From positions 2,046,001 to 2,110,000 of the forward strand of contig NC_019567.1 of assembly GCF_000317895.1 (NCBI RefSeq): a DNA stretch of 64,000 nucleotides. The letters run 5' to 3'. A model generated the notes under the pieces. It had not been told where the DNA came from. It saw only the letters and a list, made by a program, of their open reading frames with translations, and did not search any database. The stretch comes from Bdellovibrio bacteriovorus str. Tiberius (GTDB lineage Bacteria > Bdellovibrionota > Bdellovibrionia > Bdellovibrionales > Bdellovibrionaceae). The translations under genes and the position numbers were made by a program. Of this stretch, positions 1 through 64,000 are shown one piece after another (the stretch's first letter is position 1; every line of letters begins with the position of its first letter).

Positions 1-353
1 TTGGACTTCTGAGCTTCAGTGCCCCATTTAAGGAAGGCATTTGTTGTCAGAGTGTTTTGAACGTCTACAAGAACGGAAACAGAACCGTCCACGCGGCCGA
101 TTTCTTCAACTGCCAGGCAGGCCATGAAGAATGTGGAACCAGCACCGCCCCATTTTTCAGGAGTCTCGATACCCATCAAACCCATTTCGAAAAGCTTCGT
201 CAGGATTTCTGGTTTCATTTTCGCTTCTTCGTCCATGTGAGTCACATGAGGTTTGATTTCGGATTCTGCAAAAGATCTTACAGCATCACGGAAAGCAATT
301 TCATCCTCAGAAAGTACAGTCAGCGCCGGACGCGCATTTGTTGTATCAGACAT
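1..353 (-). CDS. Acyl-CoA dehydrogenase, N-terminal part (runs off left edge)
   Basis: Reading leftwards from the ATG at 353, the frame is open to the window edge and encodes about 117 residues of the N-terminal alpha-helical domain of an acyl-CoA dehydrogenase. Typical segments are the early EIAFRDAVRSFAE helix, GLMGIETPEKWGG, and the EEIGRVDGSVSVLVDVQN stretch that lines the flavin and substrate pocket. The family oxidises acyl-CoA to enoyl-CoA with FAD, in beta-oxidation or branched-chain amino acid breakdown. The catalytic Glu and the C-terminal domain lie outside the window, so chain-length specificity cannot be judged. A 27-bp inverted repeat begins 19 nt upstream of the start. Confidence 0.9.
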   Translation of the reverse strand, partial: MSDTTNARPALTVLSEDEIAFRDAVRSFAESEIKPHVTHMDEEAKMKPEILTKLFEMGLMGIETPEKWGGAGSTFFMACLAVEEIGRVDGSVSVLVDVQNTLTTNAFLKWGTEAQKS

Positions 354-371
354 CTTATTTCCCTTCGATCG

Positions 372-500
372 GAAGCCCAGCCCCAAGGGCCTTACCTGCC
401 TCTGCGGCTTCGGACAGTCCTCGCGGACGACCATTCCTTTGGAATGTGTCTGCTGCGGAACTCGCCGCATAGCCAGGTAAGGCCCTTGGGGCTGGGCTTC
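372..500. repeat. Perfect 27-bp inverted repeat with 75-bp spacer
   Basis: The arm at 372-398 (starts GAAGCCCAGCCCCAAGGG) is the exact reverse complement of 474-500 (ends CCCTTGGGGCTGGGCTTC). The spacer holds further short hairpins, for example CATTCC-TTT-GGAATG and GTCC-TCGC-GGAC. It lies between two divergently oriented genes. It encodes nothing I recognise. A large structured RNA element, a repeated intergenic element or a small mobile palindrome are all possible. Confidence 0.8.
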
Positions 501-636
501 AGTTCTTGTTAAAACGTATTCAGAACCGTTTTAAAACAGTTTCTTAAAACGGGGGTCACGGTAGCTTTTTTGACTGATTTATTCAAGACCTTGGAATGAC
601 GAGAGCTTTTCTTTTAACAAGCTGTGTTAGACTGAA

Positions 637-684
637 TTGCACTTTAAATGTGCAAGTGTTTTATCGCACTAGACATGAGTCTAG
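637..684. promoter_or_regulatory. Two short palindromes upstream of the site-2 protease gene
   Basis: TTGCAC-N7-GTGCAA at 637-655 and CTAGAC-ATGA-GTCTAG at 669-684 are perfect dyads 22 to 70 nt ahead of the ATG at 707. They could be a repressor site and a leader hairpin. No known regulator motif was matched. Confidence 0.3.
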
Positions 685-706
685 GTGTGTTTTAGCGTGA
701 GGTTGT

Positions 707-1369
707 ATGGATATGATGGAAATCGGCGCCAAGATTGGTGTCTACTTTATTCCTTTTCTTTTTGCACTTTGCTTCCACGAGTTTGCGCACGGTTGGGTGG
801 CGCGTCTACGTGGGGATAACACTGCGGAGCAGATGGGTCGTTTGACTCTGAACCCGGTGGCGCACATGGATTTGGTCGGGACGTTGATTCTTCCGATTGC
901 GGCCATTGCGTTTTCGTCGCCGATCTTTTTTGGTTGGGCGAAGCCGGTGCCGGTGAATTCCCGCAATCTTAAGAATCCGCGCGTGGATATGTTCTGGATC
1001 GCTTTGGCGGGGCCGCTTTCGAACATCCTGCTGGCGCTGGTGGGCGCTTTTGCGATCGCTATGGTGGCGAAATACTACTCCTTCGGCATGTATGCCAAGG
1101 GTGCGGTGACGATTCTTCAGACCTTTATTGTGACTAATATGTTCCTGGCTGTTTTCAATCTTTTGCCGATGCATCCGCTGGATGGTGGCAAGGTGTTGGC
1201 GCGCTTCCTGCCTGCCAGCTTGAATTATAAGCTTGAACAGAATGAACACATCACCAGCATGGTTTTGATGGTGCTTGTGTTGACGGGGATGTTGCGCTTC
1301 CTGGCTGAGCCGGTTTACTGGAGTTCTCAGCACCTGATCAATCTTGCGTTGAGTGGGGTGGGAGTTTAA
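707..1369 (+). CDS. Site-2 protease family (M50) membrane metalloprotease
   Basis: This 220-residue multi-pass membrane protein carries the zinc-binding HEFAH motif (H24, E25, H28) in its first helix and the third ligand motif NLLPMHPLDGG (N151, P154, D159) near the C-terminus, with the usual GWAKPVPVN loop at 76-84. It belongs to the short, PDZ-less branch of M50 proteases found next to scpA/scpB in many bacteria, although the trpS gene that often sits between them is absent here. The catalytic residues are intact. The substrate is unknown. A purine-rich GTGAGG lies just before the ATG. Confidence 0.93.
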   Translation: MDMMEIGAKIGVYFIPFLFALCFHEFAHGWVARLRGDNTAEQMGRLTLNPVAHMDLVGTLILPIAAIAFSSPIFFGWAKPVPVNSRNLKNPRVDMFWIALAGPLSNILLALVGAFAIAMVAKYYSFGMYAKGAVTILQTFIVTNMFLAVFNLLPMHPLDGGKVLARFLPASLNYKLEQNEHITSMVLMVLVLTGMLRFLAEPVYWSSQHLINLALSGVGV

Positions 1370-1515
1370 GGCTTTGCTGCGGCGCAAACACGTCGGGTGG
1401 GGGCCTTAAAGAGTTGTTGAATAATCCAAAGCCGCTTGATTCAATCTTCGGCGTTTGGACGGGGACTGCGAAGTGCGTTCCGGTTTTAGTGAAAGGGTAG
1501 AGGGGACCATCTTTC

Positions 1516-2514
1516 ATGAGTATTACAGTACAGTTGCCTAAATTCGAAGGACCTCTTGGACTTCTTCTTTACCTTATCCGTAAAGAGGAAATGGACATCA
1601 TGGATATCAAAGTCCATGAGATCACCAAACAATACCTTGAATATATCAAATTGATGAAAGAACTGGATCTGGAAGTTGCCGGAGAGTTCGTGGCCATGGC
1701 TGCGACTCTGATCCAGATCAAATCCCGCATGCTTTTGCCTCAGTACGACGAAAATGGCGAAGCTATCGAAGTTGAAGATCCGCGCAAAGAGCTGGTTCAG
1801 AAACTTCTTGAATACCAAAAGTACCAGGAAGCAGCGAAGCTTCTTTACGATCGCCCGTTGGTGGGTCGTGATGTGTGGTTGCGTGGAACCCGTGAAAAGC
1901 TGGATGAAAAAGAAGAGGAAATTGTTCTTGAGGACAACGCCCTGTTTTCTTTGATCGCCAGCTACCGTCGTATTTCCCGTGCCGTTAAAAAGAAAATTCA
2001 CCAGGTGGCGGCGAAAGCCCAGTCCATCTCCAGCCGTATCCTTGAAATGAAGGATCGTCTGATTGTCGGTCAAAGAACCACAATGATGGAGATGGTGACG
2101 GCAACAGAAGACCGCGCCCGTCAGGCCCTGATCACCTTCCTGTCCTTGCTTGAACTGGGTAAAATGGGCTTTGTGGGTTTGTATCAGACCGAAGCTTATT
2201 CTGACATCTGGGTTGATACCAAAAAACCGATCGAAACGGACGTTTTGAGCCGTGTTGAAGAGTACGATTCCATGCGCGCTGATGAAGTCGCGGCAAAAAT
2301 GATGGAAGAAACCAAAAAGATCGACGCTGATGAAGATCTTTTGGCAGAGATTGAAGAAACTGAAGAAGAAAACAACCAGCTGCAAATGGACTTGGGTGCT
2401 GGTCTCACAGACGACATCGCTTTTGTTGACACAAATGTTGATGATATCGCCACGGACGACGAAATCTTGGCTGCTGAGAGTGAATTGTTTAAAGATGACG
2501 TGACGGAAGTGTAG
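1516..2514 (+). CDS. scpA: Segregation and condensation protein A
   Basis: ScpA is the kleisin of the SMC-ScpAB condensin that organises and segregates chromosomes. The N-terminal helical domain that binds the SMC neck is clear (FEGPLGLLLYLIRKEEMDI, then EFVAMAATLIQIKSRMLLP), and a C-terminal winged-helix segment follows around residues 195-235. At 332 residues it is longer than usual (about 250) because of an acidic tail from about residue 240. The SD GAGGGGA precedes the ATG. The leader 14-mer GTAGAGGGGACCAT recurs exactly at the scpB start. scpB follows 8 nt later, so the two are co-transcribed. Confidence 0.95.
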   Translation: MSITVQLPKFEGPLGLLLYLIRKEEMDIMDIKVHEITKQYLEYIKLMKELDLEVAGEFVAMAATLIQIKSRMLLPQYDENGEAIEVEDPRKELVQKLLEYQKYQEAAKLLYDRPLVGRDVWLRGTREKLDEKEEEIVLEDNALFSLIASYRRISRAVKKKIHQVAAKAQSISSRILEMKDRLIVGQRTTMMEMVTATEDRARQALITFLSLLELGKMGFVGLYQTEAYSDIWVDTKKPIETDVLSRVEEYDSMRADEVAAKMMEETKKIDADEDLLAEIEETEEENNQLQMDLGAGLTDDIAFVDTNVDDIATDDEILAAESELFKDDVTEV

Positions 2515-2522
2515 AGGGGACC

Positions 2523-3989
2523 ATGTCTGAAGAAAAAGACGATTTGATCAACGAAGAAATGAATCACGCTGAAGAATCTGAAGGCTTCGAAACCGAAGCT
2601 GACGTTGAAACTGACGAACTTTCCGCTGACGGCATCGAATCCGACGCCTCTGTATTCCTGCAGGAAGAAGAGGAGGCAGAAGGTTTCCTTCCGGAAGCTT
2701 CTGATGATGACGTGGACGCGATGGAAGCCTCTGAAGAAGAGGACGAAGTCTCTGTTGATGGCACTGAGCTTGACGGTTTTGACTCCGCTGAAATTGAAGA
2801 AGTGGAATTCGTCGAGGAAGAACGCCTTGAAAGCATCGTGGAAAGCGTGCTGTTTGCTTCAGACAGACCGGTGAGTCTGGCTTCTTTGAAACTTCTGTTT
2901 AAAGGCACCAACATCCGTGGCGACAAAATCCGTCGTGCTTTGGATCAGCTGGCCGTTGAATACGCTGGCGGCCGTCGTGGCGTCACCCTGGAAGAAGTTC
3001 CGGGTGGATACCAGTTGCGCACTAAAATTGACAATATGGAATTCCTGAAGCGCACACTGAAAGCGCGTCAGTTCAAACTTTCCGGCCCGGCTTTGGAAGT
3101 TCTTTCCATCGTGGCCTACAAACAGCCGACCGTGAAAGCGGAAGTGGATGAAATCCGCGGCGTTGAATCCGGTCACTTGCTGCGCGCTTTGATGGAAAAG
3201 AATCTGGTTTGCTTCGAAGGCAAATCCGAACTTCCAGGTCGCCCTATGCAGTACGGCACCACCAGAAAATTCCTGGAGATCTTCGGCCTGAGAAGCTTGA
3301 AAGAGCTTCCAACCCTGTCCCAGATTGATGAACTTCTGCCGGATGGTATTGATGAACAGCAGGCGGAGGAAAAACCGACTCTTTCCACTATCACGGACAG
3401 CATGTCTGAAACTTACATTGGTTCTTACTCTCAAGGTGAGGAAGAGCTGATGAAAATCCAGGAACAGCTTGAAGACATCGCGACTTCTTCCAACTTCTTT
3501 GAGGAAGAAAAACGCCGTCAGGCTGAAAAACGTGACCAGGAGCGCGCTCAGAACATCCGTGATGCTTTGGCATTCGGCGAGCCGGTTTCCACACGTGATC
3601 AAAACTGGCTGACGAAGTACGATGAGGCTTTGGCTGCGGGCACTTCTTTGGTTGCCATGGCAGCTGAAAAGAAAGCCGCTGCTTTGGAAAACATGAAAAA
3701 GCCGGCAGTGACTGCGGAAAACGGCGAAGAAATCTCTGAGGAAGGATCTGAAGAGACTTTGGAAGCTTCCCTGGATGAATCCTCTGAAGAGTCTGTGGAC
3801 GAATCCACCGACGGGGATGATTCCGAGCTGGAAGAAGCTGTCGTAGCATTTGATAACGACGAAGATCTGGATGAGGCTTCAGACGATCAATTATTCGCTG
3901 ACTCTGATGATGAATCTTCCGAAGAAGAAGAGTTGCCATTCTTGGGTGAGGCGGACGACATTGATGAAGAAGGTGAAGCTTCTGTTTAA
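2523..3989 (+). CDS. scpB: Segregation and condensation protein B
   Basis: The core winged-helix pair spans roughly residues 100-260 and includes LESIVESVLFASDRPVS, the LEVLSIVAYKQPTVKAEVDEIRGV signature and LPGRPMQYGTT. ScpB dimers bind ScpA in the SMC complex. The protein is about twice the usual length (488 against about 200). The core is preceded by about 100 very acidic residues and followed by a long tail with a Lys/Ala/Glu-rich segment and a second Asp/Glu/Ser-rich stretch. The SD is GAGGGGACC. The 3' end overlaps the next gene by 26 nt in another frame. Confidence 0.94.
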   Translation: MSEEKDDLINEEMNHAEESEGFETEADVETDELSADGIESDASVFLQEEEEAEGFLPEASDDDVDAMEASEEEDEVSVDGTELDGFDSAEIEEVEFVEEERLESIVESVLFASDRPVSLASLKLLFKGTNIRGDKIRRALDQLAVEYAGGRRGVTLEEVPGGYQLRTKIDNMEFLKRTLKARQFKLSGPALEVLSIVAYKQPTVKAEVDEIRGVESGHLLRALMEKNLVCFEGKSELPGRPMQYGTTRKFLEIFGLRSLKELPTLSQIDELLPDGIDEQQAEEKPTLSTITDSMSETYIGSYSQGEEELMKIQEQLEDIATSSNFFEEEKRRQAEKRDQERAQNIRDALAFGEPVSTRDQNWLTKYDEALAAGTSLVAMAAEKKAAALENMKKPAVTAENGEEISEEGSEETLEASLDESSEESVDESTDGDDSELEEAVVAFDNDEDLDEASDDQLFADSDDESSEEEELPFLGEADDIDEEGEASV

Positions 3990-4539
3990 GACTCTTCTGA
4001 GTCTTTGGATCGTATATAATATCTTTGTGATGTTGGTGATGCCCAATGTGGGTGCCTATTTCGGGCGGGTGACTGCAAACGTGGTCACCCCGTACGCCAA
4101 CACGGTGGGTTTGAATGCCGGGTGGAATTTCTTTTCCCCCGAGCCAGCCCATCCCATGTATCTGAAATACACCATCAATTATCTGTACACTGAAGGTGAA
4201 AACGCCGGTGAAGAGGCTAAAGAGCCGGTTTACGGTTTTTTCCCCTTGGAGACCGCCAAGGACAACCGTCCTTTGCCGAACATCACCCGCAAACGTGAAT
4301 GGGCATTGATGCGCTATATGGTGCTGGATCCCAAGCGTTTAAGGGTTTTGATGGGACCATGGTTCTGTCGTCAGTATCCGGGTGCCACGTCTGTGGATAT
4401 GGAGCATGTGATTGAGACTATTCCATTCCTGGATCAGGCCGTGCGTTTCCGCGAAGACAGCGTCAGTGACCTGTCCAAAGAGGTCCAGTATGTTCGGGAA
4501 TCCTATTCCTGCGCAGGTGGGGATGAGGAGAGTCTATGA
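3964..4539 (+). CDS. Membrane-anchored protein next to an HTTM gene (DUF5819-like)
   Basis: I chose the ATG at 3964, inside the end of scpB, because it gives a basic MKKVKLLFK start followed at once by a hydrophobic anchor (LLSLWIVYNIFVMLVM). Residues upstream of it are only the frame-shifted shadow of scpB. The 191-residue product has the sequence NAGWNFFSPEPAHPMYLKY after the anchor, which resembles DUF5819 proteins that accompany HTTM-domain proteins; this is from memory. The rest is probably extracytoplasmic. Its TGA overlaps the ATG of the HTTM gene, so translation is coupled. Biochemical function is unknown. Confidence 0.75.
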   Translation: MKKVKLLFKTLLSLWIVYNIFVMLVMPNVGAYFGRVTANVVTPYANTVGLNAGWNFFSPEPAHPMYLKYTINYLYTEGENAGEEAKEPVYGFFPLETAKDNRPLPNITRKREWALMRYMVLDPKRLRVLMGPWFCRQYPGATSVDMEHVIETIPFLDQAVRFREDSVSDLSKEVQYVRESYSCAGGDEESL

Positions 4540-5435
4540 TTAAAAAACTCTGGGCTCATTGGGATCAGTTCTGGTTTGCGCCACAAAGTCTGCTGGGTCT
4601 TGCGTATATGCGGATCATGCTGTGTGCGACGCTGCTTTATATGAACCTGTCCCGATTCTATAATCTTGAATTTTACACAGACTCCAGCTGGATTCCGCGC
4701 ACCCGTGCGCTGGAAGTGATGCCGGAACTGGGGCGTCCGCTGTTTCTGTGGACGCTCTGGCCCGACAGCATGAATTTTGTCATGAACCTGGTGCTGGTGG
4801 TGCTTTTGGCTCTGCTGACCTTGGGGATTGGCGGTCGCTGGCTGATGGGGATCGCGTGGCTCATTAATGCCGGATTCCTGCAAAGAAATTATGCGGTGAA
4901 TTTCGGGGCGGATGTGATCGGGGCGTTATTCCTGTTCTATATGGCCTTCACCCAAAGCTGTGAACGATTAAGTGTTGTGAATCTGGTCCGTAAGAAAAGT
5001 TCATTTAAAATGAGCGACACCGTCAGCTCGATGATGATTCGCATGATGCAGGTTCAGATTTCTGTGATCTATGCTTACACCGGGTGGGAAAAACTTAAAG
5101 GTGGCAGTTGGTGGGATGGAACCGCTTTGTGGAGTGTCCTTGCTAACCCACAAATGACGACGATGGACTTTTCGTTCCTGCGCCATTTTCCGTGGGTGAT
5201 CCCGGTGATTGGCTATGTGACGATTCTGTTTGAAATCTATTTCCCGGCGATGGTGGCCTGGCCCAAGACAAGATATCTTTGCCTGCTGCTGGGGCTTTCG
5301 TTCCATGCGGGGATCGGCATCTTTATGGGTCTGATTCCTTTTGCCACGGTCATGGTTTCGACGTACTTCCTGTTCCTGGACCCACAGCTTCTTGAAAGGG
5401 CTTTGATCAGAACCCGCTCTGTGGTGCGCATTTAA
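4536..5435 (+). CDS. HTTM domain multi-pass membrane protein
   Basis: This 299-residue protein has several transmembrane segments and the hallmarks of the HTTM (horizontally transferred transmembrane) domain shared with vitamin K-dependent gamma-carboxylase. These are the LGLAYMRIMLCATLLYMN start, the loop YAYTGWEKLKGGSWWDGTALW, and a LSFHAGIGIFMGLIPFATVM helix. There is no C-terminal carboxylase lumenal domain, so it is a stand-alone HTTM protein. It overlaps the upstream gene by 4 nt (ATGA) and abuts the thioredoxin gene directly, which suggests the three act together at the membrane. Its reaction is unknown. Confidence 0.85.
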   Translation: MIKKLWAHWDQFWFAPQSLLGLAYMRIMLCATLLYMNLSRFYNLEFYTDSSWIPRTRALEVMPELGRPLFLWTLWPDSMNFVMNLVLVVLLALLTLGIGGRWLMGIAWLINAGFLQRNYAVNFGADVIGALFLFYMAFTQSCERLSVVNLVRKKSSFKMSDTVSSMMIRMMQVQISVIYAYTGWEKLKGGSWWDGTALWSVLANPQMTTMDFSFLRHFPWVIPVIGYVTILFEIYFPAMVAWPKTRYLCLLLGLSFHAGIGIFMGLIPFATVMVSTYFLFLDPQLLERALIRTRSVVRI

Positions 5436-5945
5436 ATGAACAAAGCTCTGATTGGAAAAATCGTGAATGGACTGCTGGTTGTCGCAGTCCTGTGGGTTTT
5501 GATCAATCGCCTTCCGGGCATTATTGAAAACTTCAAAAAACAAAACCAGCCAGCTCCTTCGTTTGCGGTTCCTTTGCTGGATGGAACCTTGTTTGAATCA
5601 GAAAAAGCCGGCAAGCCCGTGGTGATTGTGTTTTGGGCCACGTGGTGTGGTCCTTGTGAGGTCGAACTTTCCCGCATGCAAAAGCTGATCGATGAAAAGA
5701 TCATTCCCGCAGAATCGGTACTGGCTATTTCAAGTCTGGAAGATCGCGATCTTGTTCAGGCCACGGTGGAACAGCGCCGTTATACCTTCCTGGTGGGCGT
5801 GGATATCAGCGGTCAGGTGGCCGGTCTTTATGGAGTTCGTGCCACGCCGACCACGGCCTTGCTCGATAAAGACCACCAATTAACCTGGATCACCACGGGG
5901 TTAAGTCCGCTGTTGGAAGTAAAAATCCGGGGTCTTTTTAAGTAA
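5436..5945 (+). CDS. Membrane-tethered thioredoxin-like protein (TlpA/ResA family)
   Basis: An N-terminal transmembrane anchor (about residues 9-27) is followed by a thioredoxin fold with the active site WCGPC (C71, C74) and the conserved cis-proline in ATPTT (P138). Such proteins reduce or exchange disulfides in the periplasm, often for a dedicated partner. The ATG follows the HTTM stop codon with no spacer, so it is the last gene of the scpA-scpB-membrane module transcript. The usual partner in cytochrome c maturation is absent nearby; the HTTM protein or its neighbour may be the client. Confidence 0.9.
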   Translation: MNKALIGKIVNGLLVVAVLWVLINRLPGIIENFKKQNQPAPSFAVPLLDGTLFESEKAGKPVVIVFWATWCGPCEVELSRMQKLIDEKIIPAESVLAISSLEDRDLVQATVEQRRYTFLVGVDISGQVAGLYGVRATPTTALLDKDHQLTWITTGLSPLLEVKIRGLFK

Positions 5946-6057
5946 ATCCGCCGTTATCGCATTTTGGGACGGGGAAATCGTCTCAAAACTGGACCTGATG
6001 AAAAAACTCGTTTAAGCGTCCCCGCACCTCATTTATTCTATAAAGGTGGGGGAGCTC

Positions 6058-6540
6058 ATGAAATCAGTACGATATTTTGCAGGACTTTCAAGTCTTTGTC
6101 TTCTGTTGGCGGCCTGTCAGCCGGTGGAAGGCGATTCTCTGCTGACTGATAAAAAAGATGATTCCAGCACCCATACTTTGGATAAAACTCCGAAATCAGA
6201 AGAACTGACCGTTCAGCTTTTCTCTCCCACCATCAATATGAAAAACACAGACACCAAAGCCGAAATCACCGGCGAGTGCTATGTTTCAACATATCCGTCC
6301 CACAGGCTGATTGTGATGAATGGTTCGACACAAATGACCCTGGTGGATACAAATCCGGCAACGGCCTCCAATGCCAACTATGCCACTTGTAAAAACGGAC
6401 GCTTTAACTTCTCGTTGAATATTGCGGCTTTGGCTTCTGGCGTTTACAGCATGCGAATCATCATGCAGGCCTTCGATGCGGACGGAAATGCCGTGATGAA
6501 CGAAGCCCGTGCGGCTCCGACATTCACTCTTACAAAATAA
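6058..6540 (+). CDS. Putative lipoprotein
   Basis: The ATG at 6058 has a strong SD (GGGGGAG) and opens a lipoprotein signal peptide ending in the lipobox LLAAC with C20. A GTG four codons upstream is less likely. The mature 140 residues are Thr/Ser/Asn-rich with a beta-sandwich-like pattern and two Cys (in GECY and ATCK). I recognise no family. Its stop overlaps the 3' end of the convergent gene by 11 nt. Confidence 0.8.
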   Translation: MKSVRYFAGLSSLCLLLAACQPVEGDSLLTDKKDDSSTHTLDKTPKSEELTVQLFSPTINMKNTDTKAEITGECYVSTYPSHRLIVMNGSTQMTLVDTNPATASNANYATCKNGRFNFSLNIAALASGVYSMRIIMQAFDADGNAVMNEARAAPTFTLTK

Positions 6541-7522
6541 AATTGAAATCGTTTTTAAGTTTCAAAGGCGCTTCCTGATCTTTGCTTTCAAGAATCAGGG
6601 TGTCTTTCAATTGCAGATCGCGGATAAAATCCGCACGTCTGTGCAGTGGAATCTCTTTTCCCGTCACAGTTGAAAAGGTCGAATTAAAAGGGGTGCCCAG
6701 CAATCCCTTTTCCTGGTGCTCCACATTCGTCAGAACCTCAAGAATCTCCAAAGCCAGTTCTTTCTGGGTGGAGTTCGCCGGAATGGCGGCTCCCCACATC
6801 AAAAGGGCACTCAAAAACGGGTGAGGACCGCCGCGGAATTCACGATTCTGCGGGGTTTCCACGGCCCCTTCATCACTGGCTTTGCTCAGTTGATCCAGCT
6901 GCAGGGTCAGAATTCTTTTTGTATTGATTTGCTCAAGCAACCCCTGCTCTTTCCAGGTCTGGAAGTGCTTGAGCAGCAGGTCTTCATCGGCCAGCAAAAA
7001 CAGGAAGGTTTCTTTTTTGTTTTTCAGATAATCCTGGAAGGTTTCGTCCAGCGGAGTATCAATGCCGGTTTTCATCCAGTAAATGGGCAGGAAAGTAAAG
7101 GTTTCGGGATTGCGGCTTTTTACGAAGTCAGTGGAAACTCGTTGCAGCAATTCACCTTGAATGCCGGCGACGTTTGCCAAAAGATTCTGATGCGCCAGTG
7201 TGTTGGCCCAGTATGATGGCAGAAAGATCAAATCGGCGGAAGGGCTGGCCACCACGTTGGCCATCATTGATTCCCAGTCGCGGGTCACCGTGACGGAAAA
7301 ACGCACGTGAAGTTCTTCTTCCAGTTCCTGACGCAAGTTCATCGGGAACAGGACTTCATCCGTGGTCAGTACAGAAATTTTACGGGGAGTGACGAAATAG
7401 CTTCTGGAAATGCCTTGGGGCAGGACTCCGTGCAGAAATCCCACCCCCATGCAGATTAGAAAAAAGAAGATCCAAAAAATGTTGCTTTTCAGATGAAGTC
7501 CAGTCTCCGCGGCCCGATGCAC
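6530..7522 (-). CDS. Membrane-anchored binding-protein-like protein (PotD-type fold)
   Basis: The sequence has an N-terminal hydrophobic segment (IFWIFFFLICMGVGFL) and then the start of a periplasmic binding-protein fold: KISVLTTDEVLFPMNLRQELEEEL, a DLIFLPSYW segment and a late GAAIPANSTQKELALEILEVLTN helix, as in spermidine/putrescine-binding proteins. No transporter genes lie beside it. The start is uncertain: the frame opens with a GTG in GC-rich hairpin sequence just after nrdB, without a good SD. It may be read through from nrdAB. Confidence 0.7.
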   Translation of the reverse strand: MHRAAETGLHLKSNIFWIFFFLICMGVGFLHGVLPQGISRSYFVTPRKISVLTTDEVLFPMNLRQELEEELHVRFSVTVTRDWESMMANVVASPSADLIFLPSYWANTLAHQNLLANVAGIQGELLQRVSTDFVKSRNPETFTFLPIYWMKTGIDTPLDETFQDYLKNKKETFLFLLADEDLLLKHFQTWKEQGLLEQINTKRILTLQLDQLSKASDEGAVETPQNREFRGGPHPFLSALLMWGAAIPANSTQKELALEILEVLTNVEHQEKGLLGTPFNSTFSTVTGKEIPLHRRADFIRDLQLKDTLILESKDQEAPLKLKNDFNFIL

Positions 7523-7523
7523 C

Positions 7524-7571
7524 CCGGCTTCGCCGGAGTAGCGCCGCTACGACATCCTAGCCGTAGGCTAG
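7524..7571 (-). terminator. Three adjacent short GC hairpins at the nrdB 3' end
   Basis: CCGGC-TTC-GCCGG (7524-7536), GTAGC-GCC-GCTAC (7538-7550) and CTAGCC-GTA-GGCTAG (7557-7571) lie in tandem; the last includes the nrdB stop codon. There is no U-run, so attenuation, mRNA processing or RNA stability are as likely as termination. Confidence 0.4.
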
Positions 7572-8566
7572 AAGGCCTCGTCGAAGGCAACTGCGCCGGA
7601 TACGCCTGTTTGGTAGGCGGAAACGCGTCTTTCGAAGAAGTTTGCAAGCTCTTGCATGTCCTGAAGTTCCATGAAGATGAACGGATTCTTCACGTTGTAG
7701 CGTGGAGCAATGTTCAAGCTTTCAAGGCGTTGATCAGCGCAGTACTCAAGATATTGTCTCATGTCTTTGGCAGACAAGCCGGCAACACCCAGGTTCAGTA
7801 CGTCGTGAGCAAATTCCATCTCGCATTCGATGGCGTCTTCAAGCATTTGCACAACCATGTCTTCCATTTGCTGGTTGAACAATTCTGGTTCTTCTCTGCG
7901 AGCTGTTTTAACAACTTCGATCGCGAAGGCCATGTGCATGGACTCATCACGGAAGACCCAGTTGGTACCAGATGCCAAACCAGCCAAAAGACCTTTGGAG
8001 CGCAGGAAGTATACGTAAGCGAAGGCTGCATAGAAGAACAGACCTTCAACGCAAGTTGCGAAGCAGATCAGGTTCATCAGGAAGCGGCGACGATCTTCGA
8101 TCGTTTTCAGTTCATTCAGCTCGTTGATGGAATCAATCCATTTGTAGCAGAAATCCGCTTTCTTTTTGATGGACGGGATGTTTTCAACCGCAGCGAAAGC
8201 CTCCGCGCGTTCATCTGGATTTGGAATGTAGTTATCCAAAAGTGTCAGATAGAACTGAACGTGCAAAGCTTCTTCATAAAGCTGACGGGACAAGTACATG
8301 CGACCCTCTGGAGAGTTCACGTGCTTGTAAAGGTTCAACACCAGATTGTTACCCACGATAGAGTCACCTGTTGCGAAGAAAGCCACCAAACGACGGATCA
8401 GATGTTTTTCTGATTCAGTCATTTTGGAGTGCAGATCCACAAGGTCTGTAGAGAAATCAACTTCATCCACAGTCCAGGTGTTCTTGATCCCGTTTTTGTA
8501 CATTTCGTAGAAAATAGGGTATTTCATCGGGCGCAAAGTCAGGTCAAAGCCAGGATCCAAAATCAT
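7568..8566 (-). CDS. nrdB: Ribonucleoside-diphosphate reductase beta subunit
   Basis: This is the radical-generating subunit of class I ribonucleotide reductase. The di-metal ligands can be placed: D68 (ATGDSI), E99 and H102 (YEEALH), E174 (VEGLFF), E208 and H211 (RDESMH). Tyr106, four residues after H102, occupies the radical tyrosine position, so this is a tyrosyl-radical enzyme and not the chlamydial type with Phe there. The C-terminal FDEAF tail should dock on NrdA. It lies 114 nt downstream of nrdA on the same strand. Confidence 0.97.
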   Translation of the reverse strand: MILDPGFDLTLRPMKYPIFYEMYKNGIKNTWTVDEVDFSTDLVDLHSKMTESEKHLIRRLVAFFATGDSIVGNNLVLNLYKHVNSPEGRMYLSRQLYEEALHVQFYLTLLDNYIPNPDERAEAFAAVENIPSIKKKADFCYKWIDSINELNELKTIEDRRRFLMNLICFATCVEGLFFYAAFAYVYFLRSKGLLAGLASGTNWVFRDESMHMAFAIEVVKTARREEPELFNQQMEDMVVQMLEDAIECEMEFAHDVLNLGVAGLSAKDMRQYLEYCADQRLESLNIAPRYNVKNPFIFMELQDMQELANFFERRVSAYQTGVSGAVAFDEAF

Positions 8567-8639
8567 AAAAAACTCCCAAAAAAAGTACGCTCATTCGAGC
8601 AAAATAAGTGGCTGAAAGGCAGCTCACTGGTTCAGCTTC

Positions 8640-8679
8640 GGGGGCCAAAGCCCCCTCAGCTCTCCGCGGGCGAGCCGCG
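8640..8679 (-). other. Two GC-rich hairpins between nrdA and nrdB
   Basis: GGGGGC-CAAA-GCCCCC (8640-8655) and CGCGG-GCGAG-CCGCG (8665-8679) sit just after the nrdA stop. With no following U-run they may set the ratio of nrdA to nrdB mRNA by processing or partial attenuation. Direct observation of dyads; role is inferred. Confidence 0.5.
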
Positions 8680-8680
8680 A

Positions 8681-11086
8681 TTACTGACAAGCTTCGCAGG
8701 CTTCTGGGTTTTCCAGAGAACATGCGATCACTTCTGCGTCAGAGTAAGACTTCTTGGCCTCTTGAGCAGGAGCTGCGTCCATCATGCTTTCAGAAGCAGT
8801 TGGATTTGCAGAGTTGCTGGAAGCTTTCACAGTCGTTTTTGCGATTTTAGTCGCAGGACGAGAGCGAAGGTAATAAGTCGTCTTCACACCTTTTTTCCAT
8901 GCATACATGTACATGGAGGAAAGTTTGCCGATAGTCGGGCTTTCCTGGAACAAGTTCAAAGATTGAGCCTGATCGATGTAAGCGCCACGGTCCGCAGCCA
9001 TATCAACCAAAGACTTCATCGGGATTTCCCAAACAGTGCGGTACAATTCCTTGATTTGTGGAGGAATCATAGCCACGTCCTGGATGGAGCCGTCCTGAAG
9101 TTTGATTTCGTTACGAACGTCTTCAGTCCAGATGCCCATCGCTTTCAAGTCACCCACAAGGTACTTGTTGATCTGCATGAACTCTCCGGAAAGAGTCTCA
9201 CGTTTGAACAAGTTGGAAACCTGTGGCTCGATCGCTTCGTAGCAACCCACGATGGAGGCGATAGTTGCTGTTGGAGCAATCGCGATCATCAAAGAGTTTC
9301 TCAGGCCGTGCTTTTTGATTTTCTCTTTCAACTTCTCGAAACGCTCTGGTTGAGAAGGTGTCACGCCCCAAAGGTCGTATTGCAACAAACCTTTAGCCGC
9401 TTTGGTCTGCTCGTAAGCGCCGTGAGGACCGTGCTTTTCAGCAAGTTCGCAGGAGGTTACAAGCGCATTGTAATAAATCTCTTCCTGAACTCTTGCAGAA
9501 AGGTCACGAGCCGCTGCAGAGTCAAACGGAAGCTTCATAAGGAACAAAGCATCCTGAAGACCCATCACGCCCAAACCAACTGGACGCCATTTGTGGTTGG
9601 AGTCCTGAGCTGTGCCGATCGGGTAGAAGTTGATATCAACAACGCGGTCCAGGTATTTCACAGCTGTGCGAACAGAACGAGCCAGTTTTTCGAAGTTGAA
9701 CTGACCGTTTTCCACGTGGCGAGACAGGTTCACAGAACCCAGGTTGCACACCGCAGTTTCTTTGTCAGAGGTCACTTCAAGGATCTCTGTGCACAGGTTG
9801 GAAAGGTGGATCACGTTTCCAGCTTCGCCAGTCTGGTTGGCTTTCAAGTTCGCATGGTCTTTGAAAGTCATCCAGCCGTTACCAGTCTGAGCCAATGTTT
9901 TCATCATACGGCTGTACAGGTCGCGAGCTTTAAGTTGTTTGATGTAAAGTTTCTTTTCCTCTGCTTCGGTGTAAGCCTTTTCGAACTCTTCACCGTAAGT
10001 GTCCACGAAATGAGGAACCACTTTCGGATCGAACAAAGACCACATTGCATCGGCTTCAACACGCTTCATGAACAAGTCTGGAACCCAGTTTGCCAGGTTC
10101 AGATTGTGCGCGCGTTTTGCTTCGTCACCAGTGTTGTCGCGAAGTTCAAGGAACTCCTCGATGTCACCGTGCCAGGTTTCAAGATAAACACAGGCTGCAC
10201 CTTTACGTTTACCACCCTGATTTACCGCTGCAACGGAAGAATCCATTGTTTTCAGCCAAGGGATGATACCGTTGGAGTGACCGTTTGTTCCTTTGATCAA
10301 AGAACCACGGGAACGAACGCGGGAGTAAGCCACGCCGATACCGCCGGCAAATTTGGACAGAAGGGCGATGTCCGTGTATTTCTGATAGATGGCAGTCAAG
10401 TCATCGCTTGGAGAATCCAAAAGATAGCAGGAAGACATCTGCGGACGCATAGTTCCGGAGTTGAACAAAGTCGGGGTGGACGGCATGTAATCGTGAGAAG
10501 AGATCAAACGATAGAACTCGATAGCCTCTTCCACGGATTGCGCCAAACCGCAGGCAACACGCATGAAGAAGTATTGAGGAGTCTCAAACACCTGACGAGT
10601 TGTTGGGTTTTTCAACAGATAACGATCATAAACAGTTCTTAGACCGAAGTATTCGAAACGGTCTGTTCTGTACGGCTCGATAGCCGCGCAAAGAGCTGCT
10701 TTGTTGGTTTCAACGAATTTGTAAGTGCTCTCAGCAAGAAGACCTGCCTGGAAGCCGAAGCTTACAGAGTCAGCGAAAGATTGGATCTTCTGAGAACGAA
10801 CTTCTTCGTCAATATATGTGGAAAGAAGGCGAGCCGCCAGACGGGAATACTCTGGGTCTTCACCGATCAGCAAAGATGCTGTCTGGATACAAAGATTATC
10901 CAATTCTTTGGTGGAAGCACCATCATAAAGACCGCTGATAGCCTTAGTGGCAACACGCAAAGGATCTACCTGAGTCAATCCCTGGCAATTCTTGGTTACG
11001 CGCTCAACGATTTTCGTTACGTCCACTGGCTCCAGTGTGCCATCGCGCTTTTTAACTCTCATGATGTGAGCTGTTGTTTCCAACAT
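8681..11086 (-). CDS. nrdA: Ribonucleoside-diphosphate reductase alpha subunit
   Basis: This is the catalytic subunit that reduces ribonucleoside diphosphates. I place the start at 11086, where GAGGGG precedes ATG; a longer frame adds 20 unlikely residues. An ATP-cone begins at MRVKKRDGTLEPVD, so dATP feedback is expected. Active-site features are SSCYLLD, the SNLCTEI triad (Asn, Cys, Glu) and AVCNLGSVNL. The C-terminal CEACQ supplies the shuttle cysteines. At about 800 residues it fits class Ia. A NrdR-box-like palindrome lies upstream. Confidence 0.97.
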   Translation of the reverse strand: MLETTAHIMRVKKRDGTLEPVDVTKIVERVTKNCQGLTQVDPLRVATKAISGLYDGASTKELDNLCIQTASLLIGEDPEYSRLAARLLSTYIDEEVRSQKIQSFADSVSFGFQAGLLAESTYKFVETNKAALCAAIEPYRTDRFEYFGLRTVYDRYLLKNPTTRQVFETPQYFFMRVACGLAQSVEEAIEFYRLISSHDYMPSTPTLFNSGTMRPQMSSCYLLDSPSDDLTAIYQKYTDIALLSKFAGGIGVAYSRVRSRGSLIKGTNGHSNGIIPWLKTMDSSVAAVNQGGKRKGAACVYLETWHGDIEEFLELRDNTGDEAKRAHNLNLANWVPDLFMKRVEADAMWSLFDPKVVPHFVDTYGEEFEKAYTEAEEKKLYIKQLKARDLYSRMMKTLAQTGNGWMTFKDHANLKANQTGEAGNVIHLSNLCTEILEVTSDKETAVCNLGSVNLSRHVENGQFNFEKLARSVRTAVKYLDRVVDINFYPIGTAQDSNHKWRPVGLGVMGLQDALFLMKLPFDSAAARDLSARVQEEIYYNALVTSCELAEKHGPHGAYEQTKAAKGLLQYDLWGVTPSQPERFEKLKEKIKKHGLRNSLMIAIAPTATIASIVGCYEAIEPQVSNLFKRETLSGEFMQINKYLVGDLKAMGIWTEDVRNEIKLQDGSIQDVAMIPPQIKELYRTVWEIPMKSLVDMAADRGAYIDQAQSLNLFQESPTIGKLSSMYMYAWKKGVKTTYYLRSRPATKIAKTTVKASSNSANPTASESMMDAAPAQEAKKSYSDAEVIACSLENPEACEACQ

Positions 11087-11573
11087 GGCTGTATCCCCTC
11101 TGCCCAGTTCCGTTTGGGCAAAAAAATCCCGCCCCAAGATCTTCACCCCTCGTAAAGACTTAGGTCTGGTTAATGCATATATAAGTTGTATGGTAATTGG
11201 TGAGAACGAAGTTGCTAATCCTTAGCTGTTTCCCTTGAATCCCCCTTAGTCGCCTTTCGGCTTGCCACTATATCTAGTGGTCTCTAATTGGTGACATATC
11301 CATATGCCGGGTATCTCTCTCAATTCCGATCTTGTAATTCTTTCGGTGATGTTTCAAGAACAATTTTAAAAATAACGCCGATTTTTTTGTGACGTTGCCC
11401 ATCAAATAGGCAAAAAAAACTTCCTCTTGACTGAAGTCGCGTGCAAACAAAACTGGCAAGAGCTTGTAATTTTACCTCGTAAAACTAAAGTCCAGTGCTG
11501 AAACCTTAAATTTGGGGGCTTAAAGCTGAAATTTCCCTGTACTGATCTTACACGATCTTAAATTGTGCAGAAA
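11087..11573. other. nrdA upstream region
   Basis: This stretch of nearly 490 bp between nrdA and the 3' end of the radical SAM gene holds the nrdA promoter region. A 10-bp direct repeat TAATTGGTGA occurs at 11194-11203 and 11285-11294, on either side of the NrdR-like palindrome. A 61-codon frame at 11274-11459 on the minus strand has no SD or recognisable features and is not called. A long leader for nrdA is possible. Confidence 0.5.
11265..11280. promoter_or_regulatory. NrdR-box-like palindrome
   Basis: CCACTATATCTAGTGG matches the NrdR consensus (about ACACTATATATTGTGT) at about 12 of 16 positions and is nearly palindromic. NrdR represses ribonucleotide reductase genes. Usual NrdR sites come in pairs about 31 bp apart; I found no convincing second box at that spacing. 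Confidence 0.45.
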
Positions 11574-12581
11574 CTAAGCACGGACTGCGTCTGTTCTTTG
11601 CGATTTTTCGAACAAGCGTTTTTGCAAAAGCATGTCCGAGTCGTTCAAAGCTGCGAAATTCTGGGACTGATAAGCGCCGTGAGCGCGCAAAACATCAATA
11701 ATGTGCTGGTGCATGCCCATCTTGTTTCGTGTCCACTCTGGCGCGACAAGCTCATCCCAGCGCGAAGAATACGCCGCCAGACGGTGCAAAGCCAAACGCG
11801 GGGAAAGATGCTGCAGGAACAGCTCTACACGACGTGTGTATGTGTCTTTGTCGATCGGGCTGAATTCACCCTTGTGATACATCTCTTCCAGCGGAGTGTT
11901 CTTCAGGACATGCAGGTTGTGAAGTTTCACGTTGGTGATCGGCAAGTCGTTACAGATCTTGGCCGTTTCGATGATCTGTTCATCAGTTTCCGTGGGACTT
12001 CCAAAAATCAGATGAATGCCCAGATCCACCGTCGTGGATGAAGCGATTTTGTGAATGGCCGCGATGGAATCTTCCGCGGTGTGCCCCCGGCGCATGAACT
12101 CCAGTTGGTCATTATAGAAGCTCTGCACACCCAGTTCGACGGCCACGAAGGATTTTTCGTGATATTCCTGCCACAGGTCCAAGACAGACTTTGAAAGGCA
12201 GTCCGGGCGGGTGCCCACGGTGAAGCCTTTCACCCAAGGATAAGACAGGGCCACGTCGAAATTGTTTCTAAGGGCAGACACCTTGGTGAAGGTGTTGGTG
12301 TAGGCCTGGAAGTAAATCAAAAAGGCCTTGGCGTTATATTTTTTGCTGATAATGCCGTGGTATTTTTCGATTTGCGCACGAAGCTCCATGGAAAGGCTTT
12401 CGGCGTTGGCGGCAGAACCCCAAACGTCACAGAACACGCAAGTCTGCATGCCCTTCAGGCCACGGCGGTTCGGGCAGTCGTCAACGACAGCCACCGGCAC
12501 CTTATAAACCTTTTCACCAAAGAGTTTATTGTAGTGCTCACTGATAGTATGATAGGGAACCCCTAACCAGCCTTTTTCCAT
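11574..12581 (-). CDS. YhcC-type radical SAM protein (TIGR01212 family)
   Basis: Starting from the ATG at 12581, where the family normally begins, the 335-residue protein carries the cluster motif CPNRRGLKGMQTCVFC (CX11CX2C), slightly different from the classic CX3CX2C. A YFQAYTNTF stretch, VGTRPDC and ELGVQSF are all typical of the YhcC group. The extra frame upstream overlaps the divergent gene and is not conserved in pattern. The substrate of this family is not settled. The divergent neighbour is an MnmC-like tRNA-modification protein, so a shared role in tRNA modification is possible. Confidence 0.85.
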   Translation of the reverse strand: MEKGWLGVPYHTISEHYNKLFGEKVYKVPVAVVDDCPNRRGLKGMQTCVFCDVWGSAANAESLSMELRAQIEKYHGIISKKYNAKAFLIYFQAYTNTFTKVSALRNNFDVALSYPWVKGFTVGTRPDCLSKSVLDLWQEYHEKSFVAVELGVQSFYNDQLEFMRRGHTAEDSIAAIHKIASSTTVDLGIHLIFGSPTETDEQIIETAKICNDLPITNVKLHNLHVLKNTPLEEMYHKGEFSPIDKDTYTRRVELFLQHLSPRLALHRLAAYSSRWDELVAPEWTRNKMGMHQHIIDVLRAHGAYQSQNFAALNDSDMLLQKRLFEKSQRTDAVRA

Positions 12582-12620
12582 AGGCACTTTTACAGGTTTT
12601 TTCTGCGGGAAGTCAATCAA

Positions 12621-13376
12621 ATGAAGTCTTGGGCCGATATTGGTTTTGAAATTGAGATCACGGGCGATGCAAGCCCCAGTTTGCGTCTGCTTGAGTCTAT
12701 AGACGGCGCCACCGATCGCGGCGAGACCATGCATCACTCGGGCGGAGCATGCGCTGAGACGTTGATGATCTACGGAGACCCTGCAAAACAGATCCTTCAG
12801 AAGGTGCAGAAACCTCATTTTCTAGTGGTGGGCCTGGGGCTTGGTTACATTGAACTGGTGATCGCGCGCGAAGCACTGCTTTTGGGAAAAACGTCTGCGG
12901 ATGTGGGTTTGATCACAAGTTATGAAAGTGTCCCGGAACTGCGCGAATTTTTCATTCAGTGGCTGCACGAGGATCGCACGAATCTTCATCCGGAAGTGCT
13001 GCAAACTTATGATCAGGTTTTGCAAAGTGTTTGTGGTAACACGGAGCTTGATCCGCAGGATCTTAAGTTTTTCTTGAGAAATCATTTTTCAGATGTCAGC
13101 AAAATCAGCGGAGCCCTTGATGCAGACGTTGAGCTGGTGTCGAAATATCACTGTATTTTATATGATGCTTTCAGCTCCAAGACTTCTCCGCACCTGTGGG
13201 AAGAAGAGTTCCTGAACAAGATTTTGCGCGAAGGTACAGAGCAGAAAAGTCTTCTGACTACTTATGCTTGCAAGGGGAATTTGAAGCGCGCACTGAAAGC
13301 CCAGGGTTTTGAAGTGATTCTGCGCGAAGGTTTTCAAGGGAAGCGCAACTCCACTTTGGGTCTTAAAAATATCTGA
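12621..13376 (+). CDS. MnmC-like (MnmD-type) tRNA methyltransferase
   Basis: The 251-residue protein corresponds to the stand-alone methyltransferase half of MnmC, which methylates the 5-aminomethyl group of wobble uridine in tRNA. Visible features are the SAM-binding VVGLGLGYIEL, the YDAFSSKTSPHLWEEEFL motif (DAFSPK-type in the family), the Tyr-rich LTTYACKGNLKRALKAQGF segment and GFQGKRNSTLGL at the end. The FAD-oxidase half is missing. It diverges from the radical SAM gene with about 40 bp between starts. Confidence 0.85.
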   Translation: MKSWADIGFEIEITGDASPSLRLLESIDGATDRGETMHHSGGACAETLMIYGDPAKQILQKVQKPHFLVVGLGLGYIELVIAREALLLGKTSADVGLITSYESVPELREFFIQWLHEDRTNLHPEVLQTYDQVLQSVCGNTELDPQDLKFFLRNHFSDVSKISGALDADVELVSKYHCILYDAFSSKTSPHLWEEEFLNKILREGTEQKSLLTTYACKGNLKRALKAQGFEVILREGFQGKRNSTLGLKNI

Positions 13377-13440
13377 ATTTGTAACGTTGCGCTGGCTGAA
13401 AAGGCCTTGCTAATTACCATCAATAAATCTTTACTTAGTT

Positions 13441-14154
13441 ATGTCTTTGATCGCGAACGTAACAGCATTGCTGCTTCTGTCGTCTGTAGCCTCGGCCAAG
13501 CCGATTGTTATGGCGACCTTCGCCATTCCTTTAATGGTGGAAAGTCCCGAAAAAGGCCTTTTCGTCAATCTGACCCGGGAAATCGCCAAGCGCAATTCCC
13601 GCCAAATCGAAATTCTGGTTTATCCCACCGGCAAAACTCTTTTGGCATTCACTAACAACAAGGTGGATGGGTTCTTTCCGGCACTGGATGTTTATGTTCC
13701 TCAGGCCTCTGCCAAATCCAGCGCTTTTTATCGCAAGGTGGATTATGTCTTCTACAAAAAAGACAAACCACTCAGAAGCCTGAAAGACCTTGAAGGCAAA
13801 AAAGTCGGCCTGACCTTCCGCTATCCTTACGTCCGAGAACTTATCGGCAACAAGAAAATCCGCTTTGAAATGGCGGCTGACGATGTGCTGAATATGAAAA
13901 AGCTGGGTAAGGGCCTGATTGATGCTTTTGTCGTGGAAGAGCGTTCAGGGTTGAAGGCGCTGCAACTAAGCGGTCAGAAACAGATTGAGTTTGATCGGAA
14001 CCAGCCTCTGTCCGAGCAGGTTGTGTATTATGCGTTTCAGGATAACGATGACGGCAAACGTCTTGCCGATATTTTCTCAAAAACCATTGAGACTATGAAA
14101 AAAGACGGCAGCCTCGATCGGGTCCTGACCGAGACTGTCGCCACCACACCTTAG
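13441..14154 (+). CDS. Periplasmic substrate-binding protein (SBP family 3)
   Basis: A signal peptide (MSLIANVTALLLLSSVASA) leads into a two-lobed binding-protein fold of the amino-acid/polar compound type: KGLFVNLTREIAKRN, VDGFFPALDVYVPQ, RSLKDLEGKKVGLTFRYPY and a C-terminal FSKTIETMKKDGSLDRVL helix. No permease or ATPase genes are adjacent, so it may serve a sensor or a distant transporter. No clear SD precedes the ATG. The gene ends head-on against the C45 acyltransferase gene with no spacer. Confidence 0.8.
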   Translation: MSLIANVTALLLLSSVASAKPIVMATFAIPLMVESPEKGLFVNLTREIAKRNSRQIEILVYPTGKTLLAFTNNKVDGFFPALDVYVPQASAKSSAFYRKVDYVFYKKDKPLRSLKDLEGKKVGLTFRYPYVRELIGNKKIRFEMAADDVLNMKKLGKGLIDAFVVEERSGLKALQLSGQKQIEFDRNQPLSEQVVYYAFQDNDDGKRLADIFSKTIETMKKDGSLDRVLTETVATTP

Positions 14155-16137
14155 TTATTCCACAGTTCCCAGGCGGATCTCGGCATCAAGGACAATGTAT
14201 AATTGCGCCTCTTCGCCCAGACTCCACTGCAAATCATAAAGTTCACTTTGGCGGGGGTATTTGGAAATCAAACCTTGCAACAATCCTTGAGCTTCCTGAC
14301 GGAAAGCACCCTGAGCGGCACGGGATTGTTTTGCCTGAGGCTTCAGGGTCTCTGCGCGGAATCGCCACAGATCCAGCTGAAAGTTTTCATAGTCATGAAG
14401 TCCTGAACCCAGGCGGGCCGAGATCGTGTTCAGACGCTCTTGAGCTTCAGCCAGATCGCTATAAGCCATGTCACGCTGGCCGTTCATAATATTTTTGGCT
14501 GCACGCAAAACCTTGATTCGCGCCCACATGAATTCGTACGGGAATTCAAAAACGCCATCTTGAGCTGCGGTCGCAGACGCTGTTTCCAGCAAGGCCAGGG
14601 TGCGATCCAGACCTGTGATCGTGCTGTGATCCTGTTCATTGGCGAGATAGGCCTTCACATAGTATTTCATAGAGTCATACCAGGCAGGTTTCGTTGGATC
14701 TTCCCACGCTTTGGTGGTTCCCAGAATTTCTACCGGAGCTTTTTGTCCCGGACCCAGCAGGCGGAAGCCGACAAAGTGTGAACGGTTGGTCGGGTAGGTT
14801 TCTGCCACACTCATCCACCACTGCATGCGGCCTGGCTGCATTACATGGGTCGCGGCGGTGTAAAGTTTCGTGGTGGTGCGACCAAAGGATCTTGCACCCA
14901 CCAGCTCGTCGCTGTGACCACTTAAGCGATTGATCACCCATTGAGCATCAATTTTTCCGAAGTCTTCATTCAGGGTGCGTTCGACATGTGTCAGACGCGC
15001 GCGGGTTTCCAGGGTTTTGTTCAGGCTGTATTCATAACCTTCCTGACTGGTTTTGCCACCCAGGAAGTGATTGCTCTGACCCAGGAATTTGTTTTGCGCG
15101 CGACGAGCCACCACCACAGTGTCGCCACTCAATTCAATGGAAGCGGATTCGTCGGTTTTGGCGTCAGAGATAAAGAACGTCCACGCTCCAAAGCCCTTGC
15201 GGGTCTGGATCATGGCAATAGCCTCATTAAGGGTGCGTGCTTTCAACAGAACAGAATGCAGCAGGTAAGGGGCGATGTCGGATTCACCACGATCATAGCG
15301 AATCTGGGTGCCCTCGGTTTGCAGTTCATGCAAGCTCACAGACAGACCGTGGTTGTTGATACCGCTGATGCCGCCGGCATAGTGCAGCCCCGCAGATCCC
15401 AGCCCCACAGACGTGGTTCCGTTTTTCTGGCGATTGATCACGATGACCTGTTCAGGTTCATAGAAACCCAGAAGGCCCGTGTCGAAGTTGCGACCATGAA
15501 CAAGGGCCCCATCCCTGGAGCTGCTAGCTGATGCACTGATCCCTGTACAACCCATTTTAATGGACCTCAAACCCTGAACCAGCAACTTAAAGGGCTTGGC
15601 CAGAGTGTTCCCGATAAAGTAAGGCGCACAGGAGGCAAAAACCTTCATGGCTCCTTTGCGGGGGCTTTCATCCATCTGTCTTTGCATGGAATCAGCAAAG
15701 ATAGAGAATTCCACCATGTAGTTGGTTTCTTCAAACGCGCTCCAGGACACCTGGCTTCCGGCATCTTCCAATCCTCGGTGCAGGTTTTTAAGGCCGGATT
15801 TAAATTCATCAGAAACGCTGGCGCGATAGTTGTCGATCACACATTTTTTAATCAACAAAAGCTGATCCTGAGACTTTTTGTCCAGGGCAGAAAAAGCACG
15901 TTCGGTTCTGACCTGAACGCCCTTCAAAACACCGGCCTCGATTTCTTTTTTCAGGAAATAGCCGTGGAAATAAGCGGTCTCGGAAAAACCACCCTTCAGA
16001 TCCAGCACGTGCACCGATTTCGAAGTGCCCGGGGCCTGACAGACAAAATGCTTTTGGCCTTGCAGTTCATTCTTAAGAACACAGTCCGCAAAGGCAGAGC
16101 CGGGAAGTAAAAGAGCCAGGATAAAAAGACGCTTCAT
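14155..16137 (-). CDS. Secreted C45-family Ntn hydrolase / acyltransferase
   Basis: After a signal peptide (MKRLFILALLLPGSAFA) and a pro-region of about 175 residues comes GCTGISASASSSRDGALVHGRNFD. C197 is in the place of the autocatalytic nucleophile of peptidase family C45 (acyl-CoA:6-aminopenicillanate acyltransferase type), with the conserved RNxD at 216-219. Members cleave or form amide bonds between acyl groups and amino compounds. The C-terminal 150 residues look helical and TPR-like. It overlaps the LysE gene by ATGA as third gene of the GH3 operon, so an acylated amino acid is a logical substrate. Confidence 0.82.
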   Translation of the reverse strand: MKRLFILALLLPGSAFADCVLKNELQGQKHFVCQAPGTSKSVHVLDLKGGFSETAYFHGYFLKKEIEAGVLKGVQVRTERAFSALDKKSQDQLLLIKKCVIDNYRASVSDEFKSGLKNLHRGLEDAGSQVSWSAFEETNYMVEFSIFADSMQRQMDESPRKGAMKVFASCAPYFIGNTLAKPFKLLVQGLRSIKMGCTGISASASSSRDGALVHGRNFDTGLLGFYEPEQVIVINRQKNGTTSVGLGSAGLHYAGGISGINNHGLSVSLHELQTEGTQIRYDRGESDIAPYLLHSVLLKARTLNEAIAMIQTRKGFGAWTFFISDAKTDESASIELSGDTVVVARRAQNKFLGQSNHFLGGKTSQEGYEYSLNKTLETRARLTHVERTLNEDFGKIDAQWVINRLSGHSDELVGARSFGRTTTKLYTAATHVMQPGRMQWWMSVAETYPTNRSHFVGFRLLGPGQKAPVEILGTTKAWEDPTKPAWYDSMKYYVKAYLANEQDHSTITGLDRTLALLETASATAAQDGVFEFPYEFMWARIKVLRAAKNIMNGQRDMAYSDLAEAQERLNTISARLGSGLHDYENFQLDLWRFRAETLKPQAKQSRAAQGAFRQEAQGLLQGLISKYPRQSELYDLQWSLGEEAQLYIVLDAEIRLGTVE

Positions 16138-16700
16138 AGGATCCCCACAGAAAGATAAATTGAAAAGCAGAAGAAACCGCAGGCGGCCACGATTTCGATT
16201 TTTCTTAAGAATTGCTTGATAGGCCCGTGCAGTCTTTTAAGCCCCCACAAAAGAGCCAGAAAGCTGACCACGAAGGTCAGAAGATACACGAGGACTCCCA
16301 GCCACAGGGATTTTGCGTCCCGCAGGTGAACGAACAGACCTGCATAGATCAAAACCAGGTGGAAGTTGGAAAGGGTCAAAGCCAGGCTCTTGGTGAATCC
16401 CTGATGTGGGATCTCAATTGTGGCAGGCTGTTCTTTGGAAAGAAGAACCTTCAAAGAGTAAGCTGACAGGACCAGAGCGGTCATCCCTGTCAATGTAATC
16501 TTAAGCCATTCCTGGTGAAACAACGGGCTTTTTAGCAGGGCCATTGCCAGAAGGATGTAGGTCACATCCCCCAGTAAAAAACCTGCAATCGAGGACCAGG
16601 GCCAGGTGCGGCGGGACACCAGACTGCGAATGATGCTGAAGCTTGCAGGCCCCAGCGCAAACGCTGATAAAAATCCCACCGAAATCATCCACAGAATCAT
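16134..16700 (-). CDS. LysE/RhtB-family amino-acid exporter
   Basis: The 188-residue protein has about six hydrophobic segments and the family start, ISVGFLSAFALGPASFSIIRSLVSR, where GP-x(5)-R replaces the more common PGP. LysE/RhtB proteins export amino acids, homoserine lactones or related small molecules. It overlaps its upstream GH3 neighbour by four bases (ATGA) and the downstream C45 gene in the same way, so the three are almost certainly one transcript with coupled translation. The exported product may be what the GH3 enzyme makes. Confidence 0.87.
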   Translation of the reverse strand: MILWMISVGFLSAFALGPASFSIIRSLVSRRTWPWSSIAGFLLGDVTYILLAMALLKSPLFHQEWLKITLTGMTALVLSAYSLKVLLSKEQPATIEIPHQGFTKSLALTLSNFHLVLIYAGLFVHLRDAKSLWLGVLVYLLTFVVSFLALLWGLKRLHGPIKQFLRKIEIVAACGFFCFSIYLSVGIL

Positions 16701-18217
16701 TGCGCAAGTCCTGTCTGTTCCAGGTTGTTGCGGATGAAGCTCAGGTATTCTTCCGCTGTTTCAAAAGTTGTTTTCATTTTGAACTGACCACGGCTGCGGT
16801 TCTTCTCGAAGTACGCCTGCAGATAATCAGCATTCATGATCTGCACCTGGGCCGGGCCCAGAACCCCCACTTCGCGGCAGTCGTGGTAGTCACCATTCAG
16901 TTTTTGCATCTGCTGATCCAGGGTCGCAGCCAGGGCTTCCATATTGATGTTTGCTTTTTCCGGAACGAACAAAGTCCAAAGATATGCGGCTTTGCCGTTG
17001 TTCAGGACCGGGGACAGGAAGAAGTGACGCAGATCCACGTTGTGAGAATTTTTGGTGTTCAAATAACAATCCAGAATTTCGTCGTCGCTGACTTTTTCCG
17101 CGGCCAGGTTCATGCCGGTGGATTTGCGACCCACGAATTCAAATACAAGATCGCCGTTATTCAGATCAAAGCTGACAACGTCTTTCATGCAATAGTGAAT
17201 CATTCCGTTGGGAGTGCCGACATTCAAATAATAAGCCACGCCCATTTCAATCTGGTGCAGGCCGATGTTCTTTTTTGGTCCATTGACCGGAGTGAAAGAG
17301 TAAATCAGGTCCGGGTTCAGGAAATAGCGCTGGCGGCCGTTTTCATATTTTTCATAGGGCAGGCCGATAGCGGCTTCCGTTGCGGCATAAACACCGTAAT
17401 AGTTCAGTTCGTGACCCACCAGACGGTCAATGCGTTCCTGGTATTGTTTGATCGGGGTGGCTGCATAGACAAAGACTTTCAGGTTCGGCCAGATTTCGTT
17501 GATGTGGGTTTTGCCGGTTTTTTGCAAAACGGCCTCAAAGATAGAAATGATATAAGTAGGGATTCCGCTCACCACTTGAATGTCCTGCTGGATGGATTCG
17601 TTAACCAGCATTTCAATCTTTTTGTCCCAGTTGGAAATAGCCAGCACCTCCCGGCAAGGGAAGGTGTTCTTGGCCAAAGCCTTTGGAACACGGGTGGACA
17701 GAATCCCGGAAATGTAACCAAATTTAAAACCATTCTGGGAATACAGATAAGGATCAGAACCAAAAGTCAGACGACCTGCTTTCAGCAGATTCAGATTCGG
17801 CTCTAACGTGGACAGTTTGCTTGCAATGCGCTTCTGGGATTTGATGAACATGCGAATCATGCGTTCGTTATAAGGAACGCGCTTGGAGTCTTTTCCGGAA
17901 GTGCCGGAAGAAAGACCAAAATAGTCCGCTTTGTCTTTAAAAAGAATGTCTTTATGGCCTGCAGCGATCATGTCGACATAGGGTGCATATTCGTCATAAC
18001 CAAACACCGGAACATGGTTTACGAACTCTTCGTAAGAGTGGATGTGGGACAGGCGCAAATCCTTATAGATGCGGGTGCCGGTCATGGAACGCTTCAGGCT
18101 GGCAAAGTTCTTTTCTTGTTTTGCCAGCATGTCTTGATGATTCACGGTCATTCTTTGACCGTATGTTTTCAGGTATTTTTGACCCAGGGACTGGACAACA
18201 TGATTCACTGCGAACAT
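16697..18217 (-). CDS. GH3-family acyl-adenylate/amide synthetase
   Basis: The 506-residue protein matches the GH3 auxin-responsive family of ANL-type adenylating enzymes. The phosphate-binding loop SSGTSGKDSKRVP spans 103-115, the second motif YGVYAATEA 274-282, and the C-terminal SRGQFKMKTT loop closes the domain. Plant members conjugate jasmonate or auxin to amino acids; bacterial members are mostly uncharacterised. The SD AAGGAG sits 7 nt before the ATG. It is first in an overlapping operon with a LysE exporter and a secreted C45 amidase/acyltransferase, and diverges from a TetR gene. Confidence 0.9.
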   Translation of the reverse strand: MFAVNHVVQSLGQKYLKTYGQRMTVNHQDMLAKQEKNFASLKRSMTGTRIYKDLRLSHIHSYEEFVNHVPVFGYDEYAPYVDMIAAGHKDILFKDKADYFGLSSGTSGKDSKRVPYNERMIRMFIKSQKRIASKLSTLEPNLNLLKAGRLTFGSDPYLYSQNGFKFGYISGILSTRVPKALAKNTFPCREVLAISNWDKKIEMLVNESIQQDIQVVSGIPTYIISIFEAVLQKTGKTHINEIWPNLKVFVYAATPIKQYQERIDRLVGHELNYYGVYAATEAAIGLPYEKYENGRQRYFLNPDLIYSFTPVNGPKKNIGLHQIEMGVAYYLNVGTPNGMIHYCMKDVVSFDLNNGDLVFEFVGRKSTGMNLAAEKVSDDEILDCYLNTKNSHNVDLRHFFLSPVLNNGKAAYLWTLFVPEKANINMEALAATLDQQMQKLNGDYHDCREVGVLGPAQVQIMNADYLQAYFEKNRSRGQFKMKTTFETAEEYLSFIRNNLEQTGLAQ

Positions 18218-18283
18218 AAAAATCTCCTTCGTTGGAATGAAGGCAATTTATTTCGATTTAAAACCTTTGTCGCTTTATGGCGT

Positions 18284-18351
18284 TGACAGGAAATGAGGGT
18301 TTTTGTCGAATTCGGCAGCTTCCATTGACAGAATTCGGGTATTTTTGTCAA
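18284..18351. promoter_or_regulatory. Duplicated operator-like unit between GH3 and TetR genes
   Basis: Two similar units start 41 bp apart: TTGACA-N14-TGTCGA (18284-18309) and TTGACA-N15-TGTCAA (18325-18351). Both contain TTTTGTC and the octamer GAATTCGG. Each is an inverted TTGACA/TGTCAA dyad, and the spacing is about four helical turns. They fill the 143-bp space between the divergent starts, as expected for autoregulatory TetR operators; the TTGACA ends could also serve as -35 elements. Confidence 0.5.
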
Positions 18352-18360
18352 AATTGCAGG

Positions 18361-18867
18361 ATGGCAACTGAATCGAAAGAAGAAATCTATTTTGCGGTCT
18401 GTAACGCTATTCTGAAGATGGAAGTGGCCAAAGGTCATTTACAGTGGACCTTGTCTGATATCTCCAGAGAATCCAACGTCACCCGGTCCTTGATTTACTA
18501 TTATTTCGGGAAGGAAAAAGACAAGGTTCTGGAAGAGGCCTATAAATTCGTTATTTCTCATATCTTCAATATGGAGCGCACTAAAACTGTCGGCATTCGC
18601 GAGCGGCTGCGCACTGTTTTGCGGGATGTGAAGAATATGCCTTATTTGTTTGTGCTTTATTATCTGGAGAAAAACGCCGGAACCCAGTTCGGCAAGATGA
18701 TCAATGAGGCGGAAGCGTTGTTGATGAAAGCGATGAAAATCGAATTCCCAACGTTAAGCGAAGTTCAGATTCTGGAGATCTATCTGAAAGAGCTTGGGGC
18801 CATCGCGTTCCAGCTGCCGCCAGAACGGGTCGATGACCTGTTTGCTGATTACATCAAAAAGAACTAA
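18361..18867 (+). CDS. TetR-family transcriptional regulator
   Basis: I chose the ATG at 18361 because TetR proteins begin a few residues before helix 1; the longer frame would add 28 residues reading through the operator region. The DNA-binding domain shows the TetR signature: WTLSDISRESNVTRSLIYYYFGKEKDKVLEEAYK. The C-terminal ligand domain is divergent. The gene diverges from the GH3 operon and converges on the RND gene, overlapping its 3' end by 4 nt. It most likely controls the GH3 operon and itself. Confidence 0.88.
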   Translation: MATESKEEIYFAVCNAILKMEVAKGHLQWTLSDISRESNVTRSLIYYYFGKEKDKVLEEAYKFVISHIFNMERTKTVGIRERLRTVLRDVKNMPYLFVLYYLEKNAGTQFGKMINEAEALLMKAMKIEFPTLSEVQILEIYLKELGAIAFQLPPERVDDLFADYIKKN

Positions 18868-21800
18868 TCCTCAGCCAGCGCTTTCGGTGTAAAGCGCGCG
18901 GCCGTCAGCCCCTGGTCGATCTTCACCTGGGCCAATCCAATAACCGTGGCTCTTTTATTCTGGACATTTTTAATGCTGATCTTGGAAGCGCGCATTTTGC
19001 CTCCAGAGACTTTTTTGTATCCAGTGAAATCCAGGGTTTTTAAAAGTTTTCCCTGTTTGTCGTAACATTCCATCTTCACGGGAACATACTCGACCGATGA
19101 AACGTAGCTGATAATTTTGGAATAGGACGAAGAGGTGGCGTTGACGTCTGATTCCACAATCAGATATTTCTTGCCGCCGATTTCAGCCTCTTTTTTGATG
19201 ACATTTTGCGCCGCCTGGTCGCGATTGAAATCAAAATCCTCGGTGGAAAGCTCAGACCCCAGGATGCCCCCTTGGCCCGATTCGCCGGTCAGTCGGCGGG
19301 TTTGTTTGGTTGAGGGCAGATAAATCCATTTGTCCTCTTGTTCACCTTTCAGGGTGGCCAGCAAGGCGGTGCCTTTTAAATCCTGCGGCTTTTGCATGCG
19401 CACCAGAAGATAGTGCTCTTTTTTTTGGGGGCTGAACCGCCAAATTTTCATTTCGCGGTCTTTGCTTGAGCCGTCGGCCTCGATGATCTTCATTTTCACG
19501 ACGAACTGTTCATCCCGGGAACGCAGGCGCTGGCTCATTTCTTCACCCAACTTTTCCGCAGTGGGAAGCTGGGCATGCGTTGGAATTGGGGCCATTGCTA
19601 CAAATAGTGTCAAAAGTATCATTGCTGTTGTTGCCATGACTTTCTCCTTTTTCCACGGTACGGGACCGAGCAACCAAGGGCAACTTTTCAGCAAAGTTGG
19701 AAGAAGAATCAAATCACCAACCAGTCCAGCGAGCATTGACAGTAGCATGTAGAAGCCAAAGATCCTGTTCATTGCAAAATAAGACGCCATAAAGACAGAG
19801 AAGCCCGCAAGCAGGGTCAGGCTTGAGATAAGACAAGGATTTCCCTCGCGCCACAGAGTGCGTTCGATCTCAAGCTCTTTGCTCTTGGACTTTTTCTGCA
19901 TGTAACGAAGCCGCTCCAGCAAATAAACTGTATTGTTAAATGCCAACCCCAGCGCGATCGAAAAGATAATGGCGACACTGGGTTTGATGGGTGTTTGTGA
20001 AATTGCCAGAAAGCCCAGTAAAGCTGCCGGCGGCACCAGATTGGGAATGCAGGCCACGATGGCCCAGCGAACAGAGCGGAAGACCACCACCAGCACCAGG
20101 GCGATTGCAATCATCGAATGCCAGAAGCCGAAAATCAGTTCTTTGGAAAGTTCATTGTTCAAGTGATGAATGGTCGAACCCATGCCTGTGACCTCGACAT
20201 TCATCTGCGGGAAAGCCGCTTTGGCCTTTTCACGAATTTGATCCACCACAGAATGCAGCTGATTGGATGGCAGATCATAGGTCCGCACTGAGATCCGCGT
20301 GTTGGCAGAATCTGTAGTCAGGAAGTTCTTAAGCGGGCTTGCGCTGCTTAAGGAATAAAGGAAAAATATTTCGGCCGTTGATGAACGGCTGGCTGGCAGG
20401 CGGGAATGGTGCAGATTGGCGGCGGCCACCAGATCCGGAAGTCCCACGACGCTGCCGACACCTTCGACAGTGCGAAGTTCAGACAACAGTTGATCCAGAC
20501 GCGCCAGTAATTTTGGTTCATTCCATGAATCTGCAGGCCCCTTGACTTCAATATCAACCGGAATCATTCCACCCAGTTCCCGATCAATGGTTTCAGTGGA
20601 CAGGCGCACCTGGTGATTCGCAGGCAGGTCATCAAACAACCGGGCGGACCAGGAAAGCCCCTGACCTTTGATCGCCAATGCTGAACACACCAGGATGATT
20701 AAAAATGCCCAGATGCCCGAGCGGCGGAACAGATACAAGCCCCAGCGTGCCTTAGCCCAGGCCCAGTCGCGGGCTTTGGGGCCTTGCATAAAATAAAGCA
20801 TAGGGAACAGGGTCATTGTCGTGACCAGCCAGCCAATCACAATGGCTCCGGCGGCGGTTACGCCATAGTCACGAATCAACGGAACCTTGGTCATCAACAG
20901 GCTTAAGAAGCCGATCATCGTGGTTGTGGAGGCAAAGAAATTGGGTCCCAGCAAAACTTTGAACGTGTAGACAACACGTTGCTGATGGGTCAGGTGTGGC
21001 TGGTTCTTTTGTTCTTCGGCGTAGCGCAGAAGTGTATGAATAATCAATGACACCACATCCACGGTGGTCAGAATCGGAATTGTTGTAGACAGGACTGAAA
21101 ACGGATATCCAGCAAGTGCCATGATGGCCAGAACAATGATGTTGGCAAATATGATGGTCACAAATGAAATAATCAAAGGGGACCAATTGGCAAATATCAA
21201 TCCCAGCACCAGAAAGCACGCCAGAAATCCCAGAACAACAAAATTACGGATCTCGGTCTGCAGCAGGACGCCCACATCGGTCTGGACGGCCGGAGTTCCG
21301 CCAATTTCAATGTGAGCAAAAGGCACAGCGGCGGTGGCCGTGACCTCCAGATTCTGGCGCAGACTGAGCAAGTCCTTCGTGTTCAGGGACTTGATGTTGA
21401 CAATAACAGAGGCCGTTTTTGCATCTTCTGAAATCAGCGTCGGCGAAATCAGGGGATTGGCCAGGGTTTCAGTCTGCCATTTTTCATGGGGAAGATTTTG
21501 CAGCAGGGGGCCGACGCTCAGGCCCTCTTTATTGTTTACAGCACCCTGTACGGTGGCCAGGCTTAAGGTGCCTTTGACGCCGGGATAATTTGCCAGCAGA
21601 TCCGTGAGGGATTTTAAACTCTGAATTTTATCGTGACTGAACCAGGTTTCGCCGTCTTCTTTGATCTTGGCGGTGACAATAAAGGGCTGGGCTTCTGAAA
21701 GCTGAAACACCTGTTTAGTATGTTCATCTCTTTGTAGCAGCGGATTATCCACTGGCAAAAATTGCTTTAAACTGTACTGCGTTTGTAAACCAGGCAGAGC

Positions 21801-21905
21801 GAACAGACCAAGGACAGAGGCCAGAAAAACAAAAAGAAGGGTAGAAATGCAGACTGTTTTGACGGAAACTTTTGAAAATATTTTGGCGATTGTCGTATTT
21901 ATCAT
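18864..21905 (-). CDS. RND (MMPL) transporter fused to LolA-like lipoprotein-sorting domain
   Basis: Residues 1-750 form an RND/MMPL exporter with two six-helix bundles and two periplasmic loops (the second bundle starts near FGFWHSMIAIALVLVVVF). Residues 757-1013 begin with MATTAMILLTLFVAMAPIPTHAQ-like sequence, a signal peptide in appearance, and continue as an outer-membrane lipoprotein-sorting (LolA-like) beta domain with DREMKIWRFSPQKKEHYLLVRM and KWIYLPSTKQTRRL. In other bacteria these are two neighbouring genes. An SD (AAAGGAG) precedes the in-frame internal ATG at 19637, so the second part may also be made alone. Confidence 0.88.
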   Translation of the reverse strand: MINTTIAKIFSKVSVKTVCISTLLFVFLASVLGLFALPGLQTQYSLKQFLPVDNPLLQRDEHTKQVFQLSEAQPFIVTAKIKEDGETWFSHDKIQSLKSLTDLLANYPGVKGTLSLATVQGAVNNKEGLSVGPLLQNLPHEKWQTETLANPLISPTLISEDAKTASVIVNIKSLNTKDLLSLRQNLEVTATAAVPFAHIEIGGTPAVQTDVGVLLQTEIRNFVVLGFLACFLVLGLIFANWSPLIISFVTIIFANIIVLAIMALAGYPFSVLSTTIPILTTVDVVSLIIHTLLRYAEEQKNQPHLTHQQRVVYTFKVLLGPNFFASTTTMIGFLSLLMTKVPLIRDYGVTAAGAIVIGWLVTTMTLFPMLYFMQGPKARDWAWAKARWGLYLFRRSGIWAFLIILVCSALAIKGQGLSWSARLFDDLPANHQVRLSTETIDRELGGMIPVDIEVKGPADSWNEPKLLARLDQLLSELRTVEGVGSVVGLPDLVAAANLHHSRLPASRSSTAEIFFLYSLSSASPLKNFLTTDSANTRISVRTYDLPSNQLHSVVDQIREKAKAAFPQMNVEVTGMGSTIHHLNNELSKELIFGFWHSMIAIALVLVVVFRSVRWAIVACIPNLVPPAALLGFLAISQTPIKPSVAIIFSIALGLAFNNTVYLLERLRYMQKKSKSKELEIERTLWREGNPCLISSLTLLAGFSVFMASYFAMNRIFGFYMLLSMLAGLVGDLILLPTLLKSCPWLLGPVPWKKEKVMATTAMILLTLFVAMAPIPTHAQLPTAEKLGEEMSQRLRSRDEQFVVKMKIIEADGSSKDREMKIWRFSPQKKEHYLLVRMQKPQDLKGTALLATLKGEQEDKWIYLPSTKQTRRLTGESGQGGILGSELSTEDFDFNRDQAAQNVIKKEAEIGGKKYLIVESDVNATSSSYSKIISYVSSVEYVPVKMECYDKQGKLLKTLDFTGYKKVSGGKMRASKISIKNVQNKRATVIGLAQVKIDQGLTAARFTPKALAED
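19632..19652 (-). promoter_or_regulatory. Internal Shine-Dalgarno and start codon within the RND-LolA gene
   Basis: Read on the minus strand, AAAAAGGAGAAAGTC leads to ATG at 19637-19635, in frame with the long reading frame. The next 22 codons form a classic signal peptide ending THA. This suggests independent translation of a 257-residue secreted LolA-like protein. Confidence 0.6.
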
Positions 21906-22010
21906 TGGAATGTCTTCTTTCGATTCTGCTTAAAAAAGTTCCTTTAGATTTTTCAGTTGAAGCCGTAACTTAGAAACATGATGTCTGACATGATGAGGAA
22001 ACGAAGTTCT

Positions 22011-23510
22011 ATGATGACAACAAAACTATCGGCCACGCTACTCACATTCTTAATAACTGTACCTGCATTTTCCAAAACAGTTGTGGAATCAGAGTTCGAA
22101 CTGAAACTACCTAGACAATTCCAACAAAGTTTAATTGAAGAAAAGTGGAAAACACTCACGACTCGCGAGTTCACCGCAAACTGGCAATTTCCTGATCAGC
22201 AGGTTGTAAGTCAGGAAATCCCAGTCCACATTAAAGGCATTTCAATTGATATTAAGTCCCGCCTTGAAAAGCCCGCCCTGAGCGGTTCTCAGAGCGCCCT
22301 GGAGCTTTCATCCAAAGGTCTGGCGGCAGAACTCAAGATTGCAGAGGTCATGGTTGATCATCTGGTGGAGCGCAATGTGGGTGGCATTATCGGCCGTTTT
22401 CGCGTTCAGGCTCAGTGTAAGGATATTGTGCTGAATTTGAAATCCGGTGAAGGTCAGTTTGCAATGAAAGTGACTCCGAACGTGGGAAGCACACAAGCGG
22501 GCGCCAATGTTGATTCTGTGGCTCTGTCCTGGAATCCGGGCGCGTGGGTTGTGGCCGGCAATGTGCAATGTTCAGGGGCTGAAGGGTTCTCGGACATCTT
22601 GATGAACGAAGTCACTAAAATCACAAATGACTCGGCCAGCTTCGTGGAACCGCAAAAAGAACTTATTAAAAGCTATGTTCAAAAATATCTGGAAGGGGTG
22701 ACCTTTGATTTCTCCGGCAGCCGCAAACTTGTTGTGGCCCGCCCGGATATTGAAGTCACAATGTCGGTTCAGAGTTTTCAGGATCTGGGCACAGAGGGCT
22801 TGCTGGCCAAAGGAACTTTGGCCGTGTCCTTCACTCGTGTCGCAGAGGATTCCAAAAAAGTTTTGAAACTGGATGAAGGTTCCGCGGTGTCTTCAAGCTC
22901 GGCATCTTTGCGTCTGCCGAAGGACTTTATCAATGTGGTTTTAAGTGAGGCTTATAAAGGTAATACCTGGCTGCATCAGATCAGTTCCAGCAAACTTCCG
23001 GGTTTTTCGACGATCATGAATTCCCGCTTTGTTCAGCTGTTTATCTGGCCTGAGCTGATGAACTATTCCAAGTCAGCCAAATTCCTGTTTGATCTTTATT
23101 CAGACAAGGATGTGCAAATCACCGGAAAAGGTTTGCAGTATTCTGTGAAAACAACCATGTATGCGAAAATGCAGGCCCCAAAATCCGGATCTTATATTTC
23201 GTTTATGAACTTCACTTTGCCATTCAATTCCAAAGTGACTTTGAAACTGGATGACGGAAAGGTGCAGGCAAAGTTTGTGAACCCGACTTTGGGAATGACG
23301 GGGGTCTATGATTCGACTTATATTTCCCGTTACAGTCCTTCGCGCCGCTTTAAGTCTGCCACCATCCGGGATCGTATTATTGATTCCCTGTGGGGGCAGT
23401 CGGTCAGCATGACTTTGCCGGATATCCCTGTGGCAGAAGGTTTGTCCTTGCAGGTCAACAAGCTGCTGACGACGGAATCTTCGGATTTGGTATTGCAGCT
23501 GACTCCGTAA
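22011..23510 (+). CDS. Secreted protein of unknown function next to the RND system
   Basis: The ATG at 22011 is preferred, with GAGGAA ten bases upstream, and gives a short signal peptide ending in VPAFS. Three Met codons further upstream are less likely. The roughly 490-residue mature protein is rich in beta-strand-like alternation with a central helical part and one Cys pair (QCKD, VQCSG). I recognise no family, but the size and pattern would suit a lipid-binding or barrel-associated periplasmic protein. It diverges from the RND-LolA gene and converges on the barrel gene with a 1-nt gap, so it may belong to the same envelope pathway. Confidence 0.75.
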   Translation: MMTTKLSATLLTFLITVPAFSKTVVESEFELKLPRQFQQSLIEEKWKTLTTREFTANWQFPDQQVVSQEIPVHIKGISIDIKSRLEKPALSGSQSALELSSKGLAAELKIAEVMVDHLVERNVGGIIGRFRVQAQCKDIVLNLKSGEGQFAMKVTPNVGSTQAGANVDSVALSWNPGAWVVAGNVQCSGAEGFSDILMNEVTKITNDSASFVEPQKELIKSYVQKYLEGVTFDFSGSRKLVVARPDIEVTMSVQSFQDLGTEGLLAKGTLAVSFTRVAEDSKKVLKLDEGSAVSSSSASLRLPKDFINVVLSEAYKGNTWLHQISSSKLPGFSTIMNSRFVQLFIWPELMNYSKSAKFLFDLYSDKDVQITGKGLQYSVKTTMYAKMQAPKSGSYISFMNFTLPFNSKVTLKLDDGKVQAKFVNPTLGMTGVYDSTYISRYSPSRRFKSATIRDRIIDSLWGQSVSMTLPDIPVAEGLSLQVNKLLTTESSDLVLQLTP

Positions 23511-23511
23511 A

Positions 23512-24822
23512 TCAGAAAGAACGGCTTAAGGACAACGAATAAGAGTCGTTTTTTCCATAAACTCCCAAAGGAGTGTCGGCGGATCCCTGAATAAGGTCCG
23601 CCGTAATCGTCAACACCCACGCATCAAAAAAACGGCGGCTCAGCGAATACTGCTGATAAGTGCTTCCGTGGACGCTGTCATACAGTCCCAGCAAATTAAA
23701 TCCCCAGACTTCTTTCCATGTCAGGCGGCCCCCGGCCATATAGGCACTGCGGAAGATTTCCGTAATAGACAGATTGGAGTCATTCTTCTTTTCCGTGTTC
23801 ACGAAAGAGTATTGAAGAATACCGATCAACAGACCGCTTTCACCCAGATTGAAGGTCTTCTCAAGACCCAGCACATTTTCATTCGTCCATTTTTGCAGAG
23901 CCGGGTTGTCTTCCAGGCTTTGAGTATAGCTGCCAACAGTTTTAAAAAGCATGTTCCACTGATTCATCACAAAAGAAAGTCCCCCCTGACGAATGCGATA
24001 GTTATAGGTGTTTAAAAGAACATCCGGATCGACATCAATCACAGTTTTGGGTGAAACCTGTACGATGGTTCCGGTCACCACCGGCTCCACAAAGGGAAAG
24101 CTGGCAGCCCCCTCGTATCCCGTCAGGGCCACATCGATAAATTCACCTCTGCGCTGCAGGCGAAAGGCATAATTGTTGTCCAGGGCATTTCCCAGGCTCT
24201 GTCTTGAAGAATAATCATAACGCAGATTTTCGGGAAGATTCAGCACCAGATCGTTGTCGGCAGTCTGGGGCACGAAGATCTCCCGTGGCAGCCAGCGGCT
24301 TTCTGTGCCCGGCAGAAGTGATCCGCGATTCTGTGGGATATAGATCAGCTCCAGCTCCCAGCTTCCCATGGTTTGGGAATATGAAAGTGACAGCGCGCCC
24401 AGTTTTCGGCTGCGTAAGGGATCGAAATACTGTTTCGAGTTCACGATATCCACCGGGTTGTAGCCATCGGTCACACCCCAGGTGAAAAGATTGTATCCCG
24501 CCTGCAGGGAAGAGCTTTCCGTCTGGTAGCGGAGGTAGGCTTCGGAGGGATCAAAGAAATAGCGTTCTTCTTCAGAGTTGTTGTTCGGGGTGGCGACAAA
24601 AACGGGGCGCACGAAAAAACGCCAGGACTCAAGATACTTCCAGCGGTAAATCGGAATCAGTTCCAGACCATAAAGTTCCGAGTTGGTGTCTTCACCGTAT
24701 TCTTCCGGGAAGGCTGTGGCCTCAAGCTTTGAATCCAAATGCAGGCTCCACTCTGTTTTGCGGGCGGCAAACACAGAGCCGGGCAGAATGATAATCACAA
24801 GAAAGGGAAGCAGCCACGACAT
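23512..24822 (-). CDS. Outer-membrane beta-barrel protein (DUF1302-like)
   Basis: A signal peptide (ends GSVFAA) is followed by about 415 residues of alternating polar/aromatic strands and the C-terminal LSLSRSF, the terminal Phe recognised by the BAM machinery. Segments such as LQAGYNLFTWGVTDGYNPVDIVN resemble DUF1302 barrels, which often accompany RND transporters with LolA-like partners. With the RND-LolA fusion and the adjacent secreted protein it could form a trans-envelope lipid or lipoprotein export route. It is the only gene on its strand here, read towards the RND gene. Confidence 0.8.
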   Translation of the reverse strand: MSWLLPFLVIIILPGSVFAARKTEWSLHLDSKLEATAFPEEYGEDTNSELYGLELIPIYRWKYLESWRFFVRPVFVATPNNNSEEERYFFDPSEAYLRYQTESSSLQAGYNLFTWGVTDGYNPVDIVNSKQYFDPLRSRKLGALSLSYSQTMGSWELELIYIPQNRGSLLPGTESRWLPREIFVPQTADNDLVLNLPENLRYDYSSRQSLGNALDNNYAFRLQRRGEFIDVALTGYEGAASFPFVEPVVTGTIVQVSPKTVIDVDPDVLLNTYNYRIRQGGLSFVMNQWNMLFKTVGSYTQSLEDNPALQKWTNENVLGLEKTFNLGESGLLIGILQYSFVNTEKKNDSNLSITEIFRSAYMAGGRLTWKEVWGFNLLGLYDSVHGSTYQQYSLSRRFFDAWVLTITADLIQGSADTPLGVYGKNDSYSLSLSRSF

Positions 24823-24884
24823 TCCTGATAGATCATCATAGCGCCGGACTTTTTTCTATTTAAAGAGCTTTGATAGATGGCAGT

Positions 24885-25568
24885 TTAAACCATGGCAAAC
24901 TTGCGCACGTATTCGATGATCGAACTTTTGAATTCTTCTGGTAAGCCGACAAAACGAAGTCCGGCATAGCCGTCGTTTCCGACATAAACCACTTCGCAAG
25001 TCGTGTTGATAGTCACAAACAGATTGGGACTGGTCAGCGTCCCTTTAAAGCGTTCGCCAATTTGCAGGTTCTGAGCATCGTTAACGCCCAGTCCGCCTTC
25101 GCTGATGGAAATCACCCGGCAGCTGAATTCGCCCTTGGGGCTTTCACAAGCCAGGGTTCCCACCATCGGCACACGCGGGTGGGAGCGACGGCTGATGCCC
25201 AGATCATCAACAATGCGGGGAATGGAATAGATTTCCTTCCAAACATTGGAATTATCCGCACACACATCCACCGCAGAAAAATCGGTCATGCCTTTCAGGA
25301 AAGAAATCAGGGCTGAGTATTTCATTGGAGGGCGGTCTTTGCCTTCCACGCGAACTTTCCAAAGTCCTTCAGGCTCATTGGCAGAAACCGCCGCTTGGCT
25401 TGAATCCTTCAATGACTGGCGCCACTTGATAGGGGTCATCCATTCGCTTTGCCCACGCCCCCAGATTTGAGCTTCCTTGGCAGAGGCCACACGGGATTCC
25501 ACTTCCTGAACATCGAAAGGGCCGTTGACCTGTCCTTCGGTAAGCACGAACCAGTTTTTTGGATTCAC
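24885..25568 (-). CDS. GYF-like plus PilZ domain protein
   Basis: The start is a GTG with SD GAGGAG. Residues 5-45 (WFVLTEGQVNGPFDVQEVESRV) match the GYF_2 type N-terminal module, and a second GYF-like segment may lie around 70-115. The C-terminal PilZ domain begins with RRSHPR (R128, R132 fit RxxxR), but the second motif reads S154-I-S-E-G-G where the usual residue is Asp/Asn, so c-di-GMP binding is not assured. Bdellovibrio-type genomes carry many PilZ proteins linked to motility and prey invasion. It diverges from the flavin reductase gene. Confidence 0.83.
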   Translation of the reverse strand: MNPKNWFVLTEGQVNGPFDVQEVESRVASAKEAQIWGRGQSEWMTPIKWRQSLKDSSQAAVSANEPEGLWKVRVEGKDRPPMKYSALISFLKGMTDFSAVDVCADNSNVWKEIYSIPRIVDDLGISRRSHPRVPMVGTLACESPKGEFSCRVISISEGGLGVNDAQNLQIGERFKGTLTSPNLFVTINTTCEVVYVGNDGYAGLRFVGLPEEFKSSIIEYVRKFAMV

Positions 25569-25643
25569 GATGAAGCTCCTCGCAGTTGAGTCTTGTGTTT
25601 TATTACAGCGAAAGGTATATGACTTTGTCTAGGAGAATTACTC

Positions 25644-26225
25644 ATGAAATACATCATCGCCGGTACAGACCGTCCCGATTCCAACACTCTTAAAGTTTCC
25701 AAAATTATCCAGGGAATCTATAAAGATCTGGGTGAAGCTGTTGAAATCATCGATCTGAAAGATCTGAAGCAGCATCTGCATGACGACATTCACTATGGAA
25801 AACCTTCTGAAGCTTTGCAGCCATACTTGAACAAGGTTCTTGGCAGCGAAGGTCTGATTGTGGTGTGTCCTGAGTACAATGGCTCTATGCCGGGCATTCT
25901 GAAGTACTTCATTGATCACTTGAAGTTCCCAGAGTCCTTCGAATATCGTCCGGTTTGTTTTGTGGGTTTGGGCGCGATGTTTGGCGCGCTTCGTCCGGTG
26001 GAACATCTGCAAGGGGTTTTCGGATACCGCAATGCCTTTATCTTCCCGGAACGCGTCTTTATGATGAATGTCTTTAAGATCATCAATGCTGAAGGGCAGT
26101 TGACGGACGAGTTGATGAAGTCCCTGTTGGTCAAGCAAGCCAAAGGATTCCAGAAGTTCACAGAGGCTTTGAAAGCCTATAAACTGGATGCGAACTCGTT
26201 TATTGAGAGTAAGAAGTCGACGTAG
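25644..26225 (+). CDS. NADPH-dependent FMN reductase family protein
   Basis: This 193-residue flavodoxin-fold protein has the family motif CPEYNGSMPGILKYFIDHL, where the flavin ring is bound, plus an N-terminal IIAGTDRPDSNTLKVSK phosphate-binding segment and a VGLGAMFGALRPVEHLQ loop. Members reduce FMN, quinones or azo dyes using NAD(P)H. The SD AGGAG lies 7 nt before the ATG. A possible -35/-10 pair (TTGTGT, 17 nt, TATATG) ends at 25621. No neighbouring gene points to a specific substrate. Confidence 0.9.
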   Translation: MKYIIAGTDRPDSNTLKVSKIIQGIYKDLGEAVEIIDLKDLKQHLHDDIHYGKPSEALQPYLNKVLGSEGLIVVCPEYNGSMPGILKYFIDHLKFPESFEYRPVCFVGLGAMFGALRPVEHLQGVFGYRNAFIFPERVFMMNVFKIINAEGQLTDELMKSLLVKQAKGFQKFTEALKAYKLDANSFIESKKST

Positions 26226-26337
26226 GTTGTCGGCTCGCGATCAATCTGTCATGAACGCGGCCCTCAAAGTAGATCAATCCCAGGATCAAGAGGGCTGCCA
26301 AAAACCATTTCGAGCGAAAAAGCGCATTCCGTGCCAT
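26200..26337 (-). CDS. Possible 45-residue single-pass membrane protein
   Basis: A short frame from ATG 26337 to TAA 26200 encodes a basic N-terminus (ARNALFRSK), one hydrophobic helix (WFLAALLILGLIYFE) and a polar tail. The charge pattern is that of a small inner-membrane protein. It overlaps the 3' end of the flavin reductase gene by 26 nt on the other strand. Only a weak SD (GAGACC) is visible. It occupies most of the coding space in an otherwise empty 306-bp gap. Confidence 0.4.
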   Translation of the reverse strand: MARNALFRSKWFLAALLILGLIYFEGRVHDRLIASRQPTSTSYSQ

Positions 26338-26531
26338 AGATCTATGGTCTCAAAAAGCTCAAAATAAAGGCAACTGAACTTCCTGTAATGTAGTCAATAC
26401 GCGTCAAATCTTCATGGGGACTGCTGACAACGGTAGGGATCTTATCTAGACTAAAACCTTGTTTCGACAACTTAGACGGGGTCTTTTCTATCGAAAATCC
26501 GGGTCATCACAAAAATAATTCCAATGTTTTA

Positions 26532-28397
26532 ATGCTCGCTTTAGGCGCCCTTGGTGTGGTGTTTGGAGATATCGGCACAAGCCCCCTTTACGCCATGAAG
26601 GAGTGTTTCGGTCACTACGGCCTGGCACCCACGCCTGAGAACGTGATCGGGATTCTGTCTTTGATTTTCTGGACCCTGGTTCTTGCGATTTGTATCAAGT
26701 ACATGGCGTTCGTCCTCAGAGCAGACAATAAAGGCGAAGGTGGAATTCTTTCGTTGATGGCTTTGGCTGTGCGCAGCCAGCACTCTAAGGATGTTTCGCG
26801 CCGTCGCTGGGTCATGACAATTGTCGGTCTTTTTGGGGCCGCGCTTTTGTATGGTGATGGAATTATCACTCCGGCGATCTCGGTCCTTTCGGCGATGGAA
26901 GGTCTGACGCTGGTGGCTCCACAATTCCATCCGTATATTATTCCGTTAACGATCTTTGTGATGAATGCTTTATTCTTGATGCAGAAATACGGCACAGCTC
27001 GTATTGGCGTTGTTTTTGGACCGATTCTTCTGATCTGGTTCACAGTGTTGGGGTTGCTGGGTATTCGCGGGATGGCTGAAAATCTACATATCTTCGAAGC
27101 TTTGCTGCCACACCATGGAATCGAGTTCTTAATAAATAACGGAATGGCCGGATTCCTGGTGTTGGGTTCTGTGTTTCTGGTCGTGACGGGTGGCGAGGCC
27201 CTTTATGCGGATATGGGTCACTTTGGTAAAAGGCCGATCCGTCTGGCGTGGTTCTTTGTGGCTTTGCCGGCGCTGATATTGAATTACTTCGGTCAGGGTG
27301 CTTTGCTTTTGAATAATCCCGAAGCGGTTTCAAACCCATTCTACATGCTTGCGCCCAAGTGGGCGTTGCTTCCGATGGTCATGCTGTCCACGATGGCAAC
27401 GGTGATTGCCTCTCAAGCCTTGATCACAGGGGTGTTCTCAATCACGCGTCAGGCGATCCAGCTGGGATTCTGTCCTCGTGTGAACATCATCCATACCTCC
27501 AGTCAGGAGATCGGACAGATCTATATCCCGATCGTGAACTGGTCCATGTTCATCGGTGTCATCTGGTTGGTATTGACGTTTAAAACATCAAGCAATCTTG
27601 CTGCGGCTTACGGAATAGCAGTCACGGGTGCGACAACAATCACGACAATCCTGGCCTTTGAAGTGGCCCGTCAAAAATGGAAGTGGAGTCTGTTGAAAGC
27701 TTCCGCCATCTTTGGCAGTTTCCTGGTGATGGATCTGGCCTTCTTTGGTGCCAACGTTCATAAGATCCCGCATGGTGGTTGGGTGCCACTGATGATTGGC
27801 GCGATCATTTACCTGTTAATGACGACCTGGCAAAAAGGGCGTCAGATTTTGTTCCGACGTCTTAAAGAACGTTCCATGCCGATTGAGGACTTCTGTCAAA
27901 AGCTTCTGCGTGAGCCGCCTCTGCGTGCGCCGGGCACGGCGATTTATATGGCGGGTGACCCTTGGGGTGTGCCAGCGCCGTTGCTGCACAACATGAAACA
28001 TAACAAGGTTCTGCATCAGCGCGTGGCGATTCTGACCATTCAGACCAAGGAAGTTCCGTTTGTTTCCAAACGTGATCGTATTTCCATTCAGGAAGTCATT
28101 CCCAATATCTATCGCATTATTGCCAACTACGGCTTTATGGAAATTCCCAAGATGAAACATATTCTTGAGGCCTGCCGTCAGCGTGATATCAACTTTAACG
28201 TGAATGAAACGACCTTCGTTTTGGGTCGTGAAACCATCATCGCAGAAAAAGGACCCAACCGTCCGGGCGAAACCGGCATGGCGCACTGGCGTGAACGTCT
28301 GTTTGCGATCATGTCCAAGAATGCCCAGCGACCGACAGCCTTCTTCCGCATTCCACCGAATCAGGTGATTGAAGTCGGAATTCAGGTCGAGATTTAA
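26532..28397 (+). CDS. kup: Kup-family potassium uptake protein
   Basis: The 621-residue protein has twelve predicted membrane helices followed by a cytoplasmic domain of about 180 residues and matches KUP potassium:proton symporters from the first helix on (GVVFGDIGTSPLYAMKECFG). The ATG at 26532 has no SD, and the family normally has about a dozen residues before this helix. The frame is open upstream (codons for SIENPGHHKNNSNVL) but contains no ATG, GTG or TTG, so the true start may be non-standard. The last 4 nt overlap the convergent patatin gene. Confidence 0.93.
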   Translation: MLALGALGVVFGDIGTSPLYAMKECFGHYGLAPTPENVIGILSLIFWTLVLAICIKYMAFVLRADNKGEGGILSLMALAVRSQHSKDVSRRRWVMTIVGLFGAALLYGDGIITPAISVLSAMEGLTLVAPQFHPYIIPLTIFVMNALFLMQKYGTARIGVVFGPILLIWFTVLGLLGIRGMAENLHIFEALLPHHGIEFLINNGMAGFLVLGSVFLVVTGGEALYADMGHFGKRPIRLAWFFVALPALILNYFGQGALLLNNPEAVSNPFYMLAPKWALLPMVMLSTMATVIASQALITGVFSITRQAIQLGFCPRVNIIHTSSQEIGQIYIPIVNWSMFIGVIWLVLTFKTSSNLAAAYGIAVTGATTITTILAFEVARQKWKWSLLKASAIFGSFLVMDLAFFGANVHKIPHGGWVPLMIGAIIYLLMTTWQKGRQILFRRLKERSMPIEDFCQKLLREPPLRAPGTAIYMAGDPWGVPAPLLHNMKHNKVLHQRVAILTIQTKEVPFVSKRDRISIQEVIPNIYRIIANYGFMEIPKMKHILEACRQRDINFNVNETTFVLGRETIIAEKGPNRPGETGMAHWRERLFAIMSKNAQRPTAFFRIPPNQVIEVGIQVEI

Positions 28398-29533
28398 TCT
28401 TCATGGAGCAGGCGCAAAACCTGCTCTTTGACGTTCATGCCGTCCTTGTATCCTATTTCAATCAAATCCGTGGAATAGGATTTTTCAAACAACAGAAAGC
28501 TTGCGATCTCGCTGGCTTCCTGCAAAGTCCCCAGACCCCGCAGCAGATAACGAATCATCGGCGGCAGGTTTTCAGTTTTCATCGAGGCGACTTCACCCAG
28601 ATCCACTGATGGGGAAATCCACAGGTGTTTCACAGGTTTTACCGACACATTATCAAGTTCACTGGCAGCAATTTTCTGCAGATTTAAATTAATCCTTTCA
28701 ATGCGTTCTATGTCGGCTTCCAGACCATCCATCATAACCGTGTTCAGAATCACACTGACGACCCGGGCAATGGACGGGGACTCGTGAGTGTTTACTTTTT
28801 GCGAGGCAAAGCAGATGTCCTGTTTCTTGCGAACACCGATGGCAATCAGTTTGCGCGCCCCCATATAAATCGCCGGCGCACAAGGGGACTGGTTGCGAAT
28901 ACTGCCATCTCCGAAGAATCGTCCGTCCACCGTGGTGGCGGGAAAAAGCAACGGGATAGAGGCTGAAGCCATCACATGTTCTGCAGTGATCTTTCCGGCA
29001 ATACCCACTTTGCGCACACGGGTCCAGGTGGGGATTTTTTCTTCCCCTTGAATGAAAGTGACAGTGGAGGTTGTGAAATAGTCCAGCGCTGAAATCGCCA
29101 CCGCACGGAATCGTTTGGCGTCGATGTTTTTTTGAATATTGCCGAAATCACAGTTTTTTCTGATCAGTTCGTGCAGCGGTTTTGTTTCCAGCAAAGATCG
29201 ATGAGGCGAAGATTTTTTCATTCCGCCCATGGACAGATCCATCAGCCACTGAATGCCGCCTTTTGATAACGAAAAAATATCGCTGACATAAACTTGCTCG
29301 GCGCTGATGCCGGTCCAGAGCTCGGTGAGTTTGGCTGTCGCAGCACCAATGTGGCAGTTGTCGGCAGTCGTCAGGAAAGCTGTGTTGATGGCGCCCGCAC
29401 TGACGCCGGTGTAATAGGAAAAAGGATAAGCAATGCCTTCCTGGCGGCTGATTTCAGCCAGAGCGTTGATGACTCCTGCCTGGTAAGCGCCGCGGGCTCC
29501 GCCGCCTGATAAAACAAGACCGAGGGATGACAA
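28394..29533 (-). CDS. Patatin-like phospholipase
   Basis: All patatin motifs are present: the oxyanion loop GGGARG, the nucleophile elbow GVSAG and the DGS of the Ser-Asp dyad. These enzymes hydrolyse acyl esters of phospholipids; in a predator they may act on prey membranes or on its own lipids. No signal peptide is visible. I favour a TTG start at 29533 behind AAAGGGGG. The frame can extend to a GTG at 29647, adding 38 residues with a CPRC motif but no SD. The C-terminal 120 residues are family-typical helices. Confidence 0.88.
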   Translation of the reverse strand: MSSLGLVLSGGGARGAYQAGVINALAEISRQEGIAYPFSYYTGVSAGAINTAFLTTADNCHIGAATAKLTELWTGISAEQVYVSDIFSLSKGGIQWLMDLSMGGMKKSSPHRSLLETKPLHELIRKNCDFGNIQKNIDAKRFRAVAISALDYFTTSTVTFIQGEEKIPTWTRVRKVGIAGKITAEHVMASASIPLLFPATTVDGRFFGDGSIRNQSPCAPAIYMGARKLIAIGVRKKQDICFASQKVNTHESPSIARVVSVILNTVMMDGLEADIERIERINLNLQKIAASELDNVSVKPVKHLWISPSVDLGEVASMKTENLPPMIRYLLRGLGTLQEASEIASFLLFEKSYSTDLIEIGYKDGMNVKEQVLRLLHED

Positions 29534-29963
29534 GGTGGCCCCCTTTCTTTTGTCTTTGATTTTAAGAGGCAACAGACAGCGTGGACAGACGTTTTCTGGA
29601 CTTGCAGAAAAATACAGATAAGCGATACTGAAGTCGAACAAGGCCACAGTAATCTTTATTCGGTTGCTGGTCCCATTGAAGGGAAACCTGCCTTGTAAAA
29701 GGGAGTCAGATCGACTCCCTTTCTATTTTGTCTGAACGATGCAGTTCACGGCTCCATCCAAATGAAAAAGAATTGAAACTGCGCCCCTTTGGTATTCCTT
29801 GAGTGCTAAGGAGTGCTTTGAATGCAATGTGCCCCGAAAGTCCTGACGATTGGATTTAGGGAGAGGTTTTCTTTTCTGTGTTGATCTCTGTTACATTATG
29901 CGGGAAAGTTTTGATGGTTAACAGTGAAGCTAAACAACGGGAATTGCGAAGGAGAAAATGCAA
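29534..29963. other. Intergenic region between patatin and YceI genes
   Basis: Divergent genes are separated by 430 bp. Apart from the possible N-terminal extension of the patatin frame (to 29647) it contains a strong terminator-like hairpin (listed separately) and the YceI promoter region with no clear -35/-10 pair. A terminator between two divergent starts implies some other short transcript, perhaps a small RNA, in this space. Confidence 0.4.
29698..29728. terminator. Terminator-like hairpin
   Basis: AAAGGGAGTC (29698-29707), loop AGATC, GACTCCCTTT (29713-29722), followed by CTATTTT. The A/T flanks on both sides would let it work in either direction. No annotated gene ends here. Confidence 0.6.
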
Positions 29964-30554
29964 ATGTTTAAAACTGTTTTGGCTGCGTTCGTATTGGTAG
30001 TGGCTGCTCATGCACAAGCGGCTGATGTTTATAAAATTGATACTAAAGCCAGCTCTGTGGCATGGAAAGGCACTAAAAAAGTGGGCGAATCCCACAATGG
30101 TGGCATCTCCGTAAAAGAGGGCGAAGTGACTGTTGATAAAGGTCAGTTGACCGGTGGTAACGTGGTTGTTGACATGACTACGATCACAAATGCTGACGTG
30201 AAAGATGCAGGCTACAACAAGAAGCTTGTAGGTCACTTGTCCACTGAAGATTTCTTCAACGCAGGCAAGTTCCCAACTTCCACTTTTAAAATCACTTCCG
30301 TAGCTCCATCCAAAACCAAAGGTGAAGTTTTGGTAAAAGGTGAATTCACTATGATCGGTGGTACTCACCCGATCGAGTTCCCTGCAAAAGTGACTGTTGA
30401 TAAAGGTGTTGCAACTGGTGAAGCTGTTGTGAAAATCGACCGCACTAAATGGGGTCTGAAATACGGTTCTGGCAACTTCTTCAAAGAACTTGCTGGCGAC
30501 AAAATCATCAACGACGAGTTCGAATTGACTTTGAAACTTGTTGCGAAAAAATAG
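29964..30554 (+). CDS. YceI-family periplasmic lipid-binding protein
   Basis: A signal peptide (MFKTVLAAFVLVVAAHAQA) precedes a YceI lipocalin-like barrel: YKIDTKASSVAWKGTKKVG, FPTSTFKITSV, FTMIGGTHPIEFPAKV and DRTKWGLKYGS. YceI proteins bind isoprenoid or other lipids in the periplasm. SD AAGGAG lies 9 nt before the ATG at 29964 and only 3 nt before an ATG two codons earlier, so the later start is preferred. Repeated preferred codons suggest high expression. A strong terminator follows. Confidence 0.92.
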   Translation: MFKTVLAAFVLVVAAHAQAADVYKIDTKASSVAWKGTKKVGESHNGGISVKEGEVTVDKGQLTGGNVVVDMTTITNADVKDAGYNKKLVGHLSTEDFFNAGKFPTSTFKITSVAPSKTKGEVLVKGEFTMIGGTHPIEFPAKVTVDKGVATGEAVVKIDRTKWGLKYGSGNFFKELAGDKIINDEFELTLKLVAKK

Positions 30555-30580
30555 TTTTCTTTTATAAAGACAAACTTGAA

Positions 30581-30612
30581 AAGGCATCACGGGTTTCGTG
30601 ATGCCTTTTTTA
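30581..30612 (+). terminator. Rho-independent terminator after the YceI gene
   Basis: GGCATCACG-GGTTT-CGTGATGCC followed by TTTTTTATT. The stem is preceded by an A-run, but the bestrophin stop codon overlaps its 3' end, so it may serve both convergent genes. Confidence 0.85.
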
Positions 30613-31530
30613 TTAGTTGAACACGAACTGACCTTGTCCGTGTTTTTGGTGCGGGATTTTTTCTCCGCGCATTTCCTGTACGCTGACCTCGATGGTTTCG
30701 CACATTTGATTTAATGCCAGGTCATTGTCCTCAGTCCCAAAGGGCTCTTCAATCTGATTCACGATCGCATCCAAAGCCATAAAGGTGTAAGCCACAAATG
30801 TACAGATCAACGGGGTCATCCAGCCAATGCTGTCCATCAGTCCAAACGGCAAAAGCACGCAGTAAATATAAACCGTGCGATGCAAGAGCACGGCGTAAGG
30901 ATACGGGATCGGGGTGTTGGCGATGCGCTCACAGCCCCCGACAATGTCAGACATGTCGTTCAGGTTCTTGTCGAACATGCCGGCCGTGATGCTGTCGATA
31001 CGCCCGGCATTCTTTTGATCCTGAACCCATTGGCCTAAATGACGTAGCAGCACCGCGGGTTTGTATTCCGCCTTGGACAGCTCCGTCGTCAGTTCCGGAG
31101 TCAGGCGTTGCAAGTCAGCCATGGCGTCGGTTTTGCGCAGCTGGTGTTTGGTGCAATAAGCAAAGGCGATGATCAGCTGCAGGAATCGGCGACTTTCCGT
31201 GTGATTGGCGTCAAGGCCTGTGAATGTCAGCGCTTGCCGGGTCAGGGATCTGGAAACATTCAGCAGCGATCCCCACAGCTTACGCCCTTCCCAGAAACGG
31301 TCATAGGCGGCCGAATTGCGAAACCCCAAAAAGATCGCCAGGGCAATCCCCATCAAAGTGAACGGCGTGGGGTTCAGAGAGACTTTGACTGAAAAAAACA
31401 CGCCGTGAAAGTAAATCACCAGCGCAGAAAGAATGAAGATAAAAATCAGGCGCGGCAGAATCTCGGGCAGAACCGAGCCTTTCCACACCAACAGCATTTT
31501 AAACCAGTTGTATTTGGGCCGAATGACCAT
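30613..31530 (-). CDS. Bestrophin-family channel protein
   Basis: The 305-residue protein has four hydrophobic segments and bestrophin signatures: the RPKYNWFKMLLVWKGSVLPEIL start, the LGFRNSAAYDRFWEGRKLWG stretch after the second helix, and NTPIPYPYAVLLHRTVYIYC. Bacterial bestrophins form pentameric ion channels. I chose the ATG at 31530 with GAGGTG eight bases upstream; a GTG three codons earlier lies in the SD itself. It is a single-gene unit converging on the YceI gene. Confidence 0.9.
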   Translation of the reverse strand: MVIRPKYNWFKMLLVWKGSVLPEILPRLIFIFILSALVIYFHGVFFSVKVSLNPTPFTLMGIALAIFLGFRNSAAYDRFWEGRKLWGSLLNVSRSLTRQALTFTGLDANHTESRRFLQLIIAFAYCTKHQLRKTDAMADLQRLTPELTTELSKAEYKPAVLLRHLGQWVQDQKNAGRIDSITAGMFDKNLNDMSDIVGGCERIANTPIPYPYAVLLHRTVYIYCVLLPFGLMDSIGWMTPLICTFVAYTFMALDAIVNQIEEPFGTEDNDLALNQMCETIEVSVQEMRGEKIPHQKHGQGQFVFN

Positions 31531-31696
31531 CGTGAACACCTCGATGAAATAAGCCTAGGCCCCCGGGGAATGTCTGTCAAAGAGCTGAGCGACAGGGGGC
31601 GCAAAGTGTTCGAACCGGGGTGGAGTGTTTTGTTCTGAGACGCGTTTCACAGTGAGAATAAGAAAGGATTTCCGGCAGTTCCGCTGTTTATGCTCT

Positions 31697-31712
31697 TGGC
31701 GAAGCCTTTGCA
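31697..31712 (+). promoter_or_regulatory. Weak sigma-54-type promoter candidate
   Basis: TGGCGAAGCCTTTGCA has GG and GC at the correct -24/-12 spacing and TTGCA intact, but lacks the ACG that usually follows TGGC. It lies 40 nt before the ATG of the lipoprotein gene. Weaker than the two other candidates in this window. Confidence 0.3.
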
Positions 31713-31751
31713 CTTTCAAAGTTCGAAGTCCATCGAACAAGGAGTGGCTAA

Positions 31752-32357
31752 ATGAAGAAAACCAAAATGATCTTTGCAGCTTTGCTGGCAGGCAGTCTGA
31801 TGACCGCGTGTGCGAAGAAGGATTCTGAATTTGCCGCCCGCTATGCGAAAAACAAAATGGGTGCAAGTGTTGTCGATGGAGCAAAGACCCAGGAAGCTGG
31901 CGAACAAGCCGCAGCTCAAGGGCTGGAAGCCGACATCGTGGGGGTTAAACGATACTGGACACCGCAAGGGCAGCCAGGCCCCCGCGTGGTGATGGCGACC
32001 ATTTTGATTAATAACACCGAGTTCCCGGTGACCAGTCATCACTATAGCACCGAAATCGTGGATGGCAGTGTGGATGTGAACGGCTACAACGTTCGCTATC
32101 ACGCGATGTGTGGCAATGATGAGTGCAATCCTTATTATGCCGCGATGGAAGTTTATCAGAACGGGCGCATCGTGATTCAGGAAGGTATTCGCATTTACTT
32201 TGATAAAACCAAACCCGAGCATCAGGATCTTTATCAGTGGCTTTCTCCGGGCAATGAATTGCCTTTGCTGGGCTCAAGCCAGACGGATCCTCGTGGCATG
32301 GTCGGGTACCTGAATCAGGCGGTCACAGGTGGCAGTTCTTCCAGCCTGATTAAATAA
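31752..32357 (+). CDS. Putative lipoprotein of unknown function
   Basis: A basic signal peptide with lipobox LMTAC (C20) leads to a mature part of about 180 residues. A helical, Ala/Glu-rich segment comes first, then a beta-rich domain with RVVMATILINNTEFPVT and a Cys pair CGNDEC. No family is recognised. The mature N-terminus lacks Asp at +2, so outer-membrane sorting is likely by the general Lol rule. It stands alone between the bestrophin gene (divergent) and a convergent small gene. Confidence 0.78.
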   Translation: MKKTKMIFAALLAGSLMTACAKKDSEFAARYAKNKMGASVVDGAKTQEAGEQAAAQGLEADIVGVKRYWTPQGQPGPRVVMATILINNTEFPVTSHHYSTEIVDGSVDVNGYNVRYHAMCGNDECNPYYAAMEVYQNGRIVIQEGIRIYFDKTKPEHQDLYQWLSPGNELPLLGSSQTDPRGMVGYLNQAVTGGSSSSLIK

Positions 32358-32373
32358 GAATTCAAATAACAGA

Positions 32374-32664
32374 CTATTTTAAGGAAGAGTCCCGCAAGGC
32401 ATTCTTCCTTTTTTCGTTTTGGATTTCCAGATCCAGCAATTCGGATAAAAAGCCGTGGCGGCTCTTTACTTGACTGTCGATCTTGGCCAGGCGGGTGGCG
32501 AGGTTGTTAAACAGCCGTTCGATCTCGGAATCGTTTTCCAATCGACCTTCCTCTTCTTTGATTTCTTCAATCAGGCGCTCCACTATAAAGAGGGCTCCGT
32601 TGAGGTTGACTCCGACATCATGCAGAAAAGCCCGTTCACGGCTGAGTTCTTGAGCATCGGCCAT
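32374..32664 (-). CDS. Small helical protein with an H-box-like motif
   Basis: The strong SD AAGGAGG fixes the ATG at 32664, giving 96 residues. The protein is almost entirely helical and charged. Residues 10-30 (ERAFLHDVGVNLNGALFIVER) resemble the phospho-accepting helix of histidine kinases, with H15 followed by acidic D16 and N20. No ATPase or receiver domain is present. It could be a small phosphotransfer or decoy dimerisation domain, but it could also be an unrelated coiled coil. Confidence 0.7.
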   Translation of the reverse strand: MADAQELSRERAFLHDVGVNLNGALFIVERLIEEIKEEEGRLENDSEIERLFNNLATRLAKIDSQVKSRHGFLSELLDLEIQNEKRKNALRDSSLK

Positions 32665-33075
32665 AAGAACCTCCTTCATATTAGTATTCAAAGGTCCCAT
32701 CAGGCCGGCAACTTGTAGGTTTACATGGGCCAAAGTGGCACTGAATTTTCTTCATAGTCTTCTGTCATTAGCACAAGGTGAAAGTGTAATGATACAAAAG
32801 GACACCACCTCATAATGACAAAAATGTCCTCAGATCGAATTTAAGAGCAAATGGCACAAAGTTTTTTTAAATATCCGTCAAGATTTGCTTTGCCGCTCGA
32901 CCAAAGTCATGGCACCTTACTTGCTTATTGGGCTATGTGGCTCCAAATTGGGACCATTTTTGGCACTGAGGATAAAGGAATTATCCGGAGTCCGAATTAG
33001 TTAAATGAAAATTAAACGTCGAAAGACGGATAACAAATTAAGAAACATAATTAACCATTATTGAAAGGGAAAACA
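32665..33075. other. Intergenic region with the sigma-54 promoter and possible activator site
   Basis: The 410-bp space between divergent genes is A/T-rich. It holds the sigma-54-type promoter at 32910 and, about 80-110 bp upstream of it, an inverted repeat AGGACA (32799-32804) and TGTCCT (32825-32830) that would suit an enhancer-binding protein. The leader from the predicted start to the gene is about 140 nt. No short gene is evident. Confidence 0.45.
32910..32925 (+). promoter_or_regulatory. Sigma-54-type promoter
   Basis: TGGCACCTTACTTGCT fits the RpoN consensus TGGCACG-N4-TTGCW with correct GG/GC spacing; only the seventh base differs. Transcription would start near 32936 and run into the outer-membrane protein gene. 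Confidence 0.65.
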
Positions 33076-34053
33076 GTGAAAACACAAATTTTGATGTCAC
33101 TGATTTTGGCGGGGTCTATGGTTGCGGTTTCTGCTCAGGCAGAAGAACAAAACCAAAATGCAAACACTAGCACTGTAAAAGTGTCTGATGTTCAAAAGTC
33201 TGAAGAGAAAAAAGAAGACATCGATCAAGAGATCACGAATGCTCGTATGCGTTCTGAACTTGGTTCCAAGTCTCAATGGTCTTTCAAATCCAGCCTTGGT
33301 TACAACGGCGGCTCTTTGCAAAAACCTTTCGATTCTATCCGTCCTAACTACCGCGCTTCTGCGACAATCGAGTCTTTGACTGCTTTGTCCGGTAACGTAG
33401 GTGTTAACTACCGTGTATCCAAAGGTGGTAACCTTTCTTTCGGTACTGGCGTAGTTATCATGGCTCCACTTGAAGGCGATATCACTAAGGATTTCCAAGA
33501 TCCACGCGCTTCCAGAAAAGGTGCTGATGTAAAACGTACTCAAGTTTCCACTCCATACATGGACTACAGCCACGGTTACCGTGCAATGGACATGCAGATG
33601 ATCTCCAGCGTGACTTACTCTCACTACACTGAAGAAGATCAAACTGATTACTACAACCTGATGGGTAACCTGTCTGTAAGCCAAACTGTGCTTGCTGATT
33701 TCGGTGATTCCAAATGGCAGGGTGGTGTGTCTTTGTCTCTTGATAAAGATATCGCTAAAGGCTCCTTCTCTGTTGCTGGCGATTCTCGCTATGACTACGG
33801 TGTAGGTCTGTTCCCGTTTGCTGAATACGCTTTCAACGACGACTACTCTTTCAGAACAGTATTTGGTTACTTCCAATTTGCTAAGTACGAAGAGCAGGGC
33901 GACCTGATCCAAATGGAGCCATACCAGTCTGTTGGTGTTGGTATCTCCGTTACTCGTGACATCTACGTTTATCCAAACGTACAGTTCACTCCTAAAGACA
34001 TCCGTTCTGACAGAACAAACGTAGCAGTTTCTGCTAACTTGAACTTGTTCTAA
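33076..34053 (+). CDS. Outer-membrane protein, probable beta-barrel
   Basis: I place the start at the GTG at 33076 (AAAGGGA six bases upstream) rather than a TTG five codons earlier. A signal peptide ends in VSAQA. A coiled, charged linker with EEKKEDIDQEI follows, then about 265 residues of amphipathic strands ending NLNLF, the BAM signal. Codon choice is strongly biased, implying a very abundant protein. No pore family is recognised. The gene has a sigma-54-type promoter and its own terminator, so it is a regulated single-gene unit. Confidence 0.85.
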   Translation: MKTQILMSLILAGSMVAVSAQAEEQNQNANTSTVKVSDVQKSEEKKEDIDQEITNARMRSELGSKSQWSFKSSLGYNGGSLQKPFDSIRPNYRASATIESLTALSGNVGVNYRVSKGGNLSFGTGVVIMAPLEGDITKDFQDPRASRKGADVKRTQVSTPYMDYSHGYRAMDMQMISSVTYSHYTEEDQTDYYNLMGNLSVSQTVLADFGDSKWQGGVSLSLDKDIAKGSFSVAGDSRYDYGVGLFPFAEYAFNDDYSFRTVFGYFQFAKYEEQGDLIQMEPYQSVGVGISVTRDIYVYPNVQFTPKDIRSDRTNVAVSANLNLF

Positions 34054-34077
34054 TTCCTGAACGAAATTAGGAAAATT

Positions 34078-34108
34078 AAAAGGCTGCCCCTCGGGGTGGC
34101 CTTTTTTA
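34078..34108 (+). terminator. Terminator after the outer-membrane protein gene
   Basis: AAAGGCTGCCCC-TC-GGGGTGGCCTTTTTT forms a long GC stem with a U-run, about 25 nt after the stop. Confidence 0.85.
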
Positions 34109-34151
34109 TTTCTTAAATATAAAGACGTTCATGCTGGACGTTTTGGAAAAT

Positions 34152-34184
34152 AAAAAACCCGCTTTTATGAGCGGGTTTTGTTTT
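34152..34184. terminator. Bidirectional terminator
   Basis: AAAACCCGC-TTTTATGA-GCGGGTTTT with A-run before and T-run after. It ends the M23 peptidase gene on the minus strand and can back up the upstream + strand terminator. Confidence 0.8.
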
Positions 34185-34190
34185 TAAGAT

Positions 34191-34772
34191 TTATAGCTGT
34201 GCCGTGACTGAAGGAAGAAGCGGAAGCGGGTCAATCGGTCCGCGGTCCTTTCTGACTTCAAAGTGCAGGTGAACCCCGGTGGCGCGTCCTGTGCGGCCCA
34301 TGGCGCCGACAACTTCGCCTTGGCGGACCTTCTGGCCTTCCGCGACCAGGATCTTGTCAAAGTGAGCGTAAAGAGTCGCCCAGCCGTTGCCAGACTCGAT
34401 CAGGACCATCTTTCCGTAACCACGGAACTCACGACCTGCATAGATCACGGTGCCAGCCTGGGAAGCCAAAATAGGCGTTCCTTTAGGCGCTGCCAGATCA
34501 ATACCCAGATGCGGGCGGCGTTTGTTAGGTAAGAACCCACGGGTCATGCGTGCGCGATCCACAGGCCAATCAAAGGTCAAAGACTGTTCGATGCGGGGGC
34601 TGTGATCTGAAGCGGCCACACGGGCGTTAGTTCCGCCGTTGGGTGCCAGATATTCGCGTGAAAGGGGTGTGTGAAAAGTCGTACAGGAACCCAAAGTTCC
34701 CAACGTGGCAATGCATCCTGCAAATTTAACGAGCTGATTCCATCCTGGTGTCATAGATTGAGTATACGACAT
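34191..34772 (-). CDS. M23 (LytM-type) peptidase lipoprotein
   Basis: The 193-residue protein has a lipobox LGSC (C30) and a complete M23 domain with zinc ligands H88 and D92 (HLGID) and H170 (HLHFE), plus catalytic-site H137 (YAHFDK) and H168. Unlike many LytM regulators it should be active, cutting peptidoglycan cross-bridges. In Bdellovibrio such enzymes act on prey or self wall; a lipidated form suggests an envelope-bound self function. It reads as a single gene after the glyA terminator. Confidence 0.9.
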   Translation of the reverse strand: MSYTQSMTPGWNQLVKFAGCIATLGTLGSCTTFHTPLSREYLAPNGGTNARVAASDHSPRIEQSLTFDWPVDRARMTRGFLPNKRRPHLGIDLAAPKGTPILASQAGTVIYAGREFRGYGKMVLIESGNGWATLYAHFDKILVAEGQKVRQGEVVGAMGRTGRATGVHLHFEVRKDRGPIDPLPLLPSVTAQL

Positions 34773-34845
34773 AAGCCCTTGGATCCAAAGAATTTTTTGA
34801 CCAAAGGCCAGCTTAAAATAAAGGCATTTTTACTGGTTAAAACCA

Positions 34846-34875
34846 TAAAAAAAGCCCTCAGATTTCTGAGGGCTT
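34846..34875 (-). terminator. Terminator of the fab-rpiB-glyA operon
   Basis: On the minus strand AAGCCCTCA-GAAATC-TGAGGGCTT is followed by a T-run, about 30 nt after the glyA stop. Confidence 0.85.
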
Positions 34876-34903
34876 CGTAACACTTTGTCGGTTTGGGACG
34901 TGC

Positions 34904-36151
34904 TTAGTAAATCGGGAACTGCTTGCAAAGCTCTTTTACTTCTTCATGCACGCGGTTTTTCACGGCAGTATCTTCCGCATTATTCAGAACTTGGCCGATC
35001 CATTTAGCAATTTGCTTCATTTCAGAAGGACCCATTCCACGTGTGGTCAATGCTGGAGTTCCAATGCGAACACCACTGGTGACAAACGGAGAGCGCTTTT
35101 CATTTGGCACAGTGTTTTTATTCACAGTGATGCCGGCTTCATCCAAAGAATTTTCCGCAAGCTTCCCGGTGATTTCGCGATCGCTCAGATCCATCAGAAT
35201 AAGGTGATTATCAGTACCGCCAGTCACAAGTTTGAAGCCTGCAGACAGCAGTTCTTCTGCCAAAACTTTTGCGTTGCTGACAACTTTGCCGGAATAATCT
35301 TTAAACTCTGGTTTAAGAGCTTCGCCGAAGGCCACGGCTTTGCCGGCAATCACGTGCTCTAGCGGACCACCCTGGATGCCGGGGAAGATACGCGAGTTCA
35401 TGGTCTTGGCTTTTTCTTCTGAGTTCGTCAGAATCATACCGCCGCGAGGACCGCGCAAAGTTTTGTGAGTGGTCGTGGTGATGTAATCAGCATAGGGAAC
35501 CGGGGACGGGTGATGGCCAGTTGCCACAAGACCCGCAAAGTGCGCCATGTCCACCAGCAACTGTGCGCCCACTTCATCAGCGATCTCTTTGAATTTTGCA
35601 AAATCCAAGGTGCGCGGATAAGCGCTGTAGCCTGCGATGATCAGTTTTGGCTGAGTCTCTTTCGCGGTGGCGCGGATTGTATCATAATTCAAACGACCTG
35701 TTTCTGGATCCAGCTTGTACGAAGCCGCTTTGAACAACATCCCGCTGAAGTTCACCGGAGATCCGTGAGTCAAATGCCCACCGTGAGAAAGATCCATGCC
35801 CAGGATAGTTTCGCCAGCTTTGCATGCCGCCAGATAAACACCCATATTGGCTTGAGACCCAGAGTGCGGTTGTACGTTGGCATATTGAACGCCGAAAAGT
35901 TTTTTCGCTCTTTCAATGGCCAGGGACTCGACGGTGTCCACATTCACGCAACCACCATAGTAGCGTTTTCCTGGGTAACCTTCGGCATATTTGTTGGTCA
36001 GGATGGATCCTTGAGCTTCCATCACGGCTTTGGAGGTGTAGTTTTCAGAAGCGATCATTTCCAGACCGAACTGCTGACGTTCGGATTCTTTGTTGATGGC
36101 TGCCAGAATCTCGGGGTCAACCTGGGATAAAGTAAGTGATGTGGAATGCAT
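34904..36151 (-). CDS. glyA: Serine hydroxymethyltransferase
   Basis: GlyA interconverts serine and glycine using tetrahydrofolate and PLP, feeding one-carbon metabolism. The PLP lysine is K230 in [14 protein letters not shown], and the substrate-binding ASENY (35-39) and [13 protein letters not shown] segments are intact. Length (415) is standard. SD AAGGAG lies 8 nt before the ATG. It follows rpiB by 101 nt and is the last gene before a terminator, as is common for rpiB-glyA pairs. Confidence 0.98.
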
Positions 36152-36252
36152 AGACGGACTCCTTAACGCAGGTTCAAACTGCGTCTTGATTTTAGTCGTG
36201 ATGTTAAATCAGATGATGAAAGTATCCCTTGAAAGACAGGAATTTAAAAGTC

Positions 36253-36729
36253 TCAACAACCAGTGTCGCTTGAAAGCTTGTCGACACGCTGCTGGTGGCG
36301 TCCACCGGCGAAGGAGGTCGACAGGAACGTTTGAAGCATCTTCACCGCATCATCGGGAGATGTGAAGCGTTCGCTCAGGCAAAGAATGTTCGCATTATTA
36401 TGTTCGCGGGACAGGCGGGCGATGTCGTTGTTCCAGCAAAGCGCCGCACGAATCTGTGGAAACTTGTTGGCGCGAATGGCCATACCCTGCCCAGAGCCAC
36501 AGATCAAAAGACCCAGTGCCGGGCCTTTTTGAGAATCAATCAGATTGTTCTTTTGATTTTGAAGTTCTACTTGAACAACTTCGCGGCACACATGATTGGC
36601 ATAGTCCGGATAGTCGACAGAATCAGCGGAGTGAGTGCCCATGTCCTTCCATTGGATATCTGGAAGAGCCGCCATCACTTTAAGTTTTAAATCCAACCCA
36701 GCGTGATCGCAGCCAACATAGACAATCAT
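36253..36729 (-). CDS. rpiB: Ribose 5-phosphate isomerase B
   Basis: RpiB interconverts ribose 5-phosphate and ribulose 5-phosphate. The start GCDHAG (D8, H9) and the catalytic-loop LLICGSGQGMAIRANK with C77 are typical, as is the RAALCWNNDIARLSREHNNANILCL block. It carries a short insertion around 52-68 (ELQNQKNNLIDSQKG) compared with the usual 150-residue enzyme. The gene begins 3 nt after fabF, so it is part of the fatty-acid operon transcript. Confidence 0.95.
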   Translation of the reverse strand: MIVYVGCDHAGLDLKLKVMAALPDIQWKDMGTHSADSVDYPDYANHVCREVVQVELQNQKNNLIDSQKGPALGLLICGSGQGMAIRANKFPQIRAALCWNNDIARLSREHNNANILCLSERFTSPDDAVKMLQTFLSTSFAGGRHQQRVDKLSSDTGC

Positions 36730-36732
36730 TTC

Positions 36733-38004
36733 TTATCCTTCGTATTTCGAGAAGATCATGGAAGCATTGGTTCCACCGAAACCAAAACTGTTGTTGATGA
36801 CATTGGTGATTTTACCTTTACGTGCCTCATTAGGAACGTAATCCAAATCACAGTCTTCACTTGGATTTTCCAAGTTGATCGTTGGTGGAGCCATCTGATC
36901 GCGAATTGCCATCACACAGAAAGCAGACTCAATTGCGCCGGCTGCACCCAACGCGTGACCCATCATGGATTTGGTGCTGGAAACCCAGACCTTTTTCGCA
37001 TGATCACCCAGCAGGCGTTTGATTGCTGCGGTTTCAAGGCCGTCACCCACTGGCGTACTTGTGCCGTGAGCGTTGATATAGTTGATGTCTTCCGCTTTCA
37101 GACCAGAGTCTTTCAAAGCCATAGACATCGCCGCATAACCGCCAGCGCCTTCTGGAGCCGGAGAAGTCATGTGATAAGCATCGGAGGAAACTCCGTAGCC
37201 TGTGATTTCGCAAAGAATATTGGCACCACGTTTAACCGCGTGTTCAAGGGATTCGATGCAAAGAACCGCCGCACCCTCTGCCAAAACAAATCCGTCACGG
37301 TCTTTATCCCAAGGACGGCTGGCTTTTTCAGGAGCATCATTGCGGGTGGACAGGGCGCGCATGGAAGCAAAGCCTCCAACGGCCAAACCACAGATCGTGC
37401 TTTCTGCGCCACCTGCAAGCATCACATCAGTCATGCCGTCGCGAATATAGCGAACAGCATCCCCGATAGAGTGAACACCTGAAGCACACGCTGAAGTCAC
37501 AGAATAGTTAGGACCTTTCAGTCCCAATGAGATCGTCACCTGACCAGCGGCCAGGTTCGTGATCACAGAAGGGATGAAGAACGGACTGATACGGCCCGGT
37601 CCTCTTTCCTTCATTTTGATGGCGGTTTCTTCGATGTTCGCAAGACCACCGATGCCGACACCAATGATGACTCCCGCTTGATTCTTCACTTCTTCGGTCA
37701 GCTCCAGCTTGGCCATTTCCACGGCCATTTTGGAAGCTGCGATCGAGTAGTGAATGAACTCGTCCATTTTCTTTTGCTCTTTTTTCTCGACGTATTGGTC
37801 TGTGTTGAAACCTTTTACTTCGCCGGCAAAAGTCACATCAAAGCCTGTCGTGTCGAATTTGGTGATCTTGGCGATCCCAGATTGACCACGGGTTGCAGCT
37901 GCCCAGCTCTCCTCAATGGTGTTACCAAGGGGAGTGACTGCGCCTACTCCGGTGACGACAACTCTTCTCTGTGGTTTGGATGGACGTTCAAATCGGGAGT
38001 TCAT
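36733..38004 (-). CDS. fabF: Beta-ketoacyl-ACP synthase II
   Basis: FabF performs chain-elongating condensation in fatty acid synthesis. The Cys-His-His triad is present: C173 in SACASG, then the His residues in NAHGTSTPVGD and MGHALGAAG, with the late NNSFGFGGTNAS loop. The N-terminus carries about ten extra residues (NSRFERPSKP) before the first strand. It lies 6 nt downstream of acpP, the usual arrangement. Confidence 0.97.
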   Translation of the reverse strand: MNSRFERPSKPQRRVVVTGVGAVTPLGNTIEESWAAATRGQSGIAKITKFDTTGFDVTFAGEVKGFNTDQYVEKKEQKKMDEFIHYSIAASKMAVEMAKLELTEEVKNQAGVIIGVGIGGLANIEETAIKMKERGPGRISPFFIPSVITNLAAGQVTISLGLKGPNYSVTSACASGVHSIGDAVRYIRDGMTDVMLAGGAESTICGLAVGGFASMRALSTRNDAPEKASRPWDKDRDGFVLAEGAAVLCIESLEHAVKRGANILCEITGYGVSSDAYHMTSPAPEGAGGYAAMSMALKDSGLKAEDINYINAHGTSTPVGDGLETAAIKRLLGDHAKKVWVSSTKSMMGHALGAAGAIESAFCVMAIRDQMAPPTINLENPSEDCDLDYVPNEARKGKITNVINNSFGFGGTNASMIFSKYEG

Positions 38005-38010
38005 AATGAA

Positions 38011-38247
38011 TTAAGCTTTTCCTTTTTTCTCAAGGTAAGAAGCTACGTCTTGAACTGTCTTCAGCTTTTCAGCGTCTTCGTCAGGGATTTCAAGATCGAA
38101 TTCTTCTTCCATTGCCATCACAAGTTCAACGATATCCAAGCTGTCTGCGCCCAGATCGTCGATGAAAGAAGCTTCCGCTTTAACTTTATCTGGATCTACG
38201 CCAAGTTGTTCAACGATGATATCTTTAACCTTTGGATGAATAGCCAT
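38011..38247 (-). CDS. acpP: Acyl carrier protein
   Basis: The 78-residue acidic protein has the phosphopantetheine attachment motif [12 protein letters not shown] with S36. It carries growing acyl chains for the Fab enzymes encoded around it. SD GGAGG is visible just before the ATG. The 115-bp gap from fabG contains a direct repeat TTCGCGAG at 38342 and 38354 but no obvious terminator. Confidence 0.98.
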
Positions 38248-38362
38248 TTATGCCTCCTAATAGTGCGTTCAATATTACTTAAATTACAAGTCTAGTCTAG
38301 TGTTAGAACTCTATCATGTCGCTCCTAGGCGATATGAAGTATTCGCGAGTTTATTCGCGAGC

Positions 38363-39112
38363 TTAGTTCATGTGCATTCCACCGTTCACATCCAATGTGT
38401 GACCGGTGATGTACTTGGATTCGTCGCTCAAAAGGAAACGCACGGCTTGTGCCACATCTGATCCTTCGCCGATTTTTGCCAAGGGAATCTTATCCATCAT
38501 TTTGGATTTTACATCTTCAGAAAGAACATCTGTCATTTCAGTTGCGATGTATCCAGGTGCCACGTTGTTCACGCGCACATTGCGGGAACCCAGTTCCAGT
38601 GCCACGGATTTGCTGAAAGCAATCGTGCCGGCCTTGGACGCTGCATAGTTCGCCTGACCTGCGTTGCCAGTCTCGCCAATGATAGACACGATGTTCACGA
38701 TGGAACCTTTACGTGCTTTCATCATTGGTTTGGTAAAGGCTTTGGTCACCAGGAAGGTGCCGCGCAGATTGGTGTTCACCACGGAATCGAAATCTTCTGC
38801 TTTCATGCGCAGAAGCAATCCATCTTTGGTGATGCCGGCATTGTTCACAACGCCGTCGATGTCGCTCCATTTTTCCAGAATGTGATCTACAGCAGAGTTC
38901 ACAGATTCTTCGTTCGCGATATCCATTTTGATGTAGAAGTGACCTTCGCCCGTCAAAGAGTGAGCCACCTGTTGAGCGGCCTCTTCGCGGGAAGAGTAAG
39001 TGAAGGCAACCTGAGCGCCTTCATCAGCAAGAAGCTTAACGATAGCAGCGCCAATTCCGCGGCTGCCACCAGTGACAACAATTTTCTTTCCTTGAAGCGA
39101 CTTTCCGCTCAT
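38363..39112 (-). CDS. fabG: 3-oxoacyl-ACP reductase
   Basis: FabG is the NADPH-dependent reductase of the elongation cycle. The Rossmann motif TGGSRGIG, the NNAG motif and the catalytic YAASK are all clear. I use the ATG at 39112, which has AAGGAT upstream; a start seven codons earlier would lie over the SD. Length is 249 residues, standard for the family. Confidence 0.96.
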   Translation of the reverse strand: MSGKSLQGKKIVVTGGSRGIGAAIVKLLADEGAQVAFTYSSREEAAQQVAHSLTGEGHFYIKMDIANEESVNSAVDHILEKWSDIDGVVNNAGITKDGLLLRMKAEDFDSVVNTNLRGTFLVTKAFTKPMMKARKGSIVNIVSIIGETGNAGQANYAASKAGTIAFSKSVALELGSRNVRVNNVAPGYIATEMTDVLSEDVKSKMMDKIPLAKIGEGSDVAQAVRFLLSDESKYITGHTLDVNGGMHMN

Positions 39113-39190
39113 GTGCAAAATCCTTTTAAGCAATAACCTGTGTTGTTTTCAGCACACTGTGACCGAACTCCGAATAAAGCTCAAGAAATT

Positions 39191-40165
39191 TTAATGACTC
39201 GTAGCTTTCAGAAATTCTTCAATAATTTTCACATCTTCGATGGAAGTTGTCGTCATGACTTTGAAGAAATCCCCGTCGATCTTTTTCAGCAGGCCCTGAA
39301 GGACCTTGCCAGCACCACACTCGATAACTTGAGAGTGACCCATGCCTTTAAGAACTTCCATGCTCTGAGTCCAGCGCACAGGGGCTGACACCTGACGAAT
39401 CAGATTTTCACGCAGGATGGAACCGTCGGTTTCAGCTTTGGCGTGGAAGTTTTGAATGATCGGGAAGGTCGCTGTTTCAAATTTCATCGCGGTCAGGACT
39501 TCTCTCATCTTGTCTTCGGCAGGCTTCATCATTTCACAATGGAAAGGAGCCGAAACAGTCAATGGGATAAGCTTTGCGCGTTTTGGAGCTTCTGCAAAAA
39601 TCAACTCTGGTTTGAAGTTGTCCTTCAGCCAGTTGATGGCTTTTTGTGAACCGGAAATAACGATTTGCCCTGGGGAATTGAAATTGGCAGCTGACAATGG
39701 ACCCACGCCGGAGTTTTTCACAACGTAGTTACAAAGTGTTTCAACCTGATCAGGCTCAAGACCCAACACAGCCACCATGCCGCCTTGACCCACTGGAACG
39801 GCAGACTGCATCGCCTGACCACGGGTTTTTACCGCGCGCATGGATTCGTCAAAACGAGTCACGCCCGCTGCGACAAGGGCTGCGTATTCGCCGATAGAGT
39901 GGCCAGCAGCCACAGACGCTTTCACGCCGAATTCTTTCGTCAGCACACGTTGAGTGGCTGTGGAGACCAACAGCAAAGCGGGTTGTGTGTTCTCGGTTAA
40001 AGCCAAGTCAGCTTCAGAACCTTCGAAGCACAGCTTTTTCATGTCTTGTTTCAGAGCTTCGGAACCTTCTTCGAAAGTTTCCTGAGCGACCTTGAAGTTT
40101 TCAAACAAAAAACGGCCCATGCCAGGTTGCTGGCTGCCTTGTCCTGGGAATACCAATGTAAACAT
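39191..40165 (-). CDS. fabD: Malonyl-CoA:ACP transacylase
   Basis: FabD loads malonate onto ACP. The nucleophile elbow GHSIGEY (S90), the N-terminal FPGQGSQ and the SAPFHCEMMKPA segment with its His are present. The 324-residue length is standard. The gene begins 3 nt after the fabH stop, implying coupled translation. Confidence 0.97.
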   Translation of the reverse strand: MFTLVFPGQGSQQPGMGRFLFENFKVAQETFEEGSEALKQDMKKLCFEGSEADLALTENTQPALLLVSTATQRVLTKEFGVKASVAAGHSIGEYAALVAAGVTRFDESMRAVKTRGQAMQSAVPVGQGGMVAVLGLEPDQVETLCNYVVKNSGVGPLSAANFNSPGQIVISGSQKAINWLKDNFKPELIFAEAPKRAKLIPLTVSAPFHCEMMKPAEDKMREVLTAMKFETATFPIIQNFHAKAETDGSILRENLIRQVSAPVRWTQSMEVLKGMGHSQVIECGAGKVLQGLLKKIDGDFFKVMTTTSIEDVKIIEEFLKATSH

Positions 40166-40168
40166 TTT

Positions 40169-41164
40169 TTAGTACCTCAATAGAATACTGCCGGAAGTAA
40201 GACCTGCACCGAATGCGGTAAGCAAAATAGTCTGACCCCGTTTGATCTTGCCGTTTTTAACAGCCCAATCGAATGCAAGAGGGATGGAAGCTGCGGATGT
40301 GTTACCAGTTTCCTGGAGATACACGATCACACGTTCCATTGGGAATTTAAATTGATCTGCAACCGCCTCGATGATGCGCTTGTTGGCCTGGTGAGGAACA
40401 ATCCAGTCGACCTGTTCAGGTGCAACCTTGTTGTGTTCCAGAGCCTCTTGGCAGCAGGACGCCATCGTGCGAACCGCGTTCTTAAAGATATCGCGGCCCT
40501 TCATGGTCATGAAGTGCAGGCCTTTGTCGATGGCTTCGTGGGATTGCGGGATTCTGCTGCCGCCCGCTGGAAGGATCAGAAGATCCGCCAGGTTGCCGTC
40601 GGCACGCAGGTGAGAGCTTTCAATAACGTTCGTCTGGCCTTCCGCTGCACGGGACACGACCCACGCCCCAGCACCGTCTCCGAAAAGAATGCAGGTTTCG
40701 CGGTCTTTGTAGTTCATGTAGCGGGAAAGGACTTCCGCACCGATAACCAGGATGTTTTTGTACATGCCTGTGCGGATGAATTGGTCGGCAATGCTGACGC
40801 CGTAGAGGAAGCCGGAGCAAGCTGCGTTCAAGTCCACAGCCATGATGTTTTTTGCTCCAAGTTTCGCTTGTACAAAGCACGCAGTGGACGGCATTTGATG
40901 GTCACCAGTTACGGTGCCCACCAGAATCATATCGATATCTTCGACTTTTAGATTAGCATCTTCCAGAGCGCGCTTGGCGGCGATGACACAAAGATCAGAA
41001 GTGGCCTGATCTTCGGAGGCGATATGGCGGCGTTCGATCCCGGTTCTTTCAACGATCCACTGATCGTTGGTTTCTACCATCTTTTCAAGATCCGTGTTTG
41101 AAAGGATCTTTTCAGGTAGATAGGAGCCTATCCCTGAAACTCGAGATCGATACATTCCTGCCAT
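40169..41164 (-). CDS. fabH: Beta-ketoacyl-ACP synthase III
   Basis: FabH initiates fatty acid synthesis by condensing acetyl-CoA with malonyl-ACP. Active-site C116 lies in DLNAACSGFLYG, with the His and Asn motifs in VPHQANKRI and ETGNTSAAS. An ATG three codons further in could also be used. The plsX gene that usually sits between rpmF and fabH is absent here. Confidence 0.97.
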   Translation of the reverse strand: MAGMYRSRVSGIGSYLPEKILSNTDLEKMVETNDQWIVERTGIERRHIASEDQATSDLCVIAAKRALEDANLKVEDIDMILVGTVTGDHQMPSTACFVQAKLGAKNIMAVDLNAACSGFLYGVSIADQFIRTGMYKNILVIGAEVLSRYMNYKDRETCILFGDGAGAWVVSRAAEGQTNVIESSHLRADGNLADLLILPAGGSRIPQSHEAIDKGLHFMTMKGRDIFKNAVRTMASCCQEALEHNKVAPEQVDWIVPHQANKRIIEAVADQFKFPMERVIVYLQETGNTSAASIPLAFDWAVKNGKIKRGQTILLTAFGAGLTSGSILLRY

Positions 41165-41199
41165 GGAGTCAACCTATTCTGTTCTGTTATGAAGCGAGA

Positions 41200-41385
41200 T
41201 TATTTCGCTGCGCTGATTTGTTTGCCTTTGTAGTACAAAGCACCGTCAGCACTTTTGTGTGCGCGGTGAGGGCGAACAAGTTCACCAGTCTTTTTTTCTA
41301 CAGCGATAGCTGGAGCAGTAAGACCGTCGTGAGAGCGGCGCATGTCACGCTTGGAGCGGGATGTTTTCTTCTTAGGAGTTGGCAT
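41200..41385 (-). CDS. rpmF: 50S ribosomal protein L32
   Basis: The 61-residue basic protein starts with the invariant MPTPKKKTSRSKRDMRRSHDGL of bL32. The usual C-terminal zinc-binding cysteines are missing, as in many Cys-minus L32 proteins: the stretch that would carry them reads RPHRAHKSADGALYYKGKQI. It sits between the DUF177 gene and fabH as in many bacteria. Confidence 0.97.
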   Translation of the reverse strand: MPTPKKKTSRSKRDMRRSHDGLTAPAIAVEKKTGELVRPHRAHKSADGALYYKGKQISAAK

Positions 41386-41457
41386 TTCAAACCTCGTTTT
41401 AAATCAGTATTTAGCAAAGCACGTTAATTTAACCAAAGAACAATAAAAATCAACAAT

Positions 41458-42015
41458 TTAATTGAGTTTTAAATTCTTTAGAGCCGCAAATGGATTCTGG
41501 GGCTTTTCTACCGGCATTTGTTCTTCGTAGATAAGGCCTTGTCCTGACTCGGGAATTCTGCAATCTGAGGGTTTTCCGTCTTCGCCAATTTCCGGACATG
41601 CCGGATTAAAAGGCGCAGCAAGAGCAACCACTTCATGCAGGTATTCGCTCATATCAAAAACCATATTTTCGTATTCAGAAACCTCAGGACCGCCTTCTGG
41701 CAGGTCGCTGACATGGTTCACCTTGGAATACTTGCTGGCGCGGGGCTGTTCGCGCTTAGGGATCAGGATTTCGTGGAATCTTTCGCTGACCGGCAAATTG
41801 AAGTCATTTCCGCAGCGGGAGCAGACTTCCGGGGATTTGGTCTTGATTTTCCCGGTCAGTTCGAAGTCCTTGGAATTCAAAGGTTTAATGAAAAACTCAG
41901 CGTCGTAGGCGTTTTTGCCCACGATGTCGGCCAAAACCGCATTGGCTTCGCCAGTTTGAGTGGTCCAGTGATAGGCGCGGCCTTCTTCAGGGACTTCAGT
42001 CAATTTGATCTTCAT
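41458..42015 (-). CDS. DUF177 (YceD-type) protein
   Basis: The 185-residue protein has the zinc-ribbon-like CSRCGNDFNLPVSERF pair and the later EYLHEVVALAAPFNPACPE segment with its second cysteine, which define DUF177. The family is nearly always encoded directly before rpmF and has been linked to 23S rRNA processing. It is the first gene of the long fatty-acid operon. SD GAGGAG precedes the ATG. Confidence 0.92.
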   Translation of the reverse strand: MKIKLTEVPEEGRAYHWTTQTGEANAVLADIVGKNAYDAEFFIKPLNSKDFELTGKIKTKSPEVCSRCGNDFNLPVSERFHEILIPKREQPRASKYSKVNHVSDLPEGGPEVSEYENMVFDMSEYLHEVVALAAPFNPACPEIGEDGKPSDCRIPESGQGLIYEEQMPVEKPQNPFAALKNLKLN

Positions 42016-42082
42016 AGAAACTCCTCAGCTTCCCCAAAAGGCCTCTTTGGGCCCATAGTGCATTGTAATCGGGGAACGGGAC

Positions 42083-42111
42083 TTTGTAGTGAATTTGGAG
42101 CGGTTGGTCAA
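42083..42111 (-). promoter_or_regulatory. Sigma-70-type promoter of the rpmF-fab operon
   Basis: On the minus strand TTGACC, a 17-nt spacer and TACAAA lie about 70 nt before the first gene. The leader contains a possible hairpin with CCCAAA and TTTTGGG arms. Confidence 0.5.
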
Positions 42112-42188
42112 GGACTGATTTCGTCTAGTGGGTCTTGCGGGGCTCTATGGCGGGAGTAGGCTTTAATTGAAAGCTAAAGGGGGTCTAT

Positions 42189-43052
42189 ATGGCTACTTTA
42201 AGACTGCATGGACATGAGTATTACTTTGAAGATCATGGCCCCAAAGACGCCCCCTGCATCGTGCTGAGTCCTCTTGTTTATACAGACACCACTGTTTATG
42301 AGCCCATCGCCCGCATCCTGGCGGACGACTATCGTGTGATCACTTATGATCACCGCGGCTTGGGTCGCAGCGAACACACTGTCAGCCCCAGCCTGGAAAG
42401 CGGCGCCAAGGACGTGGCGGCTCTTATTGAACAGCTGGGTGTTGGACCCTGCCACTTTGTAGGAAACTGTCTGGGAGCCTATATCGGACTGCAACTGGCC
42501 ATCCATCGATCTGATCTGCTGAAAAGCTGCACGTTGATGGGGGCCGTCGCTGAGGGTGAAAGCGATGAAACCATAAAAGCTATGGAAGGCTTTGTCGCCA
42601 ATATCAAGAAAGAAGGAATGAAAGCAGGGGTTGGTGACTTCGCTAAAATGTGGTTCGGAGACACCTTCCGCGCCACCAAAGATCCAATTCAAGTCAGCCG
42701 CCGTGAAAAATGGCTGAGTCATATCAAACACATGAAGCCAGAGGAAATGGATTCGGCTTTGCAAATCTTCCGCCGAACCGACATGAGCGAAGACCTGAAT
42801 AAAGTGCATTGTTCTGTTCTGGTTCTGGCTGGTGATGAGGATTCACCTTCAAATCTGGAAGCTTACCGCCGTCTGGCCAAAGCTCTTCCGGCCGGTGAAT
42901 ACAAAACCATCCACCACGCGGGTTTTGCCCTTGTGATCGAACAACCTGAAGAGGTCGCCGAAAACATCCGCACCTTCGTGGGTAAAGTCGAACGTCATCT
43001 GAAACATCAATTCAAACAAGCTCCGCTGGGTTTTGATGCCCGCGCGATGTGA
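42189..43052 (+). CDS. Alpha/beta hydrolase with a cysteine in the nucleophile position
   Basis: The 287-residue protein has a classic alpha/beta hydrolase layout: DHRGLGRSE after strand 4, the nucleophile elbow VGNCLGAYIG, an acidic VLAGDEDSP turn and the final His in IHHAGFALVIEQP. The elbow reads G92-N-C94-L-G, so Cys replaces the usual Ser, as in dienelactone hydrolases. The sequence is otherwise closer to 3-oxoadipate enol-lactonase and homoserine acetyltransferase-like proteins. No neighbours suggest a substrate. SD GGGGG and a strong terminator frame the gene. Confidence 0.88.
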   Translation: MATLRLHGHEYYFEDHGPKDAPCIVLSPLVYTDTTVYEPIARILADDYRVITYDHRGLGRSEHTVSPSLESGAKDVAALIEQLGVGPCHFVGNCLGAYIGLQLAIHRSDLLKSCTLMGAVAEGESDETIKAMEGFVANIKKEGMKAGVGDFAKMWFGDTFRATKDPIQVSRREKWLSHIKHMKPEEMDSALQIFRRTDMSEDLNKVHCSVLVLAGDEDSPSNLEAYRRLAKALPAGEYKTIHHAGFALVIEQPEEVAENIRTFVGKVERHLKHQFKQAPLGFDARAM

Positions 43053-43063
43053 AGTTAGGTTCG

Positions 43064-43100
43064 AAGGCCCTCTGCAGGCAGCAGGGGGTCTTCTTTATTT
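43064..43100 (+). terminator. Terminator after the alpha/beta hydrolase gene
   Basis: AAGGCCCTCTGC, loop AGGCA, GCAGGGGGTCTT gives a 12-bp stem with two G-U pairs, followed by CTTTATTT. Confidence 0.85.
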
Positions 43101-43359
43101 AGATATATTTGGTGATTTCCTTGATCTCGTCCAAATCAAGGTCCTTGTGGTTGCCATCCAGGCAGTGCTCGATGTGATCGTGAATATAAACGCTTTTTGC
43201 CGCTGACAGGGCTTTGGTGACCGCGTGCAGTTGGCGGGCTACATCAACGCAGGCGCGTTCGTCAGCAATCATTTTAATGACAGTTTCCAAGTGGCCTTTG
43301 GCGCGCTTCAGGCGTTTAGAGACATCCTCGTGACTTGCATGTTGCTTTTTGTGTGACAT
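43099..43359 (-). CDS. CsoR/RcnR-family metal-responsive repressor
   Basis: The ATG at 43359 (MSHKK) gives 86 residues in the three-helix DUF156 fold. Metal ligands fit the copper sensor pattern: C37 in ERACVDVARQ, H62 and C66 in YIHDHIEHC, with the 25- and 4-residue spacings of CsoR (Cys-His-Cys). H3 at the N-terminus also recalls nickel/cobalt sensor RcnR, so specificity is open. A 12-codon longer frame crosses the operator. It diverges from the ferroportin gene across a 35-bp gap containing a GC-rich dyad. Confidence 0.88.
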   Translation of the reverse strand: MSHKKQHASHEDVSKRLKRAKGHLETVIKMIADERACVDVARQLHAVTKALSAAKSVYIHDHIEHCLDGNHKDLDLDEIKEITKYI

Positions 43360-43368
43360 GAAACTAGT

Positions 43369-43385
43369 ATCCCCTCCCGGGGGAT
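43369..43385. promoter_or_regulatory. CsoR-type operator candidate
   Basis: ATCCCC-N5-GGGGAT is a G/C-tract pseudo-palindrome of the kind bound by CsoR/RcnR repressors. It covers the short space between the two divergent genes and overlaps the SD of the ferroportin gene, so binding would block both. Confidence 0.55.
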
Positions 43386-43394
43386 GGGATGTCA

Positions 43395-44714
43395 ATGAAA
43401 GTCCAGAGCTTGTTCCGAATTGAAACTCAACTGTTGGTGGGAAGATTGTTAACCAGATCCGGCGATCAGGCCTGGGACTTTGTTGTGCCCTTTGCCTTGC
43501 TGGTTATCTTTCCGGGAAAACTGCAGGTTGCTGCATTTTATTATCTTATAGTGAAGATAGGGACCTTTCTGTTGACCCCTTCCAGTGGAAAATGGATCGA
43601 TACTCACCCTCGCATTCAGGTGGTGAAGTGGGGCGTCTGGCTGCAGTTTTTTGCCATTCTTGCGGGCATGGTGTTTTTCGGAATGCTGGATAATCTTATT
43701 CGTGATGGGGGCCGCGATTCGTGGTTGTTGCCTGTGCTGTTTGTCGCTCTGGCGTTATCGGGGGTTATGGCTTCTCTGGGGTCACAGATCACGGATATAT
43801 CTGTTGGGAATGATCTGGCTCCGTCTCTGGTGGCGCCGGAAAAACTAACCCAGTTCAACAGCTGGTTGCGTCGAATTGATCTGGCCACCGAGGTGGGGGC
43901 GCCGATTCTGGCCGGAACTTTGTTTGCATTTCATCCAGCACAGCTTCCATTGGCGGGTCTGTTCCTGATTGGTCTTTGGAATTTGATATCTTTTGTTCCT
44001 GAATATTTCCTTTTAAAGAATGTGATTCAAAAATCAGGATTAAAGGTCAAGGCTCTTGCTCAGGTGCAGAGCTGGAAAGAAACCTTCCAGATCAAACTGC
44101 ACGGTTCTTTTGCAGATCCCATTTTCTGGCTGATTTTAAGTTATGCCTTGTTGTGGCTGTCGGTATTAAGTCCGCATGGAGTTTTGTTGGCCGCCTACTT
44201 AAAGGATGAAATGAGGCTTCCGGAAGCAGAGATCGGCCTTTTCCGCGGGCTGGGCGCTGTCTTTGGTCTGATTTCGACGGTGAGTTTTCCTTATCTGGTC
44301 CGTCAACTGGGTTTGATCCGCAGCTCGCGATGGCATTTGGGTTTTCAGGGGCTTACCCTGACAATCGGAATCGTGGCTTTTGCGATGGGATCGGTGGCTT
44401 CGGTGTATGTGTTTTTGGGATGTATTTTACTTTCGCGGGTGGGACTTTATGGATTTTCCAACGGGGAGTTCGAGCTTCGTCAAAGACTTATCCCCGAAGG
44501 TCGTCGCGGGGAATTGAACTCGCTCAGTTCTTTGATGACTACGTCAGCCACCTTGATTTTATTTGCGGCTGGCAGTCTGCTGCCGCGAACGGAAGACTTT
44601 AAATATCTGGTTTACTTGTCGCTGATTGCGGTGCTTGTGGCGAATGTGGTCTTTATCAAATGGTCCAGCAGGCAGGGGGCACCCTTAAGATCTGCTGAAC
44701 CGGTTGAACCCTGA
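43395..44714 (+). CDS. Ferroportin-like transition-metal exporter
   Basis: This 439-residue MFS-fold protein matches the Bdellovibrio ferroportin homologue whose structure is known. The metal-site residues I recall from that work are present at the same numbers when counted from MKVQ: T20, D24, N196, S199 and F200. It should export Fe(II) or related divalent metals. The ATG at 43395 has GGGGGAT nine bases upstream; an ATG two codons earlier is too close. It is divergently paired with a CsoR-like repressor, which suggests metal-induced expression. Confidence 0.92.
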   Translation: MKVQSLFRIETQLLVGRLLTRSGDQAWDFVVPFALLVIFPGKLQVAAFYYLIVKIGTFLLTPSSGKWIDTHPRIQVVKWGVWLQFFAILAGMVFFGMLDNLIRDGGRDSWLLPVLFVALALSGVMASLGSQITDISVGNDLAPSLVAPEKLTQFNSWLRRIDLATEVGAPILAGTLFAFHPAQLPLAGLFLIGLWNLISFVPEYFLLKNVIQKSGLKVKALAQVQSWKETFQIKLHGSFADPIFWLILSYALLWLSVLSPHGVLLAAYLKDEMRLPEAEIGLFRGLGAVFGLISTVSFPYLVRQLGLIRSSRWHLGFQGLTLTIGIVAFAMGSVASVYVFLGCILLSRVGLYGFSNGEFELRQRLIPEGRRGELNSLSSLMTTSATLILFAAGSLLPRTEDFKYLVYLSLIAVLVANVVFIKWSSRQGAPLRSAEPVEP

Positions 44715-44718
44715 GGGC

Positions 44719-45651
44719 CTATTTTACGTATAGGTCCGAGGCTTTCGGAGTCGATTTGATTAGCTTTAGTTTTTTCATCTGCTGAACCAGGGTGTCCCAG
44801 CGTTCGTCCGTCATGGACCCCACCACAACGCCCGTGGTTTCAATCAAAGGCTTTTGGATATCGGCGGCTTTGTTAAAGGTTGTCAGATCAATGGCCTTGT
44901 TCAATGTGGCCATATGTTCATTCGTGGCTTTTGGATCCTTCAGGTAATGCGCCCAGCCTTCTCGGGTCGCCGTCAGAACTTTTTGCACCAGCTCGGGTTT
45001 GTTTTTCAGGGTTTCTTCCGTGGTGGCCAGAACCACCAAATAGGGATTGAAACCTTCATCAGCAATCAGGAAGTTCTTCACCTTGGCGCCGGCTTTTTCC
45101 GCGCTTAAAGGCTCAATGGTGATAAAACCCTGCTGGGAAAAAGTCATGTCGTTCACAAAGTTGCTGACGCCACCCAAGTAAGGCACCACACGGACTTTGG
45201 GCTTTCCGAATTTCTGCACCAGGAACTGATAGTATGGCAGGCCTGATTGCATGGACAGGAAGCCTTCGTTGGTGAAAACATCTTTCAGGCTTTTAAAGTT
45301 TCTTTCTGCATGGGTCATTACGATGTACGGGGACTTTTGGTAAACCGCGAACAAGGCTTTGACCTTGTTCACTTTGTTTTTGTCCTGGGAAATGATCAGT
45401 TCATCTGCGCTGACGATGGCAAAATCAACTTTGTTGTTAGCCAGCATCTGCACGGTGGGAGTTCCGGATCCACCTTCAAGGATCTGTACGTCCAGGCCTT
45501 GCGTCTTATAGAAGCCCTGTAAAGAGGCGGCATAGAAGCCACCAAACTCGGGCTCAGCCTTCCAGTTCAGCGCCAGTGTTGCGGGTGCATTGGCGGCAAA
45601 GGCTGCTGATGTCATCAGAACAGAAATCAAAAGGGTGATCATGGTTTTCAT
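44719..45651 (-). CDS. NMT1/ThiY-type ABC substrate-binding protein
   Basis: A signal peptide (ends SAAFA) precedes a binding fold with the motif LNWKAEPEFGGFYAASLQGFYKTQGLDVQI, close to ThiY/NMT1 proteins that capture thiamine pyrimidine precursors. The relatives SsuA and TauA bind sulfonates, so the ligand is not certain. It overlaps the permease gene by 4 nt and ends the operon oxygenase-like gene, ATPase, permease, binding protein. A stem-loop (GGGCCTAT/ATAGGTCC) overlaps the stop codons of this gene and ferroportin. Confidence 0.9.
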   Translation of the reverse strand: MKTMITLLISVLMTSAAFAANAPATLALNWKAEPEFGGFYAASLQGFYKTQGLDVQILEGGSGTPTVQMLANNKVDFAIVSADELIISQDKNKVNKVKALFAVYQKSPYIVMTHAERNFKSLKDVFTNEGFLSMQSGLPYYQFLVQKFGKPKVRVVPYLGGVSNFVNDMTFSQQGFITIEPLSAEKAGAKVKNFLIADEGFNPYLVVLATTEETLKNKPELVQKVLTATREGWAHYLKDPKATNEHMATLNKAIDLTTFNKAADIQKPLIETTGVVVGSMTDERWDTLVQQMKKLKLIKSTPKASDLYVK

Positions 45652-46409
45652 AATTCTCCTTGCGTGTAAGAGGCTAGCGGGCGGCGGCTCAGTATTAACT
45701 TATGAAGCAAAGCCCAGGCGCCCATTAATAGAAGTCCCATCAGTGATAACAATAAAAGCGCACCAAAGACAATATCGACCCGTTGCTGGGTGCGCGCAGA
45801 ATCAATCAGGGCCCCCAGGCCACCACCGGCCACAAACTCCCCGGCAATGGCGCCGATAATCGACAGACCCGTTGAGATTTTAAGACCGGAATAAATATAA
45901 CTGTAAGCATGGGGAAGTTTTAATTTCCACAGGGTCTGCAAACGAGTGGCGCGATAAATTCGAAACAGGTCTTTTTGTGATTCGCTGACACTTTCAAGAC
46001 CCATCAGGGTGTTGGCGATAATCGGGAACAGTGACACGATAAAGCTTGAGGCAATGACCGTGGGTGCGCCAAAGCCGAAATAGATCACCAGCAAAGGCGC
46101 AATGGCAATGATCGGCACAGTTTGGAAAAACACGGCAAACGGCAAAATGGCCCGCTTCAAAGTTTCAGACAAAGAAAACACAAATGAAATCAGTCCACCC
46201 ATCAGAACACTTAAACCCAATCCCGCAAGAACATTGATCAGGGTTTCTTTGAAGGCGACGCCAAAGTCAGCGCGAAGCTCGTGCAAAGTTGTGATGACAG
46301 TGGAAGGGGAGGGCAGCAGGGTCTCACTCACCCACCCGCCACGAGTCAGAATTTCAAGACTTAAGGTCAATATCACAAAGCTGATAAAGGCCGGCAGAAA
46401 ACGTTTCAC
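45648..46409 (-). CDS. ABC transporter permease (SsuC/TauC/ThiX type)
   Basis: The 253-residue protein has about six hydrophobic helices and the permease EAA-like loop NTLMGLESVSESQKDLFRIYRATRLQTLWKLKLPHA. It is followed by GLKISTGLSIIGAIAGEFVAGG, typical of the nitrate/sulfonate/thiamine-precursor branch. It overlaps both neighbours by 4 nt, so the transporter genes are translationally coupled. Confidence 0.94.
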   Translation of the reverse strand: MKRFLPAFISFVILTLSLEILTRGGWVSETLLPSPSTVITTLHELRADFGVAFKETLINVLAGLGLSVLMGGLISFVFSLSETLKRAILPFAVFFQTVPIIAIAPLLVIYFGFGAPTVIASSFIVSLFPIIANTLMGLESVSESQKDLFRIYRATRLQTLWKLKLPHAYSYIYSGLKISTGLSIIGAIAGEFVAGGGLGALIDSARTQQRVDIVFGALLLLSLMGLLLMGAWALLHKLILSRRPLASYTQGEL

Positions 46410-47152
46410 GCGCGCAGCCTTTCAGAAAGTCCTTCAACGATCTTATTGAAACCTTCCGAGGTTCTTAGGTGTTCCTGCCGTTTTTCTGGTAAGGCCAGTT
46501 TTTGATCAAAAACGATGGGTGCTCCCTGCCCCTTTAACATCACCACACGTTCTGACAAGAACGCGGATTCAAACAGGGAATGCGTCACAAACACGACCGT
46601 CATGCGTTCGGAATGCCAAAGTTCATGAAGCTGGTTTTGCATTTCAAAACGGGTGCTTTCATCCAAAGCCGCAAAGGGTTCATCCATCAGTAAAAGCTTC
46701 GGGGAATTCACCAGCGCACGAGCCAAAGACACACGCATTTTCATTCCGCCAGACAGTTGATGGGGGAAAAGATGCTGGGCTTCGGTTAAGTGGACTTTTT
46801 TTAGTGCGGCCAGGACTTTGTTCTTACGTTCTTCGTCCGGCAGGTTTTTAAAAGTATGATTCAGTTCAAACGGCAGATGCACATTTTCATAAACAGTTCG
46901 CCATGCCAGCAGGTTGGGTTCCTGAAAAACAAAGCTGGAAGGGGCGTCTGGCATCGTCAGCTTCACGCTTCCAGAGTTGGCGGATTCAAGGCCGGCCATG
47001 AGTCTTAGCAATGTGGACTTGCCACATCCCGAAGGCCCCACAATTGAAATAAATGAACCGGGTTCAACAGTCAGGTCCATGTTTTCAATCACGGACCTTT
47101 TGCCGAAGTGCTTGCTCAGTTTTTCAATATGAATTCCCTGGGCGCTATTCAC
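46406..47152 (-). CDS. ABC transporter ATP-binding protein
   Basis: I use the GTG at 47152, one nucleotide after the stop of the upstream gene; longer frames overlap that gene. The 248-residue ATPase has Walker A GPSGCGKST, signature LSGGMKMRVSLARAL and Walker B LLLMDEPFAALD, and energises the adjacent permease. It belongs to the SsuB/TauB/ThiZ group. The tail beyond residue 200 is family-typical. Confidence 0.94.
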   Translation of the reverse strand: MNSAQGIHIEKLSKHFGKRSVIENMDLTVEPGSFISIVGPSGCGKSTLLRLMAGLESANSGSVKLTMPDAPSSFVFQEPNLLAWRTVYENVHLPFELNHTFKNLPDEERKNKVLAALKKVHLTEAQHLFPHQLSGGMKMRVSLARALVNSPKLLLMDEPFAALDESTRFEMQNQLHELWHSERMTVVFVTHSLFESAFLSERVVMLKGQGAPIVFDQKLALPEKRQEHLRTSEGFNKIVEGLSERLRA

Positions 47153-47153
47153 T

Positions 47154-47765
47154 TTACACCCAGTCGTAGTTAAAGCTGATGCTGATGCGTTCTTTGTTGG
47201 AATCGTTTTTGGGAACTTCATGGCGCAACCAGGATTCAAACAGCACCACATGACCTTCCTGAGGCTCTAGCGAGTGATAGCGCTGGTTGTGAACCTTGGC
47301 GTTGTGCTTGCGTGGAGGTGACGCCATAAACGAATCCAGGCGCGGATCCTCGAATTTGATCGCCGAGCAGTTTTTCGGTGTCTGAACATAATAAGTCCCG
47401 CTGATCACAGAAAGTGGATGCAAGTGCATGGTGTGAATCACATCTGTCGGCATGATGTTCACCCAACACGAAGACATGCGCAGCTCTTTTGGGTCAATGT
47501 CCATTTCAAGATGTTTTACGAACTTGCGAACGTGTTTGTTGATCTCTTTTTCAAGATCCCCAAAGGTGGACGAAAACTGGTGCAACTGGCTCATGGATCC
47601 GTAAGAGGTGAAGCCGCCTTTGTAGTTCTTTTGCGACCAGATCTGACCTTCTTCATCGACTTCGGCAATTTTCACGGACTCTTGTTTCAGGTCCTTGTTC
47701 AGGGATTTGTCTTTGCTCGCCAAGGGAGCATAGTAAACGAAGGTGGGGAAGAGTGTTTTTATCAT
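47154..47765 (-). CDS. TIGR02466-type putative 2OG-Fe(II) oxygenase
   Basis: The 203-residue protein shows the TIGR02466 pattern: FPTFVYYAPL at the N-terminus, an iron-binding-like HLHPLSVISGTYYVQ in the middle and VLFESWLRHEVPKNDSNKERISISFN at the end, consistent with a jelly-roll dioxygenase (His, Asp/Glu and His ligands, Arg for 2-oxoglutarate). Its target is unknown. It directly precedes the ABC genes on the same strand with a 1-nt gap, so it may modify the imported compound. Confidence 0.85.
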   Translation of the reverse strand: MIKTLFPTFVYYAPLASKDKSLNKDLKQESVKIAEVDEEGQIWSQKNYKGGFTSYGSMSQLHQFSSTFGDLEKEINKHVRKFVKHLEMDIDPKELRMSSCWVNIMPTDVIHTMHLHPLSVISGTYYVQTPKNCSAIKFEDPRLDSFMASPPRKHNAKVHNQRYHSLEPQEGHVVLFESWLRHEVPKNDSNKERISISFNYDWV

Positions 47766-47911
47766 TTTGAGACACCTAAATGCTTGTAATTGCGTGTTTT
47801 TACCATAGGTCTAAATCTGTGTCATTACAAGAATTGATAACTACTTCTTTGACAGTTGTAAGGGGTTTTTGCGGGTGAAGGGGTTGTAAAACAATAGGCA
47901 GGGGGCTCGTT

Positions 47912-47927
47912 TGGCACTGCCCTTGCT
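47912..47927 (+). promoter_or_regulatory. Sigma-54-type promoter
   Basis: TGGCACTGCCCTTGCT matches the RpoN consensus with correct GG/GC spacing, 30 nt before the ATG of the small secreted protein. TTACAA and TTGTAA arms about 60-90 bp upstream could be an activator site. Confidence 0.65.
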
Positions 47928-47957
47928 TTATAAGTCTGTATCAGCAAGGAGCTAAGT

Positions 47958-48290
47958 ATGAAGAAGCAAGTAGTTATCGCCGTAATGACCCTGATCCCAG
48001 CAATCAGTTTTGCCAAGATCTCGGATTTCAACGCTTTGATCAGCGAAAATTCCAAGGCGCAAAACGAGCTTCATAATACGGTTCAACACAACCTTGAGGC
48101 GTCCCGCGAACAAGCTGCTGCAGCTGAAGTGCGCGAGCGTATCGTGGTGGTTGAAAACTCTGGCTCTTCTTACAATGCTCCAACCAGAAAAGATCTTTTG
48201 GCCTTCAAAAAGGAAAAGATCAGCCACCGTGCTTCAGAAGAAAAGCAGTTTGACCGCCTGGCTTCTGAAATCCGCGGCATGGAAGACTAA
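47958..48290 (+). CDS. Small secreted protein
   Basis: The 110-residue product has a signal peptide (MKKQVVIAVMTLIPAISFA) and a charged, helical mature part (NSKAQNELHNTVQHNLEASREQ, EKISHRASEEKQFDRLASEI) with no Cys. The SD AAGGAG is 6 nt before the ATG. No family is recognised. Its promoter looks sigma-54 dependent, so it is probably made under a specific condition. The stop codon abuts the stop of the convergent recombinase gene. Confidence 0.8.
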   Translation: MKKQVVIAVMTLIPAISFAKISDFNALISENSKAQNELHNTVQHNLEASREQAAAAEVRERIVVVENSGSSYNAPTRKDLLAFKKEKISHRASEEKQFDRLASEIRGMED

Positions 48291-48824
48291 TTAAAGGATC
48301 AATTTACGTAGCTCTTGCTGAGAATATACGTAATCCGCATAAACCATGGTGTTGGTGATGTTTCGATGTCCCAACGCCACCTGGACCAGTCGCAAATCCT
48401 TCGTTTTCTGATACAGCTCAATCGCAAACGTGTGCCTTAAGGCGTGAAACTTCTTTGGTACGGGGCGATACATTTCCCAGACCTGATAAAGCCGATTGTA
48501 CGAAATAGGAAAAACCGACGTTCCGCCCTGGTTTTCGGCGAAGCGATGAAGTCGGCTGAAAAGATCAGAATGAACCGGAATTTCGCGGTCATTCGACCCC
48601 TTTAGGCCCCTAATGAATATGCTTTCATCGTAGGGGTTCAAATCCGCCCGCTGAATATTGAGAACTTCCTGAGCCCGGGCGCCAGTTCGCAAAGCCGTCC
48701 AAATCATCAAACAGTTGCGTGGATCCTTATCCTGAAAATCTGTGAGAATTTTTCGCAAACGTTCCGATTCGGGAGCGAGAAGATATTTGTTCTTATTAAG
48801 TTGATACCGAGGTGCCGTAGCCAT
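48291..48824 (-). CDS. Minimal tyrosine recombinase
   Basis: The 177-residue protein consists almost only of the catalytic domain of a tyrosine recombinase. All catalytic residues can be placed: R50 (TGARAQEV), K75, H127 and R130 (HALRHTF), H153 (LGHRN) and Y162 (NTMVYADY). The SAM-like core-binding domain of about 100 residues is missing, as in FimB/FimE-type invertases, so it may act on a simple inversion or integration site. A 26-bp palindrome lies about 180 bp upstream. Codon use does not stand out. Confidence 0.88.
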   Translation of the reverse strand: MATAPRYQLNKNKYLLAPESERLRKILTDFQDKDPRNCLMIWTALRTGARAQEVLNIQRADLNPYDESIFIRGLKGSNDREIPVHSDLFSRLHRFAENQGGTSVFPISYNRLYQVWEMYRPVPKKFHALRHTFAIELYQKTKDLRLVQVALGHRNITNTMVYADYVYSQQELRKLIL

Positions 48825-49006
48825 AACTCATCATTCAAAAGTCGAGAGGGCTTTGACAAGGGCTTATTCGCAACGCACCGCATCCAAAGTGTTGATGGGT
48901 AAATAATTTGTGTTTAGTCGTGGTGTATTGTAATATATGCAGTGCATTATGGCGGTCGGGCCAAATATCACCAATATAATATATCAATAAAAACATATAC
49001 TTAATA

Positions 49007-49032
49007 CTAAAGCTTATAACTATAAGCTTTAG
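49007..49032. repeat. 26-bp palindrome, candidate recombinase site
   Basis: CTAAAGCTTATA-AC-TATAAGCTTTAG has 12-bp perfect arms around 2 bp. Read another way it is two 9-bp arms flanking an 8-bp centre (ATAACTAT), the geometry of a tyrosine-recombinase core site. It lies upstream of the recombinase gene. Confidence 0.55.
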
Positions 49033-49131
49033 GCGGATTTGAAAAAGGGGTGCCTGGAGTACCCCCGGAAGGATTCTTTTGTGGTTTCAATGACTTAGCT
49101 TGACCCCTCAAACACCCTTCTGGAAAGATAT

Positions 49132-49187
49132 CTGTATTATACAACGCTAATTATTGTGAATAACAACACTAATATTGTGAAATACAA
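49132..49187. promoter_or_regulatory. Three phased operator-like sites
   Basis: Thirteen-bp dyads CTGTATTATACAA (49132), TTGTGAATAACAA (49154) and TTGTGAAATACAA (49175) share YTGT-N5-ACAA and start 22 and 21 bp apart, two helical turns. They end 20 bp before the ATG of the HTH gene, as expected for autoregulation by the protein it encodes. Confidence 0.55.
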
Positions 49188-49206
49188 CGGTCCAGAAGGG
49201 GTTTGT

Positions 49207-49797
49207 ATGCAGGGTGAGGTTCAGGAGCCAGATCAGGATCAGCTTCAAAAGGGTGCCTTTGACGAGGGGTTTATCGAGGATGATTTGAACCCTCGATCCA
49301 AGACGTCTTTGCGTATGAATTACGAAGCCCAGGTCACGGTCATTCAAAGGCAGATCGGCAATCTGGAGCAAATTCGGGGGGATTTAGGCCTTTCACAACG
49401 CAAAATTTCGCAACTTTTGATGGTTGATCCATCCAGTTGGACCCGCTGGGTAAAACAAGGCGATGAAGCTCCCCCGCATATTTGGAGGGCTTTGCAGTGG
49501 TATTTGGCCCTGCGAGAAAAGATCCCCGGGCTCACGCCCAATTATTTCCTGGGTTCAAGTCCTCAGGTTCTGCATCAAAGAGCTCTTCAGGAAGTGGATT
49601 TAGAACGCCAAGCCCGTCGCGAAGAGATTGAAAAACTGTCTTTGGAGCTTCGCGGAGTGTTTTCCGAGCGGGAAAAGCTGAAATCAGAGCTTCAGGAATT
49701 GAAAAAAGACCTGAAATTCCACAGAAATATCAGTATAGTTGTGCTTCTTATTGGTCTGGCTTGGGCTGGCGTATTTTTCTTCTGGAAAGGTCTATGA
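49207..49797 (+). CDS. Membrane-anchored HTH protein
   Basis: With AAGGGG six bases before the ATG at 49207 the protein has 196 residues; an upstream GTG frame reads through the operator region and is rejected. Residues 50-82 form an XRE-like helix-turn-helix (LGLSQRKISQLLMVDPSSWTRWVKQG), 125-170 a coiled coil (RQARREEIEKLSLELRGVFSEREKLKSEL-like), and 175-193 a single C-terminal membrane helix. It may tether DNA or sense the envelope. The stop overlaps the argS start (ATGA). I know no close named family. Confidence 0.8.
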   Translation: MQGEVQEPDQDQLQKGAFDEGFIEDDLNPRSKTSLRMNYEAQVTVIQRQIGNLEQIRGDLGLSQRKISQLLMVDPSSWTRWVKQGDEAPPHIWRALQWYLALREKIPGLTPNYFLGSSPQVLHQRALQEVDLERQARREEIEKLSLELRGVFSEREKLKSELQELKKDLKFHRNISIVVLLIGLAWAGVFFFWKGL

Positions 49798-51536
49798 TTA
49801 AACACGACTCCATTCGATTGCTTGCGACGAACTTACTTAAAGATGCGATTGGCCGCGCTTATCCGGACTTTTCACCCGCTGAAGACGATATTTATAAGGC
49901 TTTGGTAAATCCTCCGAAATCTGATTTGGGCGACCTGGCTTTTGGTTGCTTCATTTTGGCGAAAGCTTTGAAAGCAGCCCCTCCGCAAGTGGCAACGGCT
50001 GTTGCGGCTCAAATGACAGGTGCCACTGCGGTTGCCGCGGGTCCTTATATTAATATCCGTTTCGACGAACAAACTCATGGTGAACAGGTTCTGGCGACAA
50101 TTCTGGATGGCAGCTTCTTTAAAAAGCCGCTGATGGAAAAATCCCCAAAAACCATGATCGAATATTCCCAGCCCAACACGCATAAAGAACTTCATGTGGG
50201 TCACATGCGCAACCTTTGCTTGGGCGACGCGATTGTTCGCATGCTTCGTTATAGCGGCCGTGAAATCGTTTCTTCGACGTTCCCGGGTGATATGGGAACA
50301 CACGTGGCGAAGTGTCTTTGGTACATGAAAAAGCACAATCAAGAACCCGTTCCGGCCACCGAAAAAGGTGAATGGCTGGGCCGCATGTATTCCAAGGCCA
50401 ATTTGTTGTTGGAAGATCAAAACGGCACACCTCAGGAAGATATCAATCGTCAGGAACTGACAGCGATTCTGCATCAGCTGGAAGGCAAGACCGGTCCTTA
50501 TTATGACCTGTGGCTTGAAACCCGCGAATGGTCCATCGAGCTGATGAAGAAGGTCTATGCCTGGGCGGATGTGACGTTTGATGAATGGTACTTTGAATCC
50601 GTAATGGATTCTCCGTCTGCAGCATGGGTAAAGCAGCTTTACGCTGAAGGCAAACTTGAGATGTCTCAAGGCGCTATCGGTAAAGATTTGGAGTCTGAAA
50701 AGCTGGGCTTCTGCATGCTTTTGAAATCTGATGGTACCGGTCTTTACGCGACGAAAGATTTGTTGCTGGCGAAGCACAAGTTTGAAGATGTGAAGATTGA
50801 AAAAAGCGTTTATGTCGTCGATATGCGCCAGGCTTTGCATTTCAAACAGGTCTTCCGCGTGCTGGAAATCCTGGGCTTTGAGCAGGCCAAGAACTGCTTC
50901 CATCTTCAGTACAACTATGTGGAATTGCCGGATGGTGCGATGAGCTCGCGCAAAGGCAACATCGTTCCATTGCGTGAATTGGTTCACCGTATGGAAGATC
51001 ATGTGAAGACCACATATCTGAGCCGATATAAAGGTGAATGGTCAGAGGCGGATATTGAGAAGATTGCAGGTCAGGTTGCCAAGGGTGCTATTTTCTATGG
51101 CATGCTTCGTATGGATACGAACAAGAAGATCGTCTTTGATATGAATGAATGGTTGAAACTGGACGGGGAGTCCGGACCATTTGTGCAATATTCTTACGCA
51201 CGTATCTCCAGCCTGGGTCGTAAGTTCCCACGCACGGCCGGCAGTAAAGTTGACTGGAGTCGTTTGACTCACTCTTCTGAAAGACAGCTGATGCAGTCTT
51301 TGGGTGGCTTCAATACAGCTGTTGCGGCGGCGGCAGAAAACTTCAAGCCTGCGGCGATTTGCAGCTATCTTTATGATCTGGCAAAGAGCTTCAACGTCTT
51401 CTATCATGAGTGCCCGATCGGCACTGAAGCGGATGTTGCAACTCGCGAAGCACGTCTGGCTTTGAGCGAAGCTGTCGGTATGACTCTGAAAAATGGTCTG
51501 GCTGTTCTTGGTATGCCAGCACCGGAGAAAATGTAG
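49794..51536 (+). CDS. argS: Arginyl-tRNA synthetase
   Basis: This class I synthetase charges tRNA-Arg. The HIGH motif reads HVGH (134-137) within HKELHVGHMRN, the KMSKS equivalent is MSSRKGN, and a C-terminal anticodon-binding domain ends the 580 residues. The ATG at 49794 overlaps the stop of the HTH gene and has GGAAAGG upstream; a start 11 codons earlier would overlap the HTH gene's membrane helix. Coupling to a membrane-anchored regulator is unusual. Confidence 0.97.
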   Translation: MIKHDSIRLLATNLLKDAIGRAYPDFSPAEDDIYKALVNPPKSDLGDLAFGCFILAKALKAAPPQVATAVAAQMTGATAVAAGPYINIRFDEQTHGEQVLATILDGSFFKKPLMEKSPKTMIEYSQPNTHKELHVGHMRNLCLGDAIVRMLRYSGREIVSSTFPGDMGTHVAKCLWYMKKHNQEPVPATEKGEWLGRMYSKANLLLEDQNGTPQEDINRQELTAILHQLEGKTGPYYDLWLETREWSIELMKKVYAWADVTFDEWYFESVMDSPSAAWVKQLYAEGKLEMSQGAIGKDLESEKLGFCMLLKSDGTGLYATKDLLLAKHKFEDVKIEKSVYVVDMRQALHFKQVFRVLEILGFEQAKNCFHLQYNYVELPDGAMSSRKGNIVPLRELVHRMEDHVKTTYLSRYKGEWSEADIEKIAGQVAKGAIFYGMLRMDTNKKIVFDMNEWLKLDGESGPFVQYSYARISSLGRKFPRTAGSKVDWSRLTHSSERQLMQSLGGFNTAVAAAAENFKPAAICSYLYDLAKSFNVFYHECPIGTEADVATREARLALSEAVGMTLKNGLAVLGMPAPEKM

Positions 51537-51551
51537 TTTTAAATGAGAAAA

Positions 51552-51581
51552 CAGGCCTCTAAATGAAAATTTGGAGGCCTG
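51552..51581 (+). terminator. Hairpin after argS
   Basis: CAGGCCTCTAAAT-GAAA-ATTTGGAGGCCTG forms a 13-bp stem with one G-U pair and a GNRA tetraloop, 16 nt after the stop. There is no U-run, so termination is likely but not certain. Confidence 0.6.
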
Positions 51582-51664
51582 AGCTAATACCCCGCATTAA
51601 CGCTAGTCTTTTTACTCAATTGGACCCATGATCTTTCGGCAATTCAAAAATGAAGGAGCCTACA

Positions 51665-52780
51665 TTGGGAACTTTTGAGATTATCTCTAAGCATGGTGAT
51701 CATGAGCAGGTTGTTTTCTGTAACGACCCTCATGTTGGTTTGAAAGCGATCATCGCTATTCACAACACCTCTTTGGGGCCTGCACTAGGCGGCACCCGTA
51801 TGTGGAACTATAAGAACGAAGACGAGGCTCTTGTTGACGTTCTTCGTTTGTCCAAAGGTATGACTTATAAAGCAGCTGCTTCCGGCCTGAATCTGGGCGG
51901 TGGTAAAGCAGTTATCATCGGCGATCCTAAGACTCAAAAGTCTGAAGGTCTGTTCCGTGCTTTCGGTCAGTTCGTGAACTCTCTGAACGGTAAATACATC
52001 ACTGCTGAAGACGTTGGTACGTCTGTTCAGGACATGGAGCACATCTACATGGAGACTCCTTGGGTGACTGGTATCCCTAAGGACTTCGGTGGTTCCGGCG
52101 ATCCATCTCCGTACACTGCACACGGTGTATTGATGGGTATCAAAGCTTCCGCTAAAGAAAAATTCGGCACCGACGCTTTGAAAGGCCTTCATATCGCCGT
52201 TCAAGGTCTGGGTAACGTGGGTTCCAACCTGGTGAAATACCTGGTTGAAGAAGGCGCTGTGATCACAGTGGCTGATATCGACATGAACCGCACTAAAAAC
52301 GTGGCTGATAAGTTCGGCGCTAAAGCTGTCAGCTCTGATGACATTTTGTTCACAGAGTGTGACATCCTGGCACCATGTGCATTGGGCGCGGTCGTGAATG
52401 ATCAGTCCATCACTAAATTGAGAACTAAAGTTATCGCTGGTGGCGCGAACAACGTATTGGCTGAAGCCCGTCACGGTGATCAGTTGAAAGAACTGGGCAT
52501 CTTGTATGCTCCGGACTACGTAATCAACGCCGGTGGTCTGATGAACGTATTCGTTGAACTAGAGGGCTACTCTCCAGAGCGCGCCTTCGAAAAGACAAAA
52601 CGCGTTTACGACAACATCCTTAAAGTTTACGAAATCGCAAAACGTGACGGTATCGGTACACACACCGCTGCGGACCGTTTGGCCGAAGAGCGTATCAACA
52701 CAATTGGTCGCCTAAAACAACGCCACCCAGGCAAATCTTCCCGCGCGTTCACCACGCTGCGTGAAGTTCATAACAGATAG
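51665..52780 (+). CDS. Leucine dehydrogenase-like Glu/Leu/Phe/Val dehydrogenase
   Basis: These enzymes oxidatively deaminate amino acids with NAD. The catalytic lysines K69 (MTYKAAASG) and K81 (LGGGKA), [10 protein letters not shown], and the Rossmann motif [11 protein letters not shown] favour leucine dehydrogenase over glutamate dehydrogenase. I use a TTG start at 51665, because the AAGGAG that would serve as SD lies inside the first codons of the frame starting at ATG 51650 and because alignment begins here. Such an enzyme would suit a predator that burns prey amino acids. A strong terminator follows. Confidence 0.93.
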
Positions 52781-52784
52781 TTTT

Positions 52785-52811
52785 AAAGGGGTCGAAAGAC
52801 CCCTTTTTTTA
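52785..52811 (+). terminator. Terminator after the leucine dehydrogenase-like gene
   Basis: AAAGGGGTC-GAAA-GACCCCTTT followed by TTTT, 5 nt after the stop. Confidence 0.88.
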
Positions 52812-52847
52812 TGCGCCGAGTGATAGCATTCATTACGGCCCGTTTTC

Positions 52848-52876
52848 TTGACATCCCCTCTGGACCAAAGAACAAT
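52848..52876 (+). promoter_or_regulatory. Sigma-70-type promoter ahead of the yfgM-bamB pair
   Basis: TTGACA, a 17-nt spacer and AACAAT lie about 40 nt before the TTG start of the YfgM-like gene. Confidence 0.5.
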
Positions 52877-52914
52877 CTTTCCTCGTAAGTATTTATTAAC
52901 AGCGAGGAATTATC

Positions 52915-53721
52915 TTGAGCACTAAAATTTCTAAAGACGATTTGAAGTCCCCGGATCAGGTCACTCAAACTTTGAGAAAAGGTTTTGTCTGGACCACTGG
53001 TCACTCCAAAATTGTAATCGCAGCCGTTGCTGCCTTCATCGTGTTGGGTGTGGGTTACTCCATCGCCACTCATTTGTCTGATAAGAAAGAAACAGCTCAG
53101 CAGGAAAAATACTTCCTTCTTGAAAAGGCTTACAGCACGAAAAAAAGCGGCTTTGAAGAAGCGGCTCGTGCTGAGCAGATCAATGCTCAAAGCAAAGACA
53201 AAAAGAACGTTCCGGCCTTCGATCCGGCTAAAAAAGCTTCCGGTGATCTGCAAAAGGATTACGGCACAGTCGTGGCGGGCTTTGAGTCTTTCATCAATGA
53301 CGCTCCTAAAACCAAAGCAGCTCAAATGGCAGCTTTGAACCTGAGCGAAATCTATCTGACTTATAAAAAGAATGATGAAGCTGCGGCGGTATTGGCGAAA
53401 GTCGAGCCGGGTCTGAAAAGCGGCGACGTTCTGACCGCTTTGGTACTGATGCAGACTGGAAATGTTCAGGCTGACAAAGGTGACTGTAAAGCGGCTGTTG
53501 AAAAATGGGAAAAGCTGGCTGACAGCAAAAACCTGGCATTTGCTCATGATGAAGCAAAATTGCGCATGGGTCTTTGCTTTGAATCCATGAATGATCTGGC
53601 AAAAGCGGAAGCGCTTTACACTGAGATCGCTAAAAAAGAAGACATGAACACAACTGACTTCGCGGCAGCCAAAGAAGCGCAAAAATACCTGCGTTTGCTT
53701 AAAGCCAAGAAGAACCTTTAA
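52915..53721 (+). CDS. YfgM-like membrane-anchored TPR protein
   Basis: The start is TTG with SD GAGGA. The 268-residue protein has a cytoplasmic N-terminus, one membrane helix (KIVIAAVAAFIVLGVGYSIA) and a periplasmic helical-repeat domain rich in Ala/Lys with TPR-like spacing (AQMAALNLSEIYLTYKKNDEAAAVLAKVE). In Escherichia coli YfgM interacts with periplasmic chaperones and is encoded just before bamB; the same order here supports the call. It lies 12 nt before bamB. Confidence 0.85.
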   Translation: MSTKISKDDLKSPDQVTQTLRKGFVWTTGHSKIVIAAVAAFIVLGVGYSIATHLSDKKETAQQEKYFLLEKAYSTKKSGFEEAARAEQINAQSKDKKNVPAFDPAKKASGDLQKDYGTVVAGFESFINDAPKTKAAQMAALNLSEIYLTYKKNDEAAAVLAKVEPGLKSGDVLTALVLMQTGNVQADKGDCKAAVEKWEKLADSKNLAFAHDEAKLRMGLCFESMNDLAKAEALYTEIAKKEDMNTTDFAAAKEAQKYLRLLKAKKNL

Positions 53722-53733
53722 TCCGGGGAATTC

Positions 53734-54882
53734 ATGAAGATTGTCCTGTTCGGAACTCTATTGCTGACGCTGGTTGGATGCACCACTTTGAACTCGGGTT
53801 TGGAGAAATGGAGCTCTTTAAACAACAGCAAGCGTGAGTACGAGGTCAAGGCCGCGTGGATTCGTCGCACCACTGAAAAAGACAATCTGGGCTTCCGTAA
53901 GATCAACCGTATGACGCCGGTTTTGGCTGGCAATCTGGTGATTCAGGGGAATGGTCTGGATGGGATTGTTGCCTATAGCCGCGACAGCGGTCAGGAGCGC
54001 TGGAGACTGCCGATTGAAAATGGTGCTGAACCCAGCGCCACTTTGATCCGTGATCGTTTGTTTGTAGGTGCGAGCGATGGAAACTTCTATTCTATCGAAG
54101 CCAGCACCGGCAAAGTCCAGTGGACCTTCAATACCAAATCTGAAAACCTGGCCGCTCCTTTGTTGGAAGACGGCATTGTGTACTTCCTTGCGGGCAACAG
54201 CGTATTTTACGCACTGGATGCCTCTACAGGCCACCAGGTCTGGTTGTACTCTCGTCAGGATACGTCCCAGTTCTCTATTCGTGGCGGCAGTCAGGCGGCT
54301 TTAAGCAATGGTACTTTGTACGTGGGCTTCTCTGACGGTTCCGTGGTGGCTTTGAATGCGAAGACGGGTTCTTCCCTGTGGGAAGTTCAACTGAACCGCA
54401 ACAAACGCTTCCGTGATATTGATGCGACCCCGGTGGTTGAAGGCAATCAGCTTTATGTGGCTGGTTATGATGACAAGCTTTACTGCCTTTCTGTAGACAA
54501 GGGTGAAGTCCTTTGGCGCATTGAAGGTGGCGGTTATAGCGGCGTCACTATCGTGGGTGATAAATTGATCTATCCGACGACCAATGGCGAAGTCCAGGCT
54601 TTGAATAAAGCGTCTGGTGACAAGCTGTGGTCTTATACGCTGAAGGACGGCATTGCGACTCAGGTAAGAACCTACAAAGGGGTGCTTGTGTTCGGTGAAT
54701 CCCAAGGCTCTTTGCGCTTTCTGGATGCCAATGCCGGCACCGAGGTGGGATCTTTCGAACCGGGCCGCGGAATCCTTTCCTCCCCACAAGTGGATGAAAA
54801 GGCGGGTCGAGTTTACTTTATTTCCGGCGAAGCGAATCTTTATGCGATCGACGCTGGTTGGATCAAAACCCCTTACTTTTAG
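53734..54882 (+). CDS. bamB: Outer membrane protein assembly factor BamB
   Basis: A lipoprotein signal with lipobox LVGC (C16) is followed by an eight-bladed PQQ-like beta-propeller. Repeats such as GIVAYSRDSGQERWRL, NFYSIEASTGKVQWTF and SVVALNAKTGSSLWEV recur at about 40-residue spacing. BamB is a subunit of the BAM complex that inserts outer-membrane barrels. Length (382) matches the family. Confidence 0.95.
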   Translation: MKIVLFGTLLLTLVGCTTLNSGLEKWSSLNNSKREYEVKAAWIRRTTEKDNLGFRKINRMTPVLAGNLVIQGNGLDGIVAYSRDSGQERWRLPIENGAEPSATLIRDRLFVGASDGNFYSIEASTGKVQWTFNTKSENLAAPLLEDGIVYFLAGNSVFYALDASTGHQVWLYSRQDTSQFSIRGGSQAALSNGTLYVGFSDGSVVALNAKTGSSLWEVQLNRNKRFRDIDATPVVEGNQLYVAGYDDKLYCLSVDKGEVLWRIEGGGYSGVTIVGDKLIYPTTNGEVQALNKASGDKLWSYTLKDGIATQVRTYKGVLVFGESQGSLRFLDANAGTEVGSFEPGRGILSSPQVDEKAGRVYFISGEANLYAIDAGWIKTPYF

Positions 54883-54891
54883 GAGTAAGTC

Positions 54892-55272
54892 ATGAAAAAG
54901 CTTTTGTTGGTTTTGTCAGTTATGGGATCTTTGGCAGCGTGCAGTCACGGGAACTGCCGTGCCCAGAAGGAAGCTCAGAAAAACGCCCCTAAAAGCGAGG
55001 TTGTTGTGGAAAAATCAAAGTCCACGGATCGTGTGAAGGTGTTTAAGTACGACGGATCTTTGCAGTGCGGTCAGGGCAAGAAAATCGCCCCGGCTGAAAT
55101 GCAAAAAGACCTCAAGGGTATTGAGGTCTTTTCTTCATCCAATCAGAACGACGGGATGATGCGTATTCAACTTTGTGGAAGCCCTACAGGCAACGCCAAT
55201 GTCTACGAAATCGATCGTAAGGACCTGGACGCTGCCCTGAAGCTGGGCTTTAAAGAGTGGTTGGCTGAATAA
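54892..55272 (+). CDS. Small putative lipoprotein
   Basis: The 126-residue product has a lipobox LAAC (C17) and SD AGGAG. The mature part is Lys-rich, then a compact domain with SLQCGQG and QLCGSPTGN that may form a disulfide. No family is recognised. It is likely co-transcribed with bamB (9-nt gap). Its 3' end overlaps the Fic gene on the other strand by 23 nt. Confidence 0.78.
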   Translation: MKKLLLVLSVMGSLAACSHGNCRAQKEAQKNAPKSEVVVEKSKSTDRVKVFKYDGSLQCGQGKKIAPAEMQKDLKGIEVFSSSNQNDGMMRIQLCGSPTGNANVYEIDRKDLDAALKLGFKEWLAE

Positions 55273-57559
55273 GCAAACGCTCTTTGATTCTTTCTGTCGG
55301 GAGAGGACCTTCTCCCGGCACGTAGCGACCGTCGATCACCATCACTTCATTTGGCTTCTCGATATTTCTTAGAAGCGTTTCCATTACTTTACCAGCGGCA
55401 TCCAGTCTTTGGATCAGCATCACCGCATCTGGATCTGTACCACCGATACCCATAACTTCTGCCTGACGGCCGTAAGTGTAGGCGAATTCAGGGTCAAACG
55501 CTTTCAGGCGACCCAGGTCCACATCCTTCATCGCTCTGTAAGAAGCCACGTTGATACGGGACTTCAACTGAGACTGAAGGGCTGGATCCATGTGTTTGCC
55601 GTATTCACCAACAACCATCGCACCCATGGCGAAGGCCTTACCCACCACTTCACGTTTGGAAGTGGAGTAACCGTAAGAGACACCATATTTCGGTCCGCTT
55701 CTGTGGTGGTCAATGGCCATTTCAACCATGTCACCATTCAGGGATTCTTTGTTGTACAGAGCAAAGTCATTCTTAATAGCCTCAACCAGTGGAGTGCCGG
55801 AACGAAGAGCTCTTAGCACGCTGTTGGACACCAAGTGAGATGTTGGTTTTTTGAAGTAGTCCAACAGCTCTTGACGAGTCGGCTCTTTGGTTCTGTTGGA
55901 AAGACCGCGCCATACAAGCAGCTCTTTGTCATACCAACGGTTCATTTTTGCATCCCAAAGGGCTTTGGAACCGGAACGATTTACACCGAACATATCAATA
56001 AAGTCAGGATCAACCAGGCGCAGACCGATCTGGCGTTCGCCATCTTTATCGTGGATGTAGCGAACGGTTTTTGATCTGTAGTATTCAACAAACAAGTCAG
56101 CGATACGAGACATTGCACGCAGACGGTTGTTCTGGATCTCTACTTTCAATTCAGGGTGTGCCTGAACCAGGGCTTTGATGAAGGCGTTAAACTGCTCGGC
56201 ATCCACTTTGGTTTGAGCATAGTTTTCAACAACTTTGGTCTTGCCCTGTTGTTTCAAAGAGATGCCAACCATCTCTGGCAGACCCGGGTACAGCAACTCT
56301 GGAGAATGCTCTACAGTCAGACCATTTTTGATACGGAACAAAACATCAGCCTGCAAGTGAGCGTTGTTAACAACACCTTTATGTACGTATTCGCGCCATT
56401 CTTTCTGGGAAACCTGAACATCCAGGAAAGGATCCACCAGGCGAACAGGAGGCAAGCCTTCCTTCGTCAGAAGATAGTTCATCAACAGGCGAGTCGTGCG
56501 GCCGTTACCATTCAATACCGGGTGGATTGCCACCAGGTCACGCTGAAGGTCCGCTACGATATCGATATATCTGTGTTCATTGGTGCCGATTTTAACTTCG
56601 CCCAAAGCCGCGCGCTCAGCATTGAATCTTTCGAAACGCTGTTCAACCAGGGCTTTAGTGAAGGCCTGTTCCAGGGCCGGGGTGCCCTGACCATTCAAAG
56701 ACGTGCCGTTTTGTTCACGGTACGCCATGATTTCTTTATAAAGCTCCGGGTGGGAGTTTTTGATGATATCAACAGTGGCTTGTTTCGGAGTTGTTACATA
56801 TGGATAGTGAATACGGCCGCTGACCAAAGTGGTGTCGCCATTTTCCACAACCATGTCACGTTTGGAACCCCAGATTTTTACATTCTTCCATACGCCTTCA
56901 TTCAAAGTGCTGCCTTCGCGAGCGCTTTCAACAAAGTTCAGGTAAGGATTTTCCAGGACTACTTGAGCTTCTTTCGGCGTCATTTTGAATGCGCCAGCTA
57001 CGTTACCCATCCAATGACCATTGCGCCATACGCCCAATTGGTCTGCACGGATGCCTTCAACGCCGTTTTCCATAATGCGCTTATGGATCTCTGGCAGAAG
57101 TTCTGCGGTGATTGGAGGCTGTTCTTTTCTTAGGAAATTATCACGAGCGCTCAGGAAACCTTTAAATGGAGCTGCCTCAGCTTCGCCGCGATCGTAGATC
57201 TTGGAAAAGTCCATGGCTTCGCGTTTGCCTTCAAGGAAGTTAGGCAAAAGCTTTTCAGCTGTGTGCGTGTAATCGAAGAACTCGACTGAAGCCAGAAGAT
57301 GTTCAACCTGGGATTTGCGCTGTGGGGCCAGCTTGTCCAGGGTTGCCCAAAGGTCTGCTTTAATAGTTTTAAATTGCAGCAGTTCACGAGGAGTTTCCGG
57401 CTGTTTCACTTCAGAACGCAGGCCGAATTCCACACCGCGGGCTTTAACCTGCGGATCTGTAAAGACATACTCACACATCTGAGCGGCTTGCGCCGGGCTC
57501 ATAAAGCTGATTGTCAGTAACAGGGACAGCATGAACTTAAACATCTTATGCACAGGCAT
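55250..57559 (-). CDS. Secreted Fic-domain protein with ADP-ribosyltransferase-like C-terminus
   Basis: The 769-residue protein has a signal peptide ending SPAQA (SD AGAGGAG). The Fic motif at 346-354 reads HPVLNGNGR: the catalytic His and GNGR are present, but the acidic residue is Asn350. Fic enzymes transfer AMP or other phosphate-linked groups. The last 220 residues show the order of an R-S-E ADP-ribosyltransferase: R551 in LVWRGLS, S632-T-S in YGYSTSKREVVGKAF, and E738 in NEVMVIDGRYV. The fusion and export suggest an effector acting in prey or periplasm. The ART part is inferred from motifs. Confidence 0.85.
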   Translation of the reverse strand: MPVHKMFKFMLSLLLTISFMSPAQAAQMCEYVFTDPQVKARGVEFGLRSEVKQPETPRELLQFKTIKADLWATLDKLAPQRKSQVEHLLASVEFFDYTHTAEKLLPNFLEGKREAMDFSKIYDRGEAEAAPFKGFLSARDNFLRKEQPPITAELLPEIHKRIMENGVEGIRADQLGVWRNGHWMGNVAGAFKMTPKEAQVVLENPYLNFVESAREGSTLNEGVWKNVKIWGSKRDMVVENGDTTLVSGRIHYPYVTTPKQATVDIIKNSHPELYKEIMAYREQNGTSLNGQGTPALEQAFTKALVEQRFERFNAERAALGEVKIGTNEHRYIDIVADLQRDLVAIHPVLNGNGRTTRLLMNYLLTKEGLPPVRLVDPFLDVQVSQKEWREYVHKGVVNNAHLQADVLFRIKNGLTVEHSPELLYPGLPEMVGISLKQQGKTKVVENYAQTKVDAEQFNAFIKALVQAHPELKVEIQNNRLRAMSRIADLFVEYYRSKTVRYIHDKDGERQIGLRLVDPDFIDMFGVNRSGSKALWDAKMNRWYDKELLVWRGLSNRTKEPTRQELLDYFKKPTSHLVSNSVLRALRSGTPLVEAIKNDFALYNKESLNGDMVEMAIDHHRSGPKYGVSYGYSTSKREVVGKAFAMGAMVVGEYGKHMDPALQSQLKSRINVASYRAMKDVDLGRLKAFDPEFAYTYGRQAEVMGIGGTDPDAVMLIQRLDAAGKVMETLLRNIEKPNEVMVIDGRYVPGEGPLPTERIKERLLIQPTTL

Positions 57560-57702
57560 ATAGACTCCTCTTCTTCAGAAGGATACTAAAGCAACGCCCG
57601 TGCTAGGTTATAAGCACTACGTTGGCCCTAACAGGGGAGGGATGGGGGACTCCCCGTCTCATTGTGAGAAAGAGGCAATTTGCGTCGACGGCTGTCAATG
57701 CG

Positions 57703-58884
57703 CTAGACGAACTTCGAAAGTGACAAGATGGCAGCATCCAGTTCTGCCTGAGTGTTATGAATATGCGGAGTCAGTCTTAAAACCGGAAAGCCTGGAACCC
57801 TTGGAAGTCCCACTTGCAAAGCAGGCTTTGAATCACGGACAAACAGGCCGTCAAATTCGATTCCGGGAAAACTCTCGATCTTGTAACATAATAGACTTGA
57901 AGCAATATCTGAATGACGGTCTTTAAGTGATTTGATCTTGAATTGATTTAAGCCGTCTTCAAGATAGTTCATACGTTTTTGAATTTCGGTTCTGATAGTG
58001 TCAGGTCCCATCTGATCCCAAAAATCAAAACAAGCTTCCAAACCATACAGGCTTGAATAGCTCATTGAATGGGACCACAGCATGCGCGCCGCAAACGGAT
58101 GATCACAATAAGCACCCATCCCAGGCAAAATCTTTTCTTCCGTGGTCCAAGACCCATAAGCTGGCTGCATTTGATTCTGAAGTACAGGATTCACCCAGGC
58201 AAACGCTGTGCCTTTGGGACCCATAAACCATTTATGCAGATTCCCGGCATAATAATCGACGTTTTGAAGGTCATTTGTGAAGTTTAAATCCAATAACCCG
58301 GGTGCGTGAGCACCATCAACCACCAGTAAAACGTTTTTAGCTCTTAATGCGGCCGCCAGTTTTGCCAAAGGTACAGTCAGGCCATTGCCGGTAAAGACAT
58401 GGCTGACGACGAATACACGGGTTTTACCCGAGATTTGCGATACGACCTTTGAAACCACTTCATCCGCTGAGATTTCATCATACATAAAATCCGCATTGAT
58501 AAAGCGCACAGAAAGACGGTCTTTGCGGGCCTTGAAATGCAGAATATTTACCACCGCACCGTATTCAAAGCTGGTCGAAAGGATTTCGGAGTCTGCAGGC
58601 AGCTGCAAACCCATGATGATTTCATTTAAAGCCAAAGTGACATTGGGGCGAAGAAACAGATCCTGAGGCCGGGCTTTGATGAAACGTCCCAGACGCTCTT
58701 GCAAGACCCACAGGCGAGCCCAGGCCGCACCATACCCTTTAGATGTGTTGTGTTCAAAAGTCCCAACCTCGGCTTTTTGCTGATCGATAACGACCGATGG
58801 GCACAAACCCAGGGTGCCGTTGTTGAGATTCACAAACGAAGTGTCTTTGTATTTCTCAAAAGCAGCGGTGAAATCCTGAAACAT
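57703..58884 (-). CDS. Class V aminotransferase-fold PLP enzyme
   Basis: The 393-residue protein resembles isopenicillin-N epimerase-like and cysteine-desulfurase-like enzymes. Features are FVNLNNGTLGLCPSVV at the start, the PLP-phosphate region SFEYGAVVNILHF, the Asp in VVDGAHAPGLLDL, and the Schiff-base lysine in YAGNLHKWFMGPKG. The exact reaction is unknown. It lies 2 nt after the NADAR gene and 143 nt before the Fic gene on the same strand. A GGGG/CCCC hairpin occurs in the latter gap. Confidence 0.88.
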   Translation of the reverse strand: MFQDFTAAFEKYKDTSFVNLNNGTLGLCPSVVIDQQKAEVGTFEHNTSKGYGAAWARLWVLQERLGRFIKARPQDLFLRPNVTLALNEIIMGLQLPADSEILSTSFEYGAVVNILHFKARKDRLSVRFINADFMYDEISADEVVSKVVSQISGKTRVFVVSHVFTGNGLTVPLAKLAAALRAKNVLLVVDGAHAPGLLDLNFTNDLQNVDYYAGNLHKWFMGPKGTAFAWVNPVLQNQMQPAYGSWTTEEKILPGMGAYCDHPFAARMLWSHSMSYSSLYGLEACFDFWDQMGPDTIRTEIQKRMNYLEDGLNQFKIKSLKDRHSDIASSLLCYKIESFPGIEFDGLFVRDSKPALQVGLPRVPGFPVLRLTPHIHNTQAELDAAILSLSKFV

Positions 58885-58886
58885 AA

Positions 58887-59663
58887 TTACTTATTACGAC
58901 CTTTACAGGTTTTCAAAGACAGATCTTCGTTGGTCACCAAAGACAACTGATTGTTTTTCAGCTGTTCGCGGATGTCCGTCCACAATAAATAGTAATGCCA
59001 TTCACGGGGGGATTTTTCCGAAACACCATGGTCGGGGAGAAGCTTCAGATCATTTGTTTTCACCAGAACATCCAAGACTTCAGGGTTCTGGCGCAGCTTT
59101 TCGATCAGGGCTTCAAAGATCAGATTATAATGCTCAGCGGGCTCTTTAGTCGCAAATGGAAACACTTTGCCTTCAAAGGTCACCCAGTTGGCGTCGTTTT
59201 TTTCCATCAGGAAGTTGGCGTAACCACCAGCGCTTTTTGCGGCATAGCCATTCATCTGGGAAACTTGTTCGCGGGTGTATTTCCAGTTCTTGGCCCAAGC
59301 CCAGCGAGGATCAGTTTCGGTCTCTGGGTATTTCATCATCTGCCAGAAAGCTTCAACCGTTGGATAGCAAACTCCATGGAATACGAACGAAGCTTCCGCG
59401 AAGTTTGAAAGCAGACCCAGTTCATTTCGTTTGCTTAGAACAACTTCCATACGGCCGGCATCTTGGGGAAGGATTTCCCAGGATTTGGCTTCTTCGCGCG
59501 GAACTTCTTTCCACCAGTGCGCCGGATATGGAGCTTTCCAGGAATCATCGGCTTTCGCGGCAGGTTTTACACCTTGGGTGGGCTTTTTATTGCTGGAATC
59601 TGAACAAGAAACCAGAAATGCTGTCAGAAGCACAAACAATGATACGAACGTCGTTTTAGCCAT
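58887..59663 (-). CDS. NADAR-domain (YbiA-like) lipoprotein
   Basis: After SD AAGGGGG the protein begins with a lipoprotein signal (lipobox LVSC, C20) and a linker of about 50 residues. The NADAR/YbiA domain follows: LGLLSNFAEASFVFHGVCYPTVEAFWQMMKY, then an EHYNLIFEALIEKLRQNPEVLDVLVKTND segment. Cytoplasmic NADAR proteins hydrolyse ADP-ribose from nucleobases or derivatives. An exported, lipidated form is topologically unusual. It starts the operon that includes the Fic/ART-like protein, so it could counteract ADP-ribosylation. Confidence 0.82.
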   Translation of the reverse strand: MAKTTFVSLFVLLTAFLVSCSDSSNKKPTQGVKPAAKADDSWKAPYPAHWWKEVPREEAKSWEILPQDAGRMEVVLSKRNELGLLSNFAEASFVFHGVCYPTVEAFWQMMKYPETETDPRWAWAKNWKYTREQVSQMNGYAAKSAGGYANFLMEKNDANWVTFEGKVFPFATKEPAEHYNLIFEALIEKLRQNPEVLDVLVKTNDLKLLPDHGVSEKSPREWHYYLLWTDIREQLKNNQLSLVTNEDLSLKTCKGRNK

Positions 59664-59798
59664 AAATCCCCCTTACGCAAAAACGCCCGCAAAGACTAGC
59701 GGACCTTCCGCGTGAATACAATTCTGACCGCACGCATAAAAGGTCAAAATACGGTCAGATTTAGGGCTATTCTTAAAGAAATCGACAAAGGGGAGCTT

Positions 59799-61157
59799 AT
59801 GGAAGTTGGATTTTTAGGCGCAGCCGGAACAGTTACCGGGTCTAAGTTTCTGGTACATAATAACAGCACTCGAATTTTAGTCGATTGCGGCATGTTCCAG
59901 GGTTTTAAAGAACTTCGCGAACTCAACTGGGAGGACTTTCCGTTTGAGGCCCGTGATATCGATGCTGTCGTTTTAACTCACGCGCATCTGGATCATTGCG
60001 GAGCTTTGCCTTTGTTGGTTAAACGAGGTTTTAAAGGCCGAATTTACTGCACCGAACCAACGCTGGAACTGACGAAAATCATCTTACTGGATTCAGCCAA
60101 GATCCAGGAAGAAGACGCTGAATACGCCAACAAAAAAGGTTTCTCCAAACACAGTCCAGCACTGGCTTTATATACCATTGAAGATGCTGAAAAAACGCTG
60201 CCTCTTTTAACGCCGGTGGATCTGCACACTGAATTTGATATTGGAACTTTGAAGGTTTATTTCACCAGCAGCGGTCACATTTTGGGGGCTGCTTCAGCAT
60301 GGATTTCAAACGGTGAAACCAGTATCCAATTTTCCGGTGATTTAGGCCGTTATAATGACCCTTTGATGCCACCACCGGAACCACCAGTGCATTCAGACTA
60401 TGTCGTGATGGAATCCACCTATGGGGATCGCGATCATTCCAAGATCACTTCAAAAGAAGTCTTAAAACAGTGTATTTTAGAGATCGCAAAAACACGGGGA
60501 GTGTTACTGATTCCCAGTTTTGCCGTGGGAAGAGCTCAGAATCTGTTGTTTGAAATCACGGAACTAAAAAGAGACGGGGAGGTCCCCGCCCATATCCCCG
60601 TTTATTTTAACTCTCCCATGGGTCATGAAGTTGCAAAATTATACGAACGCTATCACCCGTTCCAACGTCTGGCTTCGGGACAGTTCGCTGAAATCATGTC
60701 TGAAGTTCATTCCGTTAAAACCGCCGAAGAATCCCGCGCTTTAAATGATGATAAATCCGGGCCTAAAATCATCATCGCAGCCAGCGGCATGTTAACTGGT
60801 GGCCGGGTTTTACATCATTTAAAAGCTTTCGGCCCGGATCCAAGAAACATCGTTTTGCTGGCAGGATTTCAAAGCCCCGGAACCCGTGGATACAGCTTGT
60901 TGAATGGTGCTAAAGAGATCAAAATCCATGGTCTTTATGTAGAGATTAACTGCAAAGTGGTTCCATCGGATTCATTTTCAGCCCATGCAGACAGAAGTGA
61001 TTTAATGACCTGGTTAAAGCAGGCTCCAGAGGCCCCAAAAAGAACGTTCCTGGTGCATGGGGAATCCAGCGCTGCAGATGAGCTTCGTAAACGCATCGAT
61101 AAAGACTTAAAATGGAACGTTTCAGTGCCCAGAATGAATCAATTCGTTAAGACCTAG
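59799..61157 (+). CDS. MBL-fold RNase-like protein (beta-CASP/RMMBL)
   Basis: The ATG at 59799 with GGGGAGC five bases upstream starts the metallo-beta-lactamase fold directly (MEVGFLGAAGTVTGSKF); 29 residues further upstream are not family-like. The motif THAHLDHCG, DLG in the SGDLGRYNDP loop and a C-terminal SAHADRSDL describe the beta-CASP family of zinc nucleases related to CPSF-73 and bacterial RNase J-like or YsaA-type proteins. Cytoplasmic RNA processing is likely. A terminator hairpin follows. Confidence 0.93.
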   Translation: MEVGFLGAAGTVTGSKFLVHNNSTRILVDCGMFQGFKELRELNWEDFPFEARDIDAVVLTHAHLDHCGALPLLVKRGFKGRIYCTEPTLELTKIILLDSAKIQEEDAEYANKKGFSKHSPALALYTIEDAEKTLPLLTPVDLHTEFDIGTLKVYFTSSGHILGAASAWISNGETSIQFSGDLGRYNDPLMPPPEPPVHSDYVVMESTYGDRDHSKITSKEVLKQCILEIAKTRGVLLIPSFAVGRAQNLLFEITELKRDGEVPAHIPVYFNSPMGHEVAKLYERYHPFQRLASGQFAEIMSEVHSVKTAEESRALNDDKSGPKIIIAASGMLTGGRVLHHLKAFGPDPRNIVLLAGFQSPGTRGYSLLNGAKEIKIHGLYVEINCKVVPSDSFSAHADRSDLMTWLKQAPEAPKRTFLVHGESSAADELRKRIDKDLKWNVSVPRMNQFVKT

Positions 61158-61222
61158 GGCCATATTCAAATAAACCCCTCTACCCATTGTTACATAATAT
61201 AACTTATCAGAAGATTGTATAT

Positions 61223-61245
61223 CCCACTTCAACCGTGGGTTTTTC
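61223..61245 (+). terminator. Terminator after the MBL-fold gene
   Basis: CCCAC-TTCAACC-GTGGG followed by TTTTT. Confidence 0.65.
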
Positions 61246-61251
61246 ATCGAA

Positions 61252-61281
61252 TTGACCCTGAACTGGTTCTGGCTTTACATT
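61252..61281 (+). promoter_or_regulatory. Promoter candidate for the zinc-ribbon gene
   Basis: TTGACC followed after 18 nt by TACATT, 30 nt before the ATG at 61311. Confidence 0.35.
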
Positions 61282-61310
61282 CAAAAGCATCTCTTTAAAG
61301 GTTAATTAAT

Positions 61311-61961
61311 ATGGAGTCTTGCCCGCTTTGTTCAAATCAATCCCAACTTCATTCCGAACCATTATTTCCGGCTTGGATGAATGCCTCTGAAAACCCGACT
61401 TTGAATATCTGTGGGACCTGCCAAACACGCTTTGAGCGAAATGCTGCCTTCACGGTGGAGTTTTTCAAAGAACGTGCTTTCTTCAAGAAGCTTATTGAGC
61501 CGGATTATTACGACACTTTTTATGGCTCTGAACTTCACCTTAAACGATCCCGTATCGCTTTGTTGTACTTCCTGGTGGGTCTGAGTTTGAAACAACATCT
61601 GATTCTGGCAAATCAGGGCGAAGACCTTTTAGGTGGCAGTTTTGATCGCTTGGCGCATGATTTTAATGGCCGTTTTATCGAGGAAAATGACTATCACCTT
61701 TGGGCGGCATTCAATCCGGAACACAGCGAGATTATTTCGGCCCCGGTGCGAACCCGCATTGAAGGTTTAAATGCCACCGAATCCTGCATTTTGGGATATC
61801 ATTTCTTTCTGATCACAGATCAGCGTCCTTTGCCGGCGAAGTCTTTGATTCTGCAACTGGAACAAGAGCAAGACCTGACCATTATGCATGCGGGAATTGA
61901 AAAAGATATCTATGAGGACTTCGAAGCTTTCATGGAAGAGTTCAATAGCCGCAAAAAATAG
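61311..61961 (+). CDS. Zinc-ribbon-containing protein of unknown function
   Basis: The 216-residue protein begins with two CxxC pairs (CPLC at 4-7 and CGTC at 34-37), which would form a zinc ribbon. A helical region (FKERAFFKKLIEPDYYDTFYGSELHLKRSR) and an acidic C-terminus follow. It has no signal peptide. I recognise no family, and the neighbours give no clue. An imperfect 7-bp GC hairpin (61973-62002) without U-run lies after the stop. Confidence 0.75.
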   Translation: MESCPLCSNQSQLHSEPLFPAWMNASENPTLNICGTCQTRFERNAAFTVEFFKERAFFKKLIEPDYYDTFYGSELHLKRSRIALLYFLVGLSLKQHLILANQGEDLLGGSFDRLAHDFNGRFIEENDYHLWAAFNPEHSEIISAPVRTRIEGLNATESCILGYHFFLITDQRPLPAKSLILQLEQEQDLTIMHAGIEKDIYEDFEAFMEEFNSRKK

Positions 61962-62016
61962 TTTTGTATCAAACGGGGATAGTGAAAAACATCTCTCCCC
62001 GTCTTCCCCTGCTGGT

Positions 62017-62559
62017 TTATTTACTAAAAACTTCTGGTTTCAGGATGATTTCCTGACTCTCTGTTGTGATCGCTTTTAGATATTCATCACCAGCATTCAA
62101 CCCCAGACTGACGGTGGCGACTTCATATAAATTCCCGTGCTGATCTTTCAGAATCAAATGACGAATGGGTCCAGATCCTGAATCCATCGTTTTGATTCCA
62201 TGCTTTGTTACGGCGATCATTTTGACCAGTTCAAATTCCATGTCTGAACTGGCATCCACGGTCTGCGTTTGCATGTTTTCAATTTGATATTGATAATGGA
62301 TGGCGTGTCTGGCTTCGACAAGTTTGTTGGTGATGGCGCCCATTTCTGCCAGGCATTGATATTCTTTATCGATCCCGCGCACCACAGCCGCAGGTCGAAT
62401 CAAATGTATCTTGGCACCGGTAAAATCGGTCGGTATGGTCTGAGCTTCTTCGGTATAGACACAAGACCTTACCAAGGATCCATAATAACAATAGCGCAGG
62501 CCCAAAAACACACCTGCGACAATAACGATCCAAGAGCTTATTTTCCATCTGGTTTTCAT
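62017..62559 (-). CDS. Membrane-anchored protein of unknown function
   Basis: One N-terminal hydrophobic segment (ISSWIVIVAGVFLGLRY) is followed by about 155 extracytoplasmic residues, probably beta-rich, with Cys in RSCVYTEE and YQCLAEMG. No family is recognised. It overlaps the upstream VOC gene by 4 nt (ATGA), so they are co-translated, but the functional link is unclear. Confidence 0.72.
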   Translation of the reverse strand: MKTRWKISSWIVIVAGVFLGLRYCYYGSLVRSCVYTEEAQTIPTDFTGAKIHLIRPAAVVRGIDKEYQCLAEMGAITNKLVEARHAIHYQYQIENMQTQTVDASSDMEFELVKMIAVTKHGIKTMDSGSGPIRHLILKDQHGNLYEVATVSLGLNAGDEYLKAITTESQEIILKPEVFSK

Positions 62560-62930
62560 TCAAAAGACTCCCCAAAACGGATGGCATTCAAATACGGATC
62601 ATCGATCTGCATTTCGTTCATGCCCCAGAGTTGCCTGGTCAGTTCATATCTGAATACAACTCCGCGGTCTTTGAACTCTGAAAACAGGTTTTCAACATTT
62701 TCAACACGGATATAGCAGCTGCTTTGGCTCCCCAGATTCTTTGCATCAGTTTCAGAAGCGGTTCTCCAAAAATGAATTTCGCAAGACCCGCGCTTTACGG
62801 ACAAAAACCCGTGCTCAATCATTTTCGCAACAACTTTAAAACCCAGTTTCTGTTCCATGAACTGAGCTGTTTTTTCAATGTCACCAGAAGGTAACTGCGG
62901 AATTGCAGGAGATAAATTAGCTGAATTCAT
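62556..62930 (-). CDS. VOC-superfamily protein (bleomycin-resistance/glyoxalase-like)
   Basis: The 124-residue protein fits the vicinal oxygen chelate fold of bleomycin-binding type: AIPQLPSGDIEKTAQFMEQKLGF, EIHFWRT and the C-terminal WGMNEMQIDDPYLNAIRFGE. Such proteins bind drugs or catalyse metal-dependent reactions; the metal ligands of true glyoxalase are not all obvious here, which favours the binding role. It is first of a two-gene unit. Confidence 0.85.
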   Translation of the reverse strand: MNSANLSPAIPQLPSGDIEKTAQFMEQKLGFKVVAKMIEHGFLSVKRGSCEIHFWRTASETDAKNLGSQSSCYIRVENVENLFSEFKDRGVVFRYELTRQLWGMNEMQIDDPYLNAIRFGESFE

Positions 62931-62976
62931 TATGTTTCAATCCTGTTGCTGTTTTCTGTCGTAATCAATTCTGGCC

Positions 62977-63663
62977 TTAAACCATTTTCTTCAGTTCAGA
63001 AAGATGCATAATTTCCATTTGTGGCGGGACTTCGTCGATTTCAATTTTAACTTTTCCGGGATTGAACCAGCAGGAATCAATACCGAAATGATGCGCCCCC
63101 AGAATGTCCGTTTCAAGCTTGTCGCCAACCATCAGGGTTGATCTTTTATCAAACTTACGGGCCTGTTTAACGGTGTATTCAAAGAATCGAACATCGGGCT
63201 TCGCATAGCCGGCTTCTTCAGACACAGCCATAAAGCTGACAAAAGGAGCCAGTTTCGAGCGGCTGAGCCGTTGAACCTGAGTGGCTTGAATCCCGTTGGT
63301 GATAATTCCAAGCTCGCCTTTGCCGCTTAAATATTCACATAGCTCCACGGCGTGATCGATCAACACAACAGCTTCTGGCAAAGCATCCAAATATCGGTTT
63401 GCCGTCAGGACCGGATCGATTTCAATGGCGTGGACTTCAAACAGCTTGCGGAAACGTTCGATCTTTAAAAGATCCTTGGTGGTTTTTCCCTGTTCAAACT
63501 GTTTCCACAAAGCGGCATGTTCAATCTGATAAGTCCGGAAAAGGTTGTCCAGATCCGAGGTCAAACCCACTGAATTCATCGCCGAAACAAAAGACAGCTT
63601 TTCAGACGCTTTAAAGTCCAACAACGTGTCATCCAAATCAAAAAGGAACAAATCGTATTTCAT
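62977..63663 (-). CDS. HAD-superfamily phosphatase, YjjG-like
   Basis: All HAD motifs are visible: DLDDTLLDF (catalytic Asp), ITNGIQATQ (motif II), AKPDVRFFEYTV (motif III Lys) and VGDKLETDILGA (motif IV). The ITNG plus long cap matches YjjG-type pyrimidine nucleotidases, which dephosphorylate UMP/dTMP and abnormal nucleotides. The 228-residue length fits. It ends 46 nt before the VOC gene on the same strand. Confidence 0.9.
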   Translation of the reverse strand: MKYDLFLFDLDDTLLDFKASEKLSFVSAMNSVGLTSDLDNLFRTYQIEHAALWKQFEQGKTTKDLLKIERFRKLFEVHAIEIDPVLTANRYLDALPEAVVLIDHAVELCEYLSGKGELGIITNGIQATQVQRLSRSKLAPFVSFMAVSEEAGYAKPDVRFFEYTVKQARKFDKRSTLMVGDKLETDILGAHHFGIDSCWFNPGKVKIEIDEVPPQMEIMHLSELKKMV

Positions 63664-63765
63664 AATCTGATCTTAAATTACTCCAGAACATCACGATACT
63701 CGTTTACCAGCCCTAAAGCCATACCCAAGTCCGTATGCAAGGCATTCTCCTGTCGTAACGTCCTG

Positions 63766-63793
63766 TAAAACTTCCCGCCCAATAAGCCGATTA
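63766..63793 (+). promoter_or_regulatory. FliA (sigma-28)-like promoter candidate
   Basis: TAAAACTT and GCCGATTA are separated by 12 nt, close to the FliA consensus TAAAGTTT-N11-GCCGATAA (7 of 8 in the -10, spacing one longer). It lies 34 nt before the ATG at 63828. Confidence 0.4.
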
Positions 63794-63827
63794 AACAAAT
63801 GCAAGACAAGTCCAACAAGGGGGCCTT

Positions 63828-64000
63828 ATGAAAATTCAGATCCTAACTATTCTGGCGATGCTGATGGCAACATCCGTGGCTTCCGCCCGCCAATTCACTC
63901 TGGTAAAAGGTTCTGGCTATGCTATTGAGCCTTTGTACGGATATGAAACTGTCTATCGCAGCAGCCCCAGTCCGCATATCGCAACCCGCGCGATGTATGG
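63828..64000 (+). CDS. Secreted protein, N-terminal part (runs off right edge)
   Basis: The ATG has SD AAGGGGG. The first 21 residues form a signal peptide ending ATSVASA, followed by RQFTLVKGSGYAIEPLYGYE. The frame is open to the window end (57 codons). No family can be named from this fragment. A FliA-like promoter ahead of it suggests expression in the motile phase. Confidence 0.75.
   Translation, partial: MKIQILTILAMLMATSVASARQFTLVKGSGYAIEPLYGYETVYRSSPSPHIATRAMY

Follow-up and report, generated by a model that had tools for sequence, protein, structure and literature searches.

A conserved GH3, LysE-like, C45 and TetR gene unit in Bdellovibrio bacteriovorus and its possible role in making, exporting and processing an N-acyl amino acid

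The window analyzed in this study is a stretch of 64,000 nucleotides from Bdellovibrio bacteriovorus str. Tiberius (NC_019567.1, positions 2,046,001 to 2,110,000), in which genes encoding a GH3 enzyme, a LysE-like permease and a secreted C45 Ntn proenzyme follow one another (Table 1). As described in the original prediction, these three genes overlap by ATGA at each junction, that is by 4 bp (TCAT on the plus strand at 16697-16700 and 16134-16137). A divergent TetR gene and two proposed operators are further parts of the unit that were absent from the trio first described. The start of TetR was set at ATG 18361 by orthologue comparison, and the longest open reading frame (ORF) starts at 18277.

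Table 1. Genes and proposed operator sites of the unit (positions in the window)
Feature	Position	Strand	Remarks
GH3	16697-18217	minus	ORF, 506 aa
LysE-like permease	16134-16700	minus	ORF, 188 aa
Secreted C45 Ntn proenzyme	14155-16137	minus	ORF, 660 aa
Divergent TetR regulator	18361-18867	plus	168 aa; unit member
Proposed TetR operator 1	18283-18310		minus-strand reading TTCGACA-N15-TGTCAA
Proposed TetR operator 2	18325-18352		minus-strand reading TTTGACA-N15-TGTCAA

The genes nrdB and nrdA of strain HD100 are Bd1983 and Bd1984 in a proteome paper (PMC12546842); the unit lies a few genes on from nrdB/nrdA and is not named in the proteome passages of that paper. Literature searches on Bdellovibrio lipids, GH3, LysE and C45 returned no GH3-LysE or GH3-C45 unit among the matches listed, and two of the articles were discarded as irrelevant, since in the passages concerned GH3 denotes a glycoside hydrolase (PMC12724312) and "lyse" is a verb (PMC12856293).

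The first gene encodes a protein without a signal peptide that scored 93 bits against the N-terminal GH3 profile PF03321 (cut-off 23.6) and 32.1 bits against GH3_C (cut-off 23.6), which upholds the family originally assigned to it; its GH3_M score of 21.4 bits is under the cut-off of 23.6. Three nucleotide motifs, namely SSGTSGKDSK (I, residues 103-112), YAATE (II, residues 277-281) and the region around HYCMKD (III, residues 341-346), align between this protein and its relatives, and GQFKMK is found near the C-terminus. The AlphaFold model (pLDDT 85.3) has GH3 enzymes as its top PDB matches (E down to 1.1e-24), the best being plant GH3 structures such as AtGH3.15 (TMq 0.79). Profile, motifs and predicted fold identify a GH3-family acyl acid amido synthetase, which would be expected to form amides at the expense of ATP. 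The sole NCBIfam model that matches it is the OlsH equivalog NF052613, which was matched by all 24 GH3 proteins tested. By score, the window GH3 is only a distant relative of OlsH, a lyso-ornithine lipid synthetase, and the substrates of OlsH are not transferable to it because its 183.6 bits lie far under the cut-off of 620.

LysE translocators have about five to six membrane helices and a GP motif in helix 1. The second protein agrees with both expectations, showing five strong hydrophobic segments, and G9, G17, P18 and N112 are invariant across 19 aligned LysE-like proteins. It is the sole PF01810 match genome-wide, at 24.6 bits just under the cut-off of 25.6. Although the window protein itself falls short of the cut-off for the family first proposed for it, PF01810 matches at E<=0.01 are shown by 15 of the 19 aligned relatives, the best at 2.8e-32; L131 (39.3 bits) and L140 (28.3 bits) exceed the cut-off. 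The protein is for this reason called LysE-like here.

The C45 assignment holds for the third protein, with 99.9 bits against NF040521 (cut-off 85) and 32.7 bits against PF03417 (cut-off 23.2), and NF040521 is matched by 13 of 13 aligned C45 members at E<=0.001. Its N-terminus (MKRLFILALLLPGSAFA-D) looks, as judged by eye, like a signal peptide, and self-cleavage is predicted between Gly196 and Cys197 (codon of Cys197 at 15549-15547). The catalytic Cys, the RN[FL] motif and the Asn of QxN are kept in all 19 aligned C45 proteins, and the D after RN[FL] is replaced by E in three of them (L143, L145 and L146). A PDB sequence search gave no useful match, the best (E 0.64) being an unrelated protein. 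The structure model, built from a five-sequence alignment, is poor (pLDDT 53.9), and the fold assignment therefore rests on the profile matches. C45 families are known for action on amides and not on esters.

These families suggest a route of four steps. In the cytoplasm, GH3 would use ATP to activate a free acid, fatty or other, and couple it to an amino acid through the amino group of the latter. The LysE-like permease may then carry the conjugate across the inner membrane to the periplasm, although free amino acids are the better-known cargo of LysE proteins. There the C45 proenzyme, active after self-cleavage before Cys197, would attack the amide made by GH3, either hydrolyzing it or handing the acyl chain to another acceptor. 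TetR, sitting on the two 28-bp palindromes before GH3, would repress the unit until an inducer appears, probably the acid or the conjugate.

The genome search for the trio, as called for in the original prediction, found GH3, LysE and C45 together elsewhere in both the genus and the phylum, and excluded the possibility that they never co-occur. Presence or absence of the three genes agrees in all 24 genomes of the same genus (14 with all, 10 with none), which are not 24 independent tests because about three gain or loss events on a tree of one gene suffice to account for the pattern. Among 368 genomes sampled from the phylum, with 300-bit thresholds picked after the score lists were seen, 31 encode a GH3 of at least 300 bits, 33 such a C45 and 27 both (Fisher 5e-31, kinship of genomes ignored). 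Strong GH3 occurs without strong C45 in four of the 31 (G057, G246, G089 and G091) and strong C45 without strong GH3 in six of the 33. A LysE-like protein is present in 26 of the 27 genomes with both, none being seen in G360. GH3 and C45 adjoin in 25 of the 27. Some neighborhoods in the phylum and those outside Bdellovibrio were drawn with a greedy ORF picker that may hide short genes. In G335, the gene overlapping GH3 by ATGA encodes an 811-aa protein (L138) that contains the full LysE model at residues 2-177 and the C45 model at 187-716, so LysE and C45 can be a single predicted protein. Outside Bdellovibrio, a LysE-like gene directly follows GH3 at 17 of 23 GH3 loci, nearly all of them in Bacteroidota, and C45 is absent at all 23.

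The fusion would place cleavage at the exit from the cell, as might be expected if the chain were only a handle for export, the amino compound receiving it inside the cell and losing it to C45 in the periplasm after export. By analogy with pyoverdine, for which the same sequence of events has been described (PMC6206403), such a tag is conceivable. We nevertheless consider it somewhat doubtful, since the conserved unit holds no other biosynthetic gene for a special amine and the Bacteroidota pairs have no C45, for which reason the acylated form is presumably the end product there.

The MMPL-LolA gene (18864-21905), the SBP gene and nrdAB were considered as further members of the unit and rejected because the four-gene unit sits elsewhere without them in G010 and G033; SBP and MMPL are also both retained in several genomes without the unit.

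A 28-bp palindrome, TTYGACA-N15-TGTCAA, precedes GH3 across the phylum. The window genome has two exact sites, both before GH3, and sites are found in 14 of 14 unit-bearing genomes of the genus versus one of 10 genomes without the unit; a control of 236,757 bases yielded none with at most one mismatch allowed. In G016, where parts of the unit lie on three different contigs, an exact site precedes the moved LysE and two one-mismatch sites precede the moved C45. TetR may accordingly be regarded, from the binding behavior expected of its family, as a candidate regulator of the whole unit through these palindromes. Gene order around the unit is also conserved (nrdAB, MMPL), as it could be if three unrelated neighbors merely shared an operon. 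Such a coincidence is highly improbable, given that the unit stands as a block at other sites in G010 and G033, that in genomes without it the place between SBP and MMPL is empty, that the operator is retained when the genes are scattered, and that two of the proteins are fused in G335.

The restriction of exact operators in the window genome to the unit, together with its patchy distribution and what looks like transfer of the entire unit into G010, would also suit detoxification or turnover, in which an aromatic or fatty acid from prey or medium relieves repression by TetR, is conjugated by GH3 and is expelled by LysE, after which C45 would recover the amino acid on the outside. This is decidedly unlikely in our view: no result points to a toxic acid, and the assayed bacterial relative, OlsH, performs fatty-acid chemistry.

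Further regulon members were sought with the exact operator in sets of 36 and 19 genomes. In the set of 19, five sites lie outside the unit, in five genomes, versus seven matches of a reversed-pattern control; because the extra sites are no commoner than this control, only that of G057, before the TetR homologue L206, was taken as meaningful. An extra exact operator in G360 lies between genes for an alpha/beta hydrolase and a PlsC-like acyltransferase, protein types of O-acylation in the OlsI and OlsA routes. It bears on the possibility that the product is an envelope lipid that is not released: GH3 would make a lyso-aminolipid as OlsH does, LysE would flip it, and C45 or another acyltransferase would add a second chain or remodel it. 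Consistent with this, all GH3 proteins tested match the model of OlsH, which starts ornithine lipid synthesis (PMC12493201). Moreover, an MMPL-type transporter lies directly beside GH3 in G089 and, going by position and length only, in G091. On balance we hold a membrane aminolipid to be doubtful, as extra operators do not exceed the control level, C45 families are known for action on amides and not on esters, and a PF13444 ORF (C1:348262, 99.4 bits), of a type that we take to be OlsB/OlsF, lies elsewhere in the window genome, so that a separate enzyme probably serves ornithine lipid synthesis. For Bacteroidota, the authors of the OlsH paper argue likewise (PMC12493201).

At the level of sequence, GH3, LysE, C45 and TetR are one conserved four-gene unit with shared operator-like sites. 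The genomic part of the pathway first proposed, in which an acyl-amino-acid conjugate is made, exported and processed, is borne out by co-occurrence, clusters, the fusion, operators and GH3-LysE pairs, whereas its chemistry, product and role are what we infer, the reactions of GH3, the LysE-like permease and C45 being predicted from their families. We consider it fairly probable that the unit is a dedicated make-export-process pathway for an N-acyl amino acid. A more far-reaching form, which we think unlikely, is periplasmic acyl transfer without CoA or ACP: the ATP energy spent by GH3 would be stored in an exportable N-acyl amino acid, the LysE-type permease would have turned into an exporter of lipid conjugates, and C45 would use the conjugate as acyl donor on a target in the predator envelope or prey periplasm. 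If true, GH3-LysE would be a general export pair for N-acyl amino acids in two phyla, and the C45 step would be an addition made by Bdellovibrionota.

GH3 enzymes occur widely in bacteria, few of them with a known product, and the OlsH authors urge work on them (PMC12493201). The unit offers candidates for an exporter of the GH3 product (in two phyla), for a second enzyme and for a regulator, the last with a defined site, and product, transport and role therefore become testable in culturable Bdellovibrio.

Compared with plant GH3 enzymes (AtGH3.12, AtGH3.15, JAR1), the window GH3 shares the predicted fold (TMq up to 0.79) and the nucleotide motifs, but identity in structural alignment is about 14-18% and the plant acids are hormones; the plant enzymes are not known to have an exporter or C45 partner. 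OlsH of Singulisphaera acidiphila is likewise a bacterial GH3 enzyme, and all three nucleotide motifs are recognizable; in the presence of ATP and Mg, OlsH couples a free fatty acid to ornithine, giving N-acyl ornithine (PMC12493201). Its partners in the OlsH/OlsI ornithine lipid pathway are an N-methyltransferase and an alpha/beta hydrolase; the neighbors of the window GH3 are LysE, C45 and TetR instead of an OlsI-type hydrolase operon, and neither "LysE" nor "Bdellovibrio" occurs in the main text of PMC12493201. In pyoverdine formation, an acylated precursor is exported, most likely by PvdE, and deacylated by the Ntn hydrolase PvdQ (PMC6206403). N-acylation with a fatty acid in the cytoplasm, followed by export and a periplasmic Ntn amidase, would be common to the PvdL-PvdE-PvdQ system and, judging from gene content and the fusion, to the present unit, but the former employs an NRPS, an ABC transporter and a large peptide cargo in place of GH3 and LysE, and the two are not homologous. 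PvdQ belongs to a different Ntn family than C45. With C45 enzymes such as isopenicillin N acyltransferase, the third protein of the unit shares the profile match (NF040521, PF03417), the proenzyme-type GC[TL]G cleavage site and the RN[FL]D motif, and it differs from them in its length of 660 aa, its long helical C-terminal part, its predicted secretion and its linkage to GH3.

The genome of Bdellovibrio bacteriovorus Tiberius (3.99 Mb, a single contig, with the window at bases 2046001–2110000) carries genes for a GH3-type amido synthetase, a LysE-like permease and a secreted C45 enzyme, which overlap by ATGA at both junctions (LysE start with GH3 stop, C45 start with LysE stop), together with a TetR gene.

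Coordinates and orientation of the four genes in the window
Gene	Position	Orientation	Type
GH3	18217–16697	minus	ORF
LysE-like permease	16700–16134	minus	ORF
C45 enzyme, secreted	16137–14155	minus	ORF
TetR	18361–18867	divergent from GH3-LysE-C45	ORF

A single ORF at 18864–21905 combines an MMPL (HAE3-type) transporter with a LolA-like lipoprotein-sorting domain and forms, with two neighbours without Pfam match (21978–23510 and 23512–24822), a conserved block that several genomes lacking the GH3 unit retain. A radical SAM ORF (11574–12818, minus) and a methyltransferase ORF (12621–13376, plus) overlap as called by about 200 bases on opposite strands (12621–12818), and the start of one ORF is probably too long.

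The GH3 protein matched PF03321 and GH3_C above cut-off and GH3_M slightly below; its sole NCBIfam match was OlsH, a bacterial GH3 enzyme (183.6 bits versus a cut-off of 620), and its predicted structure (24 sequences, pLDDT 85.3) best matched plant GH3 structures. Both NF040521 and PF03417 were matched above cut-off by the C45 protein, the predicted structure of which was a poor model. The LysE-like protein scored weakly (24.6 bits versus 25.6) and is the only PF01810 match in the genome; 15 of its 19 relatives matched the LysE family. Unit-linked C45 proteins contain RN[FL]D, whereas three without adjacent GH3 (L143, L145 and L146) contain RNLE, which fits a different task, as judged from three sequences; a further C45 without adjacent GH3 orthologue (L039) carries D.

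Among 368 genomes of the phylum, strong matches (at least 300 bits, a chosen threshold) to GH3 were identified in 31, to C45 in 33 and to both in 27, as raw counts that ignore relatedness; by this threshold four genomes are GH3-only and six C45-only. GH3 adjoins C45 in 25 of the 27, the exceptions being G016 (three genes on three contigs) and G363 (GH3 and C45 on different contigs). A separate LysE-like gene lies between them in 22 genomes; it is beside GH3 in G359 and G363, apart in G016, fused to C45 in G335, and was not seen in G360. The fusion, a single case from one genome, is an 811-aa protein (L138) that overlaps GH3 by ATGA and comprises a full LysE model (residues 2–177) followed by C45 without signal peptide (187–716). 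Corynebacterium LysE has its C-terminus outside, and by analogy the fused C45 would sit in the periplasm. The four-gene unit is real and phylum-wide. Among the matches listed in a literature search, no description of a GH3-LysE-C45-TetR unit was found; its parts are already known, whereas the combination and its probable chemistry are new.

In two genomes with GH3 and without strong C45, a 633-aa protein with ketoacyl-synthase-III-like and haem-oxygenase-2-like parts adjoins GH3 (L038:9791–11692 and L148:8083–9984). An MMPL-type transporter gene, perhaps standing in for LysE, overlaps GH3 in G089 and G091 (L149:3805–6141 and L221:3496–5826; Pfam run for L149 only).

Within the genus (24 of 59 genomes searched), 14 genomes have clear orthologues of all three of GH3, LysE and C45 and 10 have none; two of these 10 (G011 and G022) contain a remote GH3-type match (E about 1e-9 to 1e-10). 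The order TetR, GH3, LysE, C45 is maintained in 13 of the 14, and the intact cluster has different surroundings in G010 and in G033, a member of another genus. SBP and MMPL, the genes on either side of the unit in the window, lie 1–26 bases apart (match coordinates) in four lacking genomes (G009, G007, G019 and G004), which is an empty site; about 645 bases separate them in G014, and the stretch fetched from each of the other five lacks a match to at least one of them. On an nrdA tree with many weakly supported forks and G013 left out, presence and absence of the unit require at least three gains or losses. G010 is placed among lacking genomes and its GH3 is 86% identical to that of the window, suggesting that the entire unit was acquired by transfer.

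The TetR-GH3 gap contains two palindromes, TTYGACA-N15-TGTCAA, which are the only exact sites in the whole window genome. In the exact search of 36 genomes, the site was present in 14/14 unit-bearing genus genomes versus 1/10 lacking ones (G003); the reversed pattern gave six matches across all 36, and no site with up to one mismatch occurred within 236,757 control bases. At the same tolerance, 10 of 13 phylum loci (L130–L142) have a site before GH3, or before C45 in L140; none was found in L138, L141 and L142. In G016, with its scattered genes, LysE is preceded by an exact site and C45 by a pair of one-mismatch sites spaced 41 bases apart. G057, without strong C45 or LysE match, has an exact site before a TetR homologue. 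The TetR stretch TRSLIYYY.GK is almost invariant among 13 aligned sequences. TetR is predicted to bind the palindromes. In G360, an exact match (L209:1501–1528) has an alpha/beta hydrolase gene on one side and a PlsC-like acyltransferase gene on the other; it could be a chance hit or mark a second acylation step. An operator-like site in G060 (L200:1501–1528) matches on both strands and has no TetR or unit gene nearby.

Of 28 loci retrieved by GH3 alignment, 23 (L048–L070) are not from Bdellovibrio; by record titles, 22 belong to Bacteroidota groups and one to Gracilibacteria. A LysE-like gene directly follows GH3 on the same strand in 17 and is 6.7 kb distant in L056. Twelve loci also share an upstream neighbour, presumably YggS, indicating that the adjacency is partly inherited gene order; this neighbour is absent from six of the 17 (L051, which starts at a contig end, L052, L058, L059, L062 and L064). 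Because none of the 23 loci has a C45 match, GH3-LysE appears to be the older pair, to which C45 was added in Bdellovibrionota.

Amides of the N-acyl ornithine kind are substrates of C45 enzymes. In the simplest order, GH3 would perform synthesis inside the cell, LysE would export the product and C45 would act on it in the periplasm, as either a hydrolase or a transferase. An ornithine lipid is less likely as the end product because the window genome has a PF13444 ORF (C1:348262). OlsH uses ATP to join a free fatty acid to ornithine, giving N-acyl ornithine (PMC12493201). The window GH3 retains the motifs. The closest functional parallel to the proposed pathway is PvdQ in pyoverdine synthesis.

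Follow-up and report, generated by a model that had tools for sequence, protein, structure and literature searches.

A predicted ADP-ribose eraser of the NADAR superfamily with a lipoprotein leader is paired with a predicted Fic-linked ADP-ribosyltransferase in Bdellovibrio

Introduction

NADAR proteins have been studied in the cytoplasm, as antitoxins or metabolic repair enzymes, and the role of NADARs outside DarT operons is described as unclear (PMC11125620). In the DarT1-NADAR (DarTG1) toxin-antitoxin system, a cytoplasmic DarT-type ADP-ribosyltransferase (ART) acts on the cell's own DNA and is paired with a NADAR that reverses its product, and in the YarT-YbiA system of myxobacteria a small, stand-alone, non-secreted H-Y-E ART is paired in one operon with a NADAR-superfamily eraser (PMC11125620); neither pair is described as exported (PMC11543638, PMC11125620). 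Phage T4 encodes a 152-aa NADAR, gp30.3, which is active on guanosine-ADP-ribose (PMC11125620). The guanine ARTs ScARP, pierisin and scabin are secreted enzymes having an R-S-E core with an aromatic-x-x-Q-x-E loop, and NADARs, but not the bacterial macrodomain or ARH-like enzymes tested, remove the guanosine-ADP-ribose made on RNA by ScARP (PMC11833690). Secreted Rhs ART toxins also occur with immunity proteins, which bind the toxin.

Here we analysed a 64,000-nucleotide stretch (the window) of Bdellovibrio bacteriovorus str. Tiberius (NC_019567.1, positions 2,046,001 to 2,110,000), in which an earlier note, made from the sequence alone, had described a YbiA-like NADAR protein exported as a lipoprotein, encoded just upstream of a class V aminotransferase and a Fic/ART-like gene, and had inferred a writer and eraser pair of ADP-ribosylation acting outside the cytoplasm, perhaps protecting the predator from its own effector. 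The observation was confirmed, whereas the interpretation found support only in part: the pairing of an exported writer and eraser is well supported as genomics, but the chemistry and the self-protection role are untested. Among the fetched papers and literature searches, no exported NADAR and no Bdellovibrio Fic-ART were found. The locus departs from the known ART-NADAR pairs in that both partners carry export signals.

Results

A NADAR-fold protein opens a same-strand three-gene cluster

The NADAR ORF (58887-59663, minus strand, 258 aa) is the first gene of the cluster and is followed, after a 2-bp gap from its stop codon, by a class-V PLP-dependent enzyme (57703-58884, minus strand) and then, after 143 bp, by the Fic-ART gene (55250-57559, minus strand, 769 aa), so that strand, coordinates and gene order are as the note had given them. 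The PLP enzyme is most like PvdN/cysteine desulfurases and has no evident signal peptide; it is conserved between NADAR and Fic-ART in the genus, but its link to ADP-ribosylation is unexplained.

Pfam support from the single NADAR sequence was weak and below the curated cut-offs, with Phage_30_3 at 7.6e-6 (26.2 bits against 36) and NADAR at 0.0013 (19.4 bits against 35.1). However, a search of the phylum found relatives in 111 of 369 genomes, close orthologues (97-98% identical) being present in the genomes G133 and G136, and in a 67-sequence alignment 67/67 relatives matched Phage_30_3 and 59/67 matched NADAR; the alignment profile also found YbiA in the PDB (3.6e-5). A protein search of a phage collection found no relative of this NADAR. 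The AlphaFold2 model (pLDDT 90.9) gave only two credible PDB matches, namely YbiA (E 1.3e-4, prob 1.00) and the P. nicotianae NADAR-ADP-ribose complex 8bau (prob 0.99), although the TM-scores were modest (0.41/0.59 and 0.33/0.43, respectively). The label ‘YbiA-like’ is better stated as gp30.3/NADAR-superfamily.

The absence of active-site residues from a structural model had been named in advance as an outcome that would count against the note's reading. The catalytic positions were mapped to YbiA and T4 gp30.3, and they were found to be present. E104 and K111 align with the Glu and Lys of both proteins, which are shown to matter in the E. coli C7 NADAR (E88/K95, PMC11543638), W160 with a conserved Trp, D211 with the YbiA Glu of the last strand, and H212 with the phage His; the third catalytic residue, on the last strand, is Glu, Asp or His depending on the NADAR subfamily. 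Across the 67 sequences, E104, D211 and H212 are invariant (67/67) and K111 is kept in 58/67. Compared with this protein, gp30.3, the member of its closest Pfam family, shares the His at the catalytic strand position but lacks the extra acidic D211 and has no signal peptide. The protein is a predicted ADP-ribosyl N-glycosidase, its hydrolase activity having not been assayed here.

Export leaders are found throughout the NADAR relatives

The NADAR protein begins with a lipoprotein signal (59604-59663, minus strand), MAKTTFVSLFVLLTAFLVSC, which contains the lipobox LVSC with Cys20 and is followed by Ser at +2. By querying the relatives across Bdellovibrionota, we found that all 69 non-duplicate ones examined have a hydrophobic, Sec-type leader before the conserved YPxHWW motif, 36 with a lipobox-like sequence and the others type-I-like; for two of them (loci L029 and L057) the start codon was re-assigned by hand upstream, and a similarly loose criterion was met by 22 of 54 window ORFs. 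The anchor varies, while export does not. Ser at +2 suggests an outer-membrane lipoprotein by the E. coli rule, which was not examined for this protein.

The partner carries a predicted R-S-E-class ART domain

The Fic-ART protein has a type-I signal peptide, and most members of its family with a complete N-terminus carry type-I or lipoprotein-type leaders. The description Fic/ART-like was supported for both halves, for Fic by Pfam and for ART by fold. The Fic domain (56468-56767, minus strand; Pfam match to residues 265-364) scored 33.1 bits, above the cut-off, but the motif, most of which lies within it, is HPVLNGNGRTTR, with N where D/E is usual in HPFx(D/E)GNGRxxR, and on these two observations the membership in Fic/DOC stays undecided; the Fic reaction, if any, is not known.

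The C-terminal region (55250-56287, minus strand; residues 425-769) gave nothing credible in sequence searches against Pfam and the PDB, and only the fold search succeeded. The high-confidence model (pLDDT 91.1) matched ART-superfamily structures throughout the listed hits, including cholera-type, Rhs TreX/TreTu, pierisin-1, ScARP and scabin. R551, S632, S634 and Q699-x-E701 are invariant in 25/25 relatives and T633 in 24, and an aromatic residue, Y696, lies three before the Gln as in the ARTT-loop consensus x-x-aromatic-x-x-E/Q-x-E (PMC7827354), which conforms to the R-S-E class of ARTs. One relative (L107, genome G044) has lost the Fic motif but kept the ART triad, and its genome keeps NADAR. 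In contrast to the pierisin/ScARP guanine-specific ARTs, the loop has Tyr instead of Trp, no sequence similarity was detected in the PDB search, and these enzymes ranked below cholera-type and Rhs ARTs in the fold search. As for the Rhs toxins, which share the fold match and the toxin-immunity logic, no Rhs parts were recognised here, and the presumed immunity is an enzyme that erases the product rather than a binder. The locus conforms neither to DarTG1, as its ART is of R-S-E type, fused to Fic and separated from NADAR by a PLP gene, and both products have leaders, nor to YarT-YbiA, as the R-STS-QxE ART is part of a 769-aa protein and the NADAR is closest to Phage_30_3. It shares with DarTG1 the active-site Glu and Lys of the NADAR. 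In T4, gene 30.3 lies about 3 kb from alt, the gene of an injected ADP-ribosyltransferase that acts on RNA polymerase (L236:4455-9766).

In some members of a second family (f12), the Fic-ART module is the C-terminal end of 1,450-2,230 aa proteins (loci L088, L090, L105 and L106), of which those complete in L088 and L090 start with a signal peptide, and the N-terminal parts match no Pfam family in the two scanned.

ART-bearing genomes usually carry NADAR

The order NADAR / PLP enzyme / Fic-ART is kept in all eight Bdellovibrio loci compared, one of which, in genome G137, has a tandem Fic-ART duplicate with a single NADAR (L109:10144-14924). Fifteen same-genus genomes lack both genes, with one weak 42-position fragment hit in G153. 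In G134, the Fic-ART is cut off before the Fic motif and the ART is gone, yet NADAR is intact.

A lack of co-occurrence in relatives was the other outcome that the note had set beforehand as speaking against its reading, and it was not observed. In f12, which is separate from the Bdellovibrio loci, the genes are mostly unlinked, being within about 4 kb on one contig in two genomes (G047 and G055), and yet 30/35 ART-bearing genomes have the exported NADAR against 24/94 others (Fisher 6e-10). A Pagel correlated-evolution test on a prfA tree of 100 genomes yielded an LR of 33.4, whereas 60 simulations under independence gave at most 10.1; the species tree rests on one gene, the genomes include drafts, and the distribution of the two families outside Bdellovibrionota was not surveyed. 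Macrodomain and ADP-ribosylglycohydrolase (ARH) erasers showed no link with the ART (3/35 versus 20/94, LR 7.9, p 0.10; and 4/35 versus 17/94, LR 4.2, p 0.38, respectively). A further control with other Fic proteins (1/17 with NADAR, Pagel LR 15.2, p = 0.004) was discarded, because those genomes were chosen as lacking the ART and so are not independent; it also shows that moderate LR values occur in this tree, and we therefore rely on the bootstrap and the macrodomain and ARH controls.

Over the phylum, 38 of 50 ART-bearing genomes have NADAR. That the other twelve have NADARs missed by a single-sequence search was tested with a profile and rejected, as they lacked a NADAR relative by this search as well, so the pairing is not obligatory. 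Conversely, 73 of 111 NADAR genomes have no recognised ART, so NADAR must also do something else or meet other ARTs.

Discussion

We favour, at about even confidence, an exported ADP-ribosylation writer-eraser module, the two proteins probably working as a pair outside the cytoplasm. In this view, the Fic-ART protein would leave the predator's cytoplasm through its signal peptide, and its R-S-E ART domain with a QxE loop would transfer ADP-ribose from NAD+ to a target, most plausibly guanine bases of nucleotides or nucleic acids; the NADAR lipoprotein, probably on the predator's outer membrane, would hydrolyse the N-glycosidic ADP-ribose bond and thereby keep the predator's own envelope, or molecules it takes up, free of the modification. 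What the analysis has shown is the two proteins with their leaders, predicted folds and catalytic residues, the conserved gene cluster, and a co-occurrence that goes beyond phylogeny and is specific for NADAR, while catalysis, guanine as the target, the reversal of this ART's product by this NADAR, the exact location and the self-protection role are inferred. The ART carries the QxE loop of guanine ARTs, and the co-occurrence pattern therefore points, by inference, to an N-glycosidic, perhaps guanine, adduct; however, Asn-modifying C3 enzymes also share the loop (PMC7827354), and the best fold matches of the ART are protein-modifying toxins rather than guanine-specific ones. NAD+ in the periplasm is expected to be scarce unless prey lysis supplies it, no activity was measured, and outside the genus the genes are mostly unlinked. 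The asymmetry, namely that the ART is rarely found without NADAR but NADAR often without the ART, is what an immunity-like eraser would show, although protection against other ARTs, or nucleotide processing in the prey, would also fit.

A phylum-wide exported NADAR family tied to an exported ART would move reversible ADP-ribosylation outside the bacterial cytoplasm and give predation biology a candidate effector and its immunity. A further-reaching reading, which we regard as unlikely though not ruled out by the data, is that predatory bacteria use extracytoplasmic ADP-ribosylation of guanine, in prey nucleotides or nucleic acids, as part of predation and protect themselves with an exported enzyme that erases the mark; this would be a toxin-immunity pair, spread across the phylum, in which the immunity is enzymatic reversal outside the cytoplasm.

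Other explanations were considered less likely. NADAR could be a general exported shield or detoxifier against ADP-ribosylation by prey, phage or competitors, with the Fic-ART only one of several sources, so that the two co-occur as parts of an attack/defence toolkit; NADAR being about twice as common as the ART (111 against 50 genomes), the persistence of NADAR-only lineages and the position of exported NADAR relatives next to other exported enzymes in some genomes conform to this possibility, but the association is specific to NADAR, and the one-cluster arrangement in Bdellovibrio is unexplained by it. That Fic and ART act together on the same exported target in a double modification, with NADAR only a co-transcribed accessory that possibly binds rather than catalyses, appears very unlikely: the Fic domain is kept in most family members and the genes share a cluster, yet the NADAR catalytic residues are invariant or nearly so in 67 sequences, and the L107 relative without the Fic motif retains the ART triad in a genome retaining NADAR.

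Somewhat less likely than the shield is a salvage role, in which NADAR cleaves ADP-ribose-linked or other N-glycosidic nucleotides from prey in the bdelloplast to feed nucleotide uptake and the ART link reflects lifestyle. This does not predict the ART-specific association after phylogenetic correction, but the family is present in many genomes without the ART, and YbiA acts on small riboflavin intermediates (PMC11543638). In addition, in four genomes the exported NADAR lies beside large proteins of 800-900 aa with UDG-like motifs, possible base glycosidases (L118:4733-7300, L120:8878-11283, L124:8446-11166 and L055:2698-3576), of which the two translated ones have signal peptides, one matches the uracil-DNA-glycosylase Pfam family (1.3e-5) and others show GQDxxH-like motifs.
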